Assembly (NCBI RefSeq): GCF_010499265.1
Contig: NZ_JAAGSC010000044.1
Location: forward strand, 31,266 to 95,265
Length of the DNA: 64,000 nucleotides
Direction of reading: 5' to 3'
Source of the DNA: Wenzhouxiangella limi
Lineage (GTDB): Bacteria > Pseudomonadota > Gammaproteobacteria > Xanthomonadales > Wenzhouxiangellaceae
Program-made: the position numbers and the translations under genes
Part shown: in pieces, positions 1-64,000 of the stretch
Layout of the letters: each line of letters begins with the position of its first letter
Numbering within the stretch: position 1 is the stretch's first letter
The notes under the pieces: model-generated
Databases searched by the model: none
What the model was told of the DNA's origin: nothing
Seen by the model: only the letters and a program-made list of their open reading frames with translations

Positions 1-279
1 GTGAAATCCACCAGTGCCGTTCTGCTTGATCGGCAGGCACCGGACGATTTAGTGCGGGCGATTCGCTCGAGCGTGGAATCCGATGGCGATTGCCGCGTGA
101 CCGATCTCCACGTCTGGTCGATTGGTCCCGGTATCCATGCGGCCATCATTGCTCTGGTGAGCGAAAAGCTGTCGAGCCCGGATGACTATCGGAAGCGCCT
201 GCCAGAGGGTCACGGTCTGGTCCATGTCTCCATCGAAATTCACCAGGCCGGTACGATCAGTCGGCCGGATCGCGCATAA
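1..279 (+). CDS. Cation diffusion facilitator, C-terminal fragment (DmeF/CzcD-like)
   Basis: This is the 3' end of a gene that begins outside the window; the GTG at position 1 is probably an internal codon. The 92 visible residues match the cytoplasmic end of CDF metal exporters of the DmeF/CzcD kind. They include a LLDRQAP segment after the last membrane helix, the DLHVW motif, the GPGIHAAII strand and a final HVSIEIH segment. In this family the C-terminal domain dimerises and binds regulatory metal, while the missing membrane part exchanges Zn, Co or Cd for protons. An HMA-like protein follows on the other strand, which suggests a metal-related locus. The substrate cannot be read from this fragment. 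Confidence 0.8.
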   Translation: MKSTSAVLLDRQAPDDLVRAIRSSVESDGDCRVTDLHVWSIGPGIHAAIIALVSEKLSSPDDYRKRLPEGHGLVHVSIEIHQAGTISRPDRA

Positions 280-380
280 GGGTCGAATAGGGAGCCCTGG
301 ACTCAGCCTGGTCACCGCACAAACTGGTCGAAGGCTTCCAGCGCTTCGATGGCGCGTCGCGTTCCGGTTTCTCGCCAGGC

Positions 381-803
381 TCAGCGCAGCAGCGTGCCGC
401 GATTGCGCAGCAAGTGATAGGCGGTAAAGGCGAGGAAGGCCCAGCCCATGCGCTCGTGCGTCTTCTTGCTGCCCAAGTAGGCGTAGCCGATCGTGCCCGC
501 GAGGGTGGTGATCATGCCGACCTTGCCGGCGAGATTGATTTGCCGCGAGAGATCCCGGCGCCGCCTTTGTGCGCGCGCCTGATGATCCGTACACAGGCGC
601 TCGAGCCGCTCTTCCAGTGCCTCCATTTCGACCTGCTGCGGATCGTAGAGCACGACGAGCGAGGCGGCCGCCGGGTTCAGCCGCACTTCGCTGACGCCGG
701 GGATAGCGCGCACCTCTGCCTCGATCGGTTCAGCAGCGCGGCGCGTGCGGAGGATGGGTGATCGGACGCGCAGGCGACCGGTGACCGCATTGACAAGGAC
801 CAT
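381..803 (-). CDS. HMA-like domain membrane-associated protein
   Basis: This 140-residue protein begins with TGRLRVR and a beta-alpha-beta pattern (residues about 5-65, with IPGVSEVRLNPAAASLVVLYD) typical of HMA_2-type heavy-metal-associated domains. The CxxC metal site of classical HMA domains is absent, so metal binding is not implied. A basic stretch (QRRRRD) follows, then one or two hydrophobic helices (about residues 90-130). Similar small proteins sit beside metal-transporting ATPases and CDF exporters, and here the gene converges on the CDF gene at the window start. The start at 803 is the only sensible ATG; the ribosome-binding site is weak. A role in metal homeostasis is inferred from context. 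Confidence 0.65.
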   Translation of the reverse strand: MVLVNAVTGRLRVRSPILRTRRAAEPIEAEVRAIPGVSEVRLNPAAASLVVLYDPQQVEMEALEERLERLCTDHQARAQRRRRDLSRQINLAGKVGMITTLAGTIGYAYLGSKKTHERMGWAFLAFTAYHLLRNRGTLLR

Positions 804-887
804 GGTGTTCCGAACAGAGCTGGGTGCTTAGATGCAAATCATACCCGGTCTCATTCAGTAACTCCACCCAGTCCAGCGGCGCGCGCT

Positions 888-2051
888 TCAGAATTTCAGC
901 GTGGCGCGCAGCCGCACGTCGCGATCGCGCTGCGCGATGACCGCGCCTTCGCGCAAATCCTGCTCCTGACGCCAGCGGGCCCGGAACTGCACGCGCAGCG
1001 GCTGGCTGACCTGCCAGCTCCAGCGCACTTCGGCCAGCGAGTCGTTGGGTCGATAGTCGTTGGCGATCAGCCACCCGGCATCGGCCTGCCCGACCACGAC
1101 GCCGACGGTGTGGCGGGGGAGGATTTCGACCAGGTCGGCGCCCAACTGCCAGGCAAGACCATCAGCCTGCCCGCTTTGCGGTATCCCGACCACTGGGTTG
1201 TCCGGCCGGTTGAACGCGTGCCCGACCGAACCGGCCACAACCAGCCGCGTGGCCGATGTGCCGATTGTCGTGCCGACATCCCAGCCGGCGGCCAGCTTGA
1301 GCGCCGCGGCGGTGTAGTCCTCGCGCGGCGGTGACGACGGGCCGTCGACCGCCAGGGCATCCGGATACCAGGTCAGGGTCAGCGCGCGCAGGAAGATCGG
1401 GCCGATCTCGGCATCGCTTTCCAGCGTGGCAAAGGCGCTGATGCGGCTGCCGGAGTCATCAAACTGCAGCGGCGGGCGGGTCACGATGCCGTTGCCGTCA
1501 CGGCTGTTGTACTGGCCGGTCACGGTCGCTTCCCAGTCCTCGGTCAGCTGCCGGCCCAGATAGAAACCGTCGGTCCAGCCGACGTCGATGTTGGAGGCCT
1601 GGTTTCGGTCCAGGCTCTTGCCGGTGATCAGCGGCAGCTTGAAATTGCTCTGCAGCCGTCCGACCCGAAGCTCGGTCCGGCGATCATCGGACCGGTACTG
1701 CACAAAGAGTTCGTCCAGGGTCATGGAGCCCGGCTCGATCGAGGTTGGGCTCTGGCGCGCTGATCGAATAAAGAAGTCGGGGTCGTTGCCGCGATCTTCG
1801 TAGCGCGTTGCAAAGCGGCCCTGCACGCGCCAGTTGCTATCGATATCGTTGCGCAACCGCATTCGCAGGCGCCCGCCGATGGTGTCGCTGTCGGTTTCGC
1901 TTCCGGCGCGGGTATCGCGCCAGGACGCCGAATAGATTGCGCGCAGGTCGCCGCTAAACTCCCATGAACCCTGTTCTGAAGCAATAGCAGGATTTATCAG
2001 TAAACCGAAGGCCAAAACGACAATGGCCGGATAAGAAGAAAACGTATTCAT
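888..2051 (-). CDS. Putative outer-membrane beta-barrel (porin-like) protein
   Basis: The 387-residue product has a signal peptide (about residues 1-24, ending PAIASE) followed by alternating polar and aromatic strands across its whole length. It ends in LRATLKF, and a terminal phenylalanine is the usual BAM recognition signal for outer-membrane barrels. The pattern fits a 14-18 strand barrel like alginate-export or putative porin families, but no specific substrate motif is recognisable. The gene is divergent from the BCCT transporter at 2343, leaving about 290 bases for both promoters; shared control is possible but not shown. Localisation to the outer membrane is well supported, the function is unknown. 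Confidence 0.7.
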   Translation of the reverse strand: MNTFSSYPAIVVLAFGLLINPAIASEQGSWEFSGDLRAIYSASWRDTRAGSETDSDTIGGRLRMRLRNDIDSNWRVQGRFATRYEDRGNDPDFFIRSARQSPTSIEPGSMTLDELFVQYRSDDRRTELRVGRLQSNFKLPLITGKSLDRNQASNIDVGWTDGFYLGRQLTEDWEATVTGQYNSRDGNGIVTRPPLQFDDSGSRISAFATLESDAEIGPIFLRALTLTWYPDALAVDGPSSPPREDYTAAALKLAAGWDVGTTIGTSATRLVVAGSVGHAFNRPDNPVVGIPQSGQADGLAWQLGADLVEILPRHTVGVVVGQADAGWLIANDYRPNDSLAEVRWSWQVSQPLRVQFRARWRQEQDLREGAVIAQRDRDVRLRATLKF

Positions 2052-2342
2052 AATAATGATGTTAGCGAAGACTCATGGACACAGTAGTACATTTTTTCAA
2101 ACTACGTTTGTTTCAAGAGCAATTTCCGGTACGAAAAACTCGCTGGCGGTATGACAGCAAATTTCGCAAAGACAAACTCTACCGGCCAGGCCCAATCCAG
2201 CCACGCGGCTGGAAATCAGGAAACAGGACGTTTATAGTCCTTGTTCTCCACATTACTCCCATCGAAGCTTCTGCCTGTCAATCGTGGCTGCTTCCGTCAT
2301 GCACCCGGCTGCCGGGCCTGGATCCATCCAGGAGGATGATTC

Positions 2343-3959
2343 ATGAGCAAAAACACCGATAAAAATCTCTCCGAGGAAATCGAACAGCTCGAAGAGGATT
2401 ATGAAACCGACTACCGGATCGGCCAGGACAACATCCAGTGGCTTGGTCTCGATCTGCACAACCCGGTCTTTATCGTCAGCGCGGTGCTGATTCTGGCGTT
2501 CGTGATGATCGCGCTGATTGCGCCCGAAGCGTCCAATGAGCGGCTTACCGGCATCCGGGTCTGGATCGGTGAGACCTTTGACTGGCTGTTTCTGTCGGCC
2601 GGGAGTTTCTTTGTATTGTTTTGCCTCTTGCTGATCGTCATGCCCTTCGGCAAGATCCGAATCGGTGGTGAGGACGCGCGGCCCGATTTTTCCTATTTCG
2701 CCTGGTTCTCGATGCTGTTTGCTGCCGGAATGGGTATCGGGCTGATGTTCTGGAGCGTGGCCGAACCGGTGGGATACTTTACCGAGTGGGCCGGTACGCC
2801 GCTCAATACCGAAGGCGGTAATGCCCGCGCCGCGCTGGGCGCGACCATGTACCACTGGGGGTTCCACCCCTGGGCGATCTATGGTGTGGTTGCCCTGGCG
2901 CTGGCCTTTTTTTCCTACAACAAGGGTCTGCCGCTGACCATTCGCTCAACCTTCTACCCGCTGCTGGGCGAGCGCGTATGGGGTCCGATCGGGCACGTCA
3001 TCGATACCGTGGCAGTGCTGTCAACGCTGTTCGGCCTCGTGACCTCACTCGGGCTGGGTGCCCAGCAAGCCGCCAGCGGCATGGCCTTCCTGTTTGATAT
3101 CCCGGGCGGTCAGCTGACGCAGATCATCATCATCGCCGGCGTCACGTCGGTCGCCCTGATTTCAGTGCTTCGCGGTATCGATGGCGGTGTCAAGGTGCTC
3201 AGCAATCTGAACATGGTGCTTGCCGGCGTGCTGCTGCTGTTTGTCATCATCGCCGGCGGCCTGATGGCGTTCTTCGCCAACTTTGGCACCACCGTGGCCG
3301 GTTATGCCCAGTACATGCTGCCCCTGAGCAATCCGATCGGCCGCGAGGACGATGTCTTCTACCACTCCTGGACCATCTTCTTCTGGGCCTGGTGGATTTC
3401 CTGGTCTCCTTTCGTCGGCATGTTCATCGGTCGGGTCTCGCGCGGCCGCACGATTCGTGAGTTTTTGATCGCGGTGCTGCTTGTGCCGGTGGTCGTGACA
3501 ACCGTCTGGATGACGGCCTTCGGCGGCGGGGGTATCGGTCAGGTTGTCGACCAGGTCGGCGAGCTCGCCGACGGCATCAGTGATTCGTCGCTGGCGCTGT
3601 TCCAGATGCTGGATAACATGCCGTTCACGGCCGTTACCTCCTTTCTGGGCATCACCACGGTGCTGGTGTTTTTCATCACCTCGTCTGATTCCGGCTCGCT
3701 GGTGATCGACTCGATCACCTCCGGCGGCAAGACCGATGCTCCGACCAGCCAGCGCGTGTTCTGGGTCATTATCGAGGGCGTACTTGCAGCGGTTTTGCTG
3801 AGCCTCGGGGGTACGGCCTCGCTGAACGCCCTGCAAGCGGGCGCGGTCAGTTCAGGCCTGCCATTCACCATTTTGCTGCTGCTGATCTGCGTGAGCCTGT
3901 GGATCGGTCTTTCGCACGAGCGTAAAGTGATGTCTCTTCAGGATCAGCACCAATCTTAG
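2343..3959 (+). CDS. BCCT family betaine/osmolyte transporter
   Basis: The 538-residue protein has about 12 membrane helices and the BCCT hallmarks: GMGIGLMFWSVAEP (about residues 129-142), HWGFHPWA, and the aromatic FFWAWWISWSPFVGMF segment followed by GRVSRGR. In the studied members the glycine-rich GMGIG form goes with Na+-coupled uptake of betaine-like solutes (BetP, OpuD), while BetT-type H+-coupled choline carriers have GMGID. A strong AGGAGG lies seven bases before the ATG. The N-terminus is acidic (EEIEQLEEDYETDY) and the C-terminal tail is short, so the long osmosensing tail of BetP is missing. The likely role is import of glycine betaine or a related compatible solute under osmotic stress. 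Confidence 0.9.
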   Translation: MSKNTDKNLSEEIEQLEEDYETDYRIGQDNIQWLGLDLHNPVFIVSAVLILAFVMIALIAPEASNERLTGIRVWIGETFDWLFLSAGSFFVLFCLLLIVMPFGKIRIGGEDARPDFSYFAWFSMLFAAGMGIGLMFWSVAEPVGYFTEWAGTPLNTEGGNARAALGATMYHWGFHPWAIYGVVALALAFFSYNKGLPLTIRSTFYPLLGERVWGPIGHVIDTVAVLSTLFGLVTSLGLGAQQAASGMAFLFDIPGGQLTQIIIIAGVTSVALISVLRGIDGGVKVLSNLNMVLAGVLLLFVIIAGGLMAFFANFGTTVAGYAQYMLPLSNPIGREDDVFYHSWTIFFWAWWISWSPFVGMFIGRVSRGRTIREFLIAVLLVPVVVTTVWMTAFGGGGIGQVVDQVGELADGISDSSLALFQMLDNMPFTAVTSFLGITTVLVFFITSSDSGSLVIDSITSGGKTDAPTSQRVFWVIIEGVLAAVLLSLGGTASLNALQAGAVSSGLPFTILLLLICVSLWIGLSHERKVMSLQDQHQS

Positions 3960-4208
3960 CTACCATCGCATGCCCATCGACAGCAGGTTATACGCGCAGG
4001 GTCGATCCTCGGGCAGTGGCTGTCGCTTGGGTCGAGGCGGATCCAGATCAGGCAGAATCGCCGCCAGAAGGAGCTGGTGGCGCGCGCACCAGTCCGGCCA
4101 CCAGTCCGGTGGGTCCATGCCGATGATCGTGAACTCAAGGTCATGGCGTTCGACGGTCACGCCGGCGTCTGCCCAGACCCGCAACAGGTTTTGCACTTGG
4201 TGTTCCAT
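3960..4208 (-). CDS. Small hypothetical protein
   Basis: This 82-residue reading frame ends one base after the BCCT stop codon, on the opposite strand. It starts MEHQVQNLLRVWADAGV and contains a Trp/Pro-rich centre (MDPPDWWPDWCARH) and a proline-rich tail. The opening segment looks like a short amphipathic helix. A GGACGGGAG-like purine stretch precedes the ATG at 4208, which supports translation. No family is recognised and no neighbour suggests a role. Confidence 0.45.
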   Translation of the reverse strand: MEHQVQNLLRVWADAGVTVERHDLEFTIIGMDPPDWWPDWCARHQLLLAAILPDLDPPRPKRQPLPEDRPCAYNLLSMGMRW

Positions 4209-4385
4209 GTCGCTCCCGTCCTTTAGAAATCGGATGGCTGAGCTTTGTTTATACGTTACGGGCAGACTCGAATCCGTTCGCTAAGTCACATAATCGACAA
4301 GTGAGGTCCCGTTAAAGCGCGTATGATCAGTAGTTAGGGGTTCAGGCTTTGGCGGACTGACTCAAAACTCGATCGAGGCGTAGCC

Positions 4386-4772
4386 ATGAGATACGACATT
4401 AGCAAGACGCTGGAAACGACACCCCGGCAGGCGCGCGAACGCGTCATGGAAGTGCTGGCGAGCGAAGGCTTCGGCGTACTGAGCGAAATCGATGTTCAGG
4501 CGACCATGAAGAAGAAGCTCGATCGCGACATGCCTTACTACACCATCCTGGGTGCCTGCAACCCCGCAATGGCGTGGAAGGCGCTGGAACGCGAACCGAA
4601 GATCGGAACGATGCTGCCGTGCAACGTGATCTTGCGCGAGCTCGAGAGCGGTAATGTCGAAGTGTCCGCGGTCGATCCGCAGGCTTCGATGCAGGCGGTC
4701 GAAAATCCCGAACTCGGCGAAGTCGCAGATGAAGTCAGAATGCGGCTGCGGAAAGTGATCGAAGCCGTTTGA
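4386..4772 (+). CDS. DUF302 domain protein
   Basis: The 128-residue product matches the DUF302 family over its full length: a compact alpha/beta fold with the VMEVLASEGFGVLSEIDV segment, the MPYYTILGACNP motif, the IGTMLPCNVILREL strand and a terminal VDPQASM-to-RLRKVIEA helix. It has no signal peptide and is probably cytoplasmic. The biochemical role of DUF302 is not established; members often sit near redox, stress or metal genes. The start ATG at 4386 follows a GAGG stretch at about 4375. It lies upstream of two Crp/Fnr-type regulators, a common stress-locus arrangement, but the spacing of about 175 bases argues against one transcript. Confidence 0.85.
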   Translation: MRYDISKTLETTPRQARERVMEVLASEGFGVLSEIDVQATMKKKLDRDMPYYTILGACNPAMAWKALEREPKIGTMLPCNVILRELESGNVEVSAVDPQASMQAVENPELGEVADEVRMRLRKVIEAV

Positions 4773-4948
4773 CGGATAGCGGGAGATCCAGGCAACCCTG
4801 TCTGTTGAGCGCGTCGGTCCATGTCTCGTAACTTCCAGCAAATTCGCAAGCATGTTGCCAAGGACATGAAACAGCACCGAGTTCGCTCGAGCCTTCTTTC
4901 AACCCTTTGGGTGAGATGTTATCGTTGATAGGGGACCAGGAGAAGAAT

Positions 4949-5662
4949 ATGAACTCAAAACCAGAGAGCAATCAGTTGCTCGCTCTGTTGCCTCAGGAGT
5001 CGAAGGACCGAATCTTTCCACAACTGCAGGAAGTGACCTTGGCTCAGGGGGAAAATGTGTATGTCGACGGTAGCGACATGGATTATGTCTATTTTCCGGT
5101 TGATTGTCTGATTTCTCTGGTCTACGTCAGGCGCAGTGGCCGCTCGGCCGAGATCTCGGTGCTTGGTCGCGAGGGCATCGTTGGCATCGCCATCTCCATT
5201 GGCGAGGACAGGACGCCCAGTCGGGCGGCCGTTCAGATTCCAGGTATGGCCTACCGGCTGTCGACGCCTGTATTCAGGCGACAAGTCGGCTCGGATCCGA
5301 GCTTCCGCTGGTTGATGCTGAGCTATTCTCGCTCCCTGATTGCCCAGATGGCCCAGACTGCGTCGTGCAATCGACATCACACTTTAGACCAGCAGCTGTG
5401 CCGCTGGCTGCTGTTGTCGATGGACCGTCTGCCGAGCCAGCAGCTGACCTTGACCGATAAACTGCTTGCTGAAATGCTCGGGGTTGCCCAGGACGACATT
5501 GTCGATGTGGCGAAGCGGCTACACGACGCAGGGATTATCCGCTACGAAGCCGGGACTATCATGGTGCTCGATCGTGGCGGTCTGGAAAAGTTTTGCTGCG
5601 AGTGCTACTCCTTTATTATGGAGGAAAGTGACCGTCTGGCTATTAGTGCGGACCCTCTGTAG
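4949..5662 (+). CDS. Crp/Fnr family regulator, copy A (diverged recognition helix)
   Basis: This 237-residue protein has a cyclic-nucleotide-binding-type beta-roll (about residues 20-125), a dimer helix with the SCNRHHTLDQQLCRWLLLS signature, and a C-terminal winged helix-turn-helix. The start at 4949 is chosen because AGGAGAAG lies 4-11 bases before it; an upstream in-frame ATG at 4907 has no such site. It is a tandem paralogue of the gene at 5809. Copy A differs where DNA contact is expected: LGVAQDDIVDVAKRL replaces the usual LGVRRETVTEAARKL, losing the Arg-Arg-Glu residues. It may therefore bind a different site, or no DNA at all. The effector is unknown; the Cys pair FCCECY near the C-terminus is shared in part with copy B. 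Confidence 0.85.
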   Translation: MNSKPESNQLLALLPQESKDRIFPQLQEVTLAQGENVYVDGSDMDYVYFPVDCLISLVYVRRSGRSAEISVLGREGIVGIAISIGEDRTPSRAAVQIPGMAYRLSTPVFRRQVGSDPSFRWLMLSYSRSLIAQMAQTASCNRHHTLDQQLCRWLLLSMDRLPSQQLTLTDKLLAEMLGVAQDDIVDVAKRLHDAGIIRYEAGTIMVLDRGGLEKFCCECYSFIMEESDRLAISADPL

Positions 5663-5808
5663 TCGCCCACTTGCTGGCTTTAAAACTGCCCGGCCGGGGG
5701 CGGGATTCCAAAGTTTTGGGCTGCTCACATCTGTGATATTCTCGCAAAGGTTGCGGGTCGGGTGAGGTGTTGATGGAGAGCGGACCGGAATAAAACGAGT
5801 TACTCGCG

Positions 5809-6486
5809 TTGTTGCCTCAAGCGGTGAAGGATCGAGTATTTCCTCTGCTGCAGGAAATCCGGCTGCCGCTGGGAACGGAGGTATACGCCTCCGGCCAGAA
5901 CGCGAAGTACGTGTATTTCCCTGCCGATTGTATCGTCTCGATACTGTACGTCTTGCTCGACGGCCACACGGCTGAGATTTCCGTGGTGGGCAAAGAAGGC
6001 GTTATGGGGATCGCGGTGTTCATGGGCGGGGAAAGCACGCCCAGTCAGGCGATCGTGCAGAGCGCTGGTTTGGCCTATCGGCTGCCGGCCGCCGAGCTCA
6101 GACGCCAGTTCAATGACGAGCCGGCCCTGCGCGTGCTGTTGCTGCGCTACACCCAGGCCCTGATCACCCAGATGGCCCAGACTGCTGTGTGCAATCGGCA
6201 CCACACCATAGACCAGCAACTGTGTCGCTGGCTATTGCTGTCGCTGGACCGATTGCCGAGTAACCGGCTGACCATGACCCAGGAACTGATCGCCAACATG
6301 CTGGGGGTGCGTCGCGAAACGGTGACCGAAGCGGCTCGCAAGCTGCAGGATCTGGGTGCGATCCGCTACAAGCGGGGTCGTATCACCGTGCTTGACCGTC
6401 CGCTCGTCGAAAAGCGCAGCTGTGAGTGCTACGCCGTGGTCAAGCAGGAGACAGACCGGCTGGCGGCTTACGCCAAGACGCTCTGA
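5809..6486 (+). CDS. Crp/Fnr family regulator, copy B (in-frame stop near ancestral start)
   Basis: Copy B encodes the same architecture as copy A: beta-roll sensor, CNRHHTIDQQLCRWLLLS dimer helix and winged helix-turn-helix, here with the canonical LGVRRETVTEAARKL recognition helix. Aligning it with copy A places its ancestral start at the ATG at 5773, but that frame reads six codons (M-E-S-G-P-E) and then TAA at 5791-5793 before resuming as N-E-L-L-A-L-L-P-Q. Translation must therefore begin downstream, at TTG 5809 or 5812 or GTG 5824, none of which has a visible ribosome-binding site. The rest of the frame is intact, which suggests a recent lesion, a sequencing error, or inefficient reinitiation. 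It may be a pseudogene in the making. Confidence 0.7.
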   Translation: MLPQAVKDRVFPLLQEIRLPLGTEVYASGQNAKYVYFPADCIVSILYVLLDGHTAEISVVGKEGVMGIAVFMGGESTPSQAIVQSAGLAYRLPAAELRRQFNDEPALRVLLLRYTQALITQMAQTAVCNRHHTIDQQLCRWLLLSLDRLPSNRLTMTQELIANMLGVRRETVTEAARKLQDLGAIRYKRGRITVLDRPLVEKRSCECYAVVKQETDRLAAYAKTL

Positions 6487-6638
6487 AGCATCGTCACGCT
6501 GAGTTAGCGGAAAAGCAATGGGTTTACTGATCAGGGCCAATTTCGGCCGGATTGAAGCACGAGCGTTCGCTGCCGAACAGACGCCCAGCTTCAGGATTGT
6601 CATTTTGGACGTTCGACATTTGAAAAGAGCGACTGGGG

Positions 6639-6953
6639 ATGACAACCTACACCATGAACGGCCACAGGCACTCAAGCACCAAGATTCAACCCGAAATTCT
6701 TCAGGGAATCGTGGGAAACCAGGTCGCGCAGGTTACCCGGGCGAGATGGCGTCTACGGCCGCGACCCGAATTCAGCTGCCTCGAAAGTGCCAATCCGCAG
6801 ATGCAGATTCAGGCAGCGCTTGCCCAAATCGAAGACCTGCTGCAAAAGAACGGTCAACTTCTGGAAACCTTGCTGCTGCTCAGCCGAGCGCTTAACGATG
6901 CCTACTCATTACTCAATAATAACGAACGGATTGATCGGCTCAGGGTTATATGA
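6639..6953 (+). CDS. Small hypothetical protein with helical C-terminus
   Basis: This 104-residue frame has a basic, low-complexity first half and a second half (about residues 54-95, QIQAALAQIEDLLQKNGQ onward) with strong heptad leucine spacing, suggesting an amphipathic helix or coiled coil. No family is recognised. GGGG directly abuts the ATG and a second ATG at 6654 is better spaced from it. The overlapping frame at 6518-6895 has less protein-like composition. It follows the Crp/Fnr pair on the same strand after about 150 bases. It could be a genuine small gene or a chance frame. Confidence 0.35.
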   Translation: MTTYTMNGHRHSSTKIQPEILQGIVGNQVAQVTRARWRLRPRPEFSCLESANPQMQIQAALAQIEDLLQKNGQLLETLLLLSRALNDAYSLLNNNERIDRLRVI

Positions 6954-7031
6954 AGCTGCTGTGCGCTCGCTGCCAAGAGCGTGTAGTCAGGTCGACTGGC
7001 GTGAGAACCATGGTCGCTGCGACGCAGCGGG

Positions 7032-7181
7032 TTACCCGACTCGCCGTCCGCTGATCAACTGGAAGACCACAACGATGACCGCAACAACGATCAGAAGGTG
7101 AATCAATCCACCCATCGTGGTGCCGCTAACGAACCCGAGAAGCCAGAGTACGATGAGGATCGCGGCGATGGTAAATAGCAT
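7032..7181 (-). CDS. lmo0937-type small membrane protein
   Basis: The short reverse-strand frame encodes a 49-residue hydrophobic protein beginning MLFTIAAILIVLWLLGFVSG and ending VVVFQLISGRRVG. This matches the lmo0937/DUF5670 family pattern of two short membrane helices around a GG-IHLLIV centre and a basic end. An ATG three codons upstream (7190) directly abuts the AAGGA ribosome-binding site, whereas the ATG at 7181 lies nine bases from it and gives the usual family N-terminus, so 7181 is preferred. These proteins sit in the inner membrane; their role is unknown, with stress induction reported for some. The neighbouring Crp/Fnr genes are candidates to control it. Confidence 0.8.
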   Translation of the reverse strand: MLFTIAAILIVLWLLGFVSGTTMGGLIHLLIVVAVIVVVFQLISGRRVG

Positions 7182-7306
7182 AATCTTCATTCCTTTCGTT
7201 CAGTGAACGAATCAGAGGCAAGCGAAGATTATGCACCTTTGGCCGAATATTATCGGTGCGCTGCCGCACAGTTCGTCAGGGCTTTCTGACGGGCACCCTG
7301 AAAGTC

Positions 7307-7338
7307 GTTCGGCGACCACGATGACGTGGTCGCCGAAC
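7307..7338. terminator. Perfect 14-bp hairpin downstream of the chemotaxis receptor
   Basis: Bases 7307-7320 and 7325-7338 are exact reverse complements (GTTCGGCGACCACG arm) around a 4-base loop ATGA. The hairpin starts 20 bases beyond the stop codon of the minus-strand chemotaxis receptor, so it probably ends or protects that transcript. No T-run follows on either strand, so intrinsic termination is uncertain. Confidence 0.5.
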
Positions 7339-7358
7339 CGGGCCGTTGTGCGAGTTGT

Positions 7359-9320
7359 TCAGAAGCGCTCGAAGCCGCTGTCGTCGAAATCACCCTTGTC
7401 TTCCGATGACCCGGAGGCTTGTGGCTGTTTTGATGTGCGTGCGACCCGCGGGGCGCCCGAAGAGCGCCCGCTGCCGCCACTTCCAGAGACGATGTCAAGC
7501 TTGAAGAACGACATCATTTCCTGCAGTTGCTGGGCCTGGCTGCTCATCTCTTCGGAAGTGGAAGCGAGCTCTTCGGAGGCCGAGGCATTCTGCTGGGTGA
7601 TCTGGTCCATCTGGCCCATGGAGGTCGTGATCTGACCCGTACCTTCGGCCTGTTCGTTGGAGGCTGCGGCGATTTCCTGGACCAGGTCGGCGGTCTTGGT
7701 GATGCTGGGGACGATTTCTTCCAGCAGCTTCCCGGCCCGCTCGGCGACCGACACGCTGTTGCTGGCCAGCCCGCTGATTTCCTGCGAGGCGACCTGGCTG
7801 CGTTCGGCCAGCTTGCGGACTTCGGCGGCCACCACGGCAAAGCCCTTGCCGTGCTCGCCGGCGCGGGCGGCCTCGATAGCGGCATTGAGCGCCAGCAGGT
7901 TGGTCTGGTAGGCGATGTCTTCGATGATGCTGATCTTGTCGGCGATGTTGCGCATGGCCTCCACGGTCTGGGTAACCGCTTCTCCACCTTCCTGGCCCTG
8001 TTCGGAAGACTTGATCGCCATGGTGTCGGTGACCCGCGCATTTTCTGCGTTCTGCGCGATCGAGCTGGAGATCTGTTCGACCGATGCGCTGGTCTCTTCG
8101 ACGCTGGCCGCCTGCTCGCTGGAGGACTGGCTCAGGCTCTGGGCGGTCGCGCTGACCTCTTCGCTGGCGCTGGCCAGGCCGTCGGCGTTGGTGCGAACTT
8201 CGGACACAATCCGGCGCAGCTGTTCGACCATCTGCACCAGGGCGGCCAGGATGCCTGTTTTCTCGCCCTCGGCGATGCGCACATCCAGATTGCCTTCAGC
8301 CACTTCGTGGGCGATGCGCTGGATTTCGGCCGGCTCGCCGCCCACCTTGCGCAACACGTCACGCATGATGAAGATCACTACACCGATGGCAATCAGCACG
8401 GCAAGCAGCGAGACGATCAGCACCGTGCGAATGGTGGATGCGTTGCTCGCCTGGACGCGAGGCCCGAGCTCATCCTGGTCTTCGGTCACCGACATCGTGA
8501 CGCCGTCGAGCGCATCGGCGATCCGCGGACCATTGGCGTCGAGCACGTTCGTGAGGATGTCGTTACGTTCGTTGATGATGTCGTGAGCCTGGTTGAAGGC
8601 CTGCACGTACTGGTCCATGGACTGGCGCAGTTCAGATAACCGCTGCCGCCGCTCCGGGTTTTCGAGGGCGTCATCCAGCGCCTGGATCTCGCGATTCAGA
8701 TTGGTCTCGAGTTCCAGGATGGCTCTGTCGTAGTCTTCCTCGCTGTTGGATTCGAGGAAGCGGATGGCATACAGGCGGCCTAGCAGCAGTTGCTGCTGGG
8801 CAACACCGGCAAAGTAGGTGGCCTCGGCGTCGCCGGCGGCAAAGGCGGACTCGATGATGTCGGTCAGGGCCTGTCGTGCCTCGATACCCTGAACATCCAT
8901 GATGCCGGTAACGACGTCGTTTCGCTGTCCGACCAGCTCGACGACCTGCGGGAAAGCGTCCTCGTATTCCTGGATCAGTCGGTCTGCTTCATCCACCAGT
9001 CGGGCCCGCTCGGGGTTCTGGATCTCGCGCTGGGCGTCTTCCATCAAGCGCTTGACTTCGGCCATGTATTCATTGAACTGGTCGATATCCTGCTGGCTCC
9101 AGGTGATCTGGTAGTCCTTGACGTTCATGCGAACCATCAGCAGGTTCATCTGGAGCTCGCCGGCAAGATTGGAATCGCGCGCCAAACCGCGATATTCGGT
9201 GAAGCCCTCGTCGGCGACGTTCAGTCCGTTCCATGCGCTCCCGCTGACGATGAGCAGCATGACGATGACGATGCCGAATCCAAGAAACAGCAGCGTTTTG
9301 AGCTTCATTCTTTGCAGCAT
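7359..9320 (-). CDS. Methyl-accepting chemotaxis protein
   Basis: The 653-residue protein has a first membrane helix (about 7-27), a long all-helical periplasmic region (about 28-305), a second membrane helix ([20 protein letters not shown], about 308-328), a HAMP domain and a coiled-coil signalling domain. The hairpin tip carries the highly conserved [20 protein letters not shown] and [18 protein letters not shown]. The periplasmic length and helical content fit a helical bimodular (HBM-like) sensor, which in known receptors binds organic acids; the ligand here is unknown. It ends DDSGFERF and lacks the NWETF-type CheR tether. No other chemotaxis genes are nearby, so it must feed a pathway encoded elsewhere. 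Confidence 0.92.
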
Positions 9321-9627
9321 GACGGTGACTCCTCGGTGGACCGTTTAGCCGGATCAGGTCGCTGGGCGGGGCGCTGGAGGACAGCTCTCGTCGCGCGGCG
9401 CGAGGCGGAAACGGATATTGACAGTGGCTCTCGTCCCCTCAATGGACGCTAGCAGTCTAGGCCTCCACTTGATGCATGGAATTGACTCATATCAAATTCA
9501 TAGAATGGATAAGTATCTGTAAATGCTATGAAATAACATACCTTCACGGGTCTCTCCGCTTTTCCTTCCGACGTCCGGCTGCCTTCGCTGCTTTCGTTTT
9601 CATTTCTCGTGCGTTACGGTTATCGGC
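9321..9627. other. Divergent intergenic region between chemotaxis receptor and dioxygenase
   Basis: These 307 bases separate two divergent genes. The part at about 9475-9545 is clearly AT-rich compared with its surroundings (for example TGACTCATATCAAATTCATA) and probably holds promoters. I looked for a sigma-28 flagellar promoter for the receptor and found no convincing match. No small gene or repeat was seen. Confidence 0.5.
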
Positions 9628-10629
9628 ATGACAAAGATTCCCTCGCCCGATCCGGCGCGCGTGCGCGCGATTGCCAACCACGGCGGATCGATTCTCCCGC
9701 TCGAGCCCCTGGGGGCGGAAGTGCACGGGATCGATCTGTCTGACGACAAGCCGCCGCCAGAAGTGATAGACGCCCTTGAGCAGGAAATGGCCAGAAGAGG
9801 ATTCCTGGTCTTCAAAAGTCGCAAGACATTGGAACCTGAGGATTTTCTTCGCGCCAGTAGCTGGTGGGGCGGCAAAGTGCTCCACAGCACTCATGGCGTG
9901 CATCCGGCCACGCCCGGCGGCAACCGGCATATTTTCCGCTTGTCCAACGATCGCCGTTACGGTATCCCGGGCGTCGGTCCGCAATGGCATAACGACGGCA
10001 GCTTCAACACCGACACTTTCTCGCACGCCGGCTACCACATCATCCGGCCGGCCGAAAAAGGCGGTGGCACCTATTTCGCTCATCAGGGCGCGGCCTATGA
10101 CGCGCTCCCGGAAGAGCGACAGGCATTCTGGCGGCGTCTGTCCTCGGTCAACTCTACCTCCGGCGTGGTTCATCCGGCGGTGCACCAGCATCCGGTGTCG
10201 GGCCGAAAAAGCCTGTGGCTGCATCTGGGCATGACGGGTGCGGTGATCGAAAAGCAGCCCGATGGCGAGGGCTTCCGGCTGCTTGACGCCGAGCAACTCA
10301 AGCGGCTTTGCCATGAGTACAACGACATTCTCAATGCCGGCCTGGAGAACGGTTACGCCATCGCCTACGAGTACGAGGAAAACGACTGTCTTTTCATCGA
10401 CAATCTGGCCGTCGCGCACCGCGCCTCTCCCGAGGCGCACCTGCCTGCCGACGAGCAGGGCCTGCGGATCATGCACCGCAGCACGGTTCGCGGGGTCGCC
10501 GACTTCAAGCCCGGTTTCGGGCTGCCCTTGCACCTCAACATCCGGGGGCCGAGTCCGTTCGGGGAGGGTGTCTGGCAGGCAGGGGGGGTCGGCTTCCGTT
10601 GGGACGACGGCATTCCCATGCAGAATTGA
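9628..10629 (+). CDS. TauD/TfdA family Fe(II)/2-oxoglutarate dioxygenase
   Basis: The 333-residue protein fits the TauD/TfdA family in length and motifs. The metal-binding HxD is WHNDGSF (His121, Asp123), the distal histidine lies in FIDNLAVAHRA (His264), and the 2-oxoglutarate-binding arginine is probably in LRIMHRSTVRG. The N-terminus has the family's LGAEVHGIDLSD strand. Such enzymes hydroxylate small substrates such as taurine, sulfonates, carnitine precursors or amino acids, coupled to 2-oxoglutarate decarboxylation. No sulfonate transporter is present, so the substrate cannot be assigned. The lytic transglycosylase gene starts 13 bases downstream, so the two may share a transcript without an obvious functional link. 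Confidence 0.88.
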   Translation: MTKIPSPDPARVRAIANHGGSILPLEPLGAEVHGIDLSDDKPPPEVIDALEQEMARRGFLVFKSRKTLEPEDFLRASSWWGGKVLHSTHGVHPATPGGNRHIFRLSNDRRYGIPGVGPQWHNDGSFNTDTFSHAGYHIIRPAEKGGGTYFAHQGAAYDALPEERQAFWRRLSSVNSTSGVVHPAVHQHPVSGRKSLWLHLGMTGAVIEKQPDGEGFRLLDAEQLKRLCHEYNDILNAGLENGYAIAYEYEENDCLFIDNLAVAHRASPEAHLPADEQGLRIMHRSTVRGVADFKPGFGLPLHLNIRGPSPFGEGVWQAGGVGFRWDDGIPMQN

Positions 10630-10642
10630 CGGGCGTTTGAGA

Positions 10643-11875
10643 ATGACGGTCTTCAAGCCCCTCATTCTGGCGCTGACTCTGATGATGGCCGGCGGTGGGG
10701 TCGCGCAGGCTGATGACGCGGAATTTCGCGCCTGCCTGGACGATCTGACCTCCGTGGCGCGGGCCCGGGGCATCCCCGGCGAGCTGGCCGACCAGGTTCT
10801 GGGCGAGCTCGAGTTTCAGCCGCGGGTCATCGAGCTCGATCGCGCCCAGCCCGAATTTCAGCAGACTTTCGCCGGCTATCTGCGCGCTCGCGTCACGCGC
10901 GAGCGCATCGAGCGCGGCCGCGCGCTGCTGGCCCAGCATCGTCAGTTGCTCGACGAACTGACGCGCGAGTACGGCGTGCCGGGCCACTATCTGGTTGCGT
11001 TGTGGGGCATGGAGTCGAATTTCGGCCGCTACACCGGGCGGATGCCGGTCCTCGACTCGGTGGCGACCCTGGCCTGCGATCCACGCCGCAGCGAGTTCTT
11101 TCGCGACGAGCTTATGGCGGCGCTCCGCCTGGTCGAACGCGAGTCGCTGACGCCGGCGGCCATGCTCGGGTCCTGGGCCGGCGCCATGGGCCAGACCCAG
11201 TTCATGCCCTCGTCTTACTATGCGCATGCGGTTGACGGTGACGGCGACGGTCAGATCGACCTTTGGCATAGCCTCGCCGATGCCCTGGCTTCTGGCGCCA
11301 ACTACCTGCAAAGCCTGGGCTGGAACAGCGGTGAGCGCTGGGGGCGGGAGGTCAGCGTATCGCCTGATTTTGCCTTTGAAAAAACCGGCATCGAACAGGC
11401 TCGGTCACTCGCCGAGTGGGCCGAGCTGGGCGTGCGCCGCGCCGATGGTGGCGCATTGCCGCTGGCTGACATGAGCGGGCGTTTGCTGTTGCCAATGGGG
11501 CATGGCGGGCCGGCTTTTCTGGTCTATGACAACTTCGATGTAATCCTGGACTGGAACCGCTCGACCTTGTACGCGATCGCGGTCGGTTATCTGGCCGATC
11601 GCATCGTCGGCGCTGGCCCGCTGCGCGCCGAGCTGCCTGAGCGTGATACGACGATCGCCACAGCGGAAATCGCCGAGCTTCAGCGAAGGCTCGCGGCAGC
11701 AGGTTACCGTCCCGGCGAGGCCGACGGTATTCTGGGTCCGGCCACCCAGGCTGCGCTGCGCGAATTCCAGCGCGACAGCGGTTTGATCGCCGATGGCTAT
11801 CCCGACGAGCGAACCCGTGCCGCGTTACAGACCGGAGCCGGGGCTGCTGAGTCGGTTGAACCGGCGTCCGGATGA
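10643..11875 (+). CDS. Lytic murein transglycosylase (MltB-like) with peptidoglycan-binding domain
   Basis: The start at 10643 gives a 410-residue protein with a signal peptide (about 1-23, ending GGVAQADD). The SLT_2/MltB catalytic domain follows (about 25-320), with the catalytic glutamate in ALWGMESNFGRYTG (Glu124), GAMGQTQFMPSSY, and the VDGDGDGQIDLW calcium-loop-like segment. A PG_binding_1 domain (about 345-400, IAELQRRLAAAGYRPGEADG) ends the protein. It cleaves peptidoglycan glycan strands to 1,6-anhydro products in the periplasm. There is no lipobox cysteine, so unlike E. coli MltB it is probably soluble. A longer in-frame opening back to 10262 overlaps the dioxygenase and is not coding. 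Confidence 0.93.
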   Translation: MTVFKPLILALTLMMAGGGVAQADDAEFRACLDDLTSVARARGIPGELADQVLGELEFQPRVIELDRAQPEFQQTFAGYLRARVTRERIERGRALLAQHRQLLDELTREYGVPGHYLVALWGMESNFGRYTGRMPVLDSVATLACDPRRSEFFRDELMAALRLVERESLTPAAMLGSWAGAMGQTQFMPSSYYAHAVDGDGDGQIDLWHSLADALASGANYLQSLGWNSGERWGREVSVSPDFAFEKTGIEQARSLAEWAELGVRRADGGALPLADMSGRLLLPMGHGGPAFLVYDNFDVILDWNRSTLYAIAVGYLADRIVGAGPLRAELPERDTTIATAEIAELQRRLAAAGYRPGEADGILGPATQAALREFQRDSGLIADGYPDERTRAALQTGAGAAESVEPASG

Positions 11876-11920
11876 CGGAGGATTTTCAGGATCGATCGGC
11901 TCCGGGCCGTCAGTGCGCGT

Positions 11921-12874
11921 CTAAGCCGCTTGCAGGGGGGCGGCGTGGACGACGCGATCCCGGCCGGACGACTTGGCGAAGTAGAGCGCTCTATCTGCCT
12001 CGGCGACCATCAGGTCGAGCAGCTGCATGCCGGTATCCATAGCGGGCTGAGTGATGGTTGTCACGCCGATGCTGGCCGTCAACTTCTCTGGCACCGTGTC
12101 GATTTCGGCAATTGAAGCCTTGATTCGCTCCGCGATCATGATGGCCGGCGCTTGGTCGGTGCTGTGCAGCAGGACGATGAATTCCTCGCCGCCCCACCGG
12201 GCCGCAAAGTCATTGTCCCGGCACGAGTTCCGGATCGCGGAACTGACAGCAAGCAGCGTCTTGTCGCCAATCTGATGGCCGTAGATGTCGTTGATGTGCT
12301 TGAAATGATCAATATCGATGATCGCCAGGCTCAGCGGTTCGGCGGTTCGCTTCTGGTTTTTGAAAGCCCACTCGAAGTGAGTATTGAAAGCGCGTCGATT
12401 AGGCATGTCGGTCATCTGATCGGTGTCTGCCATTTGCCTGAGCTGGGCTTCGAGCTCCTTCATCTCGGTCAGATCGTTGTGCGCCCCCAGCATGCGAATC
12501 GGCTTGCCGTTCTCGTCCCGAATGGCGATCCCGCGACAGCGTACCCAGATTGTCCGCCCGCTTTTGTGGCGATAGCGCACGATCTGATCGTAGGGGTGGT
12601 TCGGGTCGTCGAGATGTTTCTGAAAGTTCTCCAGGGATTTTTTCAGATCGTCGGGATGAATCAGGTCCTGCCATTCAGAAGCAAGGTGTTTCTTCTCGCG
12701 CGGGTCATAACCCAGAAGTTCCCAGAAGCGCGAGTTCATCCATTCCTGCTCGGGGTTTTCCACGTCCCAGTACCACAGTCCATCGAGAGATCCCCTCTGG
12801 ATGAAATCGAAAATGGCGGGGTCGCTTGCAATCCGCTCGTACAGTTCTTTTCTGAGGTAGTTTTCGCGTCTCAT
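11921..12874 (-). CDS. PAS-GGDEF diguanylate cyclase
   Basis: Starting at ATG 12874 the product is 317 residues. A PAS/PAC domain occupies about residues 20-145 (LDGLWYWDVENPEQEWMNSR, then the GKPIRMLGAHNDLTE end). A GGDEF domain follows (about 155-310) with the active-site RWGGEEFIVLL. The product-inhibition site is present: RDND lies exactly five residues before GGEEF. The DxxxF/N substrate segment IDIDHFKHINDIYGH is intact, so it is predicted to make cyclic di-GMP from two GTP. No membrane segment is seen, so it is a cytoplasmic sensor enzyme with unknown PAS ligand. The in-frame region up to 13096 overlaps the oxidoreductase gene and has an unnatural Arg-rich composition, so it was excluded. 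Confidence 0.92.
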   Translation of the reverse strand: MRRENYLRKELYERIASDPAIFDFIQRGSLDGLWYWDVENPEQEWMNSRFWELLGYDPREKKHLASEWQDLIHPDDLKKSLENFQKHLDDPNHPYDQIVRYRHKSGRTIWVRCRGIAIRDENGKPIRMLGAHNDLTEMKELEAQLRQMADTDQMTDMPNRRAFNTHFEWAFKNQKRTAEPLSLAIIDIDHFKHINDIYGHQIGDKTLLAVSSAIRNSCRDNDFAARWGGEEFIVLLHSTDQAPAIMIAERIKASIAEIDTVPEKLTASIGVTTITQPAMDTGMQLLDLMVAEADRALYFAKSSGRDRVVHAAPLQAA

Positions 12875-12939
12875 GAAATTCTGACTTTTCCGACCTCGTA
12901 TTGGATTGAATCGAATCCGCTTGGCTTGCTTGGCCGCGA

Positions 12940-14481
12940 TCACGGCGACTTCAGGATCGCCATCGCGGCGTTGCGTCCGGGGATGCCGCTGACCGCGCCA
13001 CCGCGCCGGGCCGACGCGCCGCAGATCCATTCGTTCCGGCGGCCGGTTTCGACGCCGTAGCGGCCGACTTCGGCGTCTTTTTCGGCAAAGAACCACGACA
13101 GGCCCTTGTGGAAGATATTGCCGCGGGGCAGGCCAAGTTCAAGTTCGAGATCGACCGGGCTCTTGGCCTCCAGGCAGGCGCGGCCATCGCGATCGGTTGC
13201 CAGGCAAGATTCCAGCGGCTCGGCGAGGTACCGGTTCAGGCCTTTGAGCACGCGGGTCACGACGGTTTTCTTGGCCGCTTCATTGTCTTCGGTAAACAGC
13301 GTGTAGGGCAGATCCAGCCCGAAATAGGTCAGCGTGTGATACCCGTTCCGGGCCAGCTCGTCGGACAGGATGGTCGGGTCGGTGAGCGTGTGGCAGTAGA
13401 TTTCTCCGGCCGGCGTGTCGGGAATCCGGCCGCGTTTCGCCGACTGCCAGGCAGCCTCGAGCTGCGCATAGCCCTCGTCGATATGAAAGGTGCCGGCGAA
13501 GGCCTGCTGGGGCGTGACCCACCGGTTGGCCGGTTGCGGCAGCCGCTTGACCAGCATATTGATCTTGAAGGAGGTGCCTTCGTCGATGCCTGACGGATCC
13601 GGCTGGCGGCGGCACGGGGGTGTGGCATTCCACAGCAAGTGCGAGGCCTGGATTTCGAATTCGGCGCCCCGGTGCCGGAACGCAACGACCTTGTGACCGT
13701 TGACGGAGGTGGTGCCGATGACCTCGGCCTCAGTCTGCCAGTCGACGCCGGCGTTGCGGGCCTGACCGGCCAGCTGCTCGGCAATCCGACCCATGCCGCC
13801 CTCAGGCACCAGCCATTCGCCGGAGCCATTGCCGATGACGTGATAAAGATAGGTGCGATTTTGCAGCAGCGAGGAATCGTTGGCGCCGGCGTTGGCGCCG
13901 ATCTTGCCGTCGGTAAACAGGATGCCGCGCAGCAGGTCGCTGCTGATGTGGGTTTCGATCAGTTCGCCGATCGGGCGCTCGACAAACTCGCGCCACAACT
14001 CCGGTCGGCCGGCGCTGCGGAAAATCCTATGCCAGTCCGCCCGCGATTTCAGCGGTTCCAGCAGGCTATCCCAGACGATGGCGGCAAAAGCCCGCTGTTT
14101 TTCCATTAGGGCCTGGTAGCCCCGCCATTCGCCGGCGCCGAGTTTCCTGATTTCGCGTTCAGTGAGCGCCGGATTTTCGTTGCTGATCAACAACCCCGCG
14201 CCGGCGCCATGGGGGGTGTAGGAGGCGATCGAGCGCGGCCGCAGGCGCAGATTCAAGCCGAGCTCACGGATGATCCGGCTCGGGAACAGGCTGACCAGGT
14301 AGGCGTAACGTGAAATGCGCGCCTCGTAATCCGGGAAAAGCGGGTGCGAGACGCTCGCTCCACCCAGCGACCGATTCTTTTCGAGTATGAGCACGGTCTT
14401 GCCGGCGGCGGCGAGATAGCACGCGGCCACCAGGCCGTTATGGCCGCCGCCGATGATGATCGCGTCGTATCGGGTTTGCAT
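12940..14481 (-). CDS. FAD-dependent oxidoreductase, phytoene-desaturase-like
   Basis: The 513-residue protein starts MQTRYDAIIIGGGHNGLVAA, a classical dinucleotide-binding fold (GxGxxG) for FAD, followed by LEKNRSLGGAS. The C-terminal end carries the second FAD contact (RNEWICGASARRGGAVSGIPGRNAA). The overall layout matches the amine-oxidase/phytoene-desaturase-like group that includes the human PYROXD2-type proteins. Known members act on poorly defined substrates, so none is proposed. The ATG at 14481 was chosen because it lies just before the nucleotide-binding strand; earlier in-frame starts add a basic stretch without a better ribosome-binding site. It is transcribed toward the diguanylate cyclase gene, with 65 bases between them. 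Confidence 0.85.
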   Translation of the reverse strand: MQTRYDAIIIGGGHNGLVAACYLAAAGKTVLILEKNRSLGGASVSHPLFPDYEARISRYAYLVSLFPSRIIRELGLNLRLRPRSIASYTPHGAGAGLLISNENPALTEREIRKLGAGEWRGYQALMEKQRAFAAIVWDSLLEPLKSRADWHRIFRSAGRPELWREFVERPIGELIETHISSDLLRGILFTDGKIGANAGANDSSLLQNRTYLYHVIGNGSGEWLVPEGGMGRIAEQLAGQARNAGVDWQTEAEVIGTTSVNGHKVVAFRHRGAEFEIQASHLLWNATPPCRRQPDPSGIDEGTSFKINMLVKRLPQPANRWVTPQQAFAGTFHIDEGYAQLEAAWQSAKRGRIPDTPAGEIYCHTLTDPTILSDELARNGYHTLTYFGLDLPYTLFTEDNEAAKKTVVTRVLKGLNRYLAEPLESCLATDRDGRACLEAKSPVDLELELGLPRGNIFHKGLSWFFAEKDAEVGRYGVETGRRNEWICGASARRGGAVSGIPGRNAAMAILKSP

Positions 14482-14595
14482 GGGAACGGGCCTGCGGGAA
14501 CTTTTGCACCTCATGCTATGCTTTTTTGACGCCAACGAAACAAGAAAAGCACGATGAACAGGCGTTTATACTGCTGCGTTTTTTGCGGATAAACC

Positions 14596-15627
14596 ATGCG
14601 CGCACTGTCTCCGATCTCTGTTCACGCGTTTCTTGTCGCAACCCTGCTCTTCGGCGCCGTCGTTCCGGTGTACGGCGACGTCTTGTTGATGAACAACGGC
14701 GACCGTATTACCGGCGAGATCAAGCGGGTATGGGATGAAGAACTCTTCATCGAGTCTGACTACGCCGACGAATTCGCTGTCGCCCTGGATGCGGTCAGCC
14801 GGATTGAGTCCGACACCGCCTTCGAGATCGAGCTGCGCGATCACTCGGTGATAGTCGGCCGGTTTGCAACGGCCGAATCCGGAGAGATGGTTCTCGTGGA
14901 CGACGAAGGGTCGCGACCGTTCGCGCCGACCGATATCGAGGAGCTCAGGAAGATCGATGAGGACTTCGAATGGAGTGCCCGGTCGGATCTGGCCTTTGAT
15001 GCCAGCCACGGAAATTCCCAGACCAGCGACTTCCTGTGGCAGGCCGCCGGACGGTTGCAGATCGGCGATCATCGCCACACCCTGGATTTCCGCCTCGACC
15101 GCGACGAGCAGGACGGGACGGTCACCAAGGAACAGAGCATCGTCACCTACATGTACAGCTGGTTTTTTTCCGACCAGTGGTTTCTGTCCGCCGGGGCGAG
15201 CTACGAGCGCGATCCGGTGCGCGAACTGGACTACCGCTACACGCCGGGCGCCGGGATCGGGTTCCAGTTTTTCGATGATGCCTCGCGGTTTCTCGAAACA
15301 TCGGTTTCTTTCCTGGGCGTGCGCGAGAAGCTGGGTGATATCGCAAGCTCATCGACCACCGGACGCACAGCCGGGCGCTGGGACCTGCGTTATCGCCGCA
15401 GGATTCTCGACGGTGACCTGGCGTTTTTTCACAACCAGCGTCTTCTTGTTTACCTTACCGGACGGACCAACAAGCTCGCGGACACCTCGACCGGTATCCG
15501 TTGGGACGTCTGGGGTGACATTTATCTGAATGCGCAGATTGACTGGAACTGGGAGTCCGAACCAGCGGCCGGCAAAGCGCAAGAAGACGTCACCTACGCG
15601 CTCGGGCTCGGGATCGAGCTGGACTAA
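14596..15627 (+). CDS. DUF481 outer-membrane protein
   Basis: The 343-residue product has a signal peptide (about 1-27, ending VVPVYGD) and then LLMNNGDRITGEIKRVWDEE, the SH3-like front domain common in DUF481 proteins. From about residue 130 on it has the aromatic alternating strands of a DUF481 beta-barrel (SDLAFDASHGNSQTSDF, GDHRHTLDFRLDRD, ending YALGLGIELD). DUF481 proteins are predicted outer-membrane barrels; some related proteins respond to salt stress, but function is unsettled. It is divergent from the FAD oxidoreductase and lies 40 bases upstream of the SDR gene, so it may share a transcript with the latter. Confidence 0.88.
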   Translation: MRALSPISVHAFLVATLLFGAVVPVYGDVLLMNNGDRITGEIKRVWDEELFIESDYADEFAVALDAVSRIESDTAFEIELRDHSVIVGRFATAESGEMVLVDDEGSRPFAPTDIEELRKIDEDFEWSARSDLAFDASHGNSQTSDFLWQAAGRLQIGDHRHTLDFRLDRDEQDGTVTKEQSIVTYMYSWFFSDQWFLSAGASYERDPVRELDYRYTPGAGIGFQFFDDASRFLETSVSFLGVREKLGDIASSSTTGRTAGRWDLRYRRRILDGDLAFFHNQRLLVYLTGRTNKLADTSTGIRWDVWGDIYLNAQIDWNWESEPAAGKAQEDVTYALGLGIELD

Positions 15628-15667
15628 TGCCATGAGTATCAAGACAGGTTCTTTGCTGGAAAGCGTC

Positions 15668-16498
15668 ATGCCGGAAGTCATCGTCGTCATCGGGGCCGGA
15701 GCGATCGGTCAAGCCATCGCCCGCCGCGTCAGCGCGGGTAAACGGGTGCTGCTGGCCGACCTGCAGCGCGACAACGCAGAATCCGTCGCCCGGGTGATGC
15801 GAGAAGCCGGCTTCGCTGCGCGCGCAACGACCGTGGATGTCACCTCTCGGGCTTCGGTCGAGGACCTGGCCGAGCAAGCCGCAGCGCTTGGGAGCGTGAC
15901 CGGCGTCATCCACTCGGCCGGCGTCTCGCCGTCCAATGCTTCTCCGGCCACGATTTTCAAGGTTGATCTGTACGGGACAGCGCTCGTGCTCGAGATCTTC
16001 GGACAAGTCATCGCGCGCGGTGGATCGGGCGTGGTGGTTTCCTCGCAGGCCGGGCACCGTCTGGACGCCTTGACCTCCGAACAGGCCCGTGCTCTGGCGA
16101 CGACGCCGGCCGATGAGCTGTCGGGATTGCCCATGCTCGACGCCGAGCGGGTCACGGATTCGCTCCTGGCCTACCAGATCGCAAAGCGTGGAAGTTCGCT
16201 TCGGGTGCAGGCAGAAGCGGTACGCTGGGCCAGACGCGGGGCTCGGCTCAACGCGATCAGCCCCGGGATTGTCGTGACGCCGCTTTCAGAAAAAGAGTTA
16301 AGCGGGCCGCACAGCGAGGGCTATCAGCGCATGATCAAGGCCTGCGCGGCCGGGCGCGCCGGAACGCCGGACGAAATAGGCGCCGTGGGCGCTTTGCTGA
16401 TGGGGCCAGAGGGGGGGTTCATCTCCGGCAGCGATTTCCTGGTGGACGGCGGCGTTACGGCGGCCTACTGGCACGGCGATCTGCGGCCTGGAGGGTGA
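15668..16498 (+). CDS. SDR family NAD(P)-dependent oxidoreductase
   Basis: The 276-residue protein begins MPEVIVVIGAGAIGQAIARR, a variant Rossmann motif for a short-chain dehydrogenase. It has VHSAGVSPSNASP, a YQIAKRG active-site segment (YxxxK) and the closing GFISGSDFLVDGGV. The start at 15668 is preferred since GGAAAG lies before it; ATG at 15632 would add 12 residues. The insertion between strand 5 and the catalytic Tyr (RALATTPADELSGLPMLDAE) is typical of a subgroup found in many bacteria. The substrate is unknown. It probably shares a transcript with the DUF481 gene upstream. Confidence 0.88.
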   Translation: MPEVIVVIGAGAIGQAIARRVSAGKRVLLADLQRDNAESVARVMREAGFAARATTVDVTSRASVEDLAEQAAALGSVTGVIHSAGVSPSNASPATIFKVDLYGTALVLEIFGQVIARGGSGVVVSSQAGHRLDALTSEQARALATTPADELSGLPMLDAERVTDSLLAYQIAKRGSSLRVQAEAVRWARRGARLNAISPGIVVTPLSEKELSGPHSEGYQRMIKACAAGRAGTPDEIGAVGALLMGPEGGFISGSDFLVDGGVTAAYWHGDLRPGG

Positions 16499-16617
16499 TT
16501 GGGCAACGTCTTCGCGCTTTGTTCACTGTGGCGCCAACACCCGGTTCAGTTCTGGTTTATTCTAGAAATGTTTTCCTGCAAGCCTGCCCACAGACACTGA
16601 GTTGACGAGAGCCCCCG

Positions 16618-16929
16618 ATGAAACGATTGAGTCTTGTATTGCTGATTCTGCTGTTGACGGCCCTGGCCGCCCCGGCGCTGGCCGACAACGATCAGTGCCT
16701 GATGTGCCACCAGGCCATGGAGGAAACCCCCGTCCAGGCCCACCAGAACTGCATGGTCTGCCATCAGGACGGGGCCGAAGAGCACCTGTCCAACCCGCGC
16801 GCGAAACCGGAGCCGGTGTCTGACGAAACCTGCGCCATGTGCCACCAGCCCAACGACGACTTCAAGGCGATTTCTGCCCACACCATGGGCATGGAATGCG
16901 CCAACTGCCACCTGATTCACGACGAGTGA
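16618..16929 (+). CDS. Small periplasmic tetrahaem cytochrome c
   Basis: The 103-residue precursor has a signal peptide (about 1-22, ending LAAPALADN) and four CxxCH haem c sites: CLMCH, CMVCH, CAMCH and CANCH, with extra histidines (AHQNC, SAHTMG) that can serve as distal ligands. That makes a mature protein of about 80 residues holding four haems, the density of cytochrome c3/NapC-like electron carriers. It lacks a membrane anchor, so it is a soluble periplasmic carrier. It stands alone here, about 6 kb from the NapC/octahaem pair, and could be an electron partner for it, which is inference. Confidence 0.9.
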   Translation: MKRLSLVLLILLLTALAAPALADNDQCLMCHQAMEETPVQAHQNCMVCHQDGAEEHLSNPRAKPEPVSDETCAMCHQPNDDFKAISAHTMGMECANCHLIHDE

Positions 16930-17035
16930 TCAGCGCGTTTTTGCCTCGGACCCGGATTCCTGGGGCGAAATACCGGCCCGGCTGAACCCCCGCTGGGCGC
17001 TTTGGCTGGCTTTTTTGGGTCGGCGCTTGCCGCGC

Positions 17036-18835
17036 TCAGCGTGCGGAATCGAAACGGTCGCTGAAAATAGTCCGCGGCAGTGGGCGCTGGCTTGTCGAAA
17101 CGGTGCCGAAGAATTCGTTTTCGTTGGCGGCGGAGCTTTCGCGGATCTGCAGCCGGTTGAACGGTTCTCGTGCCCACACCCCGATGTAGTTCTGTTCAAG
17201 GGCCTGCGGGGTGTCGAACTGGAAACGGGCGAGTTCTGCCTCGCCCGTCATGACCGTAATCTCGAACGTCGACGGCGTGCTGCCGCCGGAAGCATCGTCG
17301 AAATCGATTCCCATGGCATAGGTAAAACCGGCAACCAGCGAGATATCGAGGTCTTCGTTGCCGTTGATGGCGAGCTCGATATCGTTGTCGGCGGGGAAAT
17401 CGGCCGGCCATTCGTCGAAATTCAGGGTCGAAGGGGCGATGGCATCAAACTCCACGTTACCGCTTCGATAAGAATCCAGCGGCGACCCCTTGACGTATCG
17501 CCAGCTCTCCGTCGTGGCGCCGGTTGCGCCGAGAAAACGCGCGCGGTCCAGGAACAAGACCGGCCCGGCCACGGCGAATTCATAGGCGCCGACATCGATG
17601 GCGGCGCCGGACCGGCGTAAATCGCCTTCGGCGTCGAGCTCGGTCGTCCCGCCGATCGGATCGTCGACACCGGCATCTATCAGCGGGGAGCCGGCGCGCA
17701 GGCGGTAATCGGCGGCGGCCTCGTCGACAAACAGCGGATCGGAGGCCAGGTTCGTGAACGGCTCGACATTCAGGAAGATATCGCGGCTGCCGTTGAGGAA
17801 CGAGTTGTTGGCCCCGGCGGTGGCCGCCAAGGTTCCGGTGCCGTAGTTTTCGATTCTGAATCCTCCGCCTCCGATGCGGCTCAGCGTATTGTTATAGACC
17901 TCAAGCGCCAGGTCTCCGGTGCCCTGGAGAACCGCAAGCAGCCCTTGGGCGCCGGCTTCGGTGGCAGCGATGGTGTTGTTGGTGACGGTGAAGCTCGCCT
18001 CACCGGTGAAATTGGGTGTGGTGATGTGAATGCCGCTGTTTCGGCCGCAGTTGCAGCCGCCGACGCCGTAAATCACGTTGCCCAGTGCGGCGGCGGAATA
18101 GCTTCCGCCATCACTGAAGGAGAACTCGATGCCAATGCCGCTGTTGGCCGGCTCGCTGGCGGTGATGCGGTTGCGATTCACCGTTGCCAGCAGCGTGCTG
18201 GCGTCGCGGCCCGATATCTGTACGCCCGCGCCCGTGCTGGCGATCCGGTTATCGCTCACATTGATGTCGGCATCTGCAGCGATTGCAGCGATGATTCTGA
18301 TGGCGGGAACGGCATTATGGTCGAGCGCGAATTCAACGACGTTGCGCTCGATGACGATATCGGCCGCGCTTTGGAGGCTGAAATCGAGGATGGGAGGGCC
18401 GGACGCGTCCTTGACGAATCTGAACGTGCTGTTGCGGACGGTCAGGCGATGCTGCGGCCGATCAAAAGCCAGCGCGCAGCGCACCGCGGTCAGGTCGAAG
18501 CGGAGCCCGTCGAGGGCTACCGAAATCGGTGCCGTTACCGGTGCAAAGAAGCTGCAAACATCGACCGAGCGCTCGTCTGCACCCCCGCCGATGACCGGCG
18601 CGAAGCCGTCTGCGGCGCGAAGCGTGAGGCTTTTCGTGATGGCCAGATCTTCATCGATGGGGGCATTCGTTGCGAGCTCGACGATATCGCCCGCAGCGGC
18701 GCCGTCGAGGCAGGCCTGCAGCGTGTCGTCGCAGGGCGCCGCGCCGGGATAGGTCAGGGTTGCTCCGGCAGAAAACTCGGACAAGCCGAGAAGCGCGAGA
18801 AGACCAACGTTCGCCAACCGTATGCCAAGCCGCAT
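17036..18835 (-). CDS. Secreted right-handed beta-helix protein (choice-of-anchor Q type)
   Basis: The protein has a signal peptide beginning MRLGIRLANVGLLALLG and ending FSAGA, then about 350 residues of beta-helix repeats with many Asn/Ser turns (for example ITKSLTLRAADGF, VTNNTIAATEAGAQG). Near residue 400 it has the choice-of-anchor Q pattern ADYRLRAGSPLIDAGV...GAAIDVGAYEF, then a separate beta-sandwich-like C-terminal domain. The function is probably adhesion or polysaccharide interaction at the surface; no catalytic site is recognisable. Another in-frame ATG at 18943 overlaps the stop of the upstream gene as ATGA; it would add a 36-residue basic leader, so the start is uncertain. It is probably cotranscribed with the membrane protein upstream. 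Confidence 0.8.
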   Translation of the reverse strand: MRLGIRLANVGLLALLGLSEFSAGATLTYPGAAPCDDTLQACLDGAAAGDIVELATNAPIDEDLAITKSLTLRAADGFAPVIGGGADERSVDVCSFFAPVTAPISVALDGLRFDLTAVRCALAFDRPQHRLTVRNSTFRFVKDASGPPILDFSLQSAADIVIERNVVEFALDHNAVPAIRIIAAIAADADINVSDNRIASTGAGVQISGRDASTLLATVNRNRITASEPANSGIGIEFSFSDGGSYSAAALGNVIYGVGGCNCGRNSGIHITTPNFTGEASFTVTNNTIAATEAGAQGLLAVLQGTGDLALEVYNNTLSRIGGGGFRIENYGTGTLAATAGANNSFLNGSRDIFLNVEPFTNLASDPLFVDEAAADYRLRAGSPLIDAGVDDPIGGTTELDAEGDLRRSGAAIDVGAYEFAVAGPVLFLDRARFLGATGATTESWRYVKGSPLDSYRSGNVEFDAIAPSTLNFDEWPADFPADNDIELAINGNEDLDISLVAGFTYAMGIDFDDASGGSTPSTFEITVMTGEAELARFQFDTPQALEQNYIGVWAREPFNRLQIRESSAANENEFFGTVSTSQRPLPRTIFSDRFDSAR

Positions 18836-18939
18836 CGTAGCCACCATCGGGGGGTGCTGGCTAATTATCTTATGCCGTGCAGGATGCGCTTGCAAACGCC
18901 GCTGCAGTCGAGTCAGGGTTGGGTCGGTCCGGGACACGG

Positions 18940-19596
18940 TCATGGTGGATGTTTTGCGCTACGCAGGGGCAGGGTACCGACCACGCTGCGCACCAGCCAG
19001 TGGCCGGGCAGGTAGACGAGCGCCACCATGACCAGGCAAAGCAGCCCGACGTACACGCCGTCGGGCAGCCAGACCTGGTCGATGCCGAACGGCGCGTGGG
19101 TATAGTTGAGGTTGCGCTCGGGGTCGCCGAACCACCAGCCGCCGACAACCGCGGCCGACCCGATCAGGCACTGAAGCCACGGACCGCGCCGGTCGTAGCC
19201 CACCCGGTCGCTGCGGCACAGCCAAAGGATGAACAGCGGCAGCCACAGGTGATAGGTGGAGGTCGCGCGCAGGGCGAGCGGGAGGTCATCGTTGAACATG
19301 TAGGCGGTGATGCCGGTTGGGCTGGCGCCCAGCGCGATGGCCGCGATCAGGTCCAGCGTCCACACCAGACCCACCAGCACTACGGTGCCGGCCTGGCTGG
19401 ACAGCAGCAGCGGTCGGGGGTTCCACACGCACCACAAAACGATGAACTGGGCCAGGTTGCACAACCACCAGAAGTTCTGCGGCCCCTGCGAGGCCAGTAC
19501 CACCGGCACCCACACCGCCATCCACAGGGAAAACAGCAGTCGTGCCGGCAGCGGCACGCGCGGCGTGTGTCGCGATGATGGTCGGGTTGCCGTCAT
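18940..19596 (-). CDS. Integral membrane protein of unknown function
   Basis: This 218-residue protein has about six predicted membrane helices (for example LLFSLWMAVWVPVVLA, GTVVLVGLVWTLDLIAAIAL, GVYVGLLCLVMVALVYL). Charged or aromatic loops include WNPRP, STYHLW and GDPERNLNYTHAPFG, which look conserved in style. The spacing of His and aromatic residues suggests a family of bacterial membrane-associated proteins, but I do not recognise a function. Its TGA overlaps an ATG of the downstream beta-helix gene (18940-18943), which suggests cotranscription. Confidence 0.65.
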   Translation of the reverse strand: MTATRPSSRHTPRVPLPARLLFSLWMAVWVPVVLASQGPQNFWWLCNLAQFIVLWCVWNPRPLLLSSQAGTVVLVGLVWTLDLIAAIALGASPTGITAYMFNDDLPLALRATSTYHLWLPLFILWLCRSDRVGYDRRGPWLQCLIGSAAVVGGWWFGDPERNLNYTHAPFGIDQVWLPDGVYVGLLCLVMVALVYLPGHWLVRSVVGTLPLRSAKHPP

Positions 19597-19751
19597 CCGC
19601 CCAATTTACCGCAGGCGAGGGTGACGGGGCAGACCCCGCCGCGCGCGGCTTGATTAGACTAGGGGGCTCGACAGGCAACTGCTCGCCACCGCTTCTCCCC
19701 AAGGACAACGCCATCTCCCTCCGAGGCTCCACAAACCTGATCCGGCGCGGC

Positions 19752-20189
19752 GTGCGCTCTTCGAGTTCGCGCGCGACGTTTTTCCGCTTTGCCTGCGTCG
19801 GCAGCACCATCGCGCTGATTGATGCGGGTTTGCTGTATCTGCTCAAGGACCTTCCGGGTCTGAACGTCTATCTGGCCCGGGTGGTGTCCTACGCGGCGGC
19901 CATGTCGACCGGCTACGTGCTCAATCGCTATTTCACCTTTCACCATATCGAGCGCGGACGCGCGTTGCTCGACGAGTTGCTGCGGTTTTTCAGCGTTCAC
20001 GCCCTCGGCGGGGTGCTCAATTTCGGCGTGTTCTCGCTCATCGTCTTTGCCGGAGAACAGGCCGAGCTGACGCCGTTCTGGGAAGCCGTCATGCCGCTGG
20101 TGGGTGTGTGGGTCGGGGGCGTGGTTGGGATGAGCTTCAATTTCTTGTTTTCGAGAAAGCTGGTGTTCGACGAGCGCGGCGACCAATGA
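19752..20189 (+). CDS. GtrA family membrane protein
   Basis: From GTG 19752 the product is 145 residues with four membrane helices: FFRFACVGSTIALIDAGLLY, ARVVSYAAAMSTGYVLNRYF, FFSVHALGGVLNFGVFSLIV and GVWVGGVVGMSFNFLFSRKL. This matches the GtrA/DPMS-like family, which has roles in moving undecaprenyl-linked sugars or otherwise in cell-surface polysaccharide assembly. Typical members are 120-150 residues, which favours this start; longer in-frame openings reach back over the divergent gene at 18940-19596. No glycosyltransferase is adjacent. Confidence 0.75.
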   Translation: MRSSSSRATFFRFACVGSTIALIDAGLLYLLKDLPGLNVYLARVVSYAAAMSTGYVLNRYFTFHHIERGRALLDELLRFFSVHALGGVLNFGVFSLIVFAGEQAELTPFWEAVMPLVGVWVGGVVGMSFNFLFSRKLVFDERGDQ

Positions 20190-20243
20190 ATGAGAGCTTA
20201 CGGGTTAGGATAAAGGCATCATCCAGCCCCAAGGGAAATCCCC

Positions 20244-21500
20244 ATGCGCCATGTTCTGTCGATGTTTCTCGTATTCGGTCTGACCGCCTGCAACGCCGGC
20301 CAGCAGGCCGCCCCGGATGCCGGCCAAAGCGCCGAAGCCGCTGCGTCGTCTGAGTCCCGGCCCGCCCGGTCCCCGGAGGAAACACGACCGCCAGAGGCTG
20401 ACTATGAGCCCGCTTTCCAAGGCCAGACCCGCGCACCGAAACCGGCGGCCACCGAGGCCTGGACGACCGAGACCGTCGCCCAGGGCCTGGAGCATCCCTG
20501 GGCGATCGATTTTCTGCCCGACGGCGCCATGCTGGTGACCGAGCGCCCGGGCCGCCTGCGCGTGGTCAGCGCCGATGGCGATATTTCCGATCCGGTGTCC
20601 GGCGTCCCGGCGGTCGACGCGCGCCGCCAGGGCGGTCTGCTCGATATTGCGCTCGCGCCCGATTTCGAATCCAGCCGGACGCTCTATCTGAGCTTTTCCG
20701 AACCGCACGAGGACGGCACCAACAACACGGCCGTTGCCCGCGCCCGGCTGAGCGAAGACGCCACTGCCCTGGAGGAAGTCGAAATCATCTTCAGCCAGTA
20801 TCCCAGCGTTGAATCGGTCGGCCACTACGGCTCGCGCATCGTGTTCCAGGACGCCGACACGATCTGGGTGACCATGGGTGATCGTCAAGGCCATCCCGTG
20901 CGCCAGAATGCCCAGGACCCGACCAACCTGATCGGCACGGTGGCGCGCATCCATACCGACGGCTCGATACCCGACGACAACCCCTTTATCGACCACCAAG
21001 AAAACGCCCCGGAAATGTGGTCCTGGGGCCACCGCAACATCCAGGCCGCCGACGTGCACCCCGAAACGGGTGAGCTCTGGACGGTCGAACACGGCCCGCG
21101 CGGCGGTGATGAACTCAATCTGACCGAGGCGGGCAAGAACTACGGCTGGCCGGCCATCTCCTACGGCATCGAGTACCGCGGCGGCGAAGTCTACGAAGGC
21201 AAGACCGAACAGGACGGCATGGAGCAGCCGGTCTATTACTGGGATCCGGTGATCGCCCCTTCGGGCATGAGTTTCTACACCGGCGAGGTCTTTCCCGAAT
21301 GGCGGGGCGACCTGTTCGTCGGCGGCCTGCGCTCGGCCCTGGTCTCGCGGCTGGTGCTGGCAGACGGTCGGGTCGTTGCCGAGGAGTGGCTGGAAGTCGG
21401 CCATCGCGTGCGCGACGTCGTCCAGGGACCGGATGGCTACATCTATCTGGTGACCGATGAATCCGACGGGCGCGTCATGCGCATCGTCCCCGAGGGCTAA
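20244..21500 (+). CDS. PQQ-dependent sugar dehydrogenase, lipoprotein
   Basis: The 418-residue protein has a lipoprotein signal with lipobox LTAC (Cys16), a Pro/Glu-rich linker (about 20-70) and a six-bladed beta-propeller of the glucose/sorbosone dehydrogenase family. Typical segments are LEHPWAIDFLPDGAMLVTERPGR, RQGGLLDIALAPDF, GDRQGHPVRQNAQDP, WSWGHRNIQAADVHPETGELW, EHGPRGGDELNL and VIAPSGMSFYTG. The His and Arg residues in these places are the usual PQQ and substrate contacts. It oxidises aldose sugars in the periplasm, passing electrons to PQQ; it resembles the YliI/Aldose type. The enzyme depends on PQQ supply, and no PQQ synthesis genes are seen here. Confidence 0.9.
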   Translation: MRHVLSMFLVFGLTACNAGQQAAPDAGQSAEAAASSESRPARSPEETRPPEADYEPAFQGQTRAPKPAATEAWTTETVAQGLEHPWAIDFLPDGAMLVTERPGRLRVVSADGDISDPVSGVPAVDARRQGGLLDIALAPDFESSRTLYLSFSEPHEDGTNNTAVARARLSEDATALEEVEIIFSQYPSVESVGHYGSRIVFQDADTIWVTMGDRQGHPVRQNAQDPTNLIGTVARIHTDGSIPDDNPFIDHQENAPEMWSWGHRNIQAADVHPETGELWTVEHGPRGGDELNLTEAGKNYGWPAISYGIEYRGGEVYEGKTEQDGMEQPVYYWDPVIAPSGMSFYTGEVFPEWRGDLFVGGLRSALVSRLVLADGRVVAEEWLEVGHRVRDVVQGPDGYIYLVTDESDGRVMRIVPEG

Positions 21501-21629
21501 ACAAGTGATTCATCAGCACCGTCAGCAGCAGGCCCACTGGCGCAACCATTAGCCTTAAGCCATGGTGGCGGCTCGACCTGCATCGCTTCCGGGCCGGGAT
21601 GAAGCCGATCAACCGATCGGGAAACAGCC

Positions 21630-22772
21630 GTGACCGGTTCGGACAAGGCCGGCCTGGCCAAGCGCGCGGCGTGGCGAACCTCGATTGCCGGCGCGCTCAC
21701 CAACCTGACCCTGACCGGGGTCAAGGGGGTTGGCGGTTGGATTTCCGGCTCTCAGGCGCTGATCGCCGATGCCATCCACTCCCTGGCCGACCTGCTGACC
21801 GACCTGATCGCCTTCGTGGCCATTCGCCTGGGCCGGGCCGAAGCGGATGAGTCCCATCCGTACGGCCACGGCAAGTTTGAAACCTTCGGCACGCTGCTGC
21901 TTTCCGGGTTTCTGCTGGCCACGGCCCTGGGGCTGGGCTGGAATCTGGTCTCGGACCTGCTGGCCGGCAAGACGGCCCGCAACCTCGGCACGGTGGCGCT
22001 GATCGCGGCGGGTTTTTCCGTCGTGCTCAACGAGCTGCTGTTTCGCTACGCCCTGAGCCAGGGCAGGAAAGCCGACTCCAGCCCCATCATCGCCAACGCC
22101 TGGCACCATCGCGCCGACGGGCTTTCCTCGGTCGCCGTCCTGGCCGGCATCGTTGCCAGTCTGGCCGGCTTTGCCTACGGCGATCAGCTGGCCGCTGCGG
22201 TCGTGGTCCTCCTGCTGCTCAGGGTGACGTATCGTCTCGGCCGCGATGCCTTTGACGAACTGGTCGAGGCGGCCATCGATCGACAACAGCAGCGGGCGAT
22301 CGCCGAAACCATCGCCCGGACCGAAGGTGTTCGCGACTGCCAGACGCTGCGGGCACGCCGCCTGGCCGGTGAGATCGTGCTGGATGTCCACGCCAAGGTC
22401 GATCGGCTGATATCGGTCAGCGAAGGCCACAGGATTGCCGAACTGGTCGAACATCGCGTGCTGCAAAAGCACGCCGATGTCACGGATGTGACCGTCCATA
22501 TCGACCCGGCCGGGCACGCCCACGATGCGTCCAGGGCGGCCGAAGCCCCGACCCGCGACGAGCTGGAAAAGTTTGTCGAATCGAGCGTGGAGGCGATCTG
22601 TCCCGCGGCCGAGATTGCCGACATCGTGCTCCATTTCACCGGCAGCGAGATCGAAGCCGAGCTTGTTTTGTCCGATTTTCCCGACGACGATGCCGCCAAG
22701 GCCCGGCTCGAGGAGGCCTTGACGGAAGACGACGCGCCGTTTGCCGCGGTGCGCTTGCTGCAGAAACTGTAG
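21630..22772 (+). CDS. Cation diffusion facilitator family transporter (FieF/CzcD-like)
   Basis: The 380-residue protein has six membrane helices and the CDF metal site: HSLADLLTDL in helix 2 and HHRADGLSS in helix 5, with the SHPYGHGKFE loop. The C-terminal domain has VRDCQTLRARRLAGEIVLDVH and DVTVHIDPAG, followed by an extra tail of about 80 residues (LEKFVESSVEAICPAAEIA onward) longer than FieF. It is a proton antiporter exporting Zn, Fe or similar divalent metals. The GTG start at 21630 follows a GGGA stretch. It lies 133 bases upstream of the NapC-like gene on the same strand. It is distinct from the truncated CDF at the window start. Confidence 0.92.
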   Translation: MTGSDKAGLAKRAAWRTSIAGALTNLTLTGVKGVGGWISGSQALIADAIHSLADLLTDLIAFVAIRLGRAEADESHPYGHGKFETFGTLLLSGFLLATALGLGWNLVSDLLAGKTARNLGTVALIAAGFSVVLNELLFRYALSQGRKADSSPIIANAWHHRADGLSSVAVLAGIVASLAGFAYGDQLAAAVVVLLLLRVTYRLGRDAFDELVEAAIDRQQQRAIAETIARTEGVRDCQTLRARRLAGEIVLDVHAKVDRLISVSEGHRIAELVEHRVLQKHADVTDVTVHIDPAGHAHDASRAAEAPTRDELEKFVESSVEAICPAAEIADIVLHFTGSEIEAELVLSDFPDDDAAKARLEEALTEDDAPFAAVRLLQKL

Positions 22773-22905
22773 ATCGCACGGCGGCGCTCTGTGCGGCTTG
22801 ACGGCGGTCAATTCTGGCCTGTTTCGAGCGATATCGGCCGAATCCAGGCAGGCGTTCACGCCATGCCCTACGGTAAATGACAGATGCCACTGGAGCGCGC
22901 CTGTC

Positions 22906-23439
22906 ATGCGCTGGATAAAGTACGCCGTCGTCGCCGCCATCCTTATCCCGATTTTCGTGATCGGGTCGTGGGCGATTACCGATGTGGTCGTCCACGAGAC
23001 CGGCGACGCCGAGTTCTGCAGCACTTGCCACGCCATGCGGCCGATGGTGGCGGCCTACCGCGAGGACGTCCACGGCGGGGCCGGCGAGCAGGGCATCCAG
23101 GCCGCGTGTACCGATTGTCACGCGCCGCACGATAACCCGCTCAACTACATGTGGGCCAAGGCACGTTTCGGCACCCACAGCCTGTGGGCGCAGCTGACCT
23201 ACGACATCGACGAGATCGACTGGGAAGCCAAGCGCGAGGAGCGCGAGCGCCTGGTATTCGATTCCGGCTGCCTGAAATGCCACAGCGATCTCGAGCGCGC
23301 CAGCGAAGGCAATCCGTCAAGCTTCATCGCCCATCGCGCCTATTTTCGGGGCGAGACAGAGCGCCAGTGCGTGACCTGTCACGCCCACGTCGGCCACGAA
23401 AACCTGAGCGCCCATCTCGATCGATTTTTCGGAGAATGA
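22906..23439 (+). CDS. NapC/NirT-type tetrahaem cytochrome c (quinol dehydrogenase)
   Basis: The 177-residue protein has a single N-terminal membrane helix (about 5-25, YAVVAAILIPIFVIGSWAIT) and four CxxCH sites at about residues 38-42 (CSTCH), 68-72 (CTDCH), 122-126 (CLKCH) and 155-159 (CVTCH). The family's FCSTCHAMRP segment and the C-terminal CVTCHAHVGH are present. Such proteins oxidise membrane quinol and pass electrons to periplasmic reductases. The octahaem gene starts 14 bases downstream, so this is almost certainly its redox partner, as in the gene pairs of epsilonproteobacterial HAO (HaoC-HaoA). It could also serve other periplasmic reductases. Confidence 0.9.
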   Translation: MRWIKYAVVAAILIPIFVIGSWAITDVVVHETGDAEFCSTCHAMRPMVAAYREDVHGGAGEQGIQAACTDCHAPHDNPLNYMWAKARFGTHSLWAQLTYDIDEIDWEAKREERERLVFDSGCLKCHSDLERASEGNPSSFIAHRAYFRGETERQCVTCHAHVGHENLSAHLDRFFGE

Positions 23440-23453
23440 GGAGAGCAACAGCC

Positions 23454-24803
23454 ATGCGAATGATTCATCAAATGATCGTCCTAGCCATGCTCGCCTGTCT
23501 GGCGACCTTTGCTGCGGCCCAGAACGAAGACCCCGGCGACCTGACCCAGATCAAGACGCTGTCGATCGATCGTGGCCTGACCGAAGCCGGCAAGAACTGC
23601 GTGACCTGTCACGCCAAGGTCAGTCCCAACACGACCAACGACTGGCGTCACAGCCGTCATGGCCACGTCGGCGTGTCGTGCATCGATTGTCACGCCGTGC
23701 CGGCCGATTCCGAGACCGCCATCCTGCACGACGAGGTCTTCGATATGTCCGACTATGACGCGTCGATGCTTGAAGACGAGGTCCACATTTCCGTGCTCGT
23801 ACCCCCCAGTACCTGCGCGCGCTGCCACGCCGTCGAGCACGAGCAGTTCACCGAAAGCGGCCACTATCGTTCCTATCACCAGATCGTTCCGAAAGACAAT
23901 CTCCATGCCCTGACCGATGTGCACGAAGGTCAGAACCATCCAGAGCTGGCCGGAGCGCCCAACGAAACCGGCTGCATGCAGTGCCACGGCACCGAGATCA
24001 AACTCGACGAGGACGGGCGGCCGACGCCGGAGACCTGGCCCAATGCCGGGATGGGTAACGTCTATCCCAGCGGCAGCACCGGCAACTGCACCGCGTGCCA
24101 CTCGCGCCACCGATTCTCGATTGCCGAGGCGCGCAAGCCGTTCGCCTGCGCCGAGTGTCACCTGGGTCCGGACCATCCCAATATCGAGATTTTCGAGGCC
24201 TCCAAGCACGGCCATATCTACAACACCCGCAACGACGAGGAATGGAACTGGGACGTCGCCCCGGGCGCCTGGGAAGTGGGCGATTTCCGCGGCCCGGTGT
24301 GCTCGACCTGCCACATGGCCGGCATCGGCGAGCTCAAGACCACGCACAATATCTCCGAGCGCCTGTACTGGGTCTCATGGGCCCAGCGTTCGTCCGTGCG
24401 CGACTCCGACGATCCGATGAGCCCCATCCTCGGCGATGGTCCGGCCGGCCGCGACAAGATGGAGCAGGTCTGCAGCGCCTGCCACAGCAGCCTGCATACC
24501 GACAGCTTCTTCCAGCAGGCCGACAAAGCCGTGCGGCTGTACAACCAGGCCTATTACGACCCGGCCAAGGAAATGAGGGACGAGCTCGAAGAAAAAGGCC
24601 TTCTCAAGGACAACCCCTGGGGCGACGACTTCCAGCTCACCTTCTACCATATGTGGCACCACCAGGGCCGGCGCGCGCGCATGGGCGCGCTGCACGGCGC
24701 GGCCGACTACGCCCACTGGCACGGATTTTTCGAGCTGATGCAAGACATCTACGAGCTCGAAGAAATCTATGAACAGCGCATCGAGACCGGCGAGATCGAA
24801 TAG
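23454..24803 (+). CDS. Octahaem cytochrome c of the hydroxylamine oxidoreductase (HAO) family
   Basis: A GAGGAG site precedes the ATG at 23454. The 449-residue precursor has a signal peptide (about 1-22) and eight CxxCH haem sites: residues 49, 76, 121, 174, 212, 232, 283 and 340 are the first cysteines. The spacing, the KHGHIYN and HALTDVHEGQNHPE histidines, and the C-terminal RARMGALHGAADYAHWHG match the HAO family, which is about this length. In HAO the fourth haem is the catalytic P460-type haem, here CMQCH at 174-178. Whether the crosslinking tyrosine exists is unknown; Tyr419 in DYAHWHG is a candidate. With a NapC-type partner the direction is probably reductive (nitrite or hydroxylamine to ammonium), as in the epsilonproteobacterial type. 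Confidence 0.88.
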   Translation: MRMIHQMIVLAMLACLATFAAAQNEDPGDLTQIKTLSIDRGLTEAGKNCVTCHAKVSPNTTNDWRHSRHGHVGVSCIDCHAVPADSETAILHDEVFDMSDYDASMLEDEVHISVLVPPSTCARCHAVEHEQFTESGHYRSYHQIVPKDNLHALTDVHEGQNHPELAGAPNETGCMQCHGTEIKLDEDGRPTPETWPNAGMGNVYPSGSTGNCTACHSRHRFSIAEARKPFACAECHLGPDHPNIEIFEASKHGHIYNTRNDEEWNWDVAPGAWEVGDFRGPVCSTCHMAGIGELKTTHNISERLYWVSWAQRSSVRDSDDPMSPILGDGPAGRDKMEQVCSACHSSLHTDSFFQQADKAVRLYNQAYYDPAKEMRDELEEKGLLKDNPWGDDFQLTFYHMWHHQGRRARMGALHGAADYAHWHGFFELMQDIYELEEIYEQRIETGEIE

Positions 24804-24875
24804 CCCGGTCGCGCGCCGCGCTGACCGCCAGAGCGCCGACCCGGCGCCGCCGTCCGCGAGTCCGCCGTTGGATCG

Positions 24876-26132
24876 ATGAGCGGGCGATCGGACAGGGCGT
24901 CGCCGGGGTCGGATCGGCCCTGGCTTCGCCAACTGCTGGCTTCGCTGGCGGTGCTGGCGCTGGCCGCGGGCCTGGTCGCTTATTTCCTCCCGACCGGTCA
25001 GGACGCTCCGCGCGGCGAATCGACGCCATCAGCGGTACTGGTCGAGGTCATCGATGCGCCCGCACGGGCCGTTCGACCCTCGATTGCTGTCCACGGCGAG
25101 CTCCAGGCGGCGCGCCAGCTGTCTTTGCCGGCCCAGGTTGGTGGTCAGGTCGTCAGCGTCCACCCGGCGCTGATCCTCGGCGGGCGGGTGGCGGCCGGCG
25201 AGACCCTGGTCGAGATCGAGAAGGCTGATTTCGAGCTGGCCGTCAGCCAGGCCTCGGCGCGCTTAGAGGACGCGCGCGCCGAGCTCGAGCTCGAGCAGGG
25301 GCGCCAGGCTTCGGCCCGCGAGGAGCTGGAATCGTTCCGGGAGTTTGATTCGACCGTCGAGGCCGACGACAAGCTGAGTCTGATTCTGCGCGAGCCCCAA
25401 TTGCGCAGAACCCGAGCGGCGATCGAACGCGCGCAGGCGGATCTGGAGCAGGCCAGGCTCAATCTGGCGCGGGCGACGGTCACCGCGCCCTTCGACAGCA
25501 TCGTCGATGGCGAGCAGATCGAGATCGGTCAGGTCCTGCAGCCGGGCAGTCCGGTGGCCCGATTGCTGGGTACTGAAACCGCCCACGTTCTCGTCCGGGT
25601 CGCGGCACGCCATCTGCCGCATCTCAAGATCCCGGGCTGGAACGCCGAAAACGGCTCGCGCGGCACGGCCCGCTACCGCCTCGGCGACGTCGAGGTCGCG
25701 CGGCCGATCCGTATTCTGCATCTGGCCGGCAGCCTCGATCCGGCCGGTCGCATGGCGCGGGTGCTGTTTGCGATGGACGATCCGCTGGGGCTGGAGCAAG
25801 CGGGCGGCGAGCCGGCTGGCGCGGCGTCAGAACCGATCCGCCCGATGCTGTTCGGGGCGTATGTCGACGTAGAAATCGAGCTGGCCGCCGAGCGCGAGCT
25901 GGTCGAGCTGCCGGCCGGGGCGATGCGCAACCGCGACCGGCTGTTCGTCATGACCGGCGACGGCACCCTGGCCATACGCAAGCCCGAGATTTTCCTGCGC
26001 CGCGATGATCGGGTCTACATTTCCGACGGTCTCGAGGCCGGAGATCGTGTGGTCACGAGCATGATCGCCAACCCCATCGAGGGCATGGAACTCCGGACCG
26101 GGCCCTCCGAAGACGCGTCCGAAGACCAATGA
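24876..26132 (+). CDS. RND efflux pump periplasmic adaptor (membrane fusion protein)
   Basis: The 418-residue protein has one N-terminal membrane helix (LLASLAVLALAAGLVAYFLP, about 21-40), a biotinyl-lipoyl-like domain split by a helical hairpin (VGGQVVSVHPALILGGRVAAGETLVEIEK, then the coiled coil at about 110-190), a return strand ATVTAPFDSIVDGEQIEIGQ, and beta-barrel domains. It links the inner-membrane pump to an outer-membrane channel. No lipobox is seen. Its stop overlaps the start of the permease gene by ATGA (26129-26132). It begins 72 bases after the octahaem gene, so cotranscription is possible. No outer-membrane factor lies here; a TolC-like protein elsewhere is needed. Confidence 0.92.
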   Translation: MSGRSDRASPGSDRPWLRQLLASLAVLALAAGLVAYFLPTGQDAPRGESTPSAVLVEVIDAPARAVRPSIAVHGELQAARQLSLPAQVGGQVVSVHPALILGGRVAAGETLVEIEKADFELAVSQASARLEDARAELELEQGRQASAREELESFREFDSTVEADDKLSLILREPQLRRTRAAIERAQADLEQARLNLARATVTAPFDSIVDGEQIEIGQVLQPGSPVARLLGTETAHVLVRVAARHLPHLKIPGWNAENGSRGTARYRLGDVEVARPIRILHLAGSLDPAGRMARVLFAMDDPLGLEQAGGEPAGAASEPIRPMLFGAYVDVEIELAAERELVELPAGAMRNRDRLFVMTGDGTLAIRKPEIFLRRDDRVYISDGLEAGDRVVTSMIANPIEGMELRTGPSEDASEDQ

Positions 26133-29100
26133 GCGCCGAGGCCGGAGGCAGCGACGCCGGTCGTAACGGCGTGATTGGCTGGGTGATCGCCAACCCGGTC
26201 GCGGCCAACCTGGTGATGCTGGTCTTTCTCATCGGCGGCCTGCTGTCGCTCTCTCGCGTGCAGCAGGAGGTGTTTCCGGAAGCCGTGCTCGATGTGGTGC
26301 GCGTGACCGTGCCCTATCCCGGCGGCACGCCGGAAGAGGTGGAGGAGGGCATCGTGCTGGCCGTGGAGGAGGCCATGCGCGGCGTTGACGGCATCGATGA
26401 AATCCGTTCGGTCGCGCGCGAGGGCCAGGGCCAGGTGAGCGCGGAGCTCGCGCGCGGGGCGTCGGTCAACGAAGCGCGCAACGACATCGAAAGCGCGGTC
26501 AACCGGATTACGTCGTTTCCGGAAAACGCCGAGCAGCCGATCATCAGCGCACCGACCAATCGCCGCCAGGTGCTGTCGCTGATCCTGTACGGCGAGGTCG
26601 GTCGGCAGACCCTGCGGGCAACCGCCGAGCAGGCCAGGCGCGATCTGTTGCGCGACCCGCGGCTTGCCCAGGTCGAGCTGGCCGGTCTGCCGCAGCCCGA
26701 GATCGCCGTCGAGGTCGAGCAGGCGGTGTTGCGCGAGTTCGGCCTGACCCGATCGGAGCTGGCGCGGCGCATCGACCAGGCCTCGGTCGAGCTCCCGGCC
26801 GGCGATCTCGAGACCGCGACCGGCGATTACCTGCTGCGCATCATGGAGCGACGCGAGCGCGGCGAAGCCTTCGCCGACATCACCATCATCGCCCGCCCGG
26901 ACGGCACGCGCATCACCCTCGGCGAGATTGCCGAGGTCGTCGACGGGTTTCGTGAAACCGGCCAGGCCACCTTGTTCAACGGCCGCGAGGCGGTGCGCCT
27001 GGAAGTCTATCGAAGCAGCGCGCATTCGCCGCTGGAGGGCTCGCGCGCGGTCCATGAGTACGTCGAGCGAATGCGCCGGGAATGGCCGTCGACGCTCAAG
27101 CTGCACATCTGGGACGACGCGTCGATCATTTTCAAGGATCGGATTGATCTGCTGGTCGAAAACGGCCTGCTGGGGCTGCTGCTCGTGCTGCTGATCCTGA
27201 CCCTGTTCCTGCGCCCCAGGCTCTCGTTCTGGGTCACGGTGGGACTGGCCGTGGCGCTGCTCGGCTCGTTCCTGTTCATGCCCTTGCTCGGTGTGTCGAT
27301 CAACATGATTTCGCTGTTTGCCTTCATCCTGGTGCTCGGCGTCGTGGTCGATGATGCCATTGTCGTCGGCGAGGCCTCGTTTCACTACCTGCAGGGCGGC
27401 GACAGCGCGCCCCGGGCCGCCCTGAAAGGCACGCGCGAGGTGCTCAAGCCGGTGGTGTTTGCGGTCCTGACCACGATCGTGGCGTTCGTGCCGCTGCTGT
27501 TTCTGCCCGGGGTGCTCGGCGAATTCTTCCGCGTCATCCCGCTGATCGTGATTCCGATCCTGCTGCTTTCGCTGATGGAGTCATTCCTGGTGCTGCCGGC
27601 TCATCTGGCGCACATGCGAACCGAGGAGCGCCGGCCCTGGCTGCGGCGGGCGGCGCGCTGGCAGCAGTCGTTTTCCGAGCGCTTCGAGTCTTTGGTCGAG
27701 GGCTATTTCAGGCCGTTTGTCGGCGGCGTGGTCAGGTGGCGCTATTTCACCATCGTGGCCGGTTTCGCCCTGCTGCTGATCGCCATCGGCTATGTCGCCA
27801 GCGGACGGATCGCGTTCCGGTTCATGCCCGAGATCGAGTCCGATATCGTCACCGCCAACATCCAGCTGCCGGTCGGTGCCCCGGTCGAAGAGACCCGGCG
27901 GGTCGCGCGCCGCGTCGTCGACGCCATCGATCGGCTGCAGGAGCAGGCCTTCGACGCGCCGGTGGTCGAGGGGGTTCTGGCGACCATCGGTTCGCAGGAC
28001 GCGGCCCGCGAGCGCGGGCTTGCCCAGGCCGCCGACAGCGCCCGCCACCTGGCGGCCGTGGCGGTTTCACTGGTGCCCGCCGGTCAGCGCGAGGTCTCGG
28101 CCGCCGATGTCGTGCGCGGCTGGCAAGACCAGATCGGTGAGGTGGCCGGCGTCGACAAGCTCTCGTTTGCCTACCGGGCCGGTCCGGGGCAGGGGCCGGA
28201 TATCGCCTTCCGCCTGGCCCACGAAGACCTCGGGGTGTTGCGCGAAGCGGCCGCGGAATTTGCCCGGGCCATCGGTGGCTACGCCGGGGTATCGCAGATC
28301 GACGACGGCTTCGTCCCGGGCAAACCCCAGATCGAGCTGCGCCTCAAGCCGGCGGCGCGGGCGCTGGGCGTGACCGAGCTGGACCTGGCGCGCCAGGTGC
28401 GCGGCGCGTTCTTCGGCCAGGAAGCGTTGCGCACCCAGCGCGGCACCGACGAGCTGCGCGTCTACGTGCGACGGGCCCCGGACGATCGCCGCCAGGTCGG
28501 CGATCTGCTCGACAAGATCATCCTGACCCCGGGCGGCGGCGAAATCCCGCTGCGCGAAGCGGCCGAAGTTGAGTACAGCCGTTCGCGCACCGTCATCGAG
28601 CGCGAGCAGGGTCAGCGGGTGGTCAATGTCACCGCGCGCGTCGACCGCGCCGTCACCTCGGCCGGCAAGGTCAACGCCGGTCTGCGGGAAAACGAGATTC
28701 CCGAGCTGCAGCAGCGCTTTGCCGGATTGCGCTTCGATGTCTCCGGCGTTCAGCAGGATCAGCGCGAATCGCTGCAGGCGCTGGCCTACGGCATGGTCCT
28801 GGCGGTGATCGTCATGTACGGTCTGCTGGCGGTGGTGTTTTCCAGCTACGCGCAGCCGGTGCTCATTTTGCTGGCGGTGCCCTTCGGCTTTCTCGGCGCG
28901 CTGCTGGGGCATCTGCTCATGGGCTTTGATCTCAGCCTGATCAGCATGTTCGGCCTGGTGGCGCTGGCCGGGGTGGTGGTCAACGACTCATTGATCCTGA
29001 TCGTGACCATCAACCAGCGCTGCTCAGAGGGTCAGTCCATTCGCCAGGCCGTCATCGACGGCACCCTGCGCCGCTTTCGGCCCGTGCTGCTGACCTCGCT

Positions 29101-29302
29101 GACGACGTTCTTCGGGCTGGCGCCGATGATCTTCGAAACCTCGCTCCAGGCCCGGTTTCTGATCCCGATGGCGCTGAGCCTGGGCTTCGGGATTCTGTTC
29201 GTCACCGTGATTGCGCTGATCATGGTGCCGGCGCTGTACTGCGCGCTGGAGGACGCGCGGGCGTGGTGGAGCGGGACGGGCGCCGACCACCAGCGCGCCT
29301 GA
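26129..29302 (+). CDS. RND family efflux permease
   Basis: The 1057-residue protein is full length for an AcrB/HAE-type inner-membrane pump, with two groups of about six membrane helices and two large periplasmic loops. The proton-relay aspartates are in helix 4 (LGVVVDDAIVVGE). Other family features are the GGTPEEVEEGIVLAVEEAMRG strand, NRITSFPE and VVNDSLILIVTINQRC. It has a clear ATGA overlap with the adaptor. The substrate range cannot be deduced; a metal specificity like CusA is not indicated because the Met-rich relay residues are not obvious. The FtsH gene converges 20 bases downstream. Confidence 0.93.
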   Translation: MSAEAGGSDAGRNGVIGWVIANPVAANLVMLVFLIGGLLSLSRVQQEVFPEAVLDVVRVTVPYPGGTPEEVEEGIVLAVEEAMRGVDGIDEIRSVAREGQGQVSAELARGASVNEARNDIESAVNRITSFPENAEQPIISAPTNRRQVLSLILYGEVGRQTLRATAEQARRDLLRDPRLAQVELAGLPQPEIAVEVEQAVLREFGLTRSELARRIDQASVELPAGDLETATGDYLLRIMERRERGEAFADITIIARPDGTRITLGEIAEVVDGFRETGQATLFNGREAVRLEVYRSSAHSPLEGSRAVHEYVERMRREWPSTLKLHIWDDASIIFKDRIDLLVENGLLGLLLVLLILTLFLRPRLSFWVTVGLAVALLGSFLFMPLLGVSINMISLFAFILVLGVVVDDAIVVGEASFHYLQGGDSAPRAALKGTREVLKPVVFAVLTTIVAFVPLLFLPGVLGEFFRVIPLIVIPILLLSLMESFLVLPAHLAHMRTEERRPWLRRAARWQQSFSERFESLVEGYFRPFVGGVVRWRYFTIVAGFALLLIAIGYVASGRIAFRFMPEIESDIVTANIQLPVGAPVEETRRVARRVVDAIDRLQEQAFDAPVVEGVLATIGSQDAARERGLAQAADSARHLAAVAVSLVPAGQREVSAADVVRGWQDQIGEVAGVDKLSFAYRAGPGQGPDIAFRLAHEDLGVLREAAAEFARAIGGYAGVSQIDDGFVPGKPQIELRLKPAARALGVTELDLARQVRGAFFGQEALRTQRGTDELRVYVRRAPDDRRQVGDLLDKIILTPGGGEIPLREAAEVEYSRSRTVIEREQGQRVVNVTARVDRAVTSAGKVNAGLRENEIPELQQRFAGLRFDVSGVQQDQRESLQALAYGMVLAVIVMYGLLAVVFSSYAQPVLILLAVPFGFLGALLGHLLMGFDLSLISMFGLVALAGVVVNDSLILIVTINQRCSEGQSIRQAVIDGTLRRFRPVLLTSLTTFFGLAPMIFETSLQARFLIPMALSLGFGILFVTVIALIMVPALYCALEDARAWWSGTGADHQRA

Positions 29303-29322
29303 GCGGCCGGCCCGCGCTGGCC

Positions 29323-31227
<1,905 letters not shown>

Positions 31228-31377
31228 CAGGCATGGCGTTCAGTGCGGATTGGATTTCATGGTATCGAGTCTGGACGCGCCCTTCCCGCTAAGTGCCCAG
31301 ATTCAGACGATTGCGCCACAGGCGGGCGCCCATCGGCATCGTCGCGAAGCGATTTCGCTAGACGGCGGCCGCGAAGC

Positions 31378-33372
31378 TCAACCCTTGAGCGGGTGCTCGT
31401 CGGGCAGGGCTTCGCGGTCGCTTTGTGTCAGCGGCTCGACGGCGGAGGTTTCGTCGAACCAGATGTATTCGTCGAACTGCTCGGGCAGTACCGACTGGAA
31501 GTAATGACTGATGCGTTCGGTCTCGGGCCGGTAGATCACGCCGATGGCGCGCTCCAGGCGCGGCGTGGCCAGGGCCTCGCGCAGGTCATCGTCGCCGCGC
31601 AGCGGCAGGGTGAATCGGCGCACCCCGCTTTGGTGGCAGATCTGCTCGTAGCTGTCGCTGTGCGAGGGCCGAACCTTCATGACCTGCATCGGCTCGTCCC
31701 AGTTCGAGGCCGCCGCCACGGTGCCGTGATCGGTCCCGAAACCGATCAGGTAGGCCTCGTCTCCCCAGGCTTCCCGGGCCAGGTGGCCGATATTGGTCTC
31801 GCCGCGCAAGCCCATTTCGGTGGCCGCGGCGTTGCCGACATGGCTGTTGTGCGCCCACACCACGGCGCGGACGTTTTCGCCGCGGTGCCGCATGACGGCT
31901 TGCAGGGTCATGAACATGTGCTTGTCGCGCAGGTTCCATGACTCTCTCGAGCCGTGATACATGACCCGGTAGTAGCGCTCGGCGCTTTGCACGACGCGCG
32001 CGTTCTGCTCGGAGTCGAACAGCGCCTCGCCGTCGGCCGTGCGGTAGTCCATGCGCCTGGCCAGCAGATCGCGTAGGGTGGCGACGACCTCGTCTTCGCA
32101 GTCCTCGCGCTGGCCGGTAACGGTGGCGCGTCCGTAGGTGGCCGGCTCCTTCTCCCACGGCGAAAAGCAGCCATAGCGCTGGCGCGCGCGGTCGGCGGCC
32201 GCCGGGTCGACGCGATCCAGGTACTCCAGCACGGTCTGGATCGAGTTGTACAGGCTGTAAAGGTCCAGTCCGTGAATGCTGGTCCGGCGCTCGGGATCGG
32301 ACAGGCCACGATTGTGCGCGCTCAGCCAGTCGACGAATTCCAGCATCTCCCGGTTTCGCCACATCCACCTCGGAAAACGCCCGAATGGGGCCTCGGGCAG
32401 TGGCGGTCCCTCCCAGCCGCGCGCCCAGCGATCGAGCATGCTGGTATCGGGCCAGTCGGCCTCGATGCCGACCACGTTGAAATCAGCCTGCTCGATCAGA
32501 GCGCGGGTGATGCGGGCGCGCATCCGGTAGAACTCCGAGGTGCCGTGACTGGCCTCGCCGATCATCACCACGCGCGCCTTGCGGGCGCGCTCGACGATGG
32601 CCTCGACGTCGGCTGAGTCGATGCCGTCGAACGGCTCGCAGGCTTCGGCCACGCGGCTGGAAAGGCGCTGGCGCTTGAGCGAGAATTTCGGCCCGCGCGG
32701 TGGCTTCGGCGGCTCCGGCGCGCCGGCCTGCCAGCCTTCGCTGCCGACCAGCGGTACGAACTGGACCCGCCCCAGCGAATCCTGGCGATACTCGTGGTCG
32801 TCGATTTTCCGCACCCGCAGCAGCTCCTGGCTGCGGGTGCGGTCGCCCACCGGAATGACCATGCGGCCACCGACGGCGAGCTGCTCGAGCAGCGTCGGCG
32901 GTACGTCCGGACCGCCGGCCGAAACCAGGATGGCGTCGAACGGGGCCTGCGACGGCCAGCCGCGGGTGCCGTCGCCCTGGGTGACCTCGACGTTGTCGTA
33001 GCCCAGCGCCGCCATGCGCTCGGCCGCCAGGTGGGCCAGTTCATCGTGGTATTCGATCGCGTAAACCCCGGCGGCGATGCGGCTCAGGACCGCGGCGGCA
33101 TAGCCCGAGCCGGCACCGACTTCGAGCACGCGATCGGTGGCCTCGAGTTCCAGCGCTTCGGCCATCAGCGCCACGATGTAGGGTTGCGAGATGGTCTGGC
33201 CGGCTTCGATCGGCAACGGCCCGTCGCGATAGCTCAAATCGCGGTGGCGCCTGGGCACGAAGCGCTCGCGCGGCACCGCGCGCATGGCGTCGAGCACGCG
33301 CTCGTCGCGGATGCTCCGCTCGCGGAGCTGGCGTTGCACCATCTCTTCGCGCTGCTGATTGAAGCTGCTCAT
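31378..33372 (-). CDS. Protein-L-isoaspartate O-methyltransferase fused to erythromycin-esterase domain
   Basis: The ATG at 33372 has AGGAG just upstream and gives a 664-residue protein with two domains. The first (about 1-215) is a PCMT methyltransferase: the SAM site VLEVGAGSGY (82-91), GQTISQPYIVALM, and GTRGWPSQAPFDAILVSAG. The second (about 245-655) is an erythromycin-esterase-like domain with the catalytic set GEASHG (Glu273, His276), the glutamate in GIEADWPD (Glu304) and WAHNSHVGN (His508, His511). A Pro-rich linker joins them. PCMT repairs isoaspartyl residues by methyl esterification. The esterase domain may hydrolyse small esters or the methyl ester, but its substrate is unknown. 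It has an ATGA overlap with the gene upstream. Confidence 0.9.
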   Translation of the reverse strand: MSSFNQQREEMVQRQLRERSIRDERVLDAMRAVPRERFVPRRHRDLSYRDGPLPIEAGQTISQPYIVALMAEALELEATDRVLEVGAGSGYAAAVLSRIAAGVYAIEYHDELAHLAAERMAALGYDNVEVTQGDGTRGWPSQAPFDAILVSAGGPDVPPTLLEQLAVGGRMVIPVGDRTRSQELLRVRKIDDHEYRQDSLGRVQFVPLVGSEGWQAGAPEPPKPPRGPKFSLKRQRLSSRVAEACEPFDGIDSADVEAIVERARKARVVMIGEASHGTSEFYRMRARITRALIEQADFNVVGIEADWPDTSMLDRWARGWEGPPLPEAPFGRFPRWMWRNREMLEFVDWLSAHNRGLSDPERRTSIHGLDLYSLYNSIQTVLEYLDRVDPAAADRARQRYGCFSPWEKEPATYGRATVTGQREDCEDEVVATLRDLLARRMDYRTADGEALFDSEQNARVVQSAERYYRVMYHGSRESWNLRDKHMFMTLQAVMRHRGENVRAVVWAHNSHVGNAAATEMGLRGETNIGHLAREAWGDEAYLIGFGTDHGTVAAASNWDEPMQVMKVRPSHSDSYEQICHQSGVRRFTLPLRGDDDLREALATPRLERAIGVIYRPETERISHYFQSVLPEQFDEYIWFDETSAVEPLTQSDREALPDEHPLKG

Positions 33373-34556
33373 GAAGAAGTCTCCTGTTGCGATTGGCGGC
33401 CCGGCGCGGGGCCCAGATAGCCGGCCGGCGCCAGGCAGGCGGCCAGCATGACGTCGTTGATGTCGCGGTGGTCGGTCCACGACGGAACCGCCCGGTTGGC
33501 GGGATCCAGCCAGGTCTGCTCGATCTCGTCGGCCAGCGAAAGCCGGCCCGAAATGCGCGTCAGCAACGCGCCCAGCCGGGCCGGGCCGGCGCTGTCGGAA
33601 GCCGACAGGCATTGGTTCAGCTGTTGGGCGGCGCGCAATCCCGTGGCCAGGCCCAGTTCGCGGAAGCCCAGGCGGTAGCGGGGCGCTGCGGCGAACTGAC
33701 GCTGGCCGACCAACTGGTCCAGCCCCGGCGCGGCGGCATCGATCAGTTCCGGAATCCGGGCCGATACGGTCGGCTCGGCATCGGGCCCGATCCGGAACAG
33801 CTGCCAGGCATCGACCAGCAGGCCGCCGATGCCCAGCGGGTCGGCGGTGGCCAGGTCGCGGCGGGCGAAAATCTCCCGATAGACCGAGGCGCAGCGGCGC
33901 AAGTCGCTTCGTTCATCCTCGTCGCCGTGGTCTGATGCCAGCAGGATCTGCGTCAGCACCCAGCCGTCCAGCGGGTCGTGGTGGCCCATCGACGGAACCA
34001 GCGGACGGTCCAGGTCGACGCTCATTTTCCAGACCATGCGCGGGGTGGCGCCGCCCGGCGGTTGGTGCACGAACGCGGCAAACGCGGTCAGCGCCAGATC
34101 TACGGCCCAGCGGTGGTAGTGCCGCTCGCCCGTGGTCTCGGCCATCCGCTCCAGGGCGTGCATCCAGCGGGTCAGGTAGTGGAAATACTGACCGTCGCGG
34201 TCCCACTCGCGGCGCTCGTCGAACGCCTCCCCCGGCTCGCGCTCGGGCTGCTGCTTGCCGATGCGAAGCCCTGCCCCGGTCGGGGAGGCGGCGTATTCTT
34301 GCTCGCTCCTGGCCCCCAACCGGCCGCTGCGCGGGTCGTTGTCGGCGTAGGCCCCGAGCACGTCGTGGACCTGGTCGACCAGCGCCCGAGCCCGGACGAG
34401 GAATTTATCGTCAGCGTGCTCAAGATGAAGCGACAGATAAGTGCAGACCGCGAAAGCGTCGGTCCAGAGGTATCTGCGCGGTGCAGAGGCGCCCGTGAGG
34501 CCGGTGCGCTCGGCAAAGACTTCGAGCAATCGTTCGACTTGTTCCAGGCGGTCCAT
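33369..34556 (-). CDS. Unknown alpha-helical protein coupled to the PCMT-esterase fusion
   Basis: From ATG 34556 this is a 395-residue cytoplasmic protein of mostly helical character with aromatic and His-rich loops: YLWTDAFAVCTYLSLH, DGQYFHYLTRWMHALERM, YHRWAVDLALTAFAAFVHQP and SMGHHDPLDGWVLTQILL. The repeated helix-aromatic pattern suggests an alpha/alpha toroid like six-hairpin glycosidases. I know of no established function. The stop overlaps the ATG of the downstream PCMT-esterase fusion (ATGA), which means coupled translation and probably a shared job. A start at 34622 is also possible; 34556 has an AAGAGA upstream, so it was preferred. Confidence 0.65.
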   Translation of the reverse strand: MDRLEQVERLLEVFAERTGLTGASAPRRYLWTDAFAVCTYLSLHLEHADDKFLVRARALVDQVHDVLGAYADNDPRSGRLGARSEQEYAASPTGAGLRIGKQQPEREPGEAFDERREWDRDGQYFHYLTRWMHALERMAETTGERHYHRWAVDLALTAFAAFVHQPPGGATPRMVWKMSVDLDRPLVPSMGHHDPLDGWVLTQILLASDHGDEDERSDLRRCASVYREIFARRDLATADPLGIGGLLVDAWQLFRIGPDAEPTVSARIPELIDAAAPGLDQLVGQRQFAAAPRYRLGFRELGLATGLRAAQQLNQCLSASDSAGPARLGALLTRISGRLSLADEIEQTWLDPANRAVPSWTDHRDINDVMLAACLAPAGYLGPAPGRQSQQETSS

Positions 34557-34750
34557 GTCGAATCTCTTTTGCAGCCCGCCTGCATCGGCGGGCGAGGCGA
34601 TTTCCAGTAGGTTTTTCAGCATACGCCGACAACAGCGCGGCTGCGCCGAAATCCCGGATTTCCCCCTTTTTGCAGGTGCTTCGGCCCACCCTGGCGCGGC
34701 GATAAACCAGCCGATTCGGTCGCGTATCGGATGAATGAGAATAGAAGCAG

Positions 34751-34769
34751 GTTGCAAACTATTCGCATT
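34751..34769 (+). promoter_or_regulatory. Candidate Fur box before the haem receptor
   Basis: The 19 bases GTTGCAAACTATTCGCATT hold a perfect right half (ATTCGCATT) and a partial left half of the Fur consensus. Another left half, AATGAGAAT, lies at 34734-34742. Both sit upstream of the TonB receptor at 34886, in the 330-base region shared with the divergent gene. Iron control is inferred. Confidence 0.5.
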
Positions 34770-34885
34770 CGTATTAAAGTTCTATACGGAAACCGCTCAG
34801 CCAGTATCCTCCGCGATACCCAGCCAGGCCGACAACCCCCGCGCTGCCACGCGGCAGCGCATTCCCATCGGACTGGAGATCTTGC

Positions 34886-37006
34886 GTGTTTAAACGATCA
34901 ATCCCTGCCCTGATGCCGCTGGCGCTGGCCTGCTCGGCGCTGGCTGCCGAGGAACCCGGACCGGAGACCGCCACTGAAGGCGAGCGATCCGGCGCCGCAT
35001 CGTTCCCGGTCACCGACCTGTTCAGCCTCGACCGGATCGTGGTGACCGCAACCCGGACCGAGCGTCTTGCGTTCACCACGCCGGCCTCGGTCAGCCGCAT
35101 CTCGCGCGACGAAATCAGCCTGATACAGCCGTATGGGTTCCAGGACGTGTTCGAAGCGGTGCCCGGGGTGAGCATCTTCGGCGGTCCGCGCCGCATTGCC
35201 GAGGAACCCTCGATTCGCGGCTTTGCCGACGAGCAGGTCGTGATCCGGGTCGACGGCGGCCGCCTCAACTTCAACAAGGCTCACGGCGGCCGCTTCCTGT
35301 TCGATCCGGAACTGATCGACTCGATCGAAGTGCTGCGCGGAGCCGGTTCGGCGCTGTACGGCAGTGGTGCGCTGGGCGGGGTGTTCGTGATCGAGACCAG
35401 CACCGGGCGCAGCCGCCTCGGGGAGCAAGACGGTCTCGGCCTGCGCCTGGGCGGCGGCTACGACGACAACGGCGATCAGTGGCAGGCCAACCTGACCGCC
35501 TACGGCCAGCACGGCAGTTTCGACTGGCTGGCGGCCCTGACCCGGCGCGACGTCGGCGAGGACCTGGTCGACGGCTCCGGTAACGATATCCTGGCCACCC
35601 GCGACGAGATCGAGGCTCAGCTGCTCAAGCTGGGTTTCGAGCCCGACTCCAATCAGCGACTCGAGCTCAGCGTCGAGGGCTTCGACAACCAGGGCCTCAA
35701 TCCCACCAACAGCAACGAGGTGGCGACCGCGACCAACCTGGTCGATCGTCTGACCGAGCGTCGCCAGACCCGCTTGAGCTATCGCAACGACGACCCGGCG
35801 CTGACCTGGCTCGACCTGACCGCCACGCTCTACCGCAACGAGGTCGAGGCAACCGAATTCCGGCTCGACGACGGCCGGGTCGATGTCACCGACTTCGACA
35901 CCCGCGGCCTGGACCTGGTCAACTCGATCGATTTCGGCCGGCGCGGCGACGAGCCGCTGCGGCTGACGGTGGGTACCGAGCTTTACCGCGACCGCCAGAG
36001 CGGGCTGCGCAACGGCCAGGCCCGGCGCCAGTTTCCGGACGCCGAGGTCGACTACCAGGCTGCCTTCGCCCAGCTCGAGCTGCCGCTGGCCGGCGGCGTT
36101 GCGCTGATTCCAGGGCTGCGTTACGACGACTTCAGCTACTCGGCCGACGGCGACTTCCCCGATCGCGACGAAAGCCAGACCACGCCGCGCCTGGCCCTGG
36201 GCTGGCAGCCGGCCGATTCCACCTACTTGTGGGTGGAGTACGCCGAGGCCTTCCGCGCCCCCAGCCTGACCGAGCTGTACGCCGACGGCGTGCATTTCGT
36301 GGTGCCGCTGGGTCCGGGCCAGGTCGTGATCAACGAGTTCGTACCCACCCCGGAGCTTGAGCCGGAACAGTCCAGCCAGTTCCAGGTCGGCGCGCGCTGG
36401 CGCACCCCGCGCCTGGGCGAGAGCGATTTTTCCCTGAGCCTGGAAGCGACCGCCCACCGCAGCGACGTGGATGATTTCGTCGACCAGTTCGTGACCTTCA
36501 TCAGCGGCCCGCCCGCCTTTGACCCGATCACCCAGACGGCGGTGTTTCCCGGCATCACCAGCAACCGCAACGTCGATGCCCGGATCGAAGGCGCCGAGTT
36601 CACTGCCGAGCTGGCCCATGCGCGCGGCTACGTGCGGCTGGGGCTGACCCTGCTTGACGGCGAACGCCGCAACGGCGGTGGCGAACTGGCCAGTCTGCAG
36701 TCCGACCGCCTGACCCTGGCTGCCGGCCTGTACCTGTTCGACCGGCAGCTGCGCCTGGGCGGCGAATGGATTGCGGCCCGCGGCCGCGACGATGTGCCCG
36801 AGGGGGCGCTGACCACGCCGGGCTACGGCAAGGTCGACCTGAACGCCGCCTGGCTGCCGCGCGCCGGCGCACTGGCCGGCTTCGAGTTTCGCCTCGGCTT
36901 TGACAACCTGCTCGACAGGGACTACCGCATCCATCCCAACGCCATCGACCAGCCGGGGCGGTCGCTGCGCCTGAGCATTGCCCGGGAGTTCCAGTGGCTG
37001 AACTGA
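34886..37006 (+). CDS. TonB-dependent haem/haemoglobin-type receptor
   Basis: The 706-residue precursor has a signal peptide (about 1-20), a TonB box region DRIVVTATRTE, a plug domain (IQPYGFQDVFEAVPGVSIFGG, RGFADEQVVIRVDGGR, GSGALGGVFVIET) and a 22-strand barrel ending LSIAREFQWLN. The loop motif FRAP (456-459, EAFRAPSLTELY) is the haem-receptor hallmark; the paired NPNL motif is present as the variant TPELEPE. HemP overlaps its stop and DUF6607 follows, so this is a haem uptake operon. The start is GTG 34886 with GGAG upstream. A candidate Fur box precedes it. Confidence 0.92.
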   Translation: MFKRSIPALMPLALACSALAAEEPGPETATEGERSGAASFPVTDLFSLDRIVVTATRTERLAFTTPASVSRISRDEISLIQPYGFQDVFEAVPGVSIFGGPRRIAEEPSIRGFADEQVVIRVDGGRLNFNKAHGGRFLFDPELIDSIEVLRGAGSALYGSGALGGVFVIETSTGRSRLGEQDGLGLRLGGGYDDNGDQWQANLTAYGQHGSFDWLAALTRRDVGEDLVDGSGNDILATRDEIEAQLLKLGFEPDSNQRLELSVEGFDNQGLNPTNSNEVATATNLVDRLTERRQTRLSYRNDDPALTWLDLTATLYRNEVEATEFRLDDGRVDVTDFDTRGLDLVNSIDFGRRGDEPLRLTVGTELYRDRQSGLRNGQARRQFPDAEVDYQAAFAQLELPLAGGVALIPGLRYDDFSYSADGDFPDRDESQTTPRLALGWQPADSTYLWVEYAEAFRAPSLTELYADGVHFVVPLGPGQVVINEFVPTPELEPEQSSQFQVGARWRTPRLGESDFSLSLEATAHRSDVDDFVDQFVTFISGPPAFDPITQTAVFPGITSNRNVDARIEGAEFTAELAHARGYVRLGLTLLDGERRNGGGELASLQSDRLTLAAGLYLFDRQLRLGGEWIAARGRDDVPEGALTTPGYGKVDLNAAWLPRAGALAGFEFRLGFDNLLDRDYRIHPNAIDQPGRSLRLSIAREFQWLN

Positions 37007-37176
37007 GACCCCATCGCCGCAACGATGCGAAAGCCGACCGATCGCGGCCTGACGAAGTCGGCGAAATCGACAGCCGCATGCTGCTCGGGCGCGACGGCCG
37101 CATCCTGATCCGGCACAACGGCCACCGCTACGAACTGCGCGAAACCCGCTTCGGCAAGCTGATCCTGACCAAATGA
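36994..37176 (+). CDS. hemP: Haemin uptake protein HemP
   Basis: The 60-residue product starts at a GTG inside the end of the receptor gene (13-base overlap) after a GGGAG site. Its C-terminal half, IDSRMLLGRDGRILIRHNGH followed by YELRETRFGKLILTK, is the HemP pattern; the first 25 residues are basic and poorly conserved. HemP proteins are encoded beside haem receptors and in some bacteria act as positive regulators of haem receptor genes. The tight overlap supports cotranscription with the receptor. Confidence 0.92.
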   Translation: MAELRPHRRNDAKADRSRPDEVGEIDSRMLLGRDGRILIRHNGHRYELRETRFGKLILTK

Positions 37177-37202
37177 CCGACCGACCCAGAAGGAGAGTAT
37201 CC

Positions 37203-38246
37203 ATGCGACACCCGATTGTTATCCTGCCTGCCGTGTTCTTGCTGAGCGCTTGTGCCGGCAATCTTCCTCGCCCCAGCGCCGACAGCGAGCCCCGGATCGA
37301 GCCGGCCGTCGAGCCCGCCACCGAGGCGCGCGCCGCGGCCGCCCCGTCGGAGGCCGACCGCGCGGCCATTCTGGCCATGGCCGGAGAGTACGTCGTGACC
37401 TTTGCCTTCGACGAGACCGTGGCCCTGGCCGAGGGCTACGAGCGCAAGGCGGCCAAGCGCAGCGGCGCTTCCGAAGTGGTCATCCTGATCGAAGACGAGC
37501 CCGATCGCATCGTGCTCCAGCACCTGCTGCTGGTTGGCGGTGAAGACGGCGGCGAAGTCATCAAGCACTGGCGCCAGGACTGGACCTGGGAGGCCAGCCA
37601 TCGCCTGGAGTTTCTCGACGATCAGACCTGGCGCAAGGTGCCGGTCGATCCTGAGACCACGCGCGGCGCCTGGACCCAGTGCGTGTACGAAGTCTCCGAC
37701 GCACCGCGCTACTGCGGGACCGGGCGCTGGAACCACCGCTACGGTCACGCGACCTGGACCTCGGATCGCAGCTGGCGCCCGCTGCCGCGCCGCGAGTACA
37801 CCACGCGCGAGGACTACACCGCGCTGAACGTGGAAAACCGGCACACCATCACCCCCGAAGGCTGGACCCACGAGCAGGACAACTCCAAGGTGGTCCGGGT
37901 CGACGGGGACACCGAACAGGTGCTGGTGCGCGAGTTCGGCTTCAACAACTACATCGCCACCGACGAGGTCGATTTCACCCCGGTCTACGAGTACTGGGAA
38001 GAGACCAGCGCCTACTGGGCCGAGGTGCGCGCCATCTGGCAGCATCATTTCGATAACGGCGGCGTGGTGCTCGACACCGAGGTTGACGGCATGCCCATCA
38101 TCGACGGCCTGTTCGCGCTCGCCGAGCAGGTGCGCGAGGGTCAGGCGCCGCAGCGCGCCGAGATCGACCAGGTCTTCGAGCGCTACGTGATCCCGATGGC
38201 CCCGCAGCGCCAGCTGGCCGACCAGGCCACGGCCTACCGCGATTGA
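37203..38246 (+). CDS. DUF6607 family lipoprotein
   Basis: AAGGAGAG precedes ATG 37203, giving a 347-residue protein with a lipoprotein signal (lipobox LSAC, then an acidic Pro/Ala/Glu linker). The main domain has YVVTFAFDETVALAEGYE, ASEVVILIEDEP, IVLQHLLLVG and VIKHWRQDWTWE, which match DUF6607. In many gammaproteobacteria this family is encoded beside hemP and haem receptors. Its biochemical job is not known; the location suggests a periplasm-facing role in haem acquisition. It follows HemP by 26 bases. Confidence 0.85.
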   Translation: MRHPIVILPAVFLLSACAGNLPRPSADSEPRIEPAVEPATEARAAAAPSEADRAAILAMAGEYVVTFAFDETVALAEGYERKAAKRSGASEVVILIEDEPDRIVLQHLLLVGGEDGGEVIKHWRQDWTWEASHRLEFLDDQTWRKVPVDPETTRGAWTQCVYEVSDAPRYCGTGRWNHRYGHATWTSDRSWRPLPRREYTTREDYTALNVENRHTITPEGWTHEQDNSKVVRVDGDTEQVLVREFGFNNYIATDEVDFTPVYEYWEETSAYWAEVRAIWQHHFDNGGVVLDTEVDGMPIIDGLFALAEQVREGQAPQRAEIDQVFERYVIPMAPQRQLADQATAYRD

Positions 38247-38267
38247 TGCGCGCCTGATGGCCCACTA

Positions 38268-38544
38268 GGGAGCCTCTGAATAACTCTGCGCGGGCGCGAC
38301 GGTGTCTTTGCGGGATGACTCGTTGCGGCTTCGGCGAGCGTGGTTTGGTTGTTCCAAATGAGCGAGCCGAAACGCGGCGAGTCGCCCGCAAAGACCCGTC
38401 CCGTCAGGGTTTCGCCGGAAAAGCCGCACCTCGCGCGCTGCGTCCCTCGGCCGTAGCGATGGCTACTGTCACTCGGTTCGCATCACACGATCTGCGGCTT
38501 TTCCGACGGAAACGCGCTCCGCGCAGAGTTATTCAGAGGCTCCC
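38268..38544. mobile_element. 277-bp MITE-like element with perfect 26-bp terminal inverted repeats
   Basis: Bases 38268-38293 and 38519-38544 are exact reverse complements (outer end GGGAGCCTCTGAATAACTC). Inside are two further imperfect hairpins: 38305-38322 pairs with 38378-38394, and 38409-38428 pairs with 38492-38513. No protein-coding frame of its own is supported, so it looks like a non-autonomous transposable element mobilised by a transposase elsewhere. No clear target-site duplication is visible at the flanks. Confidence 0.7.
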
Positions 38545-38602
38545 CAGCTCAGCGTGCGGCGGGGCAGCCCGCGCGGCTGTCTGCTGTCTTCGCCTATCTC
38601 CC

Positions 38603-38633
38603 GCAAACGGCCCGGTTCATCCGGGCCGTTTGC
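38603..38633. terminator. Perfect 13-bp hairpin, probable terminator
   Basis: Bases 38603-38615 (GCAAACGGCCCGG) pair exactly with 38621-38633 around the loop TTCAT; GTTTGCC follows rather than a pure T-run. It lies after the haem uptake operon, but with the MITE-like element in between, and 91 bases before the peptidase gene. It may be the original operon terminator displaced by the insertion. Confidence 0.5.
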
Positions 38634-38723
38634 GTTTGCCGGCGCGCGCGCATGAACCGAGCCCGCCAAGGGTTTATACTCGCCACCCGCTGACCTGCAA
38701 GCACCCTCATCGGAGGCATCCCC

Positions 38724-40994
38724 ATGTTTCGTTTTCCTGGCGTTCTGTCATTGGCCAGCGCCTGCGTCGCGCTGGTGTTCCTGACCGCGGCCGAGCCCGG
38801 TGCCGCCGATGAGCCCACCCGATCCAACCCAAAGGCTGAAATGACCGATACCCGCACCACAACATCGCCGCTGATCGAGCGCGCGCTGAGTTTCACGCCG
38901 CCGACCATCCAGGCCCGGCCCGTCACCATCGAGCAGCTGGGGCGCGAGCGCGTCGATCCCTACGCCTGGCTGCGCGACGACAACTGGCAGCAGGTGATGC
39001 GCGATCCGTCGCTGCTGCGCGAAGAGATCCGCACCGTGCTGGAGGCCGAGAACGCCTACCACGATGACGTCATGGCCCCGCTCAGTGCGCTCGAGGACAA
39101 GATCTTTGCCGAGATGCGCGGGCGCATCAAGGAAGACGACAGCTCCGTGCCCAGCCGCGATCGCGAATGGTTCTACTACTCGCGCTTCCGCGAGGGCGGG
39201 CAGTATCCGATCTTCGCGCGCCGACCGGCCGATGCGCAGGGCGAGATTTCCGGCGACGAGATCATCCTGTTCGACGGCGACGCCGAGGCCGAAGATCACG
39301 ATTATTTCAGTCTGGCCGCCTTCGAGCACAGCCCGAACCAGCGCTACGCGGCCTGGGCGGTGGACACCAAGGGCTCGGAGTACTACACCATCCACGTGCG
39401 CGATCTGAGCACCGGTGAAGACATCGCCACGCTCACCGATGAAGGCTACGGCTCGCTGGTCTGGGCCAACGACTCGCGCACGATTTACTGGGTCTGGCGC
39501 GATGAAAACGCGCGCTCCAAGCGCGTCTACCGCCAGGCCATCGATTCGAGCGAGCGCGAGCTGGTCTACGAGGAGCCCGACGACGGCTTTTTCGTCAGCG
39601 TCGACCGCAGCGACGGCGATACCTGGATCATGCTGCAGGCCGGTGATCACACCACCAGCGAAGTCCGTCTTTACGACGCCAGCGATGCGGCCGCCGAGGC
39701 GCTGCTGGTGTCCGAGCGCGAGAGCGGCGTGGAGTACGAGCTGACCGAGACCGGCGAGAGCATGTTCATCCTGACCAACCAGGGCGGTGCGGTGGATTTC
39801 AAGATCATGCGCGCGCCGGTGGCCGATCCGCGGCGCCAGAACTGGGAGGAATTCATTGCCCACCGGCCGGGCGTGTACGTCACCGGTCTGATGGGCTTTG
39901 AGCACTGGCTGGTGCGCTCGGAGCGCGCAAGCGCCCTGCCGCGCATCATCGTGCGCAACCTCGACAGCGGCCAGGAGTACGCCATCGATTTTGCCGAGGA
40001 GGCCTACGCGCTGGGCATGAGCGGCGGCTACGAATTTTCCACCAACGAGCTTCGTTTTACCTACCAGAGCCCGTCAACGCCGCGCCAGACCTGGGATTTC
40101 GACATGGCCACGCGCGAGCGCACGCTGCGCAAGGAGCAGGAAATTCCGTCCGGCCACGATCCGGCAGCCTATACCGTGCGCCGGCTCGAGATCACTGCCC
40201 GCGACGGCGCCCGGGTGCCGGTGACCCTGCTGCACCGCGCCGGTCTTGAACTCGACGGCAGCGCGCCGCTGATGCTCTACGGCTACGGCTCCTACGGCCT
40301 GGCCATGCCGGCGACGTTTTCGACCAGCAATCTGTCGCTGGTCGACCGCGGCATGATTTTTGCCGTTGCCCACGTGCGCGGCGGCACCGACAACGGCTAC
40401 CAGTGGTACCTGGACGGCAAGCTCGACCGCAAGATCAACACCTTCAACGACTTCGTCGACGCCGGCCGGGCGCTGATCGAGGCCGGCTACACCGGCCAGG
40501 GACGGATCGTCGCTTTCGGCGGCTCGGCCGGCGGGCTGCTGGTCGGCGCGGCCATGAATCAGGCGCCCGAGCTGTTTGCCGGCGTGATCGGTGCGGTGCC
40601 TTTCGTCGATGTGGTCAACACCATCTCCGATCCCTCGCTGCCGCTGACCCCGCCGGAGTGGAACGAGTGGGGCAATCCGATCAACGACGAGGCCGCCTAC
40701 GACTACATACTCTCCTACAGCCCTTATGACCAGGTCAGCGCCCAGGCCTACCCGCATCTGCTGGCCACTGCCGGGTTGACCGACCCCCGGGTGACCTACT
40801 GGGAGCCGGCCAAGTGGGTGGCACGGGTGCGCGAGCTGCGCACCGACAGCGGCCTGACCCTGCTGCGCACCAACATGGGCGCCGGCCACGGCGGCGCGTC
40901 CGGGCGCTTCGACTCGCTGCGCGAGCGCGCCCAGGACTACAGCTTTGCGCTGCTGGTCGCCGGCCTGGCCGAGGCCGAAGTGGCCGGCGACTGA
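38724..40994 (+). CDS. S9 family prolyl oligopeptidase (oligopeptidase B-like)
   Basis: The 756-residue protein has a signal peptide (about 1-28) then the S9 layout: a seven-bladed propeller from residues about 85-460 (VDPYAWLRDDNW, YFSLAAFEHSPNQRYAAWAVD) and a C-terminal hydrolase domain. The catalytic serine is in FGGSAGGLLVG, and GMIFAVAHVRGG and the late NMGAGHGGASGRF (His) segment complete the picture. Oligopeptidase B cleaves after Arg/Lys in short peptides. Most bacterial homologues are cytoplasmic; the signal sequence puts this one in the periplasm. CATCGGAGGCATCCCC precedes the ATG. Confidence 0.93.
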   Translation: MFRFPGVLSLASACVALVFLTAAEPGAADEPTRSNPKAEMTDTRTTTSPLIERALSFTPPTIQARPVTIEQLGRERVDPYAWLRDDNWQQVMRDPSLLREEIRTVLEAENAYHDDVMAPLSALEDKIFAEMRGRIKEDDSSVPSRDREWFYYSRFREGGQYPIFARRPADAQGEISGDEIILFDGDAEAEDHDYFSLAAFEHSPNQRYAAWAVDTKGSEYYTIHVRDLSTGEDIATLTDEGYGSLVWANDSRTIYWVWRDENARSKRVYRQAIDSSERELVYEEPDDGFFVSVDRSDGDTWIMLQAGDHTTSEVRLYDASDAAAEALLVSERESGVEYELTETGESMFILTNQGGAVDFKIMRAPVADPRRQNWEEFIAHRPGVYVTGLMGFEHWLVRSERASALPRIIVRNLDSGQEYAIDFAEEAYALGMSGGYEFSTNELRFTYQSPSTPRQTWDFDMATRERTLRKEQEIPSGHDPAAYTVRRLEITARDGARVPVTLLHRAGLELDGSAPLMLYGYGSYGLAMPATFSTSNLSLVDRGMIFAVAHVRGGTDNGYQWYLDGKLDRKINTFNDFVDAGRALIEAGYTGQGRIVAFGGSAGGLLVGAAMNQAPELFAGVIGAVPFVDVVNTISDPSLPLTPPEWNEWGNPINDEAAYDYILSYSPYDQVSAQAYPHLLATAGLTDPRVTYWEPAKWVARVRELRTDSGLTLLRTNMGAGHGGASGRFDSLRERAQDYSFALLVAGLAEAEVAGD

Positions 40995-41021
40995 GCGTTG
41001 CCTAATGAGCCGCGTGGCCCG

Positions 41022-43712
41022 CTAGCGCAGGCGCCGGCTGTAGCTCGGCGCGCGCAGCACGGCGTTGGCCAGCAGGCCCTGCAGGCCGTCGAGATAGGCG
41101 CGCACGGCCGGGTCTTCGGTAAAGCCGACGACCAGGCCGAGCTCCCGGCGCTGGACCACCACGAACGGCTTGTAGGCCAGCTGGCGGCGGTTTTCTTGCC
41201 ACAGCTGGCCGCTGGCCAGCAGTTCGTCGGGGCCGGCAAAACGGGCCACGGTCGCGCCCTGGTCGCGCGGGAGCGGGGCGAAGATGCGATCGCCGCGCAC
41301 CAGCACCTGGACGGTCTCGGCGATGCCGGCGCCCAGCCAGTGCTCCTCGTCGACCGCGGCGCGCACCAGCACGCCGCTGACCGAGTCCGGACGCTCTTGG
41401 GCCGGGCGCATGGCGGCGTCCAGCTGCTCGGCGTTTTCGATCAGGGCGCCGGGCACGCGCGCGGCGGCCTGGTCGCCTTCCTCGCCTGAATCGTCGCCGT
41501 CTTCCACCGCCTGGTACTCGGCGCGCAGGGCCAGCAGGTCGATGTCCGGATGCGCGGCCCATTCGGTGGCATCGGCCATTGTGACCAGCACGCCGCCGTT
41601 GTCGACCCACTCGGCCAGGTGAGTCGCGCCCGACTCGCCCAGCACCGAGGCGTAGCTGCCAAAGCGCCCGCCGCCGCTGTCGGGCAGGATCAGCACGTCG
41701 AAGTGGTTCAGATCGGCCCGGGCCAGGGTGCGGCCGCGGATCGGCGTGACCGGATAGCCGATCTGGTGCTCGATGACAAAACGCACCGCGCCGGCGCTGT
41801 AAAAGTCAGTCGAGGCATCCCAGGCCATGGCGATGCGTGGTGCGACCAGCGGCCGGACCTTGCGGCTGCCCAGGCTGGGCCCCTCGGTGACCCAGCTGGA
41901 ATCCAGGCTCACCGCCCGGGCGCCGGTCTGTTCGGCCAGTTCGCGCACGATGTCGGCCAGGTATTCGGGGTTGCCCGCGACCGGTACGATCAGGCTGCCG
42001 GAAGGGTAGCGATTGCCGTCCTGGACAAAGGCTTCCTCGTTCGACAGCACATTGAGCCCGCGCCGCAGGGCGGCGGCCAGAAAGCGCGGGTTGGCGGTCG
42101 AGCCACCGGGCACGATCCAGGCCACGGCGGCCTCGTCGGTCGGGGCCGGGCCGGAAGTCCGGTTTTCGGGCGTGACGGGGGCCAGCCCGTTGACGGTCAG
42201 CGAACGGTTGCACTCGAGCACGTCGACGTTGAACATCAGCGGCAGCGACCAGGCGGTGACGTCGTAGATTTCGTCGGGCAGGTCGCGGGCGCGGCGCCGT
42301 TCCTGGGCGGCGAGGAAATCGGCGTCCATTTCCACGCGCTCGTCGAGCAGCACGCGCAGCTTGCGGTGGGACGGCTGGGCGCCGGGAATCAGGTAGCTGC
42401 CGGCCATCAGGTCGCGACCGCAGGCGTTGATGCCGTCATCGGCCCTGAACACCTCGGCGCCGTGGCGGGCCAGCAGGCTTGCCAGCCGGTCGGCGCCGCC
42501 CTGGTCGTCCTGGACCGGAATCACCCAGCCGCCGGGGCCGTCGCGGCCGGCCATGGCCACGGCCTGGCGCCGGTAGGCGGCGAAATCACTCCACAACTTG
42601 TCGCGCTCGCGGGCCACGGTCTGGGCGGTGGCCAGCGCTGCGATGAAATATTCCTCGACGGTGTCGTAGAAGGTGAACTCCTCGCCGCTTTGGGTGCGCG
42701 CCAAAAGGCCGCGGGCCGAGCCCTGCTCGTAGGTCATGGCCACGCCGCCGTAGTACGACGGCCAGCTGGCGCCGTAGCCGGGGTAGAAGGCGTCGTAGAC
42801 CTCGCGCGTGAAGTAGGGAAAGCCGAAGCGGTCGAACCAGCGCGCGTTGTTGCGCCCGAACACCTCCAGGCTGGCGCGCTGGCCGCTGGCCAGCAGCGGG
42901 TTGTAGGGCACCGCCTCGGGGGCAAAGAAAAAGGTCGAGTCTGTGCCCATTTCATGGGCGTCGACAAAGGCCAGCGGGTACCAGTCGAGCAGCGCCTCGG
43001 CATGGCCCTGGGTCTCGGGCTGGGTCATCGCCAGCCAGTCGCGGTTGAGATCGAACAGATAGTGGTTGACCCGGCCGGTCGGCCAGGGCTCGTCGTGCTC
43101 GGCCGCCAGCCGCGAGGCGATGGGCTCCAGCCCCAGCGCTTCCTCGAATTCGTGGATGAATCGGGCCAGCCCGTCGGGGTTCTGGACTGGATTGATGAAC
43201 ACCAGGCTGTGCTCCAGGATCTCGTCGACCACCGGGTCGTCGTCTGCCGCCAGCAGGTGCAGGGCCAGCTGCATGGCCGACTCCGACGGCGAGATCTCGT
43301 TGCCGTGGACAGTGGCGGCATACCAGTACGTGCCGGGCACGCGCGCCAGCGCCTGCTCTACGGCCGCAGACTCATGCCGGTGCGGATGGGCGATGACCTG
43401 GATATCGGCCTGGATCTCGTCCAGGGCAGCGATCCGCTCCGGCGTACCGATGACGGCGTAGAACAGCTCGCGGCCCTGCCAGCTTTCGGCGTAGGGAACC
43501 AGCTTGATCCGCTCCGGCCAGGTTTCGGCCAGGGTCTCGAACCAGGTCCGGATCTGGGCCGGCGTGGAGATCCGTTCACCGAGTTCGTGGCCGACCACTT
43601 CTGCCAGCGCAGGGGCTTCATCGACGTAGCGCGTCTCGGGCAAAAACGGACTGTCGGCGGCGGTGGCCTGGGAGCTGATCAGCAGCAGCGGGGCAATCAG
43701 GAAAGCGCGCAT
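41022..43712 (-). CDS. M14 family zinc carboxypeptidase
   Basis: From ATG 43712 the product is 896 residues with a signal peptide (about 1-18, ending SQATA). The metallocarboxypeptidase domain (about 45-380) has the zinc ligands HGNE (His136, Glu139) and His253 in FVDAHEMG, with the substrate-binding NRD in FDLNRDW. The remaining 500 residues hold additional alpha/beta segments (IPVQDDQGGADRLASLLARH, VLILPDSGGGRFGSYASVLG), which look like a GATase-like fold. Several bacterial M14 proteins have this large two-part layout. The likely role is trimming of peptides outside the cytoplasm, perhaps with the S9 peptidase that converges on it. Confidence 0.88.
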   Translation of the reverse strand: MRAFLIAPLLLISSQATAADSPFLPETRYVDEAPALAEVVGHELGERISTPAQIRTWFETLAETWPERIKLVPYAESWQGRELFYAVIGTPERIAALDEIQADIQVIAHPHRHESAAVEQALARVPGTYWYAATVHGNEISPSESAMQLALHLLAADDDPVVDEILEHSLVFINPVQNPDGLARFIHEFEEALGLEPIASRLAAEHDEPWPTGRVNHYLFDLNRDWLAMTQPETQGHAEALLDWYPLAFVDAHEMGTDSTFFFAPEAVPYNPLLASGQRASLEVFGRNNARWFDRFGFPYFTREVYDAFYPGYGASWPSYYGGVAMTYEQGSARGLLARTQSGEEFTFYDTVEEYFIAALATAQTVARERDKLWSDFAAYRRQAVAMAGRDGPGGWVIPVQDDQGGADRLASLLARHGAEVFRADDGINACGRDLMAGSYLIPGAQPSHRKLRVLLDERVEMDADFLAAQERRRARDLPDEIYDVTAWSLPLMFNVDVLECNRSLTVNGLAPVTPENRTSGPAPTDEAAVAWIVPGGSTANPRFLAAALRRGLNVLSNEEAFVQDGNRYPSGSLIVPVAGNPEYLADIVRELAEQTGARAVSLDSSWVTEGPSLGSRKVRPLVAPRIAMAWDASTDFYSAGAVRFVIEHQIGYPVTPIRGRTLARADLNHFDVLILPDSGGGRFGSYASVLGESGATHLAEWVDNGGVLVTMADATEWAAHPDIDLLALRAEYQAVEDGDDSGEEGDQAAARVPGALIENAEQLDAAMRPAQERPDSVSGVLVRAAVDEEHWLGAGIAETVQVLVRGDRIFAPLPRDQGATVARFAGPDELLASGQLWQENRRQLAYKPFVVVQRRELGLVVGFTEDPAVRAYLDGLQGLLANAVLRAPSYSRRLR

Positions 43713-43833
43713 GGGCAAGTTTTTGTTGTGATGGGACCGGCGGACAGCATACCGAAAACCGGTCCTGGCCAGGCGTCGCATCGAACGGGCTGCGACAGCG
43801 ATGTTTCGATCTGAATGCGGCCCTGCCGGGCGT

Positions 43834-45414
43834 CTAAGCGGGTTCTGGCTTGTCGGCCGGTACCGCGCGCAGCGAGTCCAGGGCGTGGCCGGCCATGCTG
43901 GTGCCGGCTTCCTGCATGGTCAGGTAGGTCTCGTCGGCCCCGGCATTGCGGATCTTCTCGACGTTTTCTTCATACAGCGCGTGGGTGATGATGGCGCCGG
44001 TAAAGCCGCGCTCGCGCAGCTTGCGCGCGGCGATGAGTTTGGATTCCAGATCGTCGATGGCCAGCACGGCGACTTCCAGCCGGTCGAGTCGCACGCTGCT
44101 CCAGAAATCGCTGTCCTCGGCATCGGCCAGGACAACATCGCGGTCGGCCTGGCGATGTTCGTCGACCCGGTAGGGGTCGGAATCAATGCCCGTAATCTCG
44201 GTGACCTCTTTGGCGATGCTCTTGAACGCGGCCGTCCCGGTGCGTCCCATGCCAAACACCATGACCCGGGCCTGGCTGAGGTCGGGCGGGATTTCGTCGG
44301 GATGGATATCGTCGCGCTGAAAGCGGCACAGAAAACGCTCCAGTCGCTCGAACATGGGGTGGGCCAGGTAATTGAGCGGGGCGGCCAGGGCAAAGGAGAT
44401 GGCCACGGTCAGGGCCAGCGGGACCAGCCAGTCCGACAGAACCGGCAGCCCGGCCGCCACGATCAGCCCGAATTCGCTGTACGCCGACAGCGTCAACGCG
44501 CCCAGAAAAGCGTTGCGGGCGCGCAGTCGGAAGCGGACCAGGATGATGTAAAACAACAGGCCCTTGAGCGGCAGAATCAGGGTCATGCCCAGGGCAAACA
44601 GCCAGTCGCCGCGGTCGGGCAGGCCGGACATGCCGATCTGGAGGAAAAAGCCGACCAGGAACAACTCTTTCAGCCCCCACAGTGACTCGGACAGCTCGCT
44701 GGCCTGCGGATGGTTGGCCAGCAACATGCCCATCACCAGGGCCCCCAGTTCGGGGCTCAGGCCGATGAACTCGAACCCCATGCCGCCCAGCACCAGGGCC
44801 AGCATCATGCCCATCAGCACCAGCAGTTCGTCGTGCCCGGTGGCGTTCATCAGCCAGTGCAGCAGCGGCCGCAGCAGCGGTACGGCAAAGACCAGCAGCG
44901 CCCAGGGGGAGGGCTCGTGGCCGCCCCCGACGCTGAGCACGATCAGCGCAATCAAGTCCTGGATGATGAGAATGCCGATCGCGACCCGGCCGTGAAATGC
45001 CGTCAGCTCGCGCTTGGCCTCCAGCATCTTGGCCGCCAGCACCGTGCTGGAAAACGCCAGCGCGATGCCGATGGGCAAGGCCAGGCTCCAGTCCAGCCCC
45101 AGAAAAAACCGCAGACCCGGGGTGAACACCCCCACGGTGAGGGCGAAATGCAGCGTGCTGCCGCCCAGCACCTCCGGCCTGACCAGCTGGCGCCACTTCA
45201 GCTTCAGCCCGACCGTGAACAGCAGCAGCAGAACGCCCAGGTGGGCGACGTGATCGAGCACCTCGCCGGTGAATTCCGGCAGCAGGCCGAAGCGCTGGCC
45301 AAACCAGTTCAGGCCGAAGCCGGCCGCCAGAAAGCCCACCAGCGGCGGCAGTCCGACCTGCTTGACGGCCAGGCCGAGGACGAAGGCGAAGGTGATGCAG
45401 AAGACCTCAAGCAT
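43834..45414 (-). CDS. Kef-type cation:proton antiporter with TrkA-N domain
   Basis: The 526-residue protein has about 12 membrane helices (first FCITFAFVLGLAVKQVGLPP, then GVLLLLFTVGLKLKW, GIALAFSSTVLAAKMLE) of the CPA2 sodium/proton exchanger type, then a cytoplasmic Rossmann domain (about 395-520) starting VMVFGMGRTGTAAFKSIA that binds NAD(H) in TrkA-N/KefB relatives. It most resembles the YbaL/KefB group that exports K+ in response to electrophile or stress. The HExxxxGxxxE-type regulatory site cannot be judged. It is transcribed divergently from the second TonB receptor. Confidence 0.9.
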   Translation of the reverse strand: MLEVFCITFAFVLGLAVKQVGLPPLVGFLAAGFGLNWFGQRFGLLPEFTGEVLDHVAHLGVLLLLFTVGLKLKWRQLVRPEVLGGSTLHFALTVGVFTPGLRFFLGLDWSLALPIGIALAFSSTVLAAKMLEAKRELTAFHGRVAIGILIIQDLIALIVLSVGGGHEPSPWALLVFAVPLLRPLLHWLMNATGHDELLVLMGMMLALVLGGMGFEFIGLSPELGALVMGMLLANHPQASELSESLWGLKELFLVGFFLQIGMSGLPDRGDWLFALGMTLILPLKGLLFYIILVRFRLRARNAFLGALTLSAYSEFGLIVAAGLPVLSDWLVPLALTVAISFALAAPLNYLAHPMFERLERFLCRFQRDDIHPDEIPPDLSQARVMVFGMGRTGTAAFKSIAKEVTEITGIDSDPYRVDEHRQADRDVVLADAEDSDFWSSVRLDRLEVAVLAIDDLESKLIAARKLRERGFTGAIITHALYEENVEKIRNAGADETYLTMQEAGTSMAGHALDSLRAVPADKPEPA

Positions 45415-45464
45415 GCCAACAGAATAGCCGAAGGCAGCCCACGGTACGCAGCTTCAATGGAACA

Positions 45465-45489
45465 AATGCGAATGCGTTTCATGTACAAT
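45465..45489 (+). promoter_or_regulatory. Candidate Fur box abutting a -10 element of the second TonB receptor
   Basis: Bases 45465-45483 (AATGCGAATGCGTTTCATG) resemble the Fur consensus, with a good left half. They abut TACAAT (45484-45489), a five-of-six match to the -10 hexamer. Binding there would block the promoter when iron is plentiful. No clear -35 hexamer is seen. Prediction only. Confidence 0.5.
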
Positions 45490-45498
45490 CACGTTCGC

Positions 45499-45508
45499 AA
45501 AAAAAAAA
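45499..45508 (+). repeat. Ten-adenine homopolymer in the receptor leader
   Basis: A run of ten A bases lies between the candidate -10 element and the start codon at 45531. Such runs are prone to slippage, which could vary leader length. It may also be just an AT-rich leader. Confidence 0.55.
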
Positions 45509-45530
45509 CAACTCCAGGGAACTCCGCAAG

Positions 45531-47684
45531 ATGAACTTTGAACGGCTAGAAAAACTTGTTTTGATCACCAGCCTGTTTTGCTGCTCTGCCTTTCCTTTTG
45601 CCATCGCAGCCGCCCAGGACCAGGATGCCGATGACGCGGCCGCCGGGCAGGCCAGCGCTTTTGGTGACGATGAGGCGGAAATGGACCGCATCACCGTGCA
45701 GGCGCCGATGTCGCGCCTGCCGGCCAGCCTCGACACCTTTCCCGGCTCGGTCACCCGCATCGACTCAGCCGAGATCGAGGCCGGACAGGCGCTGCAGAAC
45801 GACGCCGGCAGCCTGCTGACGCTGCTGGTGCCCGGGATGGGCGAGGCCGCGCGCGGCTCGGCCTCGAACTTCGAGCAGACCATCCGCGGCCGCAAGGCGG
45901 CCGTTTTGATCGACGGGGTACCGATCAGCACGCCGCTTCGCGATGGCCGCCATGACGTTCGTTCGCTGTCGCTGTCGGCGCTGGATTCGGTCGAGGTCAT
46001 CCGCGGCGCTTCGGCGCTCTACGGTAACGGCGGCGTGGGTGGCGTGATCAACTACGTCACGCGCCAGCCGCGCGAGCAAGGATTGCGCTGGACGACGCGG
46101 GTGGGCACGGAGGTCTCGTTGACCGAGCCCGGCGACAGCCTGGCGCCGTTTGTCCAGCAGTCGGTTGCCGGTCGTCAGGACAACCTGGATTTCGTCGGCG
46201 ACGCCTTCTTCCAGCGCACCAACTCCTTGTTCGACGCCGACGGCGATCGGATTCGCCCCAGTCCGCAGGGGCAGGGCGGGGTCGCAGACTCCGACATCGT
46301 CAGCCTGTTCGGCAAGGTCGGGCGCAGCTTTGGCCCGCAGCGGTTGGAGGCCAGCGCCCTGTATTTCCGCAAGGAGCAGGACAGCGATTTCAACCGCATT
46401 GTCCTGGGCGATCCGGCTGCCGGGATCAAGACCCGGGTGGAGCGCGGCGAGCTGCCGGCCGGCGCAAGCGAGCCGTCGGATGAAAACCTGGTGCTGCAGG
46501 CATCGTGGAGCCACGAGGACGTGCTCGGCAGCGCGCTGCGCCTGCAGGGCTTTTACCAGTCGCTGGAAAACGTGTTCGACTACTTCCCGGCGTTTTTCCC
46601 CGGGGGTGGACAGTCGGCCATCGATTCGACCAAGTACGGCGCGCGGCTGGACATCACGACGGCCCTGGATTTTTCCGCCGGACCGAGCGGGGAGTTGCTC
46701 TGGGGGCTGGACCTGCTGTCGGACGAAACCGCTCAGCCCCTGGTCGACGGCCGCATCTGGGCGCCGGGTATCGAGCAGGACAGCGCGGCGGTTTTTGCTC
46801 AAGCCCGGCTGGAGCTGACCGATCGACTGGGCGTGTCGGGCGGCATCCGGCATGAACAGATCGACGTTTCCTTTCCTTCGTTTCAGGCGCTGTTTTCCGG
46901 CGACCAGGTCGATGCCGGAGAAACCGACTACGACACCACCACGGTTAATGCCGGGCTGAGCTTCCGCTTGGCCGATCCGCTGGTTGCTTTTGCCGGCTAC
47001 TCCGAGGGTTTCTCCGTCGCCGAAGTCGGCGCGATTTTGCGCCAGGCCGGGGAGGAAACCGATTTCGGCCTCGCCCAGCTGGAGGCCTCCAAGGTGCGCA
47101 ACCGCGAAATCGGGCTGCGCTGGCACGGCGACGATTTCCATGCCTCGATCGCCGCGTTCGAGACCCGCTCCAGCCTGGGCACAACGATTACCAGCGACCT
47201 GCGGGTTGCCCGCCAGAAAGAAGAGACCTGGGGCATCGAGGTGACCGCCGAGGGCCGCCTGAGCGAGCGTCTGCGCGTCAGCGGCAGCGTCTCGTGGATC
47301 GACGGCGATCGCGACGCCGATGGTGACGGTTCGCTGGACCGGCCGCTGCCGTCCAACGTCATTCCGCCGGTCAAGGTCGTTGGTGTGCTCGATTACGACC
47401 TGTCTGCCGTCTGGGCGGCGCGCCTGCAGGCGCGCTACTCCGGTTCGCGTGATCCGTTCGACCAGGTGCTGGCCTTCGGCGAAAGCCCGATCGATGCCTA
47501 TACCCTGGTCGATGCCTCGGTCAGCGCAAACCTGGCTCAACTCGGGCGCCTGACGCTGGGGATCAACAACCTGTTCAACAAGGACTACTTTCCGCTGGCC
47601 TCCCAGCTGTTTGACTGCTGTGCTGATCGCTTCAGCGCCGGGCCCGGACGCTCGGCCCGGATCGCCTGGACGATGGAATACTGA
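45531..47684 (+). CDS. TonB-dependent receptor, probably for ferric siderophore
   Basis: The 717-residue precursor has a signal peptide (about 1-26, ending IAAAQD), a TonB box region DRITVQAPMSRLPAS, a plug (GSLLTLLVPGMGEA, SNFEQTIRGRKAAVLIDGVP, ASALYGNGGVGGVINYVTRQ) and a barrel ending SARIAWTMEY. The FRAP haem motif is absent (GYSEGFSVAEVG at the equivalent place), so it is not of the haem type; the ligand is more likely a siderophore. A PepSY-type membrane protein follows 11 bases downstream, a usual partner in iron release. A Fur-like site lies upstream. AACTCCGCAAG precedes the ATG, so its ribosome-binding site is weak. Confidence 0.9.
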   Translation: MNFERLEKLVLITSLFCCSAFPFAIAAAQDQDADDAAAGQASAFGDDEAEMDRITVQAPMSRLPASLDTFPGSVTRIDSAEIEAGQALQNDAGSLLTLLVPGMGEAARGSASNFEQTIRGRKAAVLIDGVPISTPLRDGRHDVRSLSLSALDSVEVIRGASALYGNGGVGGVINYVTRQPREQGLRWTTRVGTEVSLTEPGDSLAPFVQQSVAGRQDNLDFVGDAFFQRTNSLFDADGDRIRPSPQGQGGVADSDIVSLFGKVGRSFGPQRLEASALYFRKEQDSDFNRIVLGDPAAGIKTRVERGELPAGASEPSDENLVLQASWSHEDVLGSALRLQGFYQSLENVFDYFPAFFPGGGQSAIDSTKYGARLDITTALDFSAGPSGELLWGLDLLSDETAQPLVDGRIWAPGIEQDSAAVFAQARLELTDRLGVSGGIRHEQIDVSFPSFQALFSGDQVDAGETDYDTTTVNAGLSFRLADPLVAFAGYSEGFSVAEVGAILRQAGEETDFGLAQLEASKVRNREIGLRWHGDDFHASIAAFETRSSLGTTITSDLRVARQKEETWGIEVTAEGRLSERLRVSGSVSWIDGDRDADGDGSLDRPLPSNVIPPVKVVGVLDYDLSAVWAARLQARYSGSRDPFDQVLAFGESPIDAYTLVDASVSANLAQLGRLTLGINNLFNKDYFPLASQLFDCCADRFSAGPGRSARIAWTMEY

Positions 47685-47695
47685 GGACCGCGCCG

Positions 47696-48805
47696 GTGCT
47701 GGAGATTCTGCGCAAGCTGCACCTGTATATCGCGCTTGTGACCGCGCTGCCGCTGGTGCTTTTGATTGCCTCCGGGGTGGCGCTGGTCTACAAGACCGAT
47801 TTCTGGCAGCTCGATCACCCGGCGCTGAAGAATGCGCCGGTCGAGGGCTCGGCTGAAGAACATGCCCGCGCCATCGAATCCATGGCAGCGCGATTCGACG
47901 TCGGCATCGAATACGTCAAGTACCCCCAGCCGGAACTGCCCGCCTATCACCTGTGGCTGGCCGACGGCCGCGAAGCGCTGGTGATGCCGGGCTCGCTGGA
48001 AATCGTCGACCAGTGGCGCTGGTTCCAGCGCCCGACCGCGTTTTTGGCCGAGCTGCATCTGCACCTGCTGGCCGACGAGGCCGGCAGCCGGGTGGTGGGA
48101 TGGCTGGGCCTGCTGACGCTGTTTTTGCTGGTCAGTGGGCTCGTAATCTGGTGGCCGGCGCTCAAGCGGTTTCGCTGGCGCTCGCTGTGGCCCAGGGACT
48201 TGTCGCGGCCGCGCCTGCTGATGTTCCATCGCAATCTCGGCGCGCTGAGCTTTCCGGTGCTGCTGCTGCTGGTCGCCTGCGGCACCGGCGTGGCCTATTT
48301 TCAGCCGACCCGGTCGCTGCTCAACAACCTGTTCGGCGACAGCGTCAGCGCGCCCCTGGGCGCGGCGCCTTCGGCTCCGGAGCACGGCGGCGAGCCGCTG
48401 GCGCTCGAGCCGCTGCTTGCCGCCGCCCACCGCACCCTGCCCGAGGGTCGGATCTCGTTCGTGGCCCTGGGCGCCATGGACGGCGGCGTGCTGACGGTGC
48501 GCAAGCGCATGCCGTCCGAGCCGCACCCGAACGGTTTGTCCTTCGTCCATCTCGATACCCGGACCGGGGAGGTGCTGGAGGTTGTCGATGGTTCGGCCGC
48601 CAGCCGGGGCGATCGCCTGGCCAACTGGATGTATCCCCTGCACGCCGGCAAGCTCAATCCGGCCACCGCCGGCGGGCGGCTATGGCAGGCGGTCGTTACG
48701 CTGAGCGGAGTGGTGATGATGGGCCTGGTTCTGGCTGGCCTGAGGGCCTGGGTGGGGTCACTGCGAGGCACGCGAATGCGTTCCAGTAAGCCGGCGGAGA
48801 GATAA
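47696..48805 (+). CDS. PepSY-associated transmembrane protein (PiuB/FoxB-like)
   Basis: The 369-residue protein starts at GTG 47696, with GAGG nearby. It begins LEILRKLHLYIALVTALPLV, a first helix with a His, then LLTLFLLVSGLVIWWP with conserved Trp residues, the segment RLLMFHRNLGALSFPVLLLL, and a last helix VVTLSGVVMMGLVLAGLRAW. This is the PepSY_TM family layout of four helices with histidines that can bind haem. In related systems these proteins reduce ferric siderophores. The gene follows the TonB receptor by 11 bases and is probably in the same operon. Confidence 0.87.
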   Translation: MLEILRKLHLYIALVTALPLVLLIASGVALVYKTDFWQLDHPALKNAPVEGSAEEHARAIESMAARFDVGIEYVKYPQPELPAYHLWLADGREALVMPGSLEIVDQWRWFQRPTAFLAELHLHLLADEAGSRVVGWLGLLTLFLLVSGLVIWWPALKRFRWRSLWPRDLSRPRLLMFHRNLGALSFPVLLLLVACGTGVAYFQPTRSLLNNLFGDSVSAPLGAAPSAPEHGGEPLALEPLLAAAHRTLPEGRISFVALGAMDGGVLTVRKRMPSEPHPNGLSFVHLDTRTGEVLEVVDGSAASRGDRLANWMYPLHAGKLNPATAGGRLWQAVVTLSGVVMMGLVLAGLRAWVGSLRGTRMRSSKPAER

Positions 48806-48912
48806 ATTTCCTACACGATGCCGAGCAGATTTCCTACAGGGCAACGCGCTGACTGCCCCTTTCGGCGCCCGGCCGGTTTCTTTAAGCTGATCTTTTCGCC
48901 AAGGTCTTCTTC

Positions 48913-49143
48913 GTGGGCGCACGCAACAACTTCATCATGCGGCTGGCTGTCACCTGCCAGCTGGCCGACGAACGCGCGGCCGCCAATCCGGACGATCTCA
49001 CCGCCGCACGCTATGCCGAGGCCCTGGCCGATCTGTTCTACGACGCGCTCGATCTGCCGGACGGCCATCCCCTATTTGAACGCTGGCAGGAGCACCAGTG
49101 GCTGCCGATCGGGCGGGTTGATGAAATCGAACCGGCAGGGTGA
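48913..49143 (+). CDS. Small hypothetical protein
   Basis: This 76-residue frame starts GTG 48913 (or ATG 48937) and reads MGARNNFIMRLAVTCQLADE, then a helical segment (DDLTAARYAEALADLFYDAL) and WQEHQWLPIGRVDEIEPAG. The composition is balanced and looks like a genuine small soluble protein with two helices. No family is recognised. It ends 22 bases from the end of the converging ArfB gene. Confidence 0.55.
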   Translation: MGARNNFIMRLAVTCQLADERAAANPDDLTAARYAEALADLFYDALDLPDGHPLFERWQEHQWLPIGRVDEIEPAG

Positions 49144-49165
49144 ATGCCGGCCGATCTGATTGGGC

Positions 49166-49591
49166 TCAGTCGTTTGGATCAGGCTTGCCGCGAGCGCGCT
49201 TGATCCGACCGCGCTGACGCTTGGCCTCCAGCCGCTTGCGGCGGGCGGTCTTGGTCGGGCGAGTGGGGATGCGCCGGCGCGGCTTGTGGCTGGCTTGTTC
49301 GATCAGATCCGTCAGCCGGGCGCGGGCGTCCTGGCGGTTGCGGCGCTGGCTGCGGTGGCTTTTGGCCTCGATTGTGAGGACGCCCTCGCTGTCGATGCGG
49401 CGGCCGGCCAGGTCGATCAGGCGGGTTTTTGTGGCCGGGTCGAGAAAATTGGAGCCCGCCACATCAAAGCGCAGCTGCACCCCGGTTTCGGTGCGGTTGA
49501 CGTGCTGTCCGCCCGGTCCGCCGGTCAGAATGAAGCGCTCTGACAGCTCGGCTTCCGGCGGTAGAAAACGGTTTCGGGGAAACGGACCCAC
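49166..49591 (-). CDS. arfB: Alternative ribosome-rescue factor / aminoacyl-tRNA hydrolase ArfB
   Basis: The 141-residue protein has the class I release factor motif GGQ in FILTGGPGGQHVNRTETGV, with the RF-like fold after it and a basic C-terminal tail (KPRRRIPTRPTKTARRKRLE, then further Arg and Lys). This layout defines ArfB (YaeJ), which hydrolyses peptidyl-tRNA on ribosomes stalled without a stop codon; the tail enters the mRNA channel. Length is as expected. The aminotransferase gene lies just upstream on the same strand with a 9-base gap and may be cotranscribed. Confidence 0.93.
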   Translation of the reverse strand: MGPFPRNRFLPPEAELSERFILTGGPGGQHVNRTETGVQLRFDVAGSNFLDPATKTRLIDLAGRRIDSEGVLTIEAKSHRSQRRNRQDARARLTDLIEQASHKPRRRIPTRPTKTARRKRLEAKRQRGRIKRARGKPDPND

Positions 49592-49600
49592 GGCGAAGAC

Positions 49601-50824
49601 CTAAACGCCCAGCGCAGACGCCGCCCCGTCGAACGCCTTGAACAGCGCTTCAGCTTCGGTCAGCGCGTTGGGCCAGTGCGGCGACAGCCGCAGCCAGCCG
49701 TCGGGACTGCCGCAGCTCACGCCGCGCTCGGCCAGGGCGGCGGCCCAGGCCGGCGTCGTGTGTGGATCGGCCGGGCGCACGCTCAGGATGCCGGAGCGCC
49801 CGCCGGGATCGCGCATGCGCGCGCTTTCCAGGCCGCGCTCGACCAGGCCCGGCTCGACCGCGTCGTGCCAGGCCTGGACGTGATTGAAAATGTTCTCAAC
49901 CCCAAGCTGCTCGATCAGGCCCAGGCTGGCTTCGAGTCCGGCCGTGCCGAGCACGTTGAAGGTGCCCGCCTCGGCCATGCGCGCGCTGGGCACGATGGGG
50001 CGGTCGTAGCGCAGCTGGCCGGGGCCGTCGGTCAGGAAGGCAAACGGTTCTTCGTGGCTGAGCCAGGCGGCAACGTTGGGCTGCAGCCGCTCGGCCGCCT
50101 GCGGGGCAGCGTAGAAGCCGGCCAGGCCTTCCGGCGCCATCAGCCACTTGTGGCTGCCGGCGGTGAGGTAGTCGATGCACATGGAGTCAACGTCCAGCGG
50201 CACGACGCCGGCGGCCTGGATGGCATCGACAAACAGCTCGCTGCCGTGGTGGCGGCACATCGCGCCGATCTCGGCCAGCGGCATGCGCTGACCCGTCGTG
50301 AACTGCACCGCGCTGACCGCGACCAGGCGCGCGCCGGCGCGCAGCTGGTCTTCCAGCTGCTCCAGCGCGGCGGCGCGGTCATGCCTGAACGAGTCGGCCT
50401 GCATCCACACGATCTCCAGACCGTGCCGGCGCGTGGCCTGCTGCCAGGGCGTGATGTTGGTCGGAAACTCGCCCTCGAACAGCACGATCTTGTCGCCGCG
50501 CTGCCAGGGCAGGCACAGGGCCACCGTCATCACCCCGGCCGAGGTGTTGGGCACCAGCGCGAGATCGGGCGCCTGAGCCCCGATCAGCCGGGCCAGCTGG
50601 CCGCGCACGCGCTCGCGCCGGTCCATCTCCTCGCTGTACCACGCCATGCCGCGCCGGGCGTAACCGTCCATGGTGCGAGTGACCGCATCGCGCACCGCCA
50701 GGCTCGGCGGGCTGACCGAGGCGTGGTTGAGGTAGACCGGCACTTCCAGGTCGCGAAACAGCGCGCGCGAGCCGAGTTCGGCTCGGTGGGGGGGCGATGT
50801 GGCGGATTCGCGGCGAACGTCCAT
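49601..50824 (-). CDS. Class V aminotransferase-like PLP enzyme
   Basis: The ATG at 50824 gives a 407-residue protein of the class V aminotransferase family. The PLP lysine is in TAGSHKWLMAPEG, with VPNTSAGVMTVA, the aspartate in FVDAIQAAGVVP and the late GWLRLSPHWPN segment. An N-terminal YLNHASVSPPSLAVRDAV matches the isopenicillin-N-epimerase/NifS-like group. Lacking the flexible-loop Cys expected in cysteine desulfurases (the matching region is TFNVLGTAGLEAS), it is probably not a desulfurase. The substrate is unknown. It may be in an operon with arfB. Confidence 0.85.
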   Translation of the reverse strand: MDVRRESATSPPHRAELGSRALFRDLEVPVYLNHASVSPPSLAVRDAVTRTMDGYARRGMAWYSEEMDRRERVRGQLARLIGAQAPDLALVPNTSAGVMTVALCLPWQRGDKIVLFEGEFPTNITPWQQATRRHGLEIVWMQADSFRHDRAAALEQLEDQLRAGARLVAVSAVQFTTGQRMPLAEIGAMCRHHGSELFVDAIQAAGVVPLDVDSMCIDYLTAGSHKWLMAPEGLAGFYAAPQAAERLQPNVAAWLSHEEPFAFLTDGPGQLRYDRPIVPSARMAEAGTFNVLGTAGLEASLGLIEQLGVENIFNHVQAWHDAVEPGLVERGLESARMRDPGGRSGILSVRPADPHTTPAWAAALAERGVSCGSPDGWLRLSPHWPNALTEAEALFKAFDGAASALGV

Positions 50825-50982
50825 GGACAACACGATACCAGCCCTTTGCGCCTCGATTGAGCCTGATGATCGCCGCTGTAGTGACCTGCGCGCGAACAGG
50901 TCCGTTCCGACGCAGATGGCATGTCGATCGAAGGGATTTCGTAGAGTAGGGCAGGTGGAATCATTCAATCGGAGACGAAAAA

Positions 50983-51963
50983 ATGAAGCCAGATCGACTG
51001 AAACATGCGCTTGCGCCCGCGTTCGCTGTCCTGCTCGTCGTATCGCCCGTTTGGGCCGAGGACATCAGCGGCAGCGGTGACCACCCCCAGATCCCGCGCG
51101 TTGCCGGATCGAGCATCGTGTTTTACGACACCAGCGATTTCGATGAGCTGGTCGTGCCGACCGGACCCTGGGACGGTGACGAACTGGAAAGCAGCGCGCG
51201 CCTGGAAGGCGAAGTCATTCGCATGAGCTACACCTTCGACGACCCATCGGTTTCGACCCTGCGCATTCAGCGCAGTTACGAGCAGGCGCTGGAGGCGCGC
51301 GATTTCGAAATCCTCTACAGCGCCAGCGGCAGCGAGCTGTCGTCGGGCGAGGGTCGATCATTCTTCGCTCACGGCACGGATCTTTTTGCCCGCGGCGCGC
51401 GCGACTGCTGTCGGCTGGCCAATCGCAATCGCGACCTGCGCTATATCGCGGCCCGGTCGGCCGACGGCAGCGTGCTGGTCGGCATTGCCGCCTTCAATGC
51501 CAGCCGGGTCGACGGTCCGGCCGTCTCGCTGGCCGTGGTGACGGCCGATGAGATGGACACCAGCATGGATCACCAGGTGCTTGATGCCGACGAAATGGCC
51601 GCCGGGCTGGTCGAGGATGGGCGTGTCGCCATCCAGACCATTCTGTTCGAGTTCGACTCGGCCAGGATCTTGCCGGAGTCAGACGAGTCCCTGGAAGCCA
51701 TCGCCGGGCTGATGGCCGAGCGCGGCGATCTTGACCTGCTGGTCGTCGGACACACCGACGCGCAAGGCGATTTCGACTACAACCTGCGGCTGTCCATGGA
51801 ACGGGCGGAGGCGGTGGTCGAGGCACTGGTCGATGATCATGCGATTGCCCGCTCGCGCCTGCGGCCCGCCGGCGCCGGCATGATGAGCCCGGTCACCACC
51901 AATCAGACCGAGCAGGGCCGGGCGGAAAATCGCCGCGTGGAGCTGGTCGAGATCGTCGATTGA
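50983..51963 (+). CDS. OmpA family protein
   Basis: The 326-residue precursor has a signal peptide (about 1-25, ending PVWAED) and ends with an OmpA-like peptidoglycan-binding domain (about 205-326): ILFEFDSARILPESDESL, LLVVGHTDAQGDFDYNL and NLRLSMERAEAVV with RRVELVEI at the end. The intervening region (about 35-200) is a beta-rich domain without a recognised barrel, with a DCC motif, of unknown function. It is a periplasmic or outer-membrane protein linked to peptidoglycan. GGAGACG precedes the ATG. Confidence 0.9.
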   Translation: MKPDRLKHALAPAFAVLLVVSPVWAEDISGSGDHPQIPRVAGSSIVFYDTSDFDELVVPTGPWDGDELESSARLEGEVIRMSYTFDDPSVSTLRIQRSYEQALEARDFEILYSASGSELSSGEGRSFFAHGTDLFARGARDCCRLANRNRDLRYIAARSADGSVLVGIAAFNASRVDGPAVSLAVVTADEMDTSMDHQVLDADEMAAGLVEDGRVAIQTILFEFDSARILPESDESLEAIAGLMAERGDLDLLVVGHTDAQGDFDYNLRLSMERAEAVVEALVDDHAIARSRLRPAGAGMMSPVTTNQTEQGRAENRRVELVEIVD

Positions 51964-52027
51964 GGCTCGGGCGCGAGGTCGGAGGATTACAATAAGAGCT
52001 GGATAAAAACCTGAGGGCTGACGCCGC

Positions 52028-53221
52028 ATGGGCGACCCAATCCAGCATACCGACGTGGCCGTGGTGGGTGCAGGCCCGGCCGGCTTGAGCTTTGCCCGGG
52101 CGCTGGCCGGCAGCGGCCTGACGGTGACCGTGATCGACCCGGCCGATGCCGAAAGCCTGGCCAAGCCGGCTTTCGACGGCCGCGAGATCGCGCTGACCCA
52201 CGGCTCGCGCCGCAGGCTGGAACGCCTCGATATCTGGTCGCGCCTGCCGGCCGACGAGATCAGCGCGCTGCGCGACGCCTGGGTGTTCGACGGCGACAAC
52301 GAGGAGCCGATGCGGATCAGCCACCAGGACGGCGGCGCCGGGCAGCTGGGCTTTCTGGTGCCCAATCACCGCATCCGCGAGGCCGCCTTCGCCGCATTTC
52401 AGACCGCCGGCGAAGCCAAGCTGATCGAGGGCCAGCGGGTCGAGTCGGTCGAGCGCGGCACCCGGTCTCACCGCCTGCGCCTGAGCGACGGACGCTGGCT
52501 CAGCGCGCGCCTGGTGGTGGCCGCCGACAGCCGCTTTTCTTCAACCCGCCGCGCTTTTGGCATTGCCGCGCGCCAGCGCGACTTTGGCCGCTCCATGCTG
52601 GTCTGCCGGATGCGCCTGGAGCGCGATCACGAGCACGTGGCCTGGGAATGGTTCGGGCGCGAGCAGACCCTGGCCCTGCTGCCGCTCAATGGGCGCGAGG
52701 CCTCGGCCGTGATCACCCTGCCGCACGGCGAGATCGAGCGGCTTGCCAAGCTCGACGACGAGGCCTTTAACCAAGAGGTCAGCGAGCGCTACCAGCACCG
52801 CCTGGGCGCGATGCGGCGGGTCAGTCCACCGTGCCTGTATCCGCTGGTCGGGGTGTGGCCGGACCGCCTGGTCGTGCCCGGATTTGCCTGTATCGGCGAT
52901 GCCGCGGTCGGCATGCACCCGGTCACCGCGCACGGCTTCAACCTGGGCCTGGCCAGCGTCGATGCGCTCTCGCGCCGGATGCTCGAGGCCTGCCGCGCAG
53001 GGCGCGATTTTGCCGCTGATGCGCTGCTACAGGCCTACCAGCGCGAGCATCGCCGCGCCAGCGCGCCGTTGTACCTGGCTACCGGCGCCGTGGTGGGCTT
53101 GTACACCAGCAATTCCCTCCCGGCGCGCTGGCTCAGGCGCGCCGCCCTGCGCGGCGCCGGCCGCCTGCCGCCGTTTCGCCGCCTGATCGCGCGCACGCTG
53201 ACCGACCGCAAGGCCGCCTGA
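52028..53221 (+). CDS. ubiM: FAD monooxygenase, 5-demethoxyubiquinol-8 5-hydroxylase UbiM type
   Basis: The 397-residue protein has the FAD-binding VAVVGAGPAGLSFARALAG, the DGREIALTHGSRRRLERL segment and the CIGDAAVGMHPVTAHGFNLG motif of the UbiH/UbiF/UbiM flavoprotein hydroxylases. The wording of the early segment AKPAFDGREIALTH matches UbiM more than UbiF or UbiH. These hydroxylate the ubiquinone ring; UbiM homologues can act at one or several ring positions. A terminator directly follows. The start ATG 52028 is supported by distance to the nucleotide-binding strand; the ribosome-binding site is weak. Confidence 0.85.
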   Translation: MGDPIQHTDVAVVGAGPAGLSFARALAGSGLTVTVIDPADAESLAKPAFDGREIALTHGSRRRLERLDIWSRLPADEISALRDAWVFDGDNEEPMRISHQDGGAGQLGFLVPNHRIREAAFAAFQTAGEAKLIEGQRVESVERGTRSHRLRLSDGRWLSARLVVAADSRFSSTRRAFGIAARQRDFGRSMLVCRMRLERDHEHVAWEWFGREQTLALLPLNGREASAVITLPHGEIERLAKLDDEAFNQEVSERYQHRLGAMRRVSPPCLYPLVGVWPDRLVVPGFACIGDAAVGMHPVTAHGFNLGLASVDALSRRMLEACRAGRDFAADALLQAYQREHRRASAPLYLATGAVVGLYTSNSLPARWLRRAALRGAGRLPPFRRLIARTLTDRKAA

Positions 53222-53226
53222 GACAT

Positions 53227-53256
53227 AAAAAAAGCCCGTCCGGAGACGGGCTTTTT
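53227..53256. terminator. Bidirectional rho-independent terminator
   Basis: GCCCGTC (53234-53240) pairs with GACGGGC (53245-53251) around CGGA, with seven A before the stem and five T after it. It therefore works for the plus-strand UbiM gene and the minus-strand fasciclin gene, which converge here. Confidence 0.9.
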
Positions 53257-53283
53257 CGACCTTCCAGGTAGCGCAGAAGGTTG

Positions 53284-53766
53284 TTAGGGCGTAATCACGG
53301 CATCGATGACGTGAATCACACCGTTGCTGGCCTCGACGTCGACGGTGACGACGTTGGCGCCGTCGACGGTCACGCCGGCGTCGGTCGTCACGATATCGAC
53401 ATCCGAGCCCTGCAGCGTGGTCGCGCTGTCGAGTTCAACCACCTGGGCCGAGGTCACGGCGCCGTCGACGACGTGGTAGGTCAGGATGGCGGTCAGGGTT
53501 TCGTTGTCGGCCAGGATGGCGGCCAGGTCGTCTTCCGGAATGGCGGCGAAGGCGGCATCGGTGGGGGCGAAGACGGTGAACGGACCGCCGGTGGCCAGGG
53601 TTTCGGTCAGCCCGGCGGCTTCGATGGCGGTCAGCAGGGTGCTGAACTGGCCGGCGCCTTCGGCGGTTTCGATGATGTTGCCGGCGTGGTCGCCGTGGTC
53701 GGAGGCAAGCGCGCCGGCAGACAAAAGAACGGCGAAAGCAGAAGCGAGAATACGAGTACGAATCAT
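53284..53766 (-). CDS. Fasciclin domain secreted protein
   Basis: From ATG 53766 (AAGGAAG upstream) the product is 160 residues with a signal peptide (about 1-21, ending AGALAS) and a single fasciclin (FAS1) domain. It carries the usual H1 motif TLATGGPFTVFAPTDAAFA and the H2 motif VDVEASNGVIHVIDAVITP. FAS1 domains mediate adhesion or surface interactions; single-domain bacterial members are secreted to the periplasm or the medium. Longer in-frame openings upstream were rejected as lacking a signal peptide. Confidence 0.93.
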   Translation of the reverse strand: MIRTRILASAFAVLLSAGALASDHGDHAGNIIETAEGAGQFSTLLTAIEAAGLTETLATGGPFTVFAPTDAAFAAIPEDDLAAILADNETLTAILTYHVVDGAVTSAQVVELDSATTLQGSDVDIVTTDAGVTVDGANVVTVDVEASNGVIHVIDAVITP

Positions 53767-53939
53767 GGTGCGACTTCCTTGGTGTGGGTAATGGAGCGCG
53801 CAGTATCCGCGGCGCACATGCACGCCGGGTCAAGTTTTCATGAGGGCCAGGTGAGGGCGCCGTGCAAGCCGCGTGAGGGCGGGCAATGCAATACTGGGTG
53901 GCCCGGTCTACCGAGCCACGAAAAGCCAAGGAAGCATTC

Positions 53940-55595
53940 ATGAGCGAAATCAGCGCAGCCCACCTGATGGTGCAGTGCCTGGAAGCCGAGGGCGTGGAGC
54001 GCATCTTCGCCGTGCCCGGCGAGGAAAACCTCGATCTGCTCGAGGCCCTGCGGGAATCGTCGATTCAATTGGTCGTGACCCGGCACGAGCAGCCGGCCGG
54101 CTTCATGGCCGCCTGCCACGGTCGCCTGACCGGTCAGCCGGGGGTGTGCCTGTCGACGCTGGGCCCGGGCGCGACCAACCTGGTCACCGCGGCCGCCTAT
54201 GCCGAACTCGGCGCGATGCCGATGGTGATGATCACCGGGCAGAAGCCGATCAAGAGCTCCAAGCAGGGCCATTTCCAGATCGTCGACGTCGTCGACCTGA
54301 TGCGCCCGGTCACCCGCTACACCCGCCAGGTGGTCTCGGGCGAAACCATCCCGGCCCGGGTGCGCGAGGCGTTCCGCCAGGCCGAGGAAGAACGGCCCGG
54401 CGCCACCCACCTCGAGGTGCCCGAGGACATCCTCAGGGAAGACGTCGATGCCAGCCCGATGACGCCCAGCCGCGCGCGCCGGCCGGTGGCCGAGGACAAG
54501 GCCATCGCCCAGGCCGTGGCGGCGATCGAGCAGGCCCGTCGGCCGCTGCTGATGGTCGGGGCCGGCGCCAACCGCAAGGTCACCGCGCGCATGCTGCGCC
54601 AGTTCGTGGATCGCTTCGGTATTCCCTTCTTCACCACCCAGATGGGCAAGGGGGTGGTCGATGAAGCCCACGGCTGCTGGGTCGGCAACGCCGCGCTGTC
54701 GGACGGCGATTTCGTCCACCGCGCCATCGACGAGGCCGACCTGATCATCAACGTCGGCCACGACGTGGTCGAAAAACCGCCGTTTTTCATGCGCGAGGGC
54801 AAACGCAAGGTCATCCACATCAACTTCTCCGGCGCCGAGGTCGATGCCGTGTATTTCCCGCAACTCGAAGTGGTCGGTGATATCGGCAACGCCATCTGGC
54901 AGCTCAACGAACGCATCACGCCGCAGCCGCACTGGGACTTCGACTTTGCCCACCGGGTGCGCGCGGCGCTCGATCAAGACCTGGCCGGCTTTACCGAACG
55001 CGACGGCTTTCCGGTCCATCCGCGCCGGCTGGTTCACGACGTGCGCCAGGCCATGCCCGACGACGGCATCGTGGCCCTGGACAACGGCCTGTACAAGGTC
55101 TGGTTTGCGCGCAACTACCGGGCCCGCCGGCCCAATACGGTGCTGCTGGACAACGCCCTGGCGACCATGGGCGCCGGGCTGCCGGTGGCCATGGGCGCGC
55201 GCCTGGTTCATCCCGAGCGCAAGATCCTGGCCGTTTGCGGCGACGGCGGTTTCATGATGAATTCCCAGGAGCTCGAAACCGCGGTCCGGCTCAAGATGGA
55301 TCTGGTTGTTCTGGTGCTGCGCGACGACGCCTACGGCATGATCCGCTGGAAGCAGCAGGACATGAATCTGCCCGATTTCGGCCTTTCCTTCGGCAACCCG
55401 GACTTCGTTCAGTATGCTGAAAGCTATGGTGCCGCTGGTCACCGGGTCGAGACCACCGACGCGCTGGCGCCGGTTCTGGCCGACTGCCTGGCCCGCCCGG
55501 GTGTCCACCTGATCGACTGCCCGGTCGACTACAGCGACAGCCAGCGCCAGCTGTTTAAGGACATCCCCGAACGCAGCCGCGCCCTGAACCCCTGA
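53940..55595 (+). CDS. Thiamine-diphosphate enzyme, acetolactate synthase large-subunit-like
   Basis: AAGGAA precedes ATG 53940, which gives 551 residues in the three-domain TPP layout. The N-terminal catalytic glutamate is in FAVPGEENLDLLEAL, then GRLTGQPGVCLSTLGPGATN, a central FAD-like domain, and the C-terminal TPP site GDGGFMMNSQELETA (from about residue 434). The Asn that usually closes the GDG motif appears as RDDAYGMI (461-468). PGEENLDLLEALRES is characteristic of the catabolic AlsS-like branch. No small regulatory subunit follows, and an aldehyde dehydrogenase is next, so a role in making or breaking an aldehyde-derived intermediate is likely, with the substrate unassigned. The stop codon lies within a heptanucleotide repeat. 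Confidence 0.85.
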   Translation: MSEISAAHLMVQCLEAEGVERIFAVPGEENLDLLEALRESSIQLVVTRHEQPAGFMAACHGRLTGQPGVCLSTLGPGATNLVTAAAYAELGAMPMVMITGQKPIKSSKQGHFQIVDVVDLMRPVTRYTRQVVSGETIPARVREAFRQAEEERPGATHLEVPEDILREDVDASPMTPSRARRPVAEDKAIAQAVAAIEQARRPLLMVGAGANRKVTARMLRQFVDRFGIPFFTTQMGKGVVDEAHGCWVGNAALSDGDFVHRAIDEADLIINVGHDVVEKPPFFMREGKRKVIHINFSGAEVDAVYFPQLEVVGDIGNAIWQLNERITPQPHWDFDFAHRVRAALDQDLAGFTERDGFPVHPRRLVHDVRQAMPDDGIVALDNGLYKVWFARNYRARRPNTVLLDNALATMGAGLPVAMGARLVHPERKILAVCGDGGFMMNSQELETAVRLKMDLVVLVLRDDAYGMIRWKQQDMNLPDFGLSFGNPDFVQYAESYGAAGHRVETTDALAPVLADCLARPGVHLIDCPVDYSDSQRQLFKDIPERSRALNP

Positions 55596-55709
55596 ACCCT
55601 GAACCCTGAAACCTGAACCCTGAAACCTGAAACCTGAACCCTGAACCCTGAAACCTGAACCCTGAAACCTGAACCCTGAAACCTGAACCCTGAAACCTGA
55701 ACCCTGAAA
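55583..55709 (+). repeat. Telomere-like heptanucleotide tandem repeat
   Basis: Eighteen units of seven bases (CCTGAAC or CCTGAAA) cover 55583-55709 with one extra C after the first unit at 55590. The seventh base mostly alternates C and A, giving a 14-base higher-order period (CCTGAACCCTGAAA). The TPP enzyme stop codon (55593-55595) lies in its second unit, and the aldehyde dehydrogenase starts 20 bases after it. All seven-base shifts keep an early stop in the TPP frame. Confidence 0.95.
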
Positions 55710-55729
55710 CCTTAATCCGAGAGCAACTC

Positions 55730-57160
55730 ATGAGCATTTCGACCTATCCCTTCTACCTCGCCAACCGCGCCGTCCACGCCAACACCGATCTGGCCGTGGA
55801 GGACAAGCACACCGGCCAGACCGCCTACCGGGTCGCGCGCGCCGGGGCGGCCGAGGTCGAGCAGGCGATTGCCGCGGCGGTCGACGCGCGTCAGGCCATG
55901 GCCGAGCTGCCCTCGCATCGCCGCCGCGACGTGCTCCAGCACTGCGTGGATCGTTTTCAGGAACGACGCGACGAGCTGATCGAAGTGCTCATCGTCGAGG
56001 GCGGCAAGGTCATCACCGATGCCACCGGCGAGGTCGGCCGGCTGATCGAAACCTTCCAGATCGCGGCCGAGGAAGCCACCCGCATCGGCGGCGAAGTCCT
56101 GCCCATGGACATCACCCCGCGCGCCGAGCGCTTCTGGGGGATGTGGAAGCGGGTGCCGATCGGCCCGGTCTCGCTGATCACGCCGTTCAATTTCCCCTAC
56201 AACCTGGTCGCCCACAAGGTCGCCCCGGCGATCGCGGCCGGCTGTCCCTTCGTGCTCAAACCGGCCAGCAAGACGCCGGTGGGCGCGCTGCTGATCGGCG
56301 AGATCCTGGCCGAGTGCGATCTGCCGGAAGGCGCGTTTTCCATCCTGCCGGCCGATCGGGAGGCCTCGGCCGCGTTTACCGAAGACGAGCGCTTCAAGCT
56401 GCTCAGCTTTACCGGCTCCGACGAGGTCGGCTGGGCGCTCAAGGCCAGGGCCGGCAAGAAGCCGGTGGTGATGGAGCTGGGCGGTAACGCGGCCTGTCTG
56501 GTCGACGCCGACGCCGATATCGATCACGCCGTCGACCGCCTGACCTTCGGCGCCTTTTACCAGTCCGGTCAGAGCTGCATCTCGGTCCAGCGCGTGCAGG
56601 TCCACGAGTCGATCTACGACACCCTGCGCGATAAGCTCATCGAGAAGGTCGGCGGGCTGAAAAAAGGCGATCCGCGCGATTCCGACACCTTCATCGGGCC
56701 GCTGATCTCCGAGGGCGACGCCGAGCGCGTCGTCGATTGGATTGCCGAGGCGGTCGACAAGGGCGCGCGCTGCCTGGTCGGCGGAAAGCGCGAGGGGCGC
56801 ATCGTCACCCCGGCCATCCTCGAAAACGTCGATCGCGACTGCCGGGTCTACGACAACGAGGTGTTCGGCCCGGTGCTGGTGATCGAGCCGTTCTCCGACT
56901 TCGATCAGGCCCTGGAGATCATCAACGACTCGCGCTACGGCCTGCAGGCCGGGCTGTTTTTGCGCGACATCGACAAGATGCACCGGGCCTGGAACCGCCT
57001 GGACGTTGGCGGCGTGGTGATCAACGACGTGCCGGCCTTCCGGGTCGACCACATGCCCTACGGCGGGGTCAAGGATTCTGGCCTGGGCCGCGAAGGCATC
57101 CGCTTTGCCGTCGAGGACATGACCGAGATCAGGATGCTGGCGGTGCGCAATATGCGCTGA
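55730..57160 (+). CDS. NAD(P)-dependent aldehyde dehydrogenase
   Basis: The 476-residue protein matches the ALDH superfamily. The proton-accepting glutamate is in VVMELGGNA (Glu249) and the catalytic cysteine in YQSGQSCISVQR (Cys283). Other segments are ITPFNFPYNLVAHKVAPAIA, LSFTGSDEVGW and the late YGGVKDSGLGREG. It oxidises an aldehyde to the acid with NAD(P)+. Its position behind the TPP enzyme suggests it handles an aldehyde made or used by that enzyme; related proteins include lactaldehyde and glyceraldehyde-3-phosphate types. The gene is separated from the TPP enzyme by the repeat. GAGAGC precedes the ATG. Confidence 0.9.
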   Translation: MSISTYPFYLANRAVHANTDLAVEDKHTGQTAYRVARAGAAEVEQAIAAAVDARQAMAELPSHRRRDVLQHCVDRFQERRDELIEVLIVEGGKVITDATGEVGRLIETFQIAAEEATRIGGEVLPMDITPRAERFWGMWKRVPIGPVSLITPFNFPYNLVAHKVAPAIAAGCPFVLKPASKTPVGALLIGEILAECDLPEGAFSILPADREASAAFTEDERFKLLSFTGSDEVGWALKARAGKKPVVMELGGNAACLVDADADIDHAVDRLTFGAFYQSGQSCISVQRVQVHESIYDTLRDKLIEKVGGLKKGDPRDSDTFIGPLISEGDAERVVDWIAEAVDKGARCLVGGKREGRIVTPAILENVDRDCRVYDNEVFGPVLVIEPFSDFDQALEIINDSRYGLQAGLFLRDIDKMHRAWNRLDVGGVVINDVPAFRVDHMPYGGVKDSGLGREGIRFAVEDMTEIRMLAVRNMR

Positions 57161-57179
57161 AGCTGCGGCGGCGGGGCGC

Positions 57180-58916
57180 TCAGCGGCCGCCGCCTCCGCC
57201 TCCGCCACCACCGCCGCCGGACGAGCCACCGCCACCGCTGCTGCTGCCGGGCGGACTGGCCGCCGAGGAAATGTTCGATGACAGGCTCTTGCCCAGCGAT
57301 TGCGACATCCCGCCCAGGCTGCCCACGGCGGCGCCCGAGCCGGTATACCAGGCCAGGCTTGAGCGCGTGCGCTCGGCCATGGCCTGACCGACCGCGGCGG
57401 TGAATTTCTCGGTCCAGGCTTCTTCCACCTCCAGGGCCAGGGCGAAGGGCAGCAGTTGCTCGAAGCGTTCCGGGGTCAGCGAGGGTTGGTCGGCGTCCGG
57501 CCGCTGCAGGCGGGCGAGATCCTGCTGCTCGGCCACGCTCAGATACAGCTTGAGCCCTTCGACATGGTCGAGCAGGCGGCGGCCGCGCTCGGTCGGTGCC
57601 GGCATCAGGCCGGTAAAGACCAGGTTGATCAGCAAGATCGTGATGGTCGTGATCACCAGCGCAGCGCTGGGGCCGCCGGCGACCACAAAGGCCAGGCCGC
57701 AAAGCATCAGCGATGCGGACCAGCCGATCAACAGGGTGCGCGCGTTGGGGTTGAGGTAGGTGCCCTTGAAGCGCTTGCCCAAAGCCTTGGTATGGCCGGC
57801 CATGGCGGCCTGGATGCGCGCGGCGTTGGCCGACTTCAGCTCCAGGGTCGGGTCTTTCTCGAACAGCTTGTCGAGCAGCGCGGCCTGGCTGGGCGGCAGT
57901 TCGCCGGTCGCGCGCTGGCCGGTCTGGCGCAGGGTCCAGCTTTCGCCGAAAAACTTCTTCTCGTGTTCGATGGCCACCTTGCCGTGCACCGCCAGGGCGA
58001 CCAGGTCGGCGGTAAAACAGCCCTGATCGTAGCTCTGCTTCCAGAGATAGCGCAGGCCGGCCGGAGAGTAACCTTCGGGCGGCTGGTAGCGGGCGATGAT
58101 GACCCCGGGCGCCGGACCGCGTCCCTTGGCCCGCCACTCGCGCAGGTAGAACACCAGGATGCCCAGGCCGCCGACCAGCAGCACCAGCATGCCGCGGTTG
58201 TCGCGCAGAAACCAGCCCACCCGATCACTGGCCGCGGGCGCCTCGACCAGGCCTTTCGGAAACTCGACCGCAATCGTGAGGCCTTCGCCGGGCGCGAGCG
58301 GCTGATCCGTGGCGAACCGGACCACGCCGGGCGCGCGCACCTCGGCCCGGGCGTGGCTGTCTGTTGATCCGGCCGGGCCGGTGTAGTGGTGCAGGGTCAG
58401 CCGGTCGGCCGGCACCGCGGCCGGCAGCTCGACCCGGGCGCTGACCCGCTCGATGGCAAAATCCCAGCCCAGGCCGGTGACGTTCCAGTACAGCTCGTCG
58501 TGGCCGTCGAAAAATCCGAGCTGACGACTGGTGCGGTAGCGGATGGTGAAGGTGTATTCGCCGGGGCCGGGCAATAAATCGTCGTTGCCGGTATTGACCC
58601 GCACGCCGTTGGGCCGGTCCTCGGTAAACCACGGCTCGGCCTGGCCGTCGCGCAGCACCTCGATGACCTCGAAATCAACGACCACGCGGTTGCCCAGCCG
58701 GTCGCGGTAGCGGGTCGGGAAGTCGCGGTAGATGCCGCGCCGGATGTTGCGCTGGGTCGAGCGCACCGTGATCTGCTCGCTGACCGTCATGGCCCCGTCG
58801 GCGTGGATCTCGATGTCGCTGTGGTAGGCGAGGATGCGCTCGTCCTGGGCCTGAGCCGTCTGCAAACCGGCGATCAGCGCCAGCCCCGTCCACAGCAGGG
58901 CGCGCGCCAGCCTCAT
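57180..58916 (-). CDS. DUF2207 membrane protein
   Basis: The 578-residue protein has a signal peptide (about 1-23, ending LQTAQAQ), the extracytoplasmic DUF2207 domain (about 25-240, with DIEIHADGAMTVSEQITV, GIYRDFPTRY and WNVTGLGWDFAIERV), one membrane helix (about 245-265, MLVLLVGGLGILVFYL), a large cytoplasmic region and two more helices. The tail is almost only Gly and Ser (SSGGGGSSGGGGG). DUF2207 partners LemA-type proteins in many bacteria, and here its ATG overlaps the stop of LemA (58913-58916, ATGA). The function is unknown. Confidence 0.88.
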   Translation of the reverse strand: MRLARALLWTGLALIAGLQTAQAQDERILAYHSDIEIHADGAMTVSEQITVRSTQRNIRRGIYRDFPTRYRDRLGNRVVVDFEVIEVLRDGQAEPWFTEDRPNGVRVNTGNDDLLPGPGEYTFTIRYRTSRQLGFFDGHDELYWNVTGLGWDFAIERVSARVELPAAVPADRLTLHHYTGPAGSTDSHARAEVRAPGVVRFATDQPLAPGEGLTIAVEFPKGLVEAPAASDRVGWFLRDNRGMLVLLVGGLGILVFYLREWRAKGRGPAPGVIIARYQPPEGYSPAGLRYLWKQSYDQGCFTADLVALAVHGKVAIEHEKKFFGESWTLRQTGQRATGELPPSQAALLDKLFEKDPTLELKSANAARIQAAMAGHTKALGKRFKGTYLNPNARTLLIGWSASLMLCGLAFVVAGGPSAALVITTITILLINLVFTGLMPAPTERGRRLLDHVEGLKLYLSVAEQQDLARLQRPDADQPSLTPERFEQLLPFALALEVEEAWTEKFTAAVGQAMAERTRSSLAWYTGSGAAVGSLGGMSQSLGKSLSSNISSAASPPGSSSGGGGSSGGGGGGGGGGGR

Positions 58917-59464
58917 GTGCTTTGCTCCAGCTTCGGGACCACGCGTTGGGCGGCCTCGGCGGCGTAGAACTCGGCCGGCCGGAAGCGGAACAGGCGGGCG
59001 ATGATCAGGTCCGGCACCTGCTCGATGGTGGTGTTGAGATCGCGCACCGCGCCGTTGTAGTAGCGCCGGGCAAAGACCAGGTGCTGTTCGACTTCCACCA
59101 GCTGCTCGCTCAACTGGTGAAAGTTCTCGCTGGCGCGCAGGTCGGGGTAGTCCTCCTTGAGCACCAGCAGGCGGCTGAGCAGCTGCTCCAGCTCGTCTTC
59201 GATCACGCCCAGGCGCTCGGGGCTGTCGCTTTGCAGCGCCTCGCCGCGCAGGCGGGTGACCTTTTCCAGGGTCACGCGCTCATGGTCGGTGTAGCGCTCC
59301 ACCACCCGGACCAGGTTGGGCACCAGGTCGTGGCGCCGGGTCAGCTGCACGTCGATATCGCTCCAGGCCGTGGCCACGCGGTTGCGCCGCATGACCAGGC
59401 GGTTGTAGCTCCAGACCGCCCAGGCCAGGACGGCAAGCAGAAAAATCAGGGGCAGCCATTCCAT
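58913..59464 (-). CDS. LemA family protein
   Basis: ATG 59464 has GGGGAG eight bases upstream and gives 183 residues. An N-terminal membrane helix (about 3-20, LPLIFLLAVLAWAVWSY) is followed by YNRLVMRRNRVATAWSDIDV, RRHDLVPNLVRVVERYTDHE, and KEDYPDLRASENFHQLSEQL, which are the LemA signatures. LemA proteins form a helical bundle at the membrane; their role is poorly known, with a link to proteins like DUF2207 and membrane proteases. Its stop overlaps the downstream DUF2207 gene. Confidence 0.93.
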   Translation of the reverse strand: MEWLPLIFLLAVLAWAVWSYNRLVMRRNRVATAWSDIDVQLTRRHDLVPNLVRVVERYTDHERVTLEKVTRLRGEALQSDSPERLGVIEDELEQLLSRLLVLKEDYPDLRASENFHQLSEQLVEVEQHLVFARRYYNGAVRDLNTTIEQVPDLIIARLFRFRPAEFYAAEAAQRVVPKLEQST

Positions 59465-59527
59465 GGCGCCGACTCCCCGGGCGGTGAACTCCATTCAACT
59501 ATACGACGAGGGCTGCAATAATGAGCC

Positions 59528-60538
59528 ATGGCTTTGCAATCGATCACCCTGCAGCTCGACGTGCGCTCATGGCCGCTGAAGATCCCGTTCCGGATCACCG
59601 GTCATGTCTTCGATTCGCTGGATTTACTGGTCTGCACCCTGAGCTGCGACGGCGTAACAGGCCAGGGCGAGGCGGCCGGGGTCTACTATCACGACGAGAC
59701 GGCAGAGAGCCTGCGCGCCCAGATCGAGGCGGTGCGCCCGGCCATCGAGGCCGGCATCGACCGCGCCGATTTGCAGGATCTGCTGCCGGCTGGCGGGGCC
59801 CGCAACGCGCTCGACTGCGCGCTGTGGGCGCTGGAGTCGCGCCGGGGCAGGCGGGCGGCCTGGCAGCTCGCGGGCCTGGCGCCGCCGCAGCCGCTGCTGA
59901 CCACTTTTACCCTGGGCGCCGATCTTCCGGCGGTGATGGCCGAGCGCGCCGCCGGTTTGCCCAAGGCGCGCGCGCTCAAGCTCAAGCTGATCGGCGACGG
60001 CCATGACGCCGAACGGGTCGCGGCCGTGCGCCACGCGCGCCCCCATGTCTGGCTGGGCGTGGACGCCAACCAGGCCTTTGACCGGGCCGCCACCGAGGCC
60101 CTGCTGCCGGCCCTGGTCGAGGCCCGGGTGGACCTGCTCGAGCAGCCCTGCAGAATCGGCGAGGAAGAAAGCCTGCGCGGCCTGGACTGCCCGATCCCGC
60201 TGGCCGCTGATGAAAGCGTGCAGACCCGGCGAGAACTGGAATCCCTGGTCGACCTGTTCGATGCCGTCAACATCAAGCTCGACAAGTGCGGCGGGCTGAC
60301 CGAGGCGCTGGCGATGGCGCATCGGGCGCGCGCGCTGGGTCTTCGGGTCATGGTCGGCAACATGATCGGCACCTCGCTGTCGTGCGCGCCGGCGTTCGTG
60401 GTCGGGCAGCTGTGCGATATCGTCGACCTGGACGGCCCGTGGCACCTGGCGGGGGATGTTGCGCCCGCGGTGGACTACCTCGACGGCTACCTGCATTGCC
60501 CGGCCGGGCTTTGGGACCACGCCGGAGCCGGCCCATGA
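59528..60538 (+). CDS. dgcA: Enolase-superfamily epimerase/racemase (DgcA-like, N-acetyl-D-glutamate racemase)
   Basis: The 336-residue protein belongs to the enolase superfamily (dipeptide epimerase branch): KxK catalytic motif in ALKLKLIGDG, metal ligands in WLGVDANQ, LLEQP and AADES, and the second lysine in NIKLDKCGG. The N-terminal capping domain has PFRITGHVFDSLDLLVC. Homologues are L-Ala-D/L-Glu epimerases or the DgcA N-acetyl-D-glutamate racemase. The gene overlaps the next (DUF1611, DgcN type) by ATGA (60535-60538), which points to DgcA. The assigned role is conversion of N-acetyl-D-glutamate to the L form. Confidence 0.82.
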   Translation: MALQSITLQLDVRSWPLKIPFRITGHVFDSLDLLVCTLSCDGVTGQGEAAGVYYHDETAESLRAQIEAVRPAIEAGIDRADLQDLLPAGGARNALDCALWALESRRGRRAAWQLAGLAPPQPLLTTFTLGADLPAVMAERAAGLPKARALKLKLIGDGHDAERVAAVRHARPHVWLGVDANQAFDRAATEALLPALVEARVDLLEQPCRIGEEESLRGLDCPIPLAADESVQTRRELESLVDLFDAVNIKLDKCGGLTEALAMAHRARALGLRVMVGNMIGTSLSCAPAFVVGQLCDIVDLDGPWHLAGDVAPAVDYLDGYLHCPAGLWDHAGAGP

Positions 60539-61566
60539 GCGAGCGCCTGGTGCTGCCCCGACCCTGCCTGGTGTTCATCGCCGATGTCTCCGACCCGCGC
60601 TACGCCAAGACCGCCAAGGGCCTGATCGACTGGGTGCCCGAGCACTGCGTGGGCGAGTGGGCGCTGCCCGGCAACCCGCTGCGCCTGGGCCTGCCGGTGC
60701 TGGACCCGGCCGCGGCCCGGGCGCGCGGGGCGCGCTCGCTGGTCATCGGCGTCGCCCCCGTCGGTGGCCGGATCCTGGACAACTGGGTTCCCGCGCTGGT
60801 GCAGGCGCTGGAGGCCGGGCTGGATCTGGTCAGCGGCATGCATACGCCGCTGGCCGGGATTGCGGCGCTGGCGGCGGCGGCCGAGCGCCGTGGCCGTCGG
60901 CTGATTGACCTGCGCATCCCGCCTTCGGAGTTGCCGGTGGCCTCGGGTCGACCGCGGCCCGGCCGCCGCCTTCTGACCGTGGGCAGCGACTGCGCCGTGG
61001 GCAAGAAGTACACCGCGCTGGCGCTGACCCGGGCCTTGCGCGAGCGCGGCCTGAATGCCGATTTCCGCGCCAGCGGCCAGACCGGCATCCTGATCGCCGG
61101 CCAGGGCCTGCCGATCGACGCGGTCAAGGCCGATTTCATTGCCGGGGCCGCCGAGCTGCTCTCGCCGGTCGCCGATCCCGATCACTGGGATGTCATCGAG
61201 GGGCAGGGCTCGCTGGTCCATCCCGGCTACGCCGCGGTGTCGCTGGGCCTGCTCAGCGGCAGCCAGCCCGACGTGCTGGTGCTGTGCCACGAGGCCGGGC
61301 GCAGCCACGTCTCCGGCTACGGGCCGCAGTTCCCGCTGCCGCCGCTGGCCGAGCTGATCGAACTGAACCTGGCCCACGCCCGCCTGCGCCGGCCGGGCGC
61401 GCGCTGTGCCGGCATCAGCCTGAACACCGGCACGCTGAGCGCGGTGAAGGCCGAGCAGGCCATGGCGGCGCTCGAGCAGGAACTCGGGCTGCCGGTGGTC
61501 GATCCGGTGCGCGGCGGAACACGTTTCGTAGCGCTGGTTGAGGCCTGTCTGGCCCTAAGACGCTGA
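60535..61566 (+). CDS. dgcN: DUF1611 protein, DgcN-like (D-glutamate N-acetyltransferase)
   Basis: The 343-residue protein has a Rossmann-like front domain and a P-loop domain with Walker A GSDCAVGKKYTAL (from about residue 150), a WDVIEGQGSLVHPGYAAVSL segment and a VLCHEAGRSHV segment, all typical of DUF1611. DgcN proteins, reported in marine Proteobacteria and haloarchaea, act with the partner racemase DgcA to route D-glutamate through an N-acetylated form to L-glutamate. The tight ATGA overlap with the epimerase supports that pairing. A simple cytoplasmic NAD-like enzyme cannot be excluded. Confidence 0.82.
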   Translation: MSERLVLPRPCLVFIADVSDPRYAKTAKGLIDWVPEHCVGEWALPGNPLRLGLPVLDPAAARARGARSLVIGVAPVGGRILDNWVPALVQALEAGLDLVSGMHTPLAGIAALAAAAERRGRRLIDLRIPPSELPVASGRPRPGRRLLTVGSDCAVGKKYTALALTRALRERGLNADFRASGQTGILIAGQGLPIDAVKADFIAGAAELLSPVADPDHWDVIEGQGSLVHPGYAAVSLGLLSGSQPDVLVLCHEAGRSHVSGYGPQFPLPPLAELIELNLAHARLRRPGARCAGISLNTGTLSAVKAEQAMAALEQELGLPVVDPVRGGTRFVALVEACLALRR

Positions 61567-61592
61567 AAACTGCAGCGGGTCGATCCTTTCTT

Positions 61593-61621
61593 TTGATCTG
61601 CTCGTGGCTGCATGCTAATAT
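61593..61621 (+). promoter_or_regulatory. Sigma-70-type promoter for the GGDEF-EAL gene
   Basis: TTGATC (61593-61598) and TAATAT (61616-61621) are separated by 17 bases, close to the ideal spacing. The promoter lies about 80 bases before the start codon at 61704. Each hexamer matches the consensus at most positions. Confidence 0.6.
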
Positions 61622-61703
61622 TCACGCAATAATCACAATTGTCAAAGGTTGCGAGTGGCGTTTCATGGCGACGCCGTGAGCTATTGGCGAGGAGCCAGTT
61701 TGA

Positions 61704-64000
61704 ATGACAAGAGATCGGCTTCAGGGTCAAGGTGTTGCCGAACTCATCGATCGTCTCGAAGAGCGGGTGCTGCAGTGCGACGCCGAGGGCCGGATTCTTT
61801 TTTGCTCCAAATCCGATACCGGCCTGCTGGGCTATAAGCCGCCTGAGCTTGCGCAACGCCGGCTGATCGACCTGGTTCATCCCGATGACCGGACGGCCTT
61901 TCCGACCTGGCCAGGTCCGGGCTCTTCGAGTCCCCGGGCCACGCTCAGGCTGCTGTCTGTCGATGGCGCGGTCGGCTGGTGCGAAGTCCAGCTTCACCAT
62001 CTGTTCGATCTCGGCTCGATTGCCGTAGTCGAAGATGTCAGTCTGCGCGAACAGGCCCGCCAGCAGGCCGACGAGATGCTGACCCGCCTGACCAAGCTGG
62101 CGGCCAAAGTGCCCGGCGTGTTGTACCAGTACCAGCAATGGCCGGATGGCCGGGCCTGCTTTCCGTTCGCGACCGATGGCTTGTTCGACGTCTACGGGGT
62201 TCGTCCCGACCAGGTGGTGACCGACGCCACGCCGGTATTCGAAATACTGCACCCGGACGATGTCGAGCGGGTTGCCGAGCGTATCCAGGCATCGGCCCGT
62301 ACCTTGACCACCTGGCGTGACAGCTACCGCGCCATCGCGCCCGACGGGCGAACCGTCTGGCTGGAAGGCGAGAGCGAACCCGAAGCCATGGCCGACGGCA
62401 GCGTGCTCTGGCATGGATACATCCGCGAAGTCACCGAACAGAAGCTGGCTTCCGAGCGGCTGGAAGCCAGCGAAGCCCTGTACCGGGCGATCTTCCACAA
62501 CGTCAACGACGGCATCATCCTGCATCGGGTCATGCCCGACGGTCGGCCCGGGCCGTTTGAGGAAGTCAACGATGTGGCCTGTCGGATCTTGCGTTATTCG
62601 CGCGATGAACTCACCAAACTGGCGCCGGGCAAGATTGACGATCCCGAGGCAATGCTTGACATTGCCGCGATCATGCAAAGCCTGCGCGACACCGGCCATG
62701 CGAACTTCGAGAGCTTGTTGATCGCCGGGGACGGCACGCGGATCGAGTGCGAGGTTTCCGCGCACCAGTTCGAATACCGCGGCGAGCAACGGATCCTGTC
62801 GGTGCTGCGCGATATCCGCGAGCGCAAGACCGCCGAGCGCGAGCTTCGCCAGGCCTTGCGCGAGATGAGCGAGGCCCAGGATGCCCTGCGCCTGCATGCC
62901 CGGGTGTTCGAGTCCACGCGCGAGGGCATCATCATCACCGATCGCAACAACCACATTCTGACCGTCAACGCCGCCTACAGCGAGATCACGGGCTATTCGG
63001 CGCGCGAGGTCATCGGCCGGAATCCGAGTATTGTCGGCTCCGGCGAAGTCGACAAGTCGGTCTATCGCGAGATGTGGCGGTCACTGGACAGCGAAGGACA
63101 CTGGCAGGGCGAGTTGCTCAACCGGCGCAAGGACGGCAGCGTGTATCCGCAGTGGCTGTCGATCAGCGCGGTGCGTGGCGACGGCGACGATGTCACGCAC
63201 TATATCGGCTGGCTACGCGACCTGACCCGGGAAAAGGAAATCGAGCGGCGGATCGAACGGCTGAGCAATCTGGATTCACTCACCGGGCTGCCCAATCGCT
63301 CGCTTTTTCGAGATCGCCTGGAGGTCCAGGCGGCGACGTCGGGCAAGCGCGGAAAGCCCTTCTCCTTGCTCTACCTCGATCTTGACCGCTTCAAGATCGT
63401 CAACGATTCGATGGGCACCGAATCCGGCGATGCCTACCTGCAGAAGATGGCCGAACGATTGGTTCGTCTGTTGCGGCCCACCGATACCGTCAGCCGCCTG
63501 GGCGGCGATGAGTTTGCCCTGCTGCTGCCGGATACCGACGCCGAGGGCGCGGCCCACCTCGCCGGCAAGGTGCAGGCCGAGCTCAACCGGCCGCACAAGA
63601 TTGGCGACCGCACGCTCAGCCTGACGGTCAGTATCGGTATCGCGATCTATCCCCAGGATGGCAAGGACTATCAGTCGCTGCTGACCGCAGCCGACGTGGC
63701 CGTTAATCGGGCCAAGGAAAAGGGCCGCAATACCAGCGAGTTCTTTACCGTCGAGCTCCAGGATCAGGCCCGGCGAACGCTGCAGATCGAGACCGATCTG
63801 CGCGCGGCCATGGTCAAGGGCGAACTGTCCCTGCACTACCAGCCCAAGGTCGATCTGGCGTCGGGCGAGATTGTCGGGGCAGAGGCCCTGCTGCGCTGGC
63901 AGCACCCGGAGCGTGGGGCGATGTCACCGGCCGAGTTCATTCCGGTGGCCGAAGAAACCGACCTGATTGTCGAGGTCGGCCACTGGGTGCTGGACGCGGC
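61704..64000 (+). CDS. PAS-GGDEF-EAL cyclic-di-GMP protein, cut by window end
   Basis: The frame runs from ATG 61704 (GGAG upstream) to the window edge, so about 765 residues are visible. It has several PAS domains: an opening LEERVLQCDAEGRILFCSKS, a second around LYRAIFHNVNDGIILHRV, and a third starting VFESTREGIIITDRNNHIL with PAC regions. Then comes GGDEF with RLGGDEFALLL and an upstream RPTD inhibition site five residues before it. The EAL domain begins LSLHYQPKVDLASGEIVGAE, reading EALLRWQHP, and is cut. Most such proteins make or break cyclic di-GMP; the cut EAL domain prevents judging phosphodiesterase activity. No membrane helix is seen. Confidence 0.92.
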   Translation, partial: MTRDRLQGQGVAELIDRLEERVLQCDAEGRILFCSKSDTGLLGYKPPELAQRRLIDLVHPDDRTAFPTWPGPGSSSPRATLRLLSVDGAVGWCEVQLHHLFDLGSIAVVEDVSLREQARQQADEMLTRLTKLAAKVPGVLYQYQQWPDGRACFPFATDGLFDVYGVRPDQVVTDATPVFEILHPDDVERVAERIQASARTLTTWRDSYRAIAPDGRTVWLEGESEPEAMADGSVLWHGYIREVTEQKLASERLEASEALYRAIFHNVNDGIILHRVMPDGRPGPFEEVNDVACRILRYSRDELTKLAPGKIDDPEAMLDIAAIMQSLRDTGHANFESLLIAGDGTRIECEVSAHQFEYRGEQRILSVLRDIRERKTAERELRQALREMSEAQDALRLHARVFESTREGIIITDRNNHILTVNAAYSEITGYSAREVIGRNPSIVGSGEVDKSVYREMWRSLDSEGHWQGELLNRRKDGSVYPQWLSISAVRGDGDDVTHYIGWLRDLTREKEIERRIERLSNLDSLTGLPNRSLFRDRLEVQAATSGKRGKPFSLLYLDLDRFKIVNDSMGTESGDAYLQKMAERLVRLLRPTDTVSRLGGDEFALLLPDTDAEGAAHLAGKVQAELNRPHKIGDRTLSLTVSIGIAIYPQDGKDYQSLLTAADVAVNRAKEKGRNTSEFFTVELQDQARRTLQIETDLRAAMVKGELSLHYQPKVDLASGEIVGAEALLRWQHPERGAMSPAEFIPVAEETDLIVEVGHWVLDA

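Follow-up and report, generated by a model that had tools for sequence, protein, structure and literature searches.

Organization of the locus

A pair of multihaem cytochrome genes was identified in Wenzhouxiangella limi within a 64 kb stretch of DNA, which was analyzed as a whole and is referred to here as the window (Table 1). The first gene encodes P0001, with four CXXCH motifs and a single hydrophobic helix at its N-terminus (residues 7-25), and the second encodes P0002, with eight CXXCH motifs and an N-terminus that resembles a signal peptide. The stop codon of the former and the start codon of the latter are 14 bases apart, and both reading frames lie exactly where a preliminary description of this DNA had placed them. 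Pfam scores of the two proteins (PF03264, NapC/NirT; PF13447, Multi-haem_cyto) were well above the cut-offs. An alternative in-frame GTG for P0002, chosen by the ORF finder at 23151, falls within the tetrahaem gene, and the ATG that is preceded by GGAG is the credible start.

Table 1. Features of the cytochrome gene pair and its upstream region, in window coordinates.
Feature	Position	Strand	Evidence or remark
FNR/DNR/FixK-type box TTGACGGCGGTCAA, perfect palindrome	22798..22811	+	About 95 bp upstream of the tetrahaem start; putative function
Tetrahaem NapC/NrfH-type membrane cytochrome (P0001), 177 aa, presumed quinol dehydrogenase	22906..23439	+	PF03264, 1.7e-28
Octahaem HAO-family cytochrome (P0002), 449 aa, Tyr-less, IhOCC-like branch	23454..24803	+	PF13447, 1.9e-29; 4qo5 best by sequence and fold; tree
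Haem-4 site CMQCH, residues 174-178, substrate haem by homology	23973..23987	+	CXXCH, not the CXXCK of ONR/NrfA
Linker from haem 4 to haem 5, 33 residues (179-211), mark of the IhOCC-like branch	23988..24086	+	5 residues in Tyr-HAO
Asp240-His241, equivalent to catalytic Asp267-His268 of N. europaea HAO	24171..24176	+	Alignment; branch members keep Asp (73/73) and His (72/73)
His421, aligned with Tyr467 of N. europaea HAO, which is cross-linked to the haem	24714..24716	+	Alignment

The pair is flanked by a cation-efflux transporter gene upstream and an RND efflux gene pair downstream, with functions unrelated to it. As the preliminary description had noted, no amo, cycA/cycB, or haoB gene was found by Pfam among the neighboring genes, and neither a sulfur gene nor a further cytochrome gene directly adjoins the pair. 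A functional tie to the RND efflux genes was weighed and set aside, as the pair had no adjoining RND gene in the relatives whose neighbors were examined. Base composition gave no clear sign of a foreign origin, with a GC of 0.626 versus 0.651 in the window and a GC3 as in the neighboring genes. The window also encodes a small exported tetrahaem c cytochrome of 103 amino acids (16618-16929), a possible periplasmic partner whose gene lies some 6 kb upstream.

The roughly 130-bp gap that precedes the tetrahaem gene contains the palindrome TTGACGGCGGTCAA, whose general form, TTGAYN4RTCAA, has two matches in the window where 0.06 would be expected by chance. This predicted box makes anaerobic or NO control of the pair plausible in W. 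limi. The clade as a whole does not conserve it: an exact box was found upstream in only seven of 80 related loci, and the nearest relatives have none. In a relative from the Chloroflexota (L039), a Crp/Fnr-family gene abuts the pair. Elsewhere in the window, the second box, TTGACTCATATCAA (9482-9495), precedes by 162 bp a gene for a methyl-accepting chemotaxis protein (7362-9320, minus strand), and two Crp-family regulator genes adjoin each other at 4907-5659 and 5809-6483.

Family and phylogeny of the octahaem cytochrome

When P0002 was searched against solved structures, the top match was IhOCC, the octahaem cytochrome c of the archaeon Ignicoccus hospitalis (4qo5; 6e-36, or 1.7e-77 with the family profile), followed by N. 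europaea HAO (EC 1.7.2.6; 1fgj) and the Kuenenia HAOr known as KsHAOr (Kustc0458; 6h5l). The structure of P0002, predicted as a single chain with a pLDDT of 88, again recovered 4qo5 first in a fold search (E 2e-19, TM 0.72), with 6h5l and 1fgj next. Membership in the HAO family, as put forward in the preliminary description, is therefore upheld, and the grouping with ONR or OTR that it had raised as the alternative was not found by sequence, tree, or fold. ONR was ruled out by the CMQCH motif at haem 4, where ONR carries CXXCK, and by a fold match to ONR (3f29/3sxq) of only E 0.013 as against 2e-19 for 4qo5. OTR was ruled out as well, with no match by sequence, family profile, or fold. By sequence and fold P0002 is not an NrfA either, and NrfA likewise carries CXXCK at haem 4.

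A tree was constructed from 87 proteins, comprising 74 rows of the IhOCC-like branch (including P0002) and 13 rows that include the nitrifier HAOs and HAOr. The split between the two sides had a support of 100/99 and was retained at 100/100 after the columns of the haem 4-5 linker were removed. This linker spans about 31-43 residues in the IhOCC-like branch (43 in IhOCC itself) and five in Tyr-HAOs, with the exception of a distant row on the non-IhOCC side (L137), where it spans 35. The long linker shared by the two supports the grouping of P0002 with IhOCC. The likeness has its bounds: the two proteins are about 21% identical, no NapC link is known for IhOCC, and its exact position in the tree is unsure because it lies on a very long branch. 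KsHAOr resembles P0002 as a Tyr-less, nitrite-reducing member of the HAO family, but it was placed, from pieces of its sequence, across the deepest branch among the Tyr-HAOs.

P0002 is a member of a widespread enzyme group that has already been described, and the word overlooked in the preliminary description does not apply, as Tyr-less HAOs, the NapC pairing, and gammaproteobacterial octahaems have all been published (PMC3701875, PMC8940962, PMC12758564, PMC12342949, PMC6449678). Gammaproteobacterial octahaems with nitrite-reducing activity are likewise on record (PMC6449678).

Active site

To locate the Tyr that is cross-linked to haem 4 in HAO (P460), the numbering of 1fgj was transferred to a nitrifier HAO (L126), whose genome carries three AMO genes, and a Tyr was found exactly at position 467. 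All six of the nitrifier-type HAOs have Tyr at this site. None of the 73 IhOCC-like relatives does; they carry His (35), Trp (24), Gln (13), or a gap (1). The catalytic Asp-His pair is retained across the branch nearly without exception. IhOCC, which also lacks the Tyr, keeps the Asp and has Val in place of His241, and it reportedly reduces nitrite and hydroxylamine without a cross-link.

Presence of the Tyr marks oxidative HAOs and its absence reductive HAOs, with His as the ancestral residue (PMC12758564, PMC8940962). The His at this site in P0002 thus supports a putatively reductive rather than oxidative anatomy, in line with the direction favored in the preliminary description, and without the Tyr a placement as HAO proper is not supported. 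P0002 shares with N. europaea HAO the eight haems, the fold, and the Asp267/His268 pair, but it differs in the His for Tyr and in the long for short linker, and the hao-haoB-cycAB cluster and AMO were not found in W. limi. P0002 is not an ammonia-oxidation enzyme.

The pair could in principle run forward, with the octahaem oxidizing hydroxylamine (or hydrazine) and the NapC-type protein feeding the quinone pool. The NapC-family cM552 makes such a connection between hydroxylamine oxidation and the quinone pool in nitrifiers (PMC3701875), and an octahaem from an orange Beggiatoaceae oxidized both hydroxylamine and hydrazine, while also reducing nitrite (PMC6449678). However, with the cross-linking Tyr missing across the whole branch, and with genes for nitrate and nitrite reduction in the same genome pointing to reduction, a forward direction appears quite improbable. 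Moreover, AMO was not found in the genome or in the five relatives searched, where the same search was positive in a nitrifier, and there is therefore no known hydroxylamine supply via ammonia oxidation.

The tetrahaem partner

P0001 resembles the NrfH/NapC quinol dehydrogenases in its four haems, its one helix, a haem 1 of the CXXCHxM form (CSTCHAM), and a conserved Lys. Its Met44 and Lys85 align with Met49 and Lys82 of D. vulgaris NrfH, which we take to be the quinol site. Unlike those enzymes, P0001 scored under the cut-offs of both the NrfH model (TIGR03153, 7e-21) and the NapC model, and Asp89 of the NrfH quinol site is replaced by Ser92, P0001 being the sole exception among 63 aligned proteins, 62 of which have Asp. 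Its closest relatives were the NapC neighbors in Lamprobacter (55% identity) and Pseudohalioglobus (48%), and its identity to the NrfH and NapC of its own genome was only about 30%. By this measure, P0001 looks like a dedicated partner of P0002. The NapC-type link of the preliminary description finds a basis in this partner gene, with quinol as the probable donor.

Conservation of the pairing

A scan of named genomes recovered a tetrahaem NapC-type gene directly upstream of the octahaem gene in 62 of 80 related loci, and three more of the 80 were interrupted by contig ends. The paired loci span Desulfobacterota, Acidobacteriota, Planctomycetota, Nitrospirota, Chloroflexota, and others, and the NapC-type partners keep the haem-1 CXXCH and the Lys85 of the NrfH quinol site. 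No NapC gene adjoins the octahaem gene in two genomes of the same family (G001 and G003) or in L038, and no close copy was found elsewhere in them. Within a clade that includes Nitrospira, Nitrospina, and other gammaproteobacteria, the neighbors are instead Rieske/cytochrome b genes or another multihaem cytochrome. A membrane or quinol-side electron donor is the theme common to these pairings.

The member of the branch in Nitrospira moscoviensis (L108) has the PF13447 domain, is 39% identical to P0002, and lies behind genes for an ammonium transporter, a Rieske protein, and a cytochrome b. By these petBC-like neighbors, rather than by locus tag, it fits the Nitrospira gene called ONR, which is expressed without ammonium and adjoins a NapC gene in lineage IV (PMC12342949). 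It differs from the W. limi pair in its Rieske/cytochrome b donor genes, and an assimilatory role has been proposed for it.

Most of the octahaem relatives belong to sulfate reducers, sulfur oxidizers, and other sulfur-cycle bacteria, and ONR and OTR octahaems are multifunctional (PMC8840924, PMC6449678). Both observations would suit an enzyme that reduces another substrate, such as sulfite, tetrathionate, another oxidized sulfur compound, or a metal, with nitrogen compounds as side substrates. We regard this as unlikely, considering the retained HAO-type Asp/His pocket, the poor fold match to ONR and the lack of one to OTR, the ammonium transporter beside the Nitrospira member, and the lack of an adjoining sulfur gene here.

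P0002 might also do no more than carry electrons from the NapC-type protein to other cytochromes of the periplasm or outer membrane. Pseudohalioglobus does have genes for decahaem and nonahaem cytochromes near the pair, and other members of the branch are paired with other membrane donors; yet a carrier would have no need of an Asp/His pair that is near-invariant across many phyla, and no additional cytochrome genes adjoin the pair in W. limi, which makes this role very improbable.

Genome context

Gene content was determined by family searches of the W. limi genome (3.35 Mb, 99.6% complete), which has one PF13447 gene. An octahaem gene was found in one of 30 genomes of the genus and three of 43 of the family, and it is accessory in its genus. 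The genome has two nrfA genes, both encoding CXXCK; one has nrfH and an Rrf2-type regulator gene adjoining, and the other lies 2 kb from a gene for a NapA-like protein with a Tat signal, which scored under the NapA cut-off. Nitrite ammonification does not need the octahaem, because two CXXCK NrfA and NrfH are already encoded, and the genome can probably both make nitrite and ammonify it without P0002. On contig C33, at about 454 kb and 493 kb (L114, L115, L153, L154), the duplication of nrfA extends to a TPR-like gene and a gene for a small membrane protein, and a further NrfH is encoded at the start of contig C26 (L122).

Full-length NrfA was not found in the nearest octahaem carriers, which include Pseudohalioglobus, Lamprobacter, MAGs of the Thiotrichales and Lysobacterales, and the same-family genomes G001 and G003. 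The octahaem could therefore be the main ammonium-forming reductase in these relatives.

The epsilonproteobacterial Hao with CycB/NapC, known from the reverse-HURM pathway of Nautilia (PMC3701875), is likewise a Tyr-less HAO-family octahaem with a NapC-type feeder. The P0002 module may work in a similar manner, by analogy at the level of the HAO family. The next step of that pathway is Hcp, which was not found in the W. limi genome by a search with positive controls, and the complete Nautilia pathway is absent because Hcp is required. In addition, the Nautilia genes (NAMH_1280 and NAMH_0559) are not neighbors. A published primer for Nautilia Hao encodes GNPQGP, and GNPQG was seen only in the other branch of the tree (L132), a weak hint that epsilon-Hao may belong to a different branch than P0002.

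The preliminary description called the bacterium apparently heterotrophic, a reading not supported here. A weak match to the RuBisCO large subunit (69 bits), with an in-frame TGA inside the match, was observed at C23:76913-77647 (L151) and is perhaps a RuBisCO-like protein.

Proposed function

On balance, the pair probably serves as a quinol-linked reductase of nitrite and hydroxylamine, forming one periplasmic respiratory module auxiliary to NrfAH. P0001, held by its N-terminal helix, would draw electrons from quinol and hand them to P0002, whose haem 4 would be the site where nitrite and/or hydroxylamine, and possibly NO, are reduced to ammonium. Asp240 and His241 would act as proton donors, and the Tyr cross-link of the kind that accompanies oxidation in HAO is absent. 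Expression would probably be induced by low oxygen or NO via an FNR-family regulator, and beside NrfAH the module may be an auxiliary N-oxide reductase or a hydroxylamine sink.

In favor of such a reductase are the NapA-like enzyme near nrfA as a nitrite source, the lack of Tyr (0/73) with Asp/His kept, the NapC pairing (62/80), the ammonium transporter beside the Nitrospira gene, and the FNR-type box. Against it stand the two NrfA and the NrfH of the genome, which already allow nitrite ammonification, the octahaems without a NapC neighbor in G001, G003, and L038, the Ser92 of P0001 at the Asp89 site of NrfH, the very long branch and Val substitution of IhOCC as the nearest solved structure, and the missing exact box upstream of the nearest relatives. 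A more specific proposal sees in the NapC-octahaem pair a quinol-linked N-oxide reductase of its own, which spans phyla and differs in function from NrfA, ONR, epsilon-Hao, and HAO (e.g., a dedicated hydroxylamine or NO reductase); this proposal is tentative and rather doubtful.

Such genes routinely receive the annotation hydroxylamine oxidoreductase and are taken as markers of nitrification or anammox. With the Tyr missing and a NapC partner present, what these annotations indicate in gammaproteobacteria and sulfate reducers is instead nitrogen-oxide reduction, which would retain nitrogen as ammonium. The NapC-octahaem pair of many phyla offers a defined, expressible target.

Variation among related loci

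No viral copy of the octahaem was found in a viral search, and a plasmid search recovered copies only in Desulfobaculum, Desulfosarcina, and Ruegeria. Two related loci (L098 and L102) have octahaem ORFs of 730 and 738 amino acids with an additional N-terminal CXXCH; the N-terminal part of the former is a long multi-helix membrane segment that looks like a fused membrane electron donor. In Pseudohalioglobus (L034 and L035, 430-4120), a divergent cluster of decahaem and nonahaem genes adjoins the pair and in L034 also contains a UbiA-type prenyltransferase gene. In Lamprobacter, an encapsulin-type gene lies upstream of the pair (L037), and a second NapC gene (L152) is followed by an unknown protein, another eight-haem protein of 554 amino acids, and a small hydrophobic, possibly cytochrome b-like protein.
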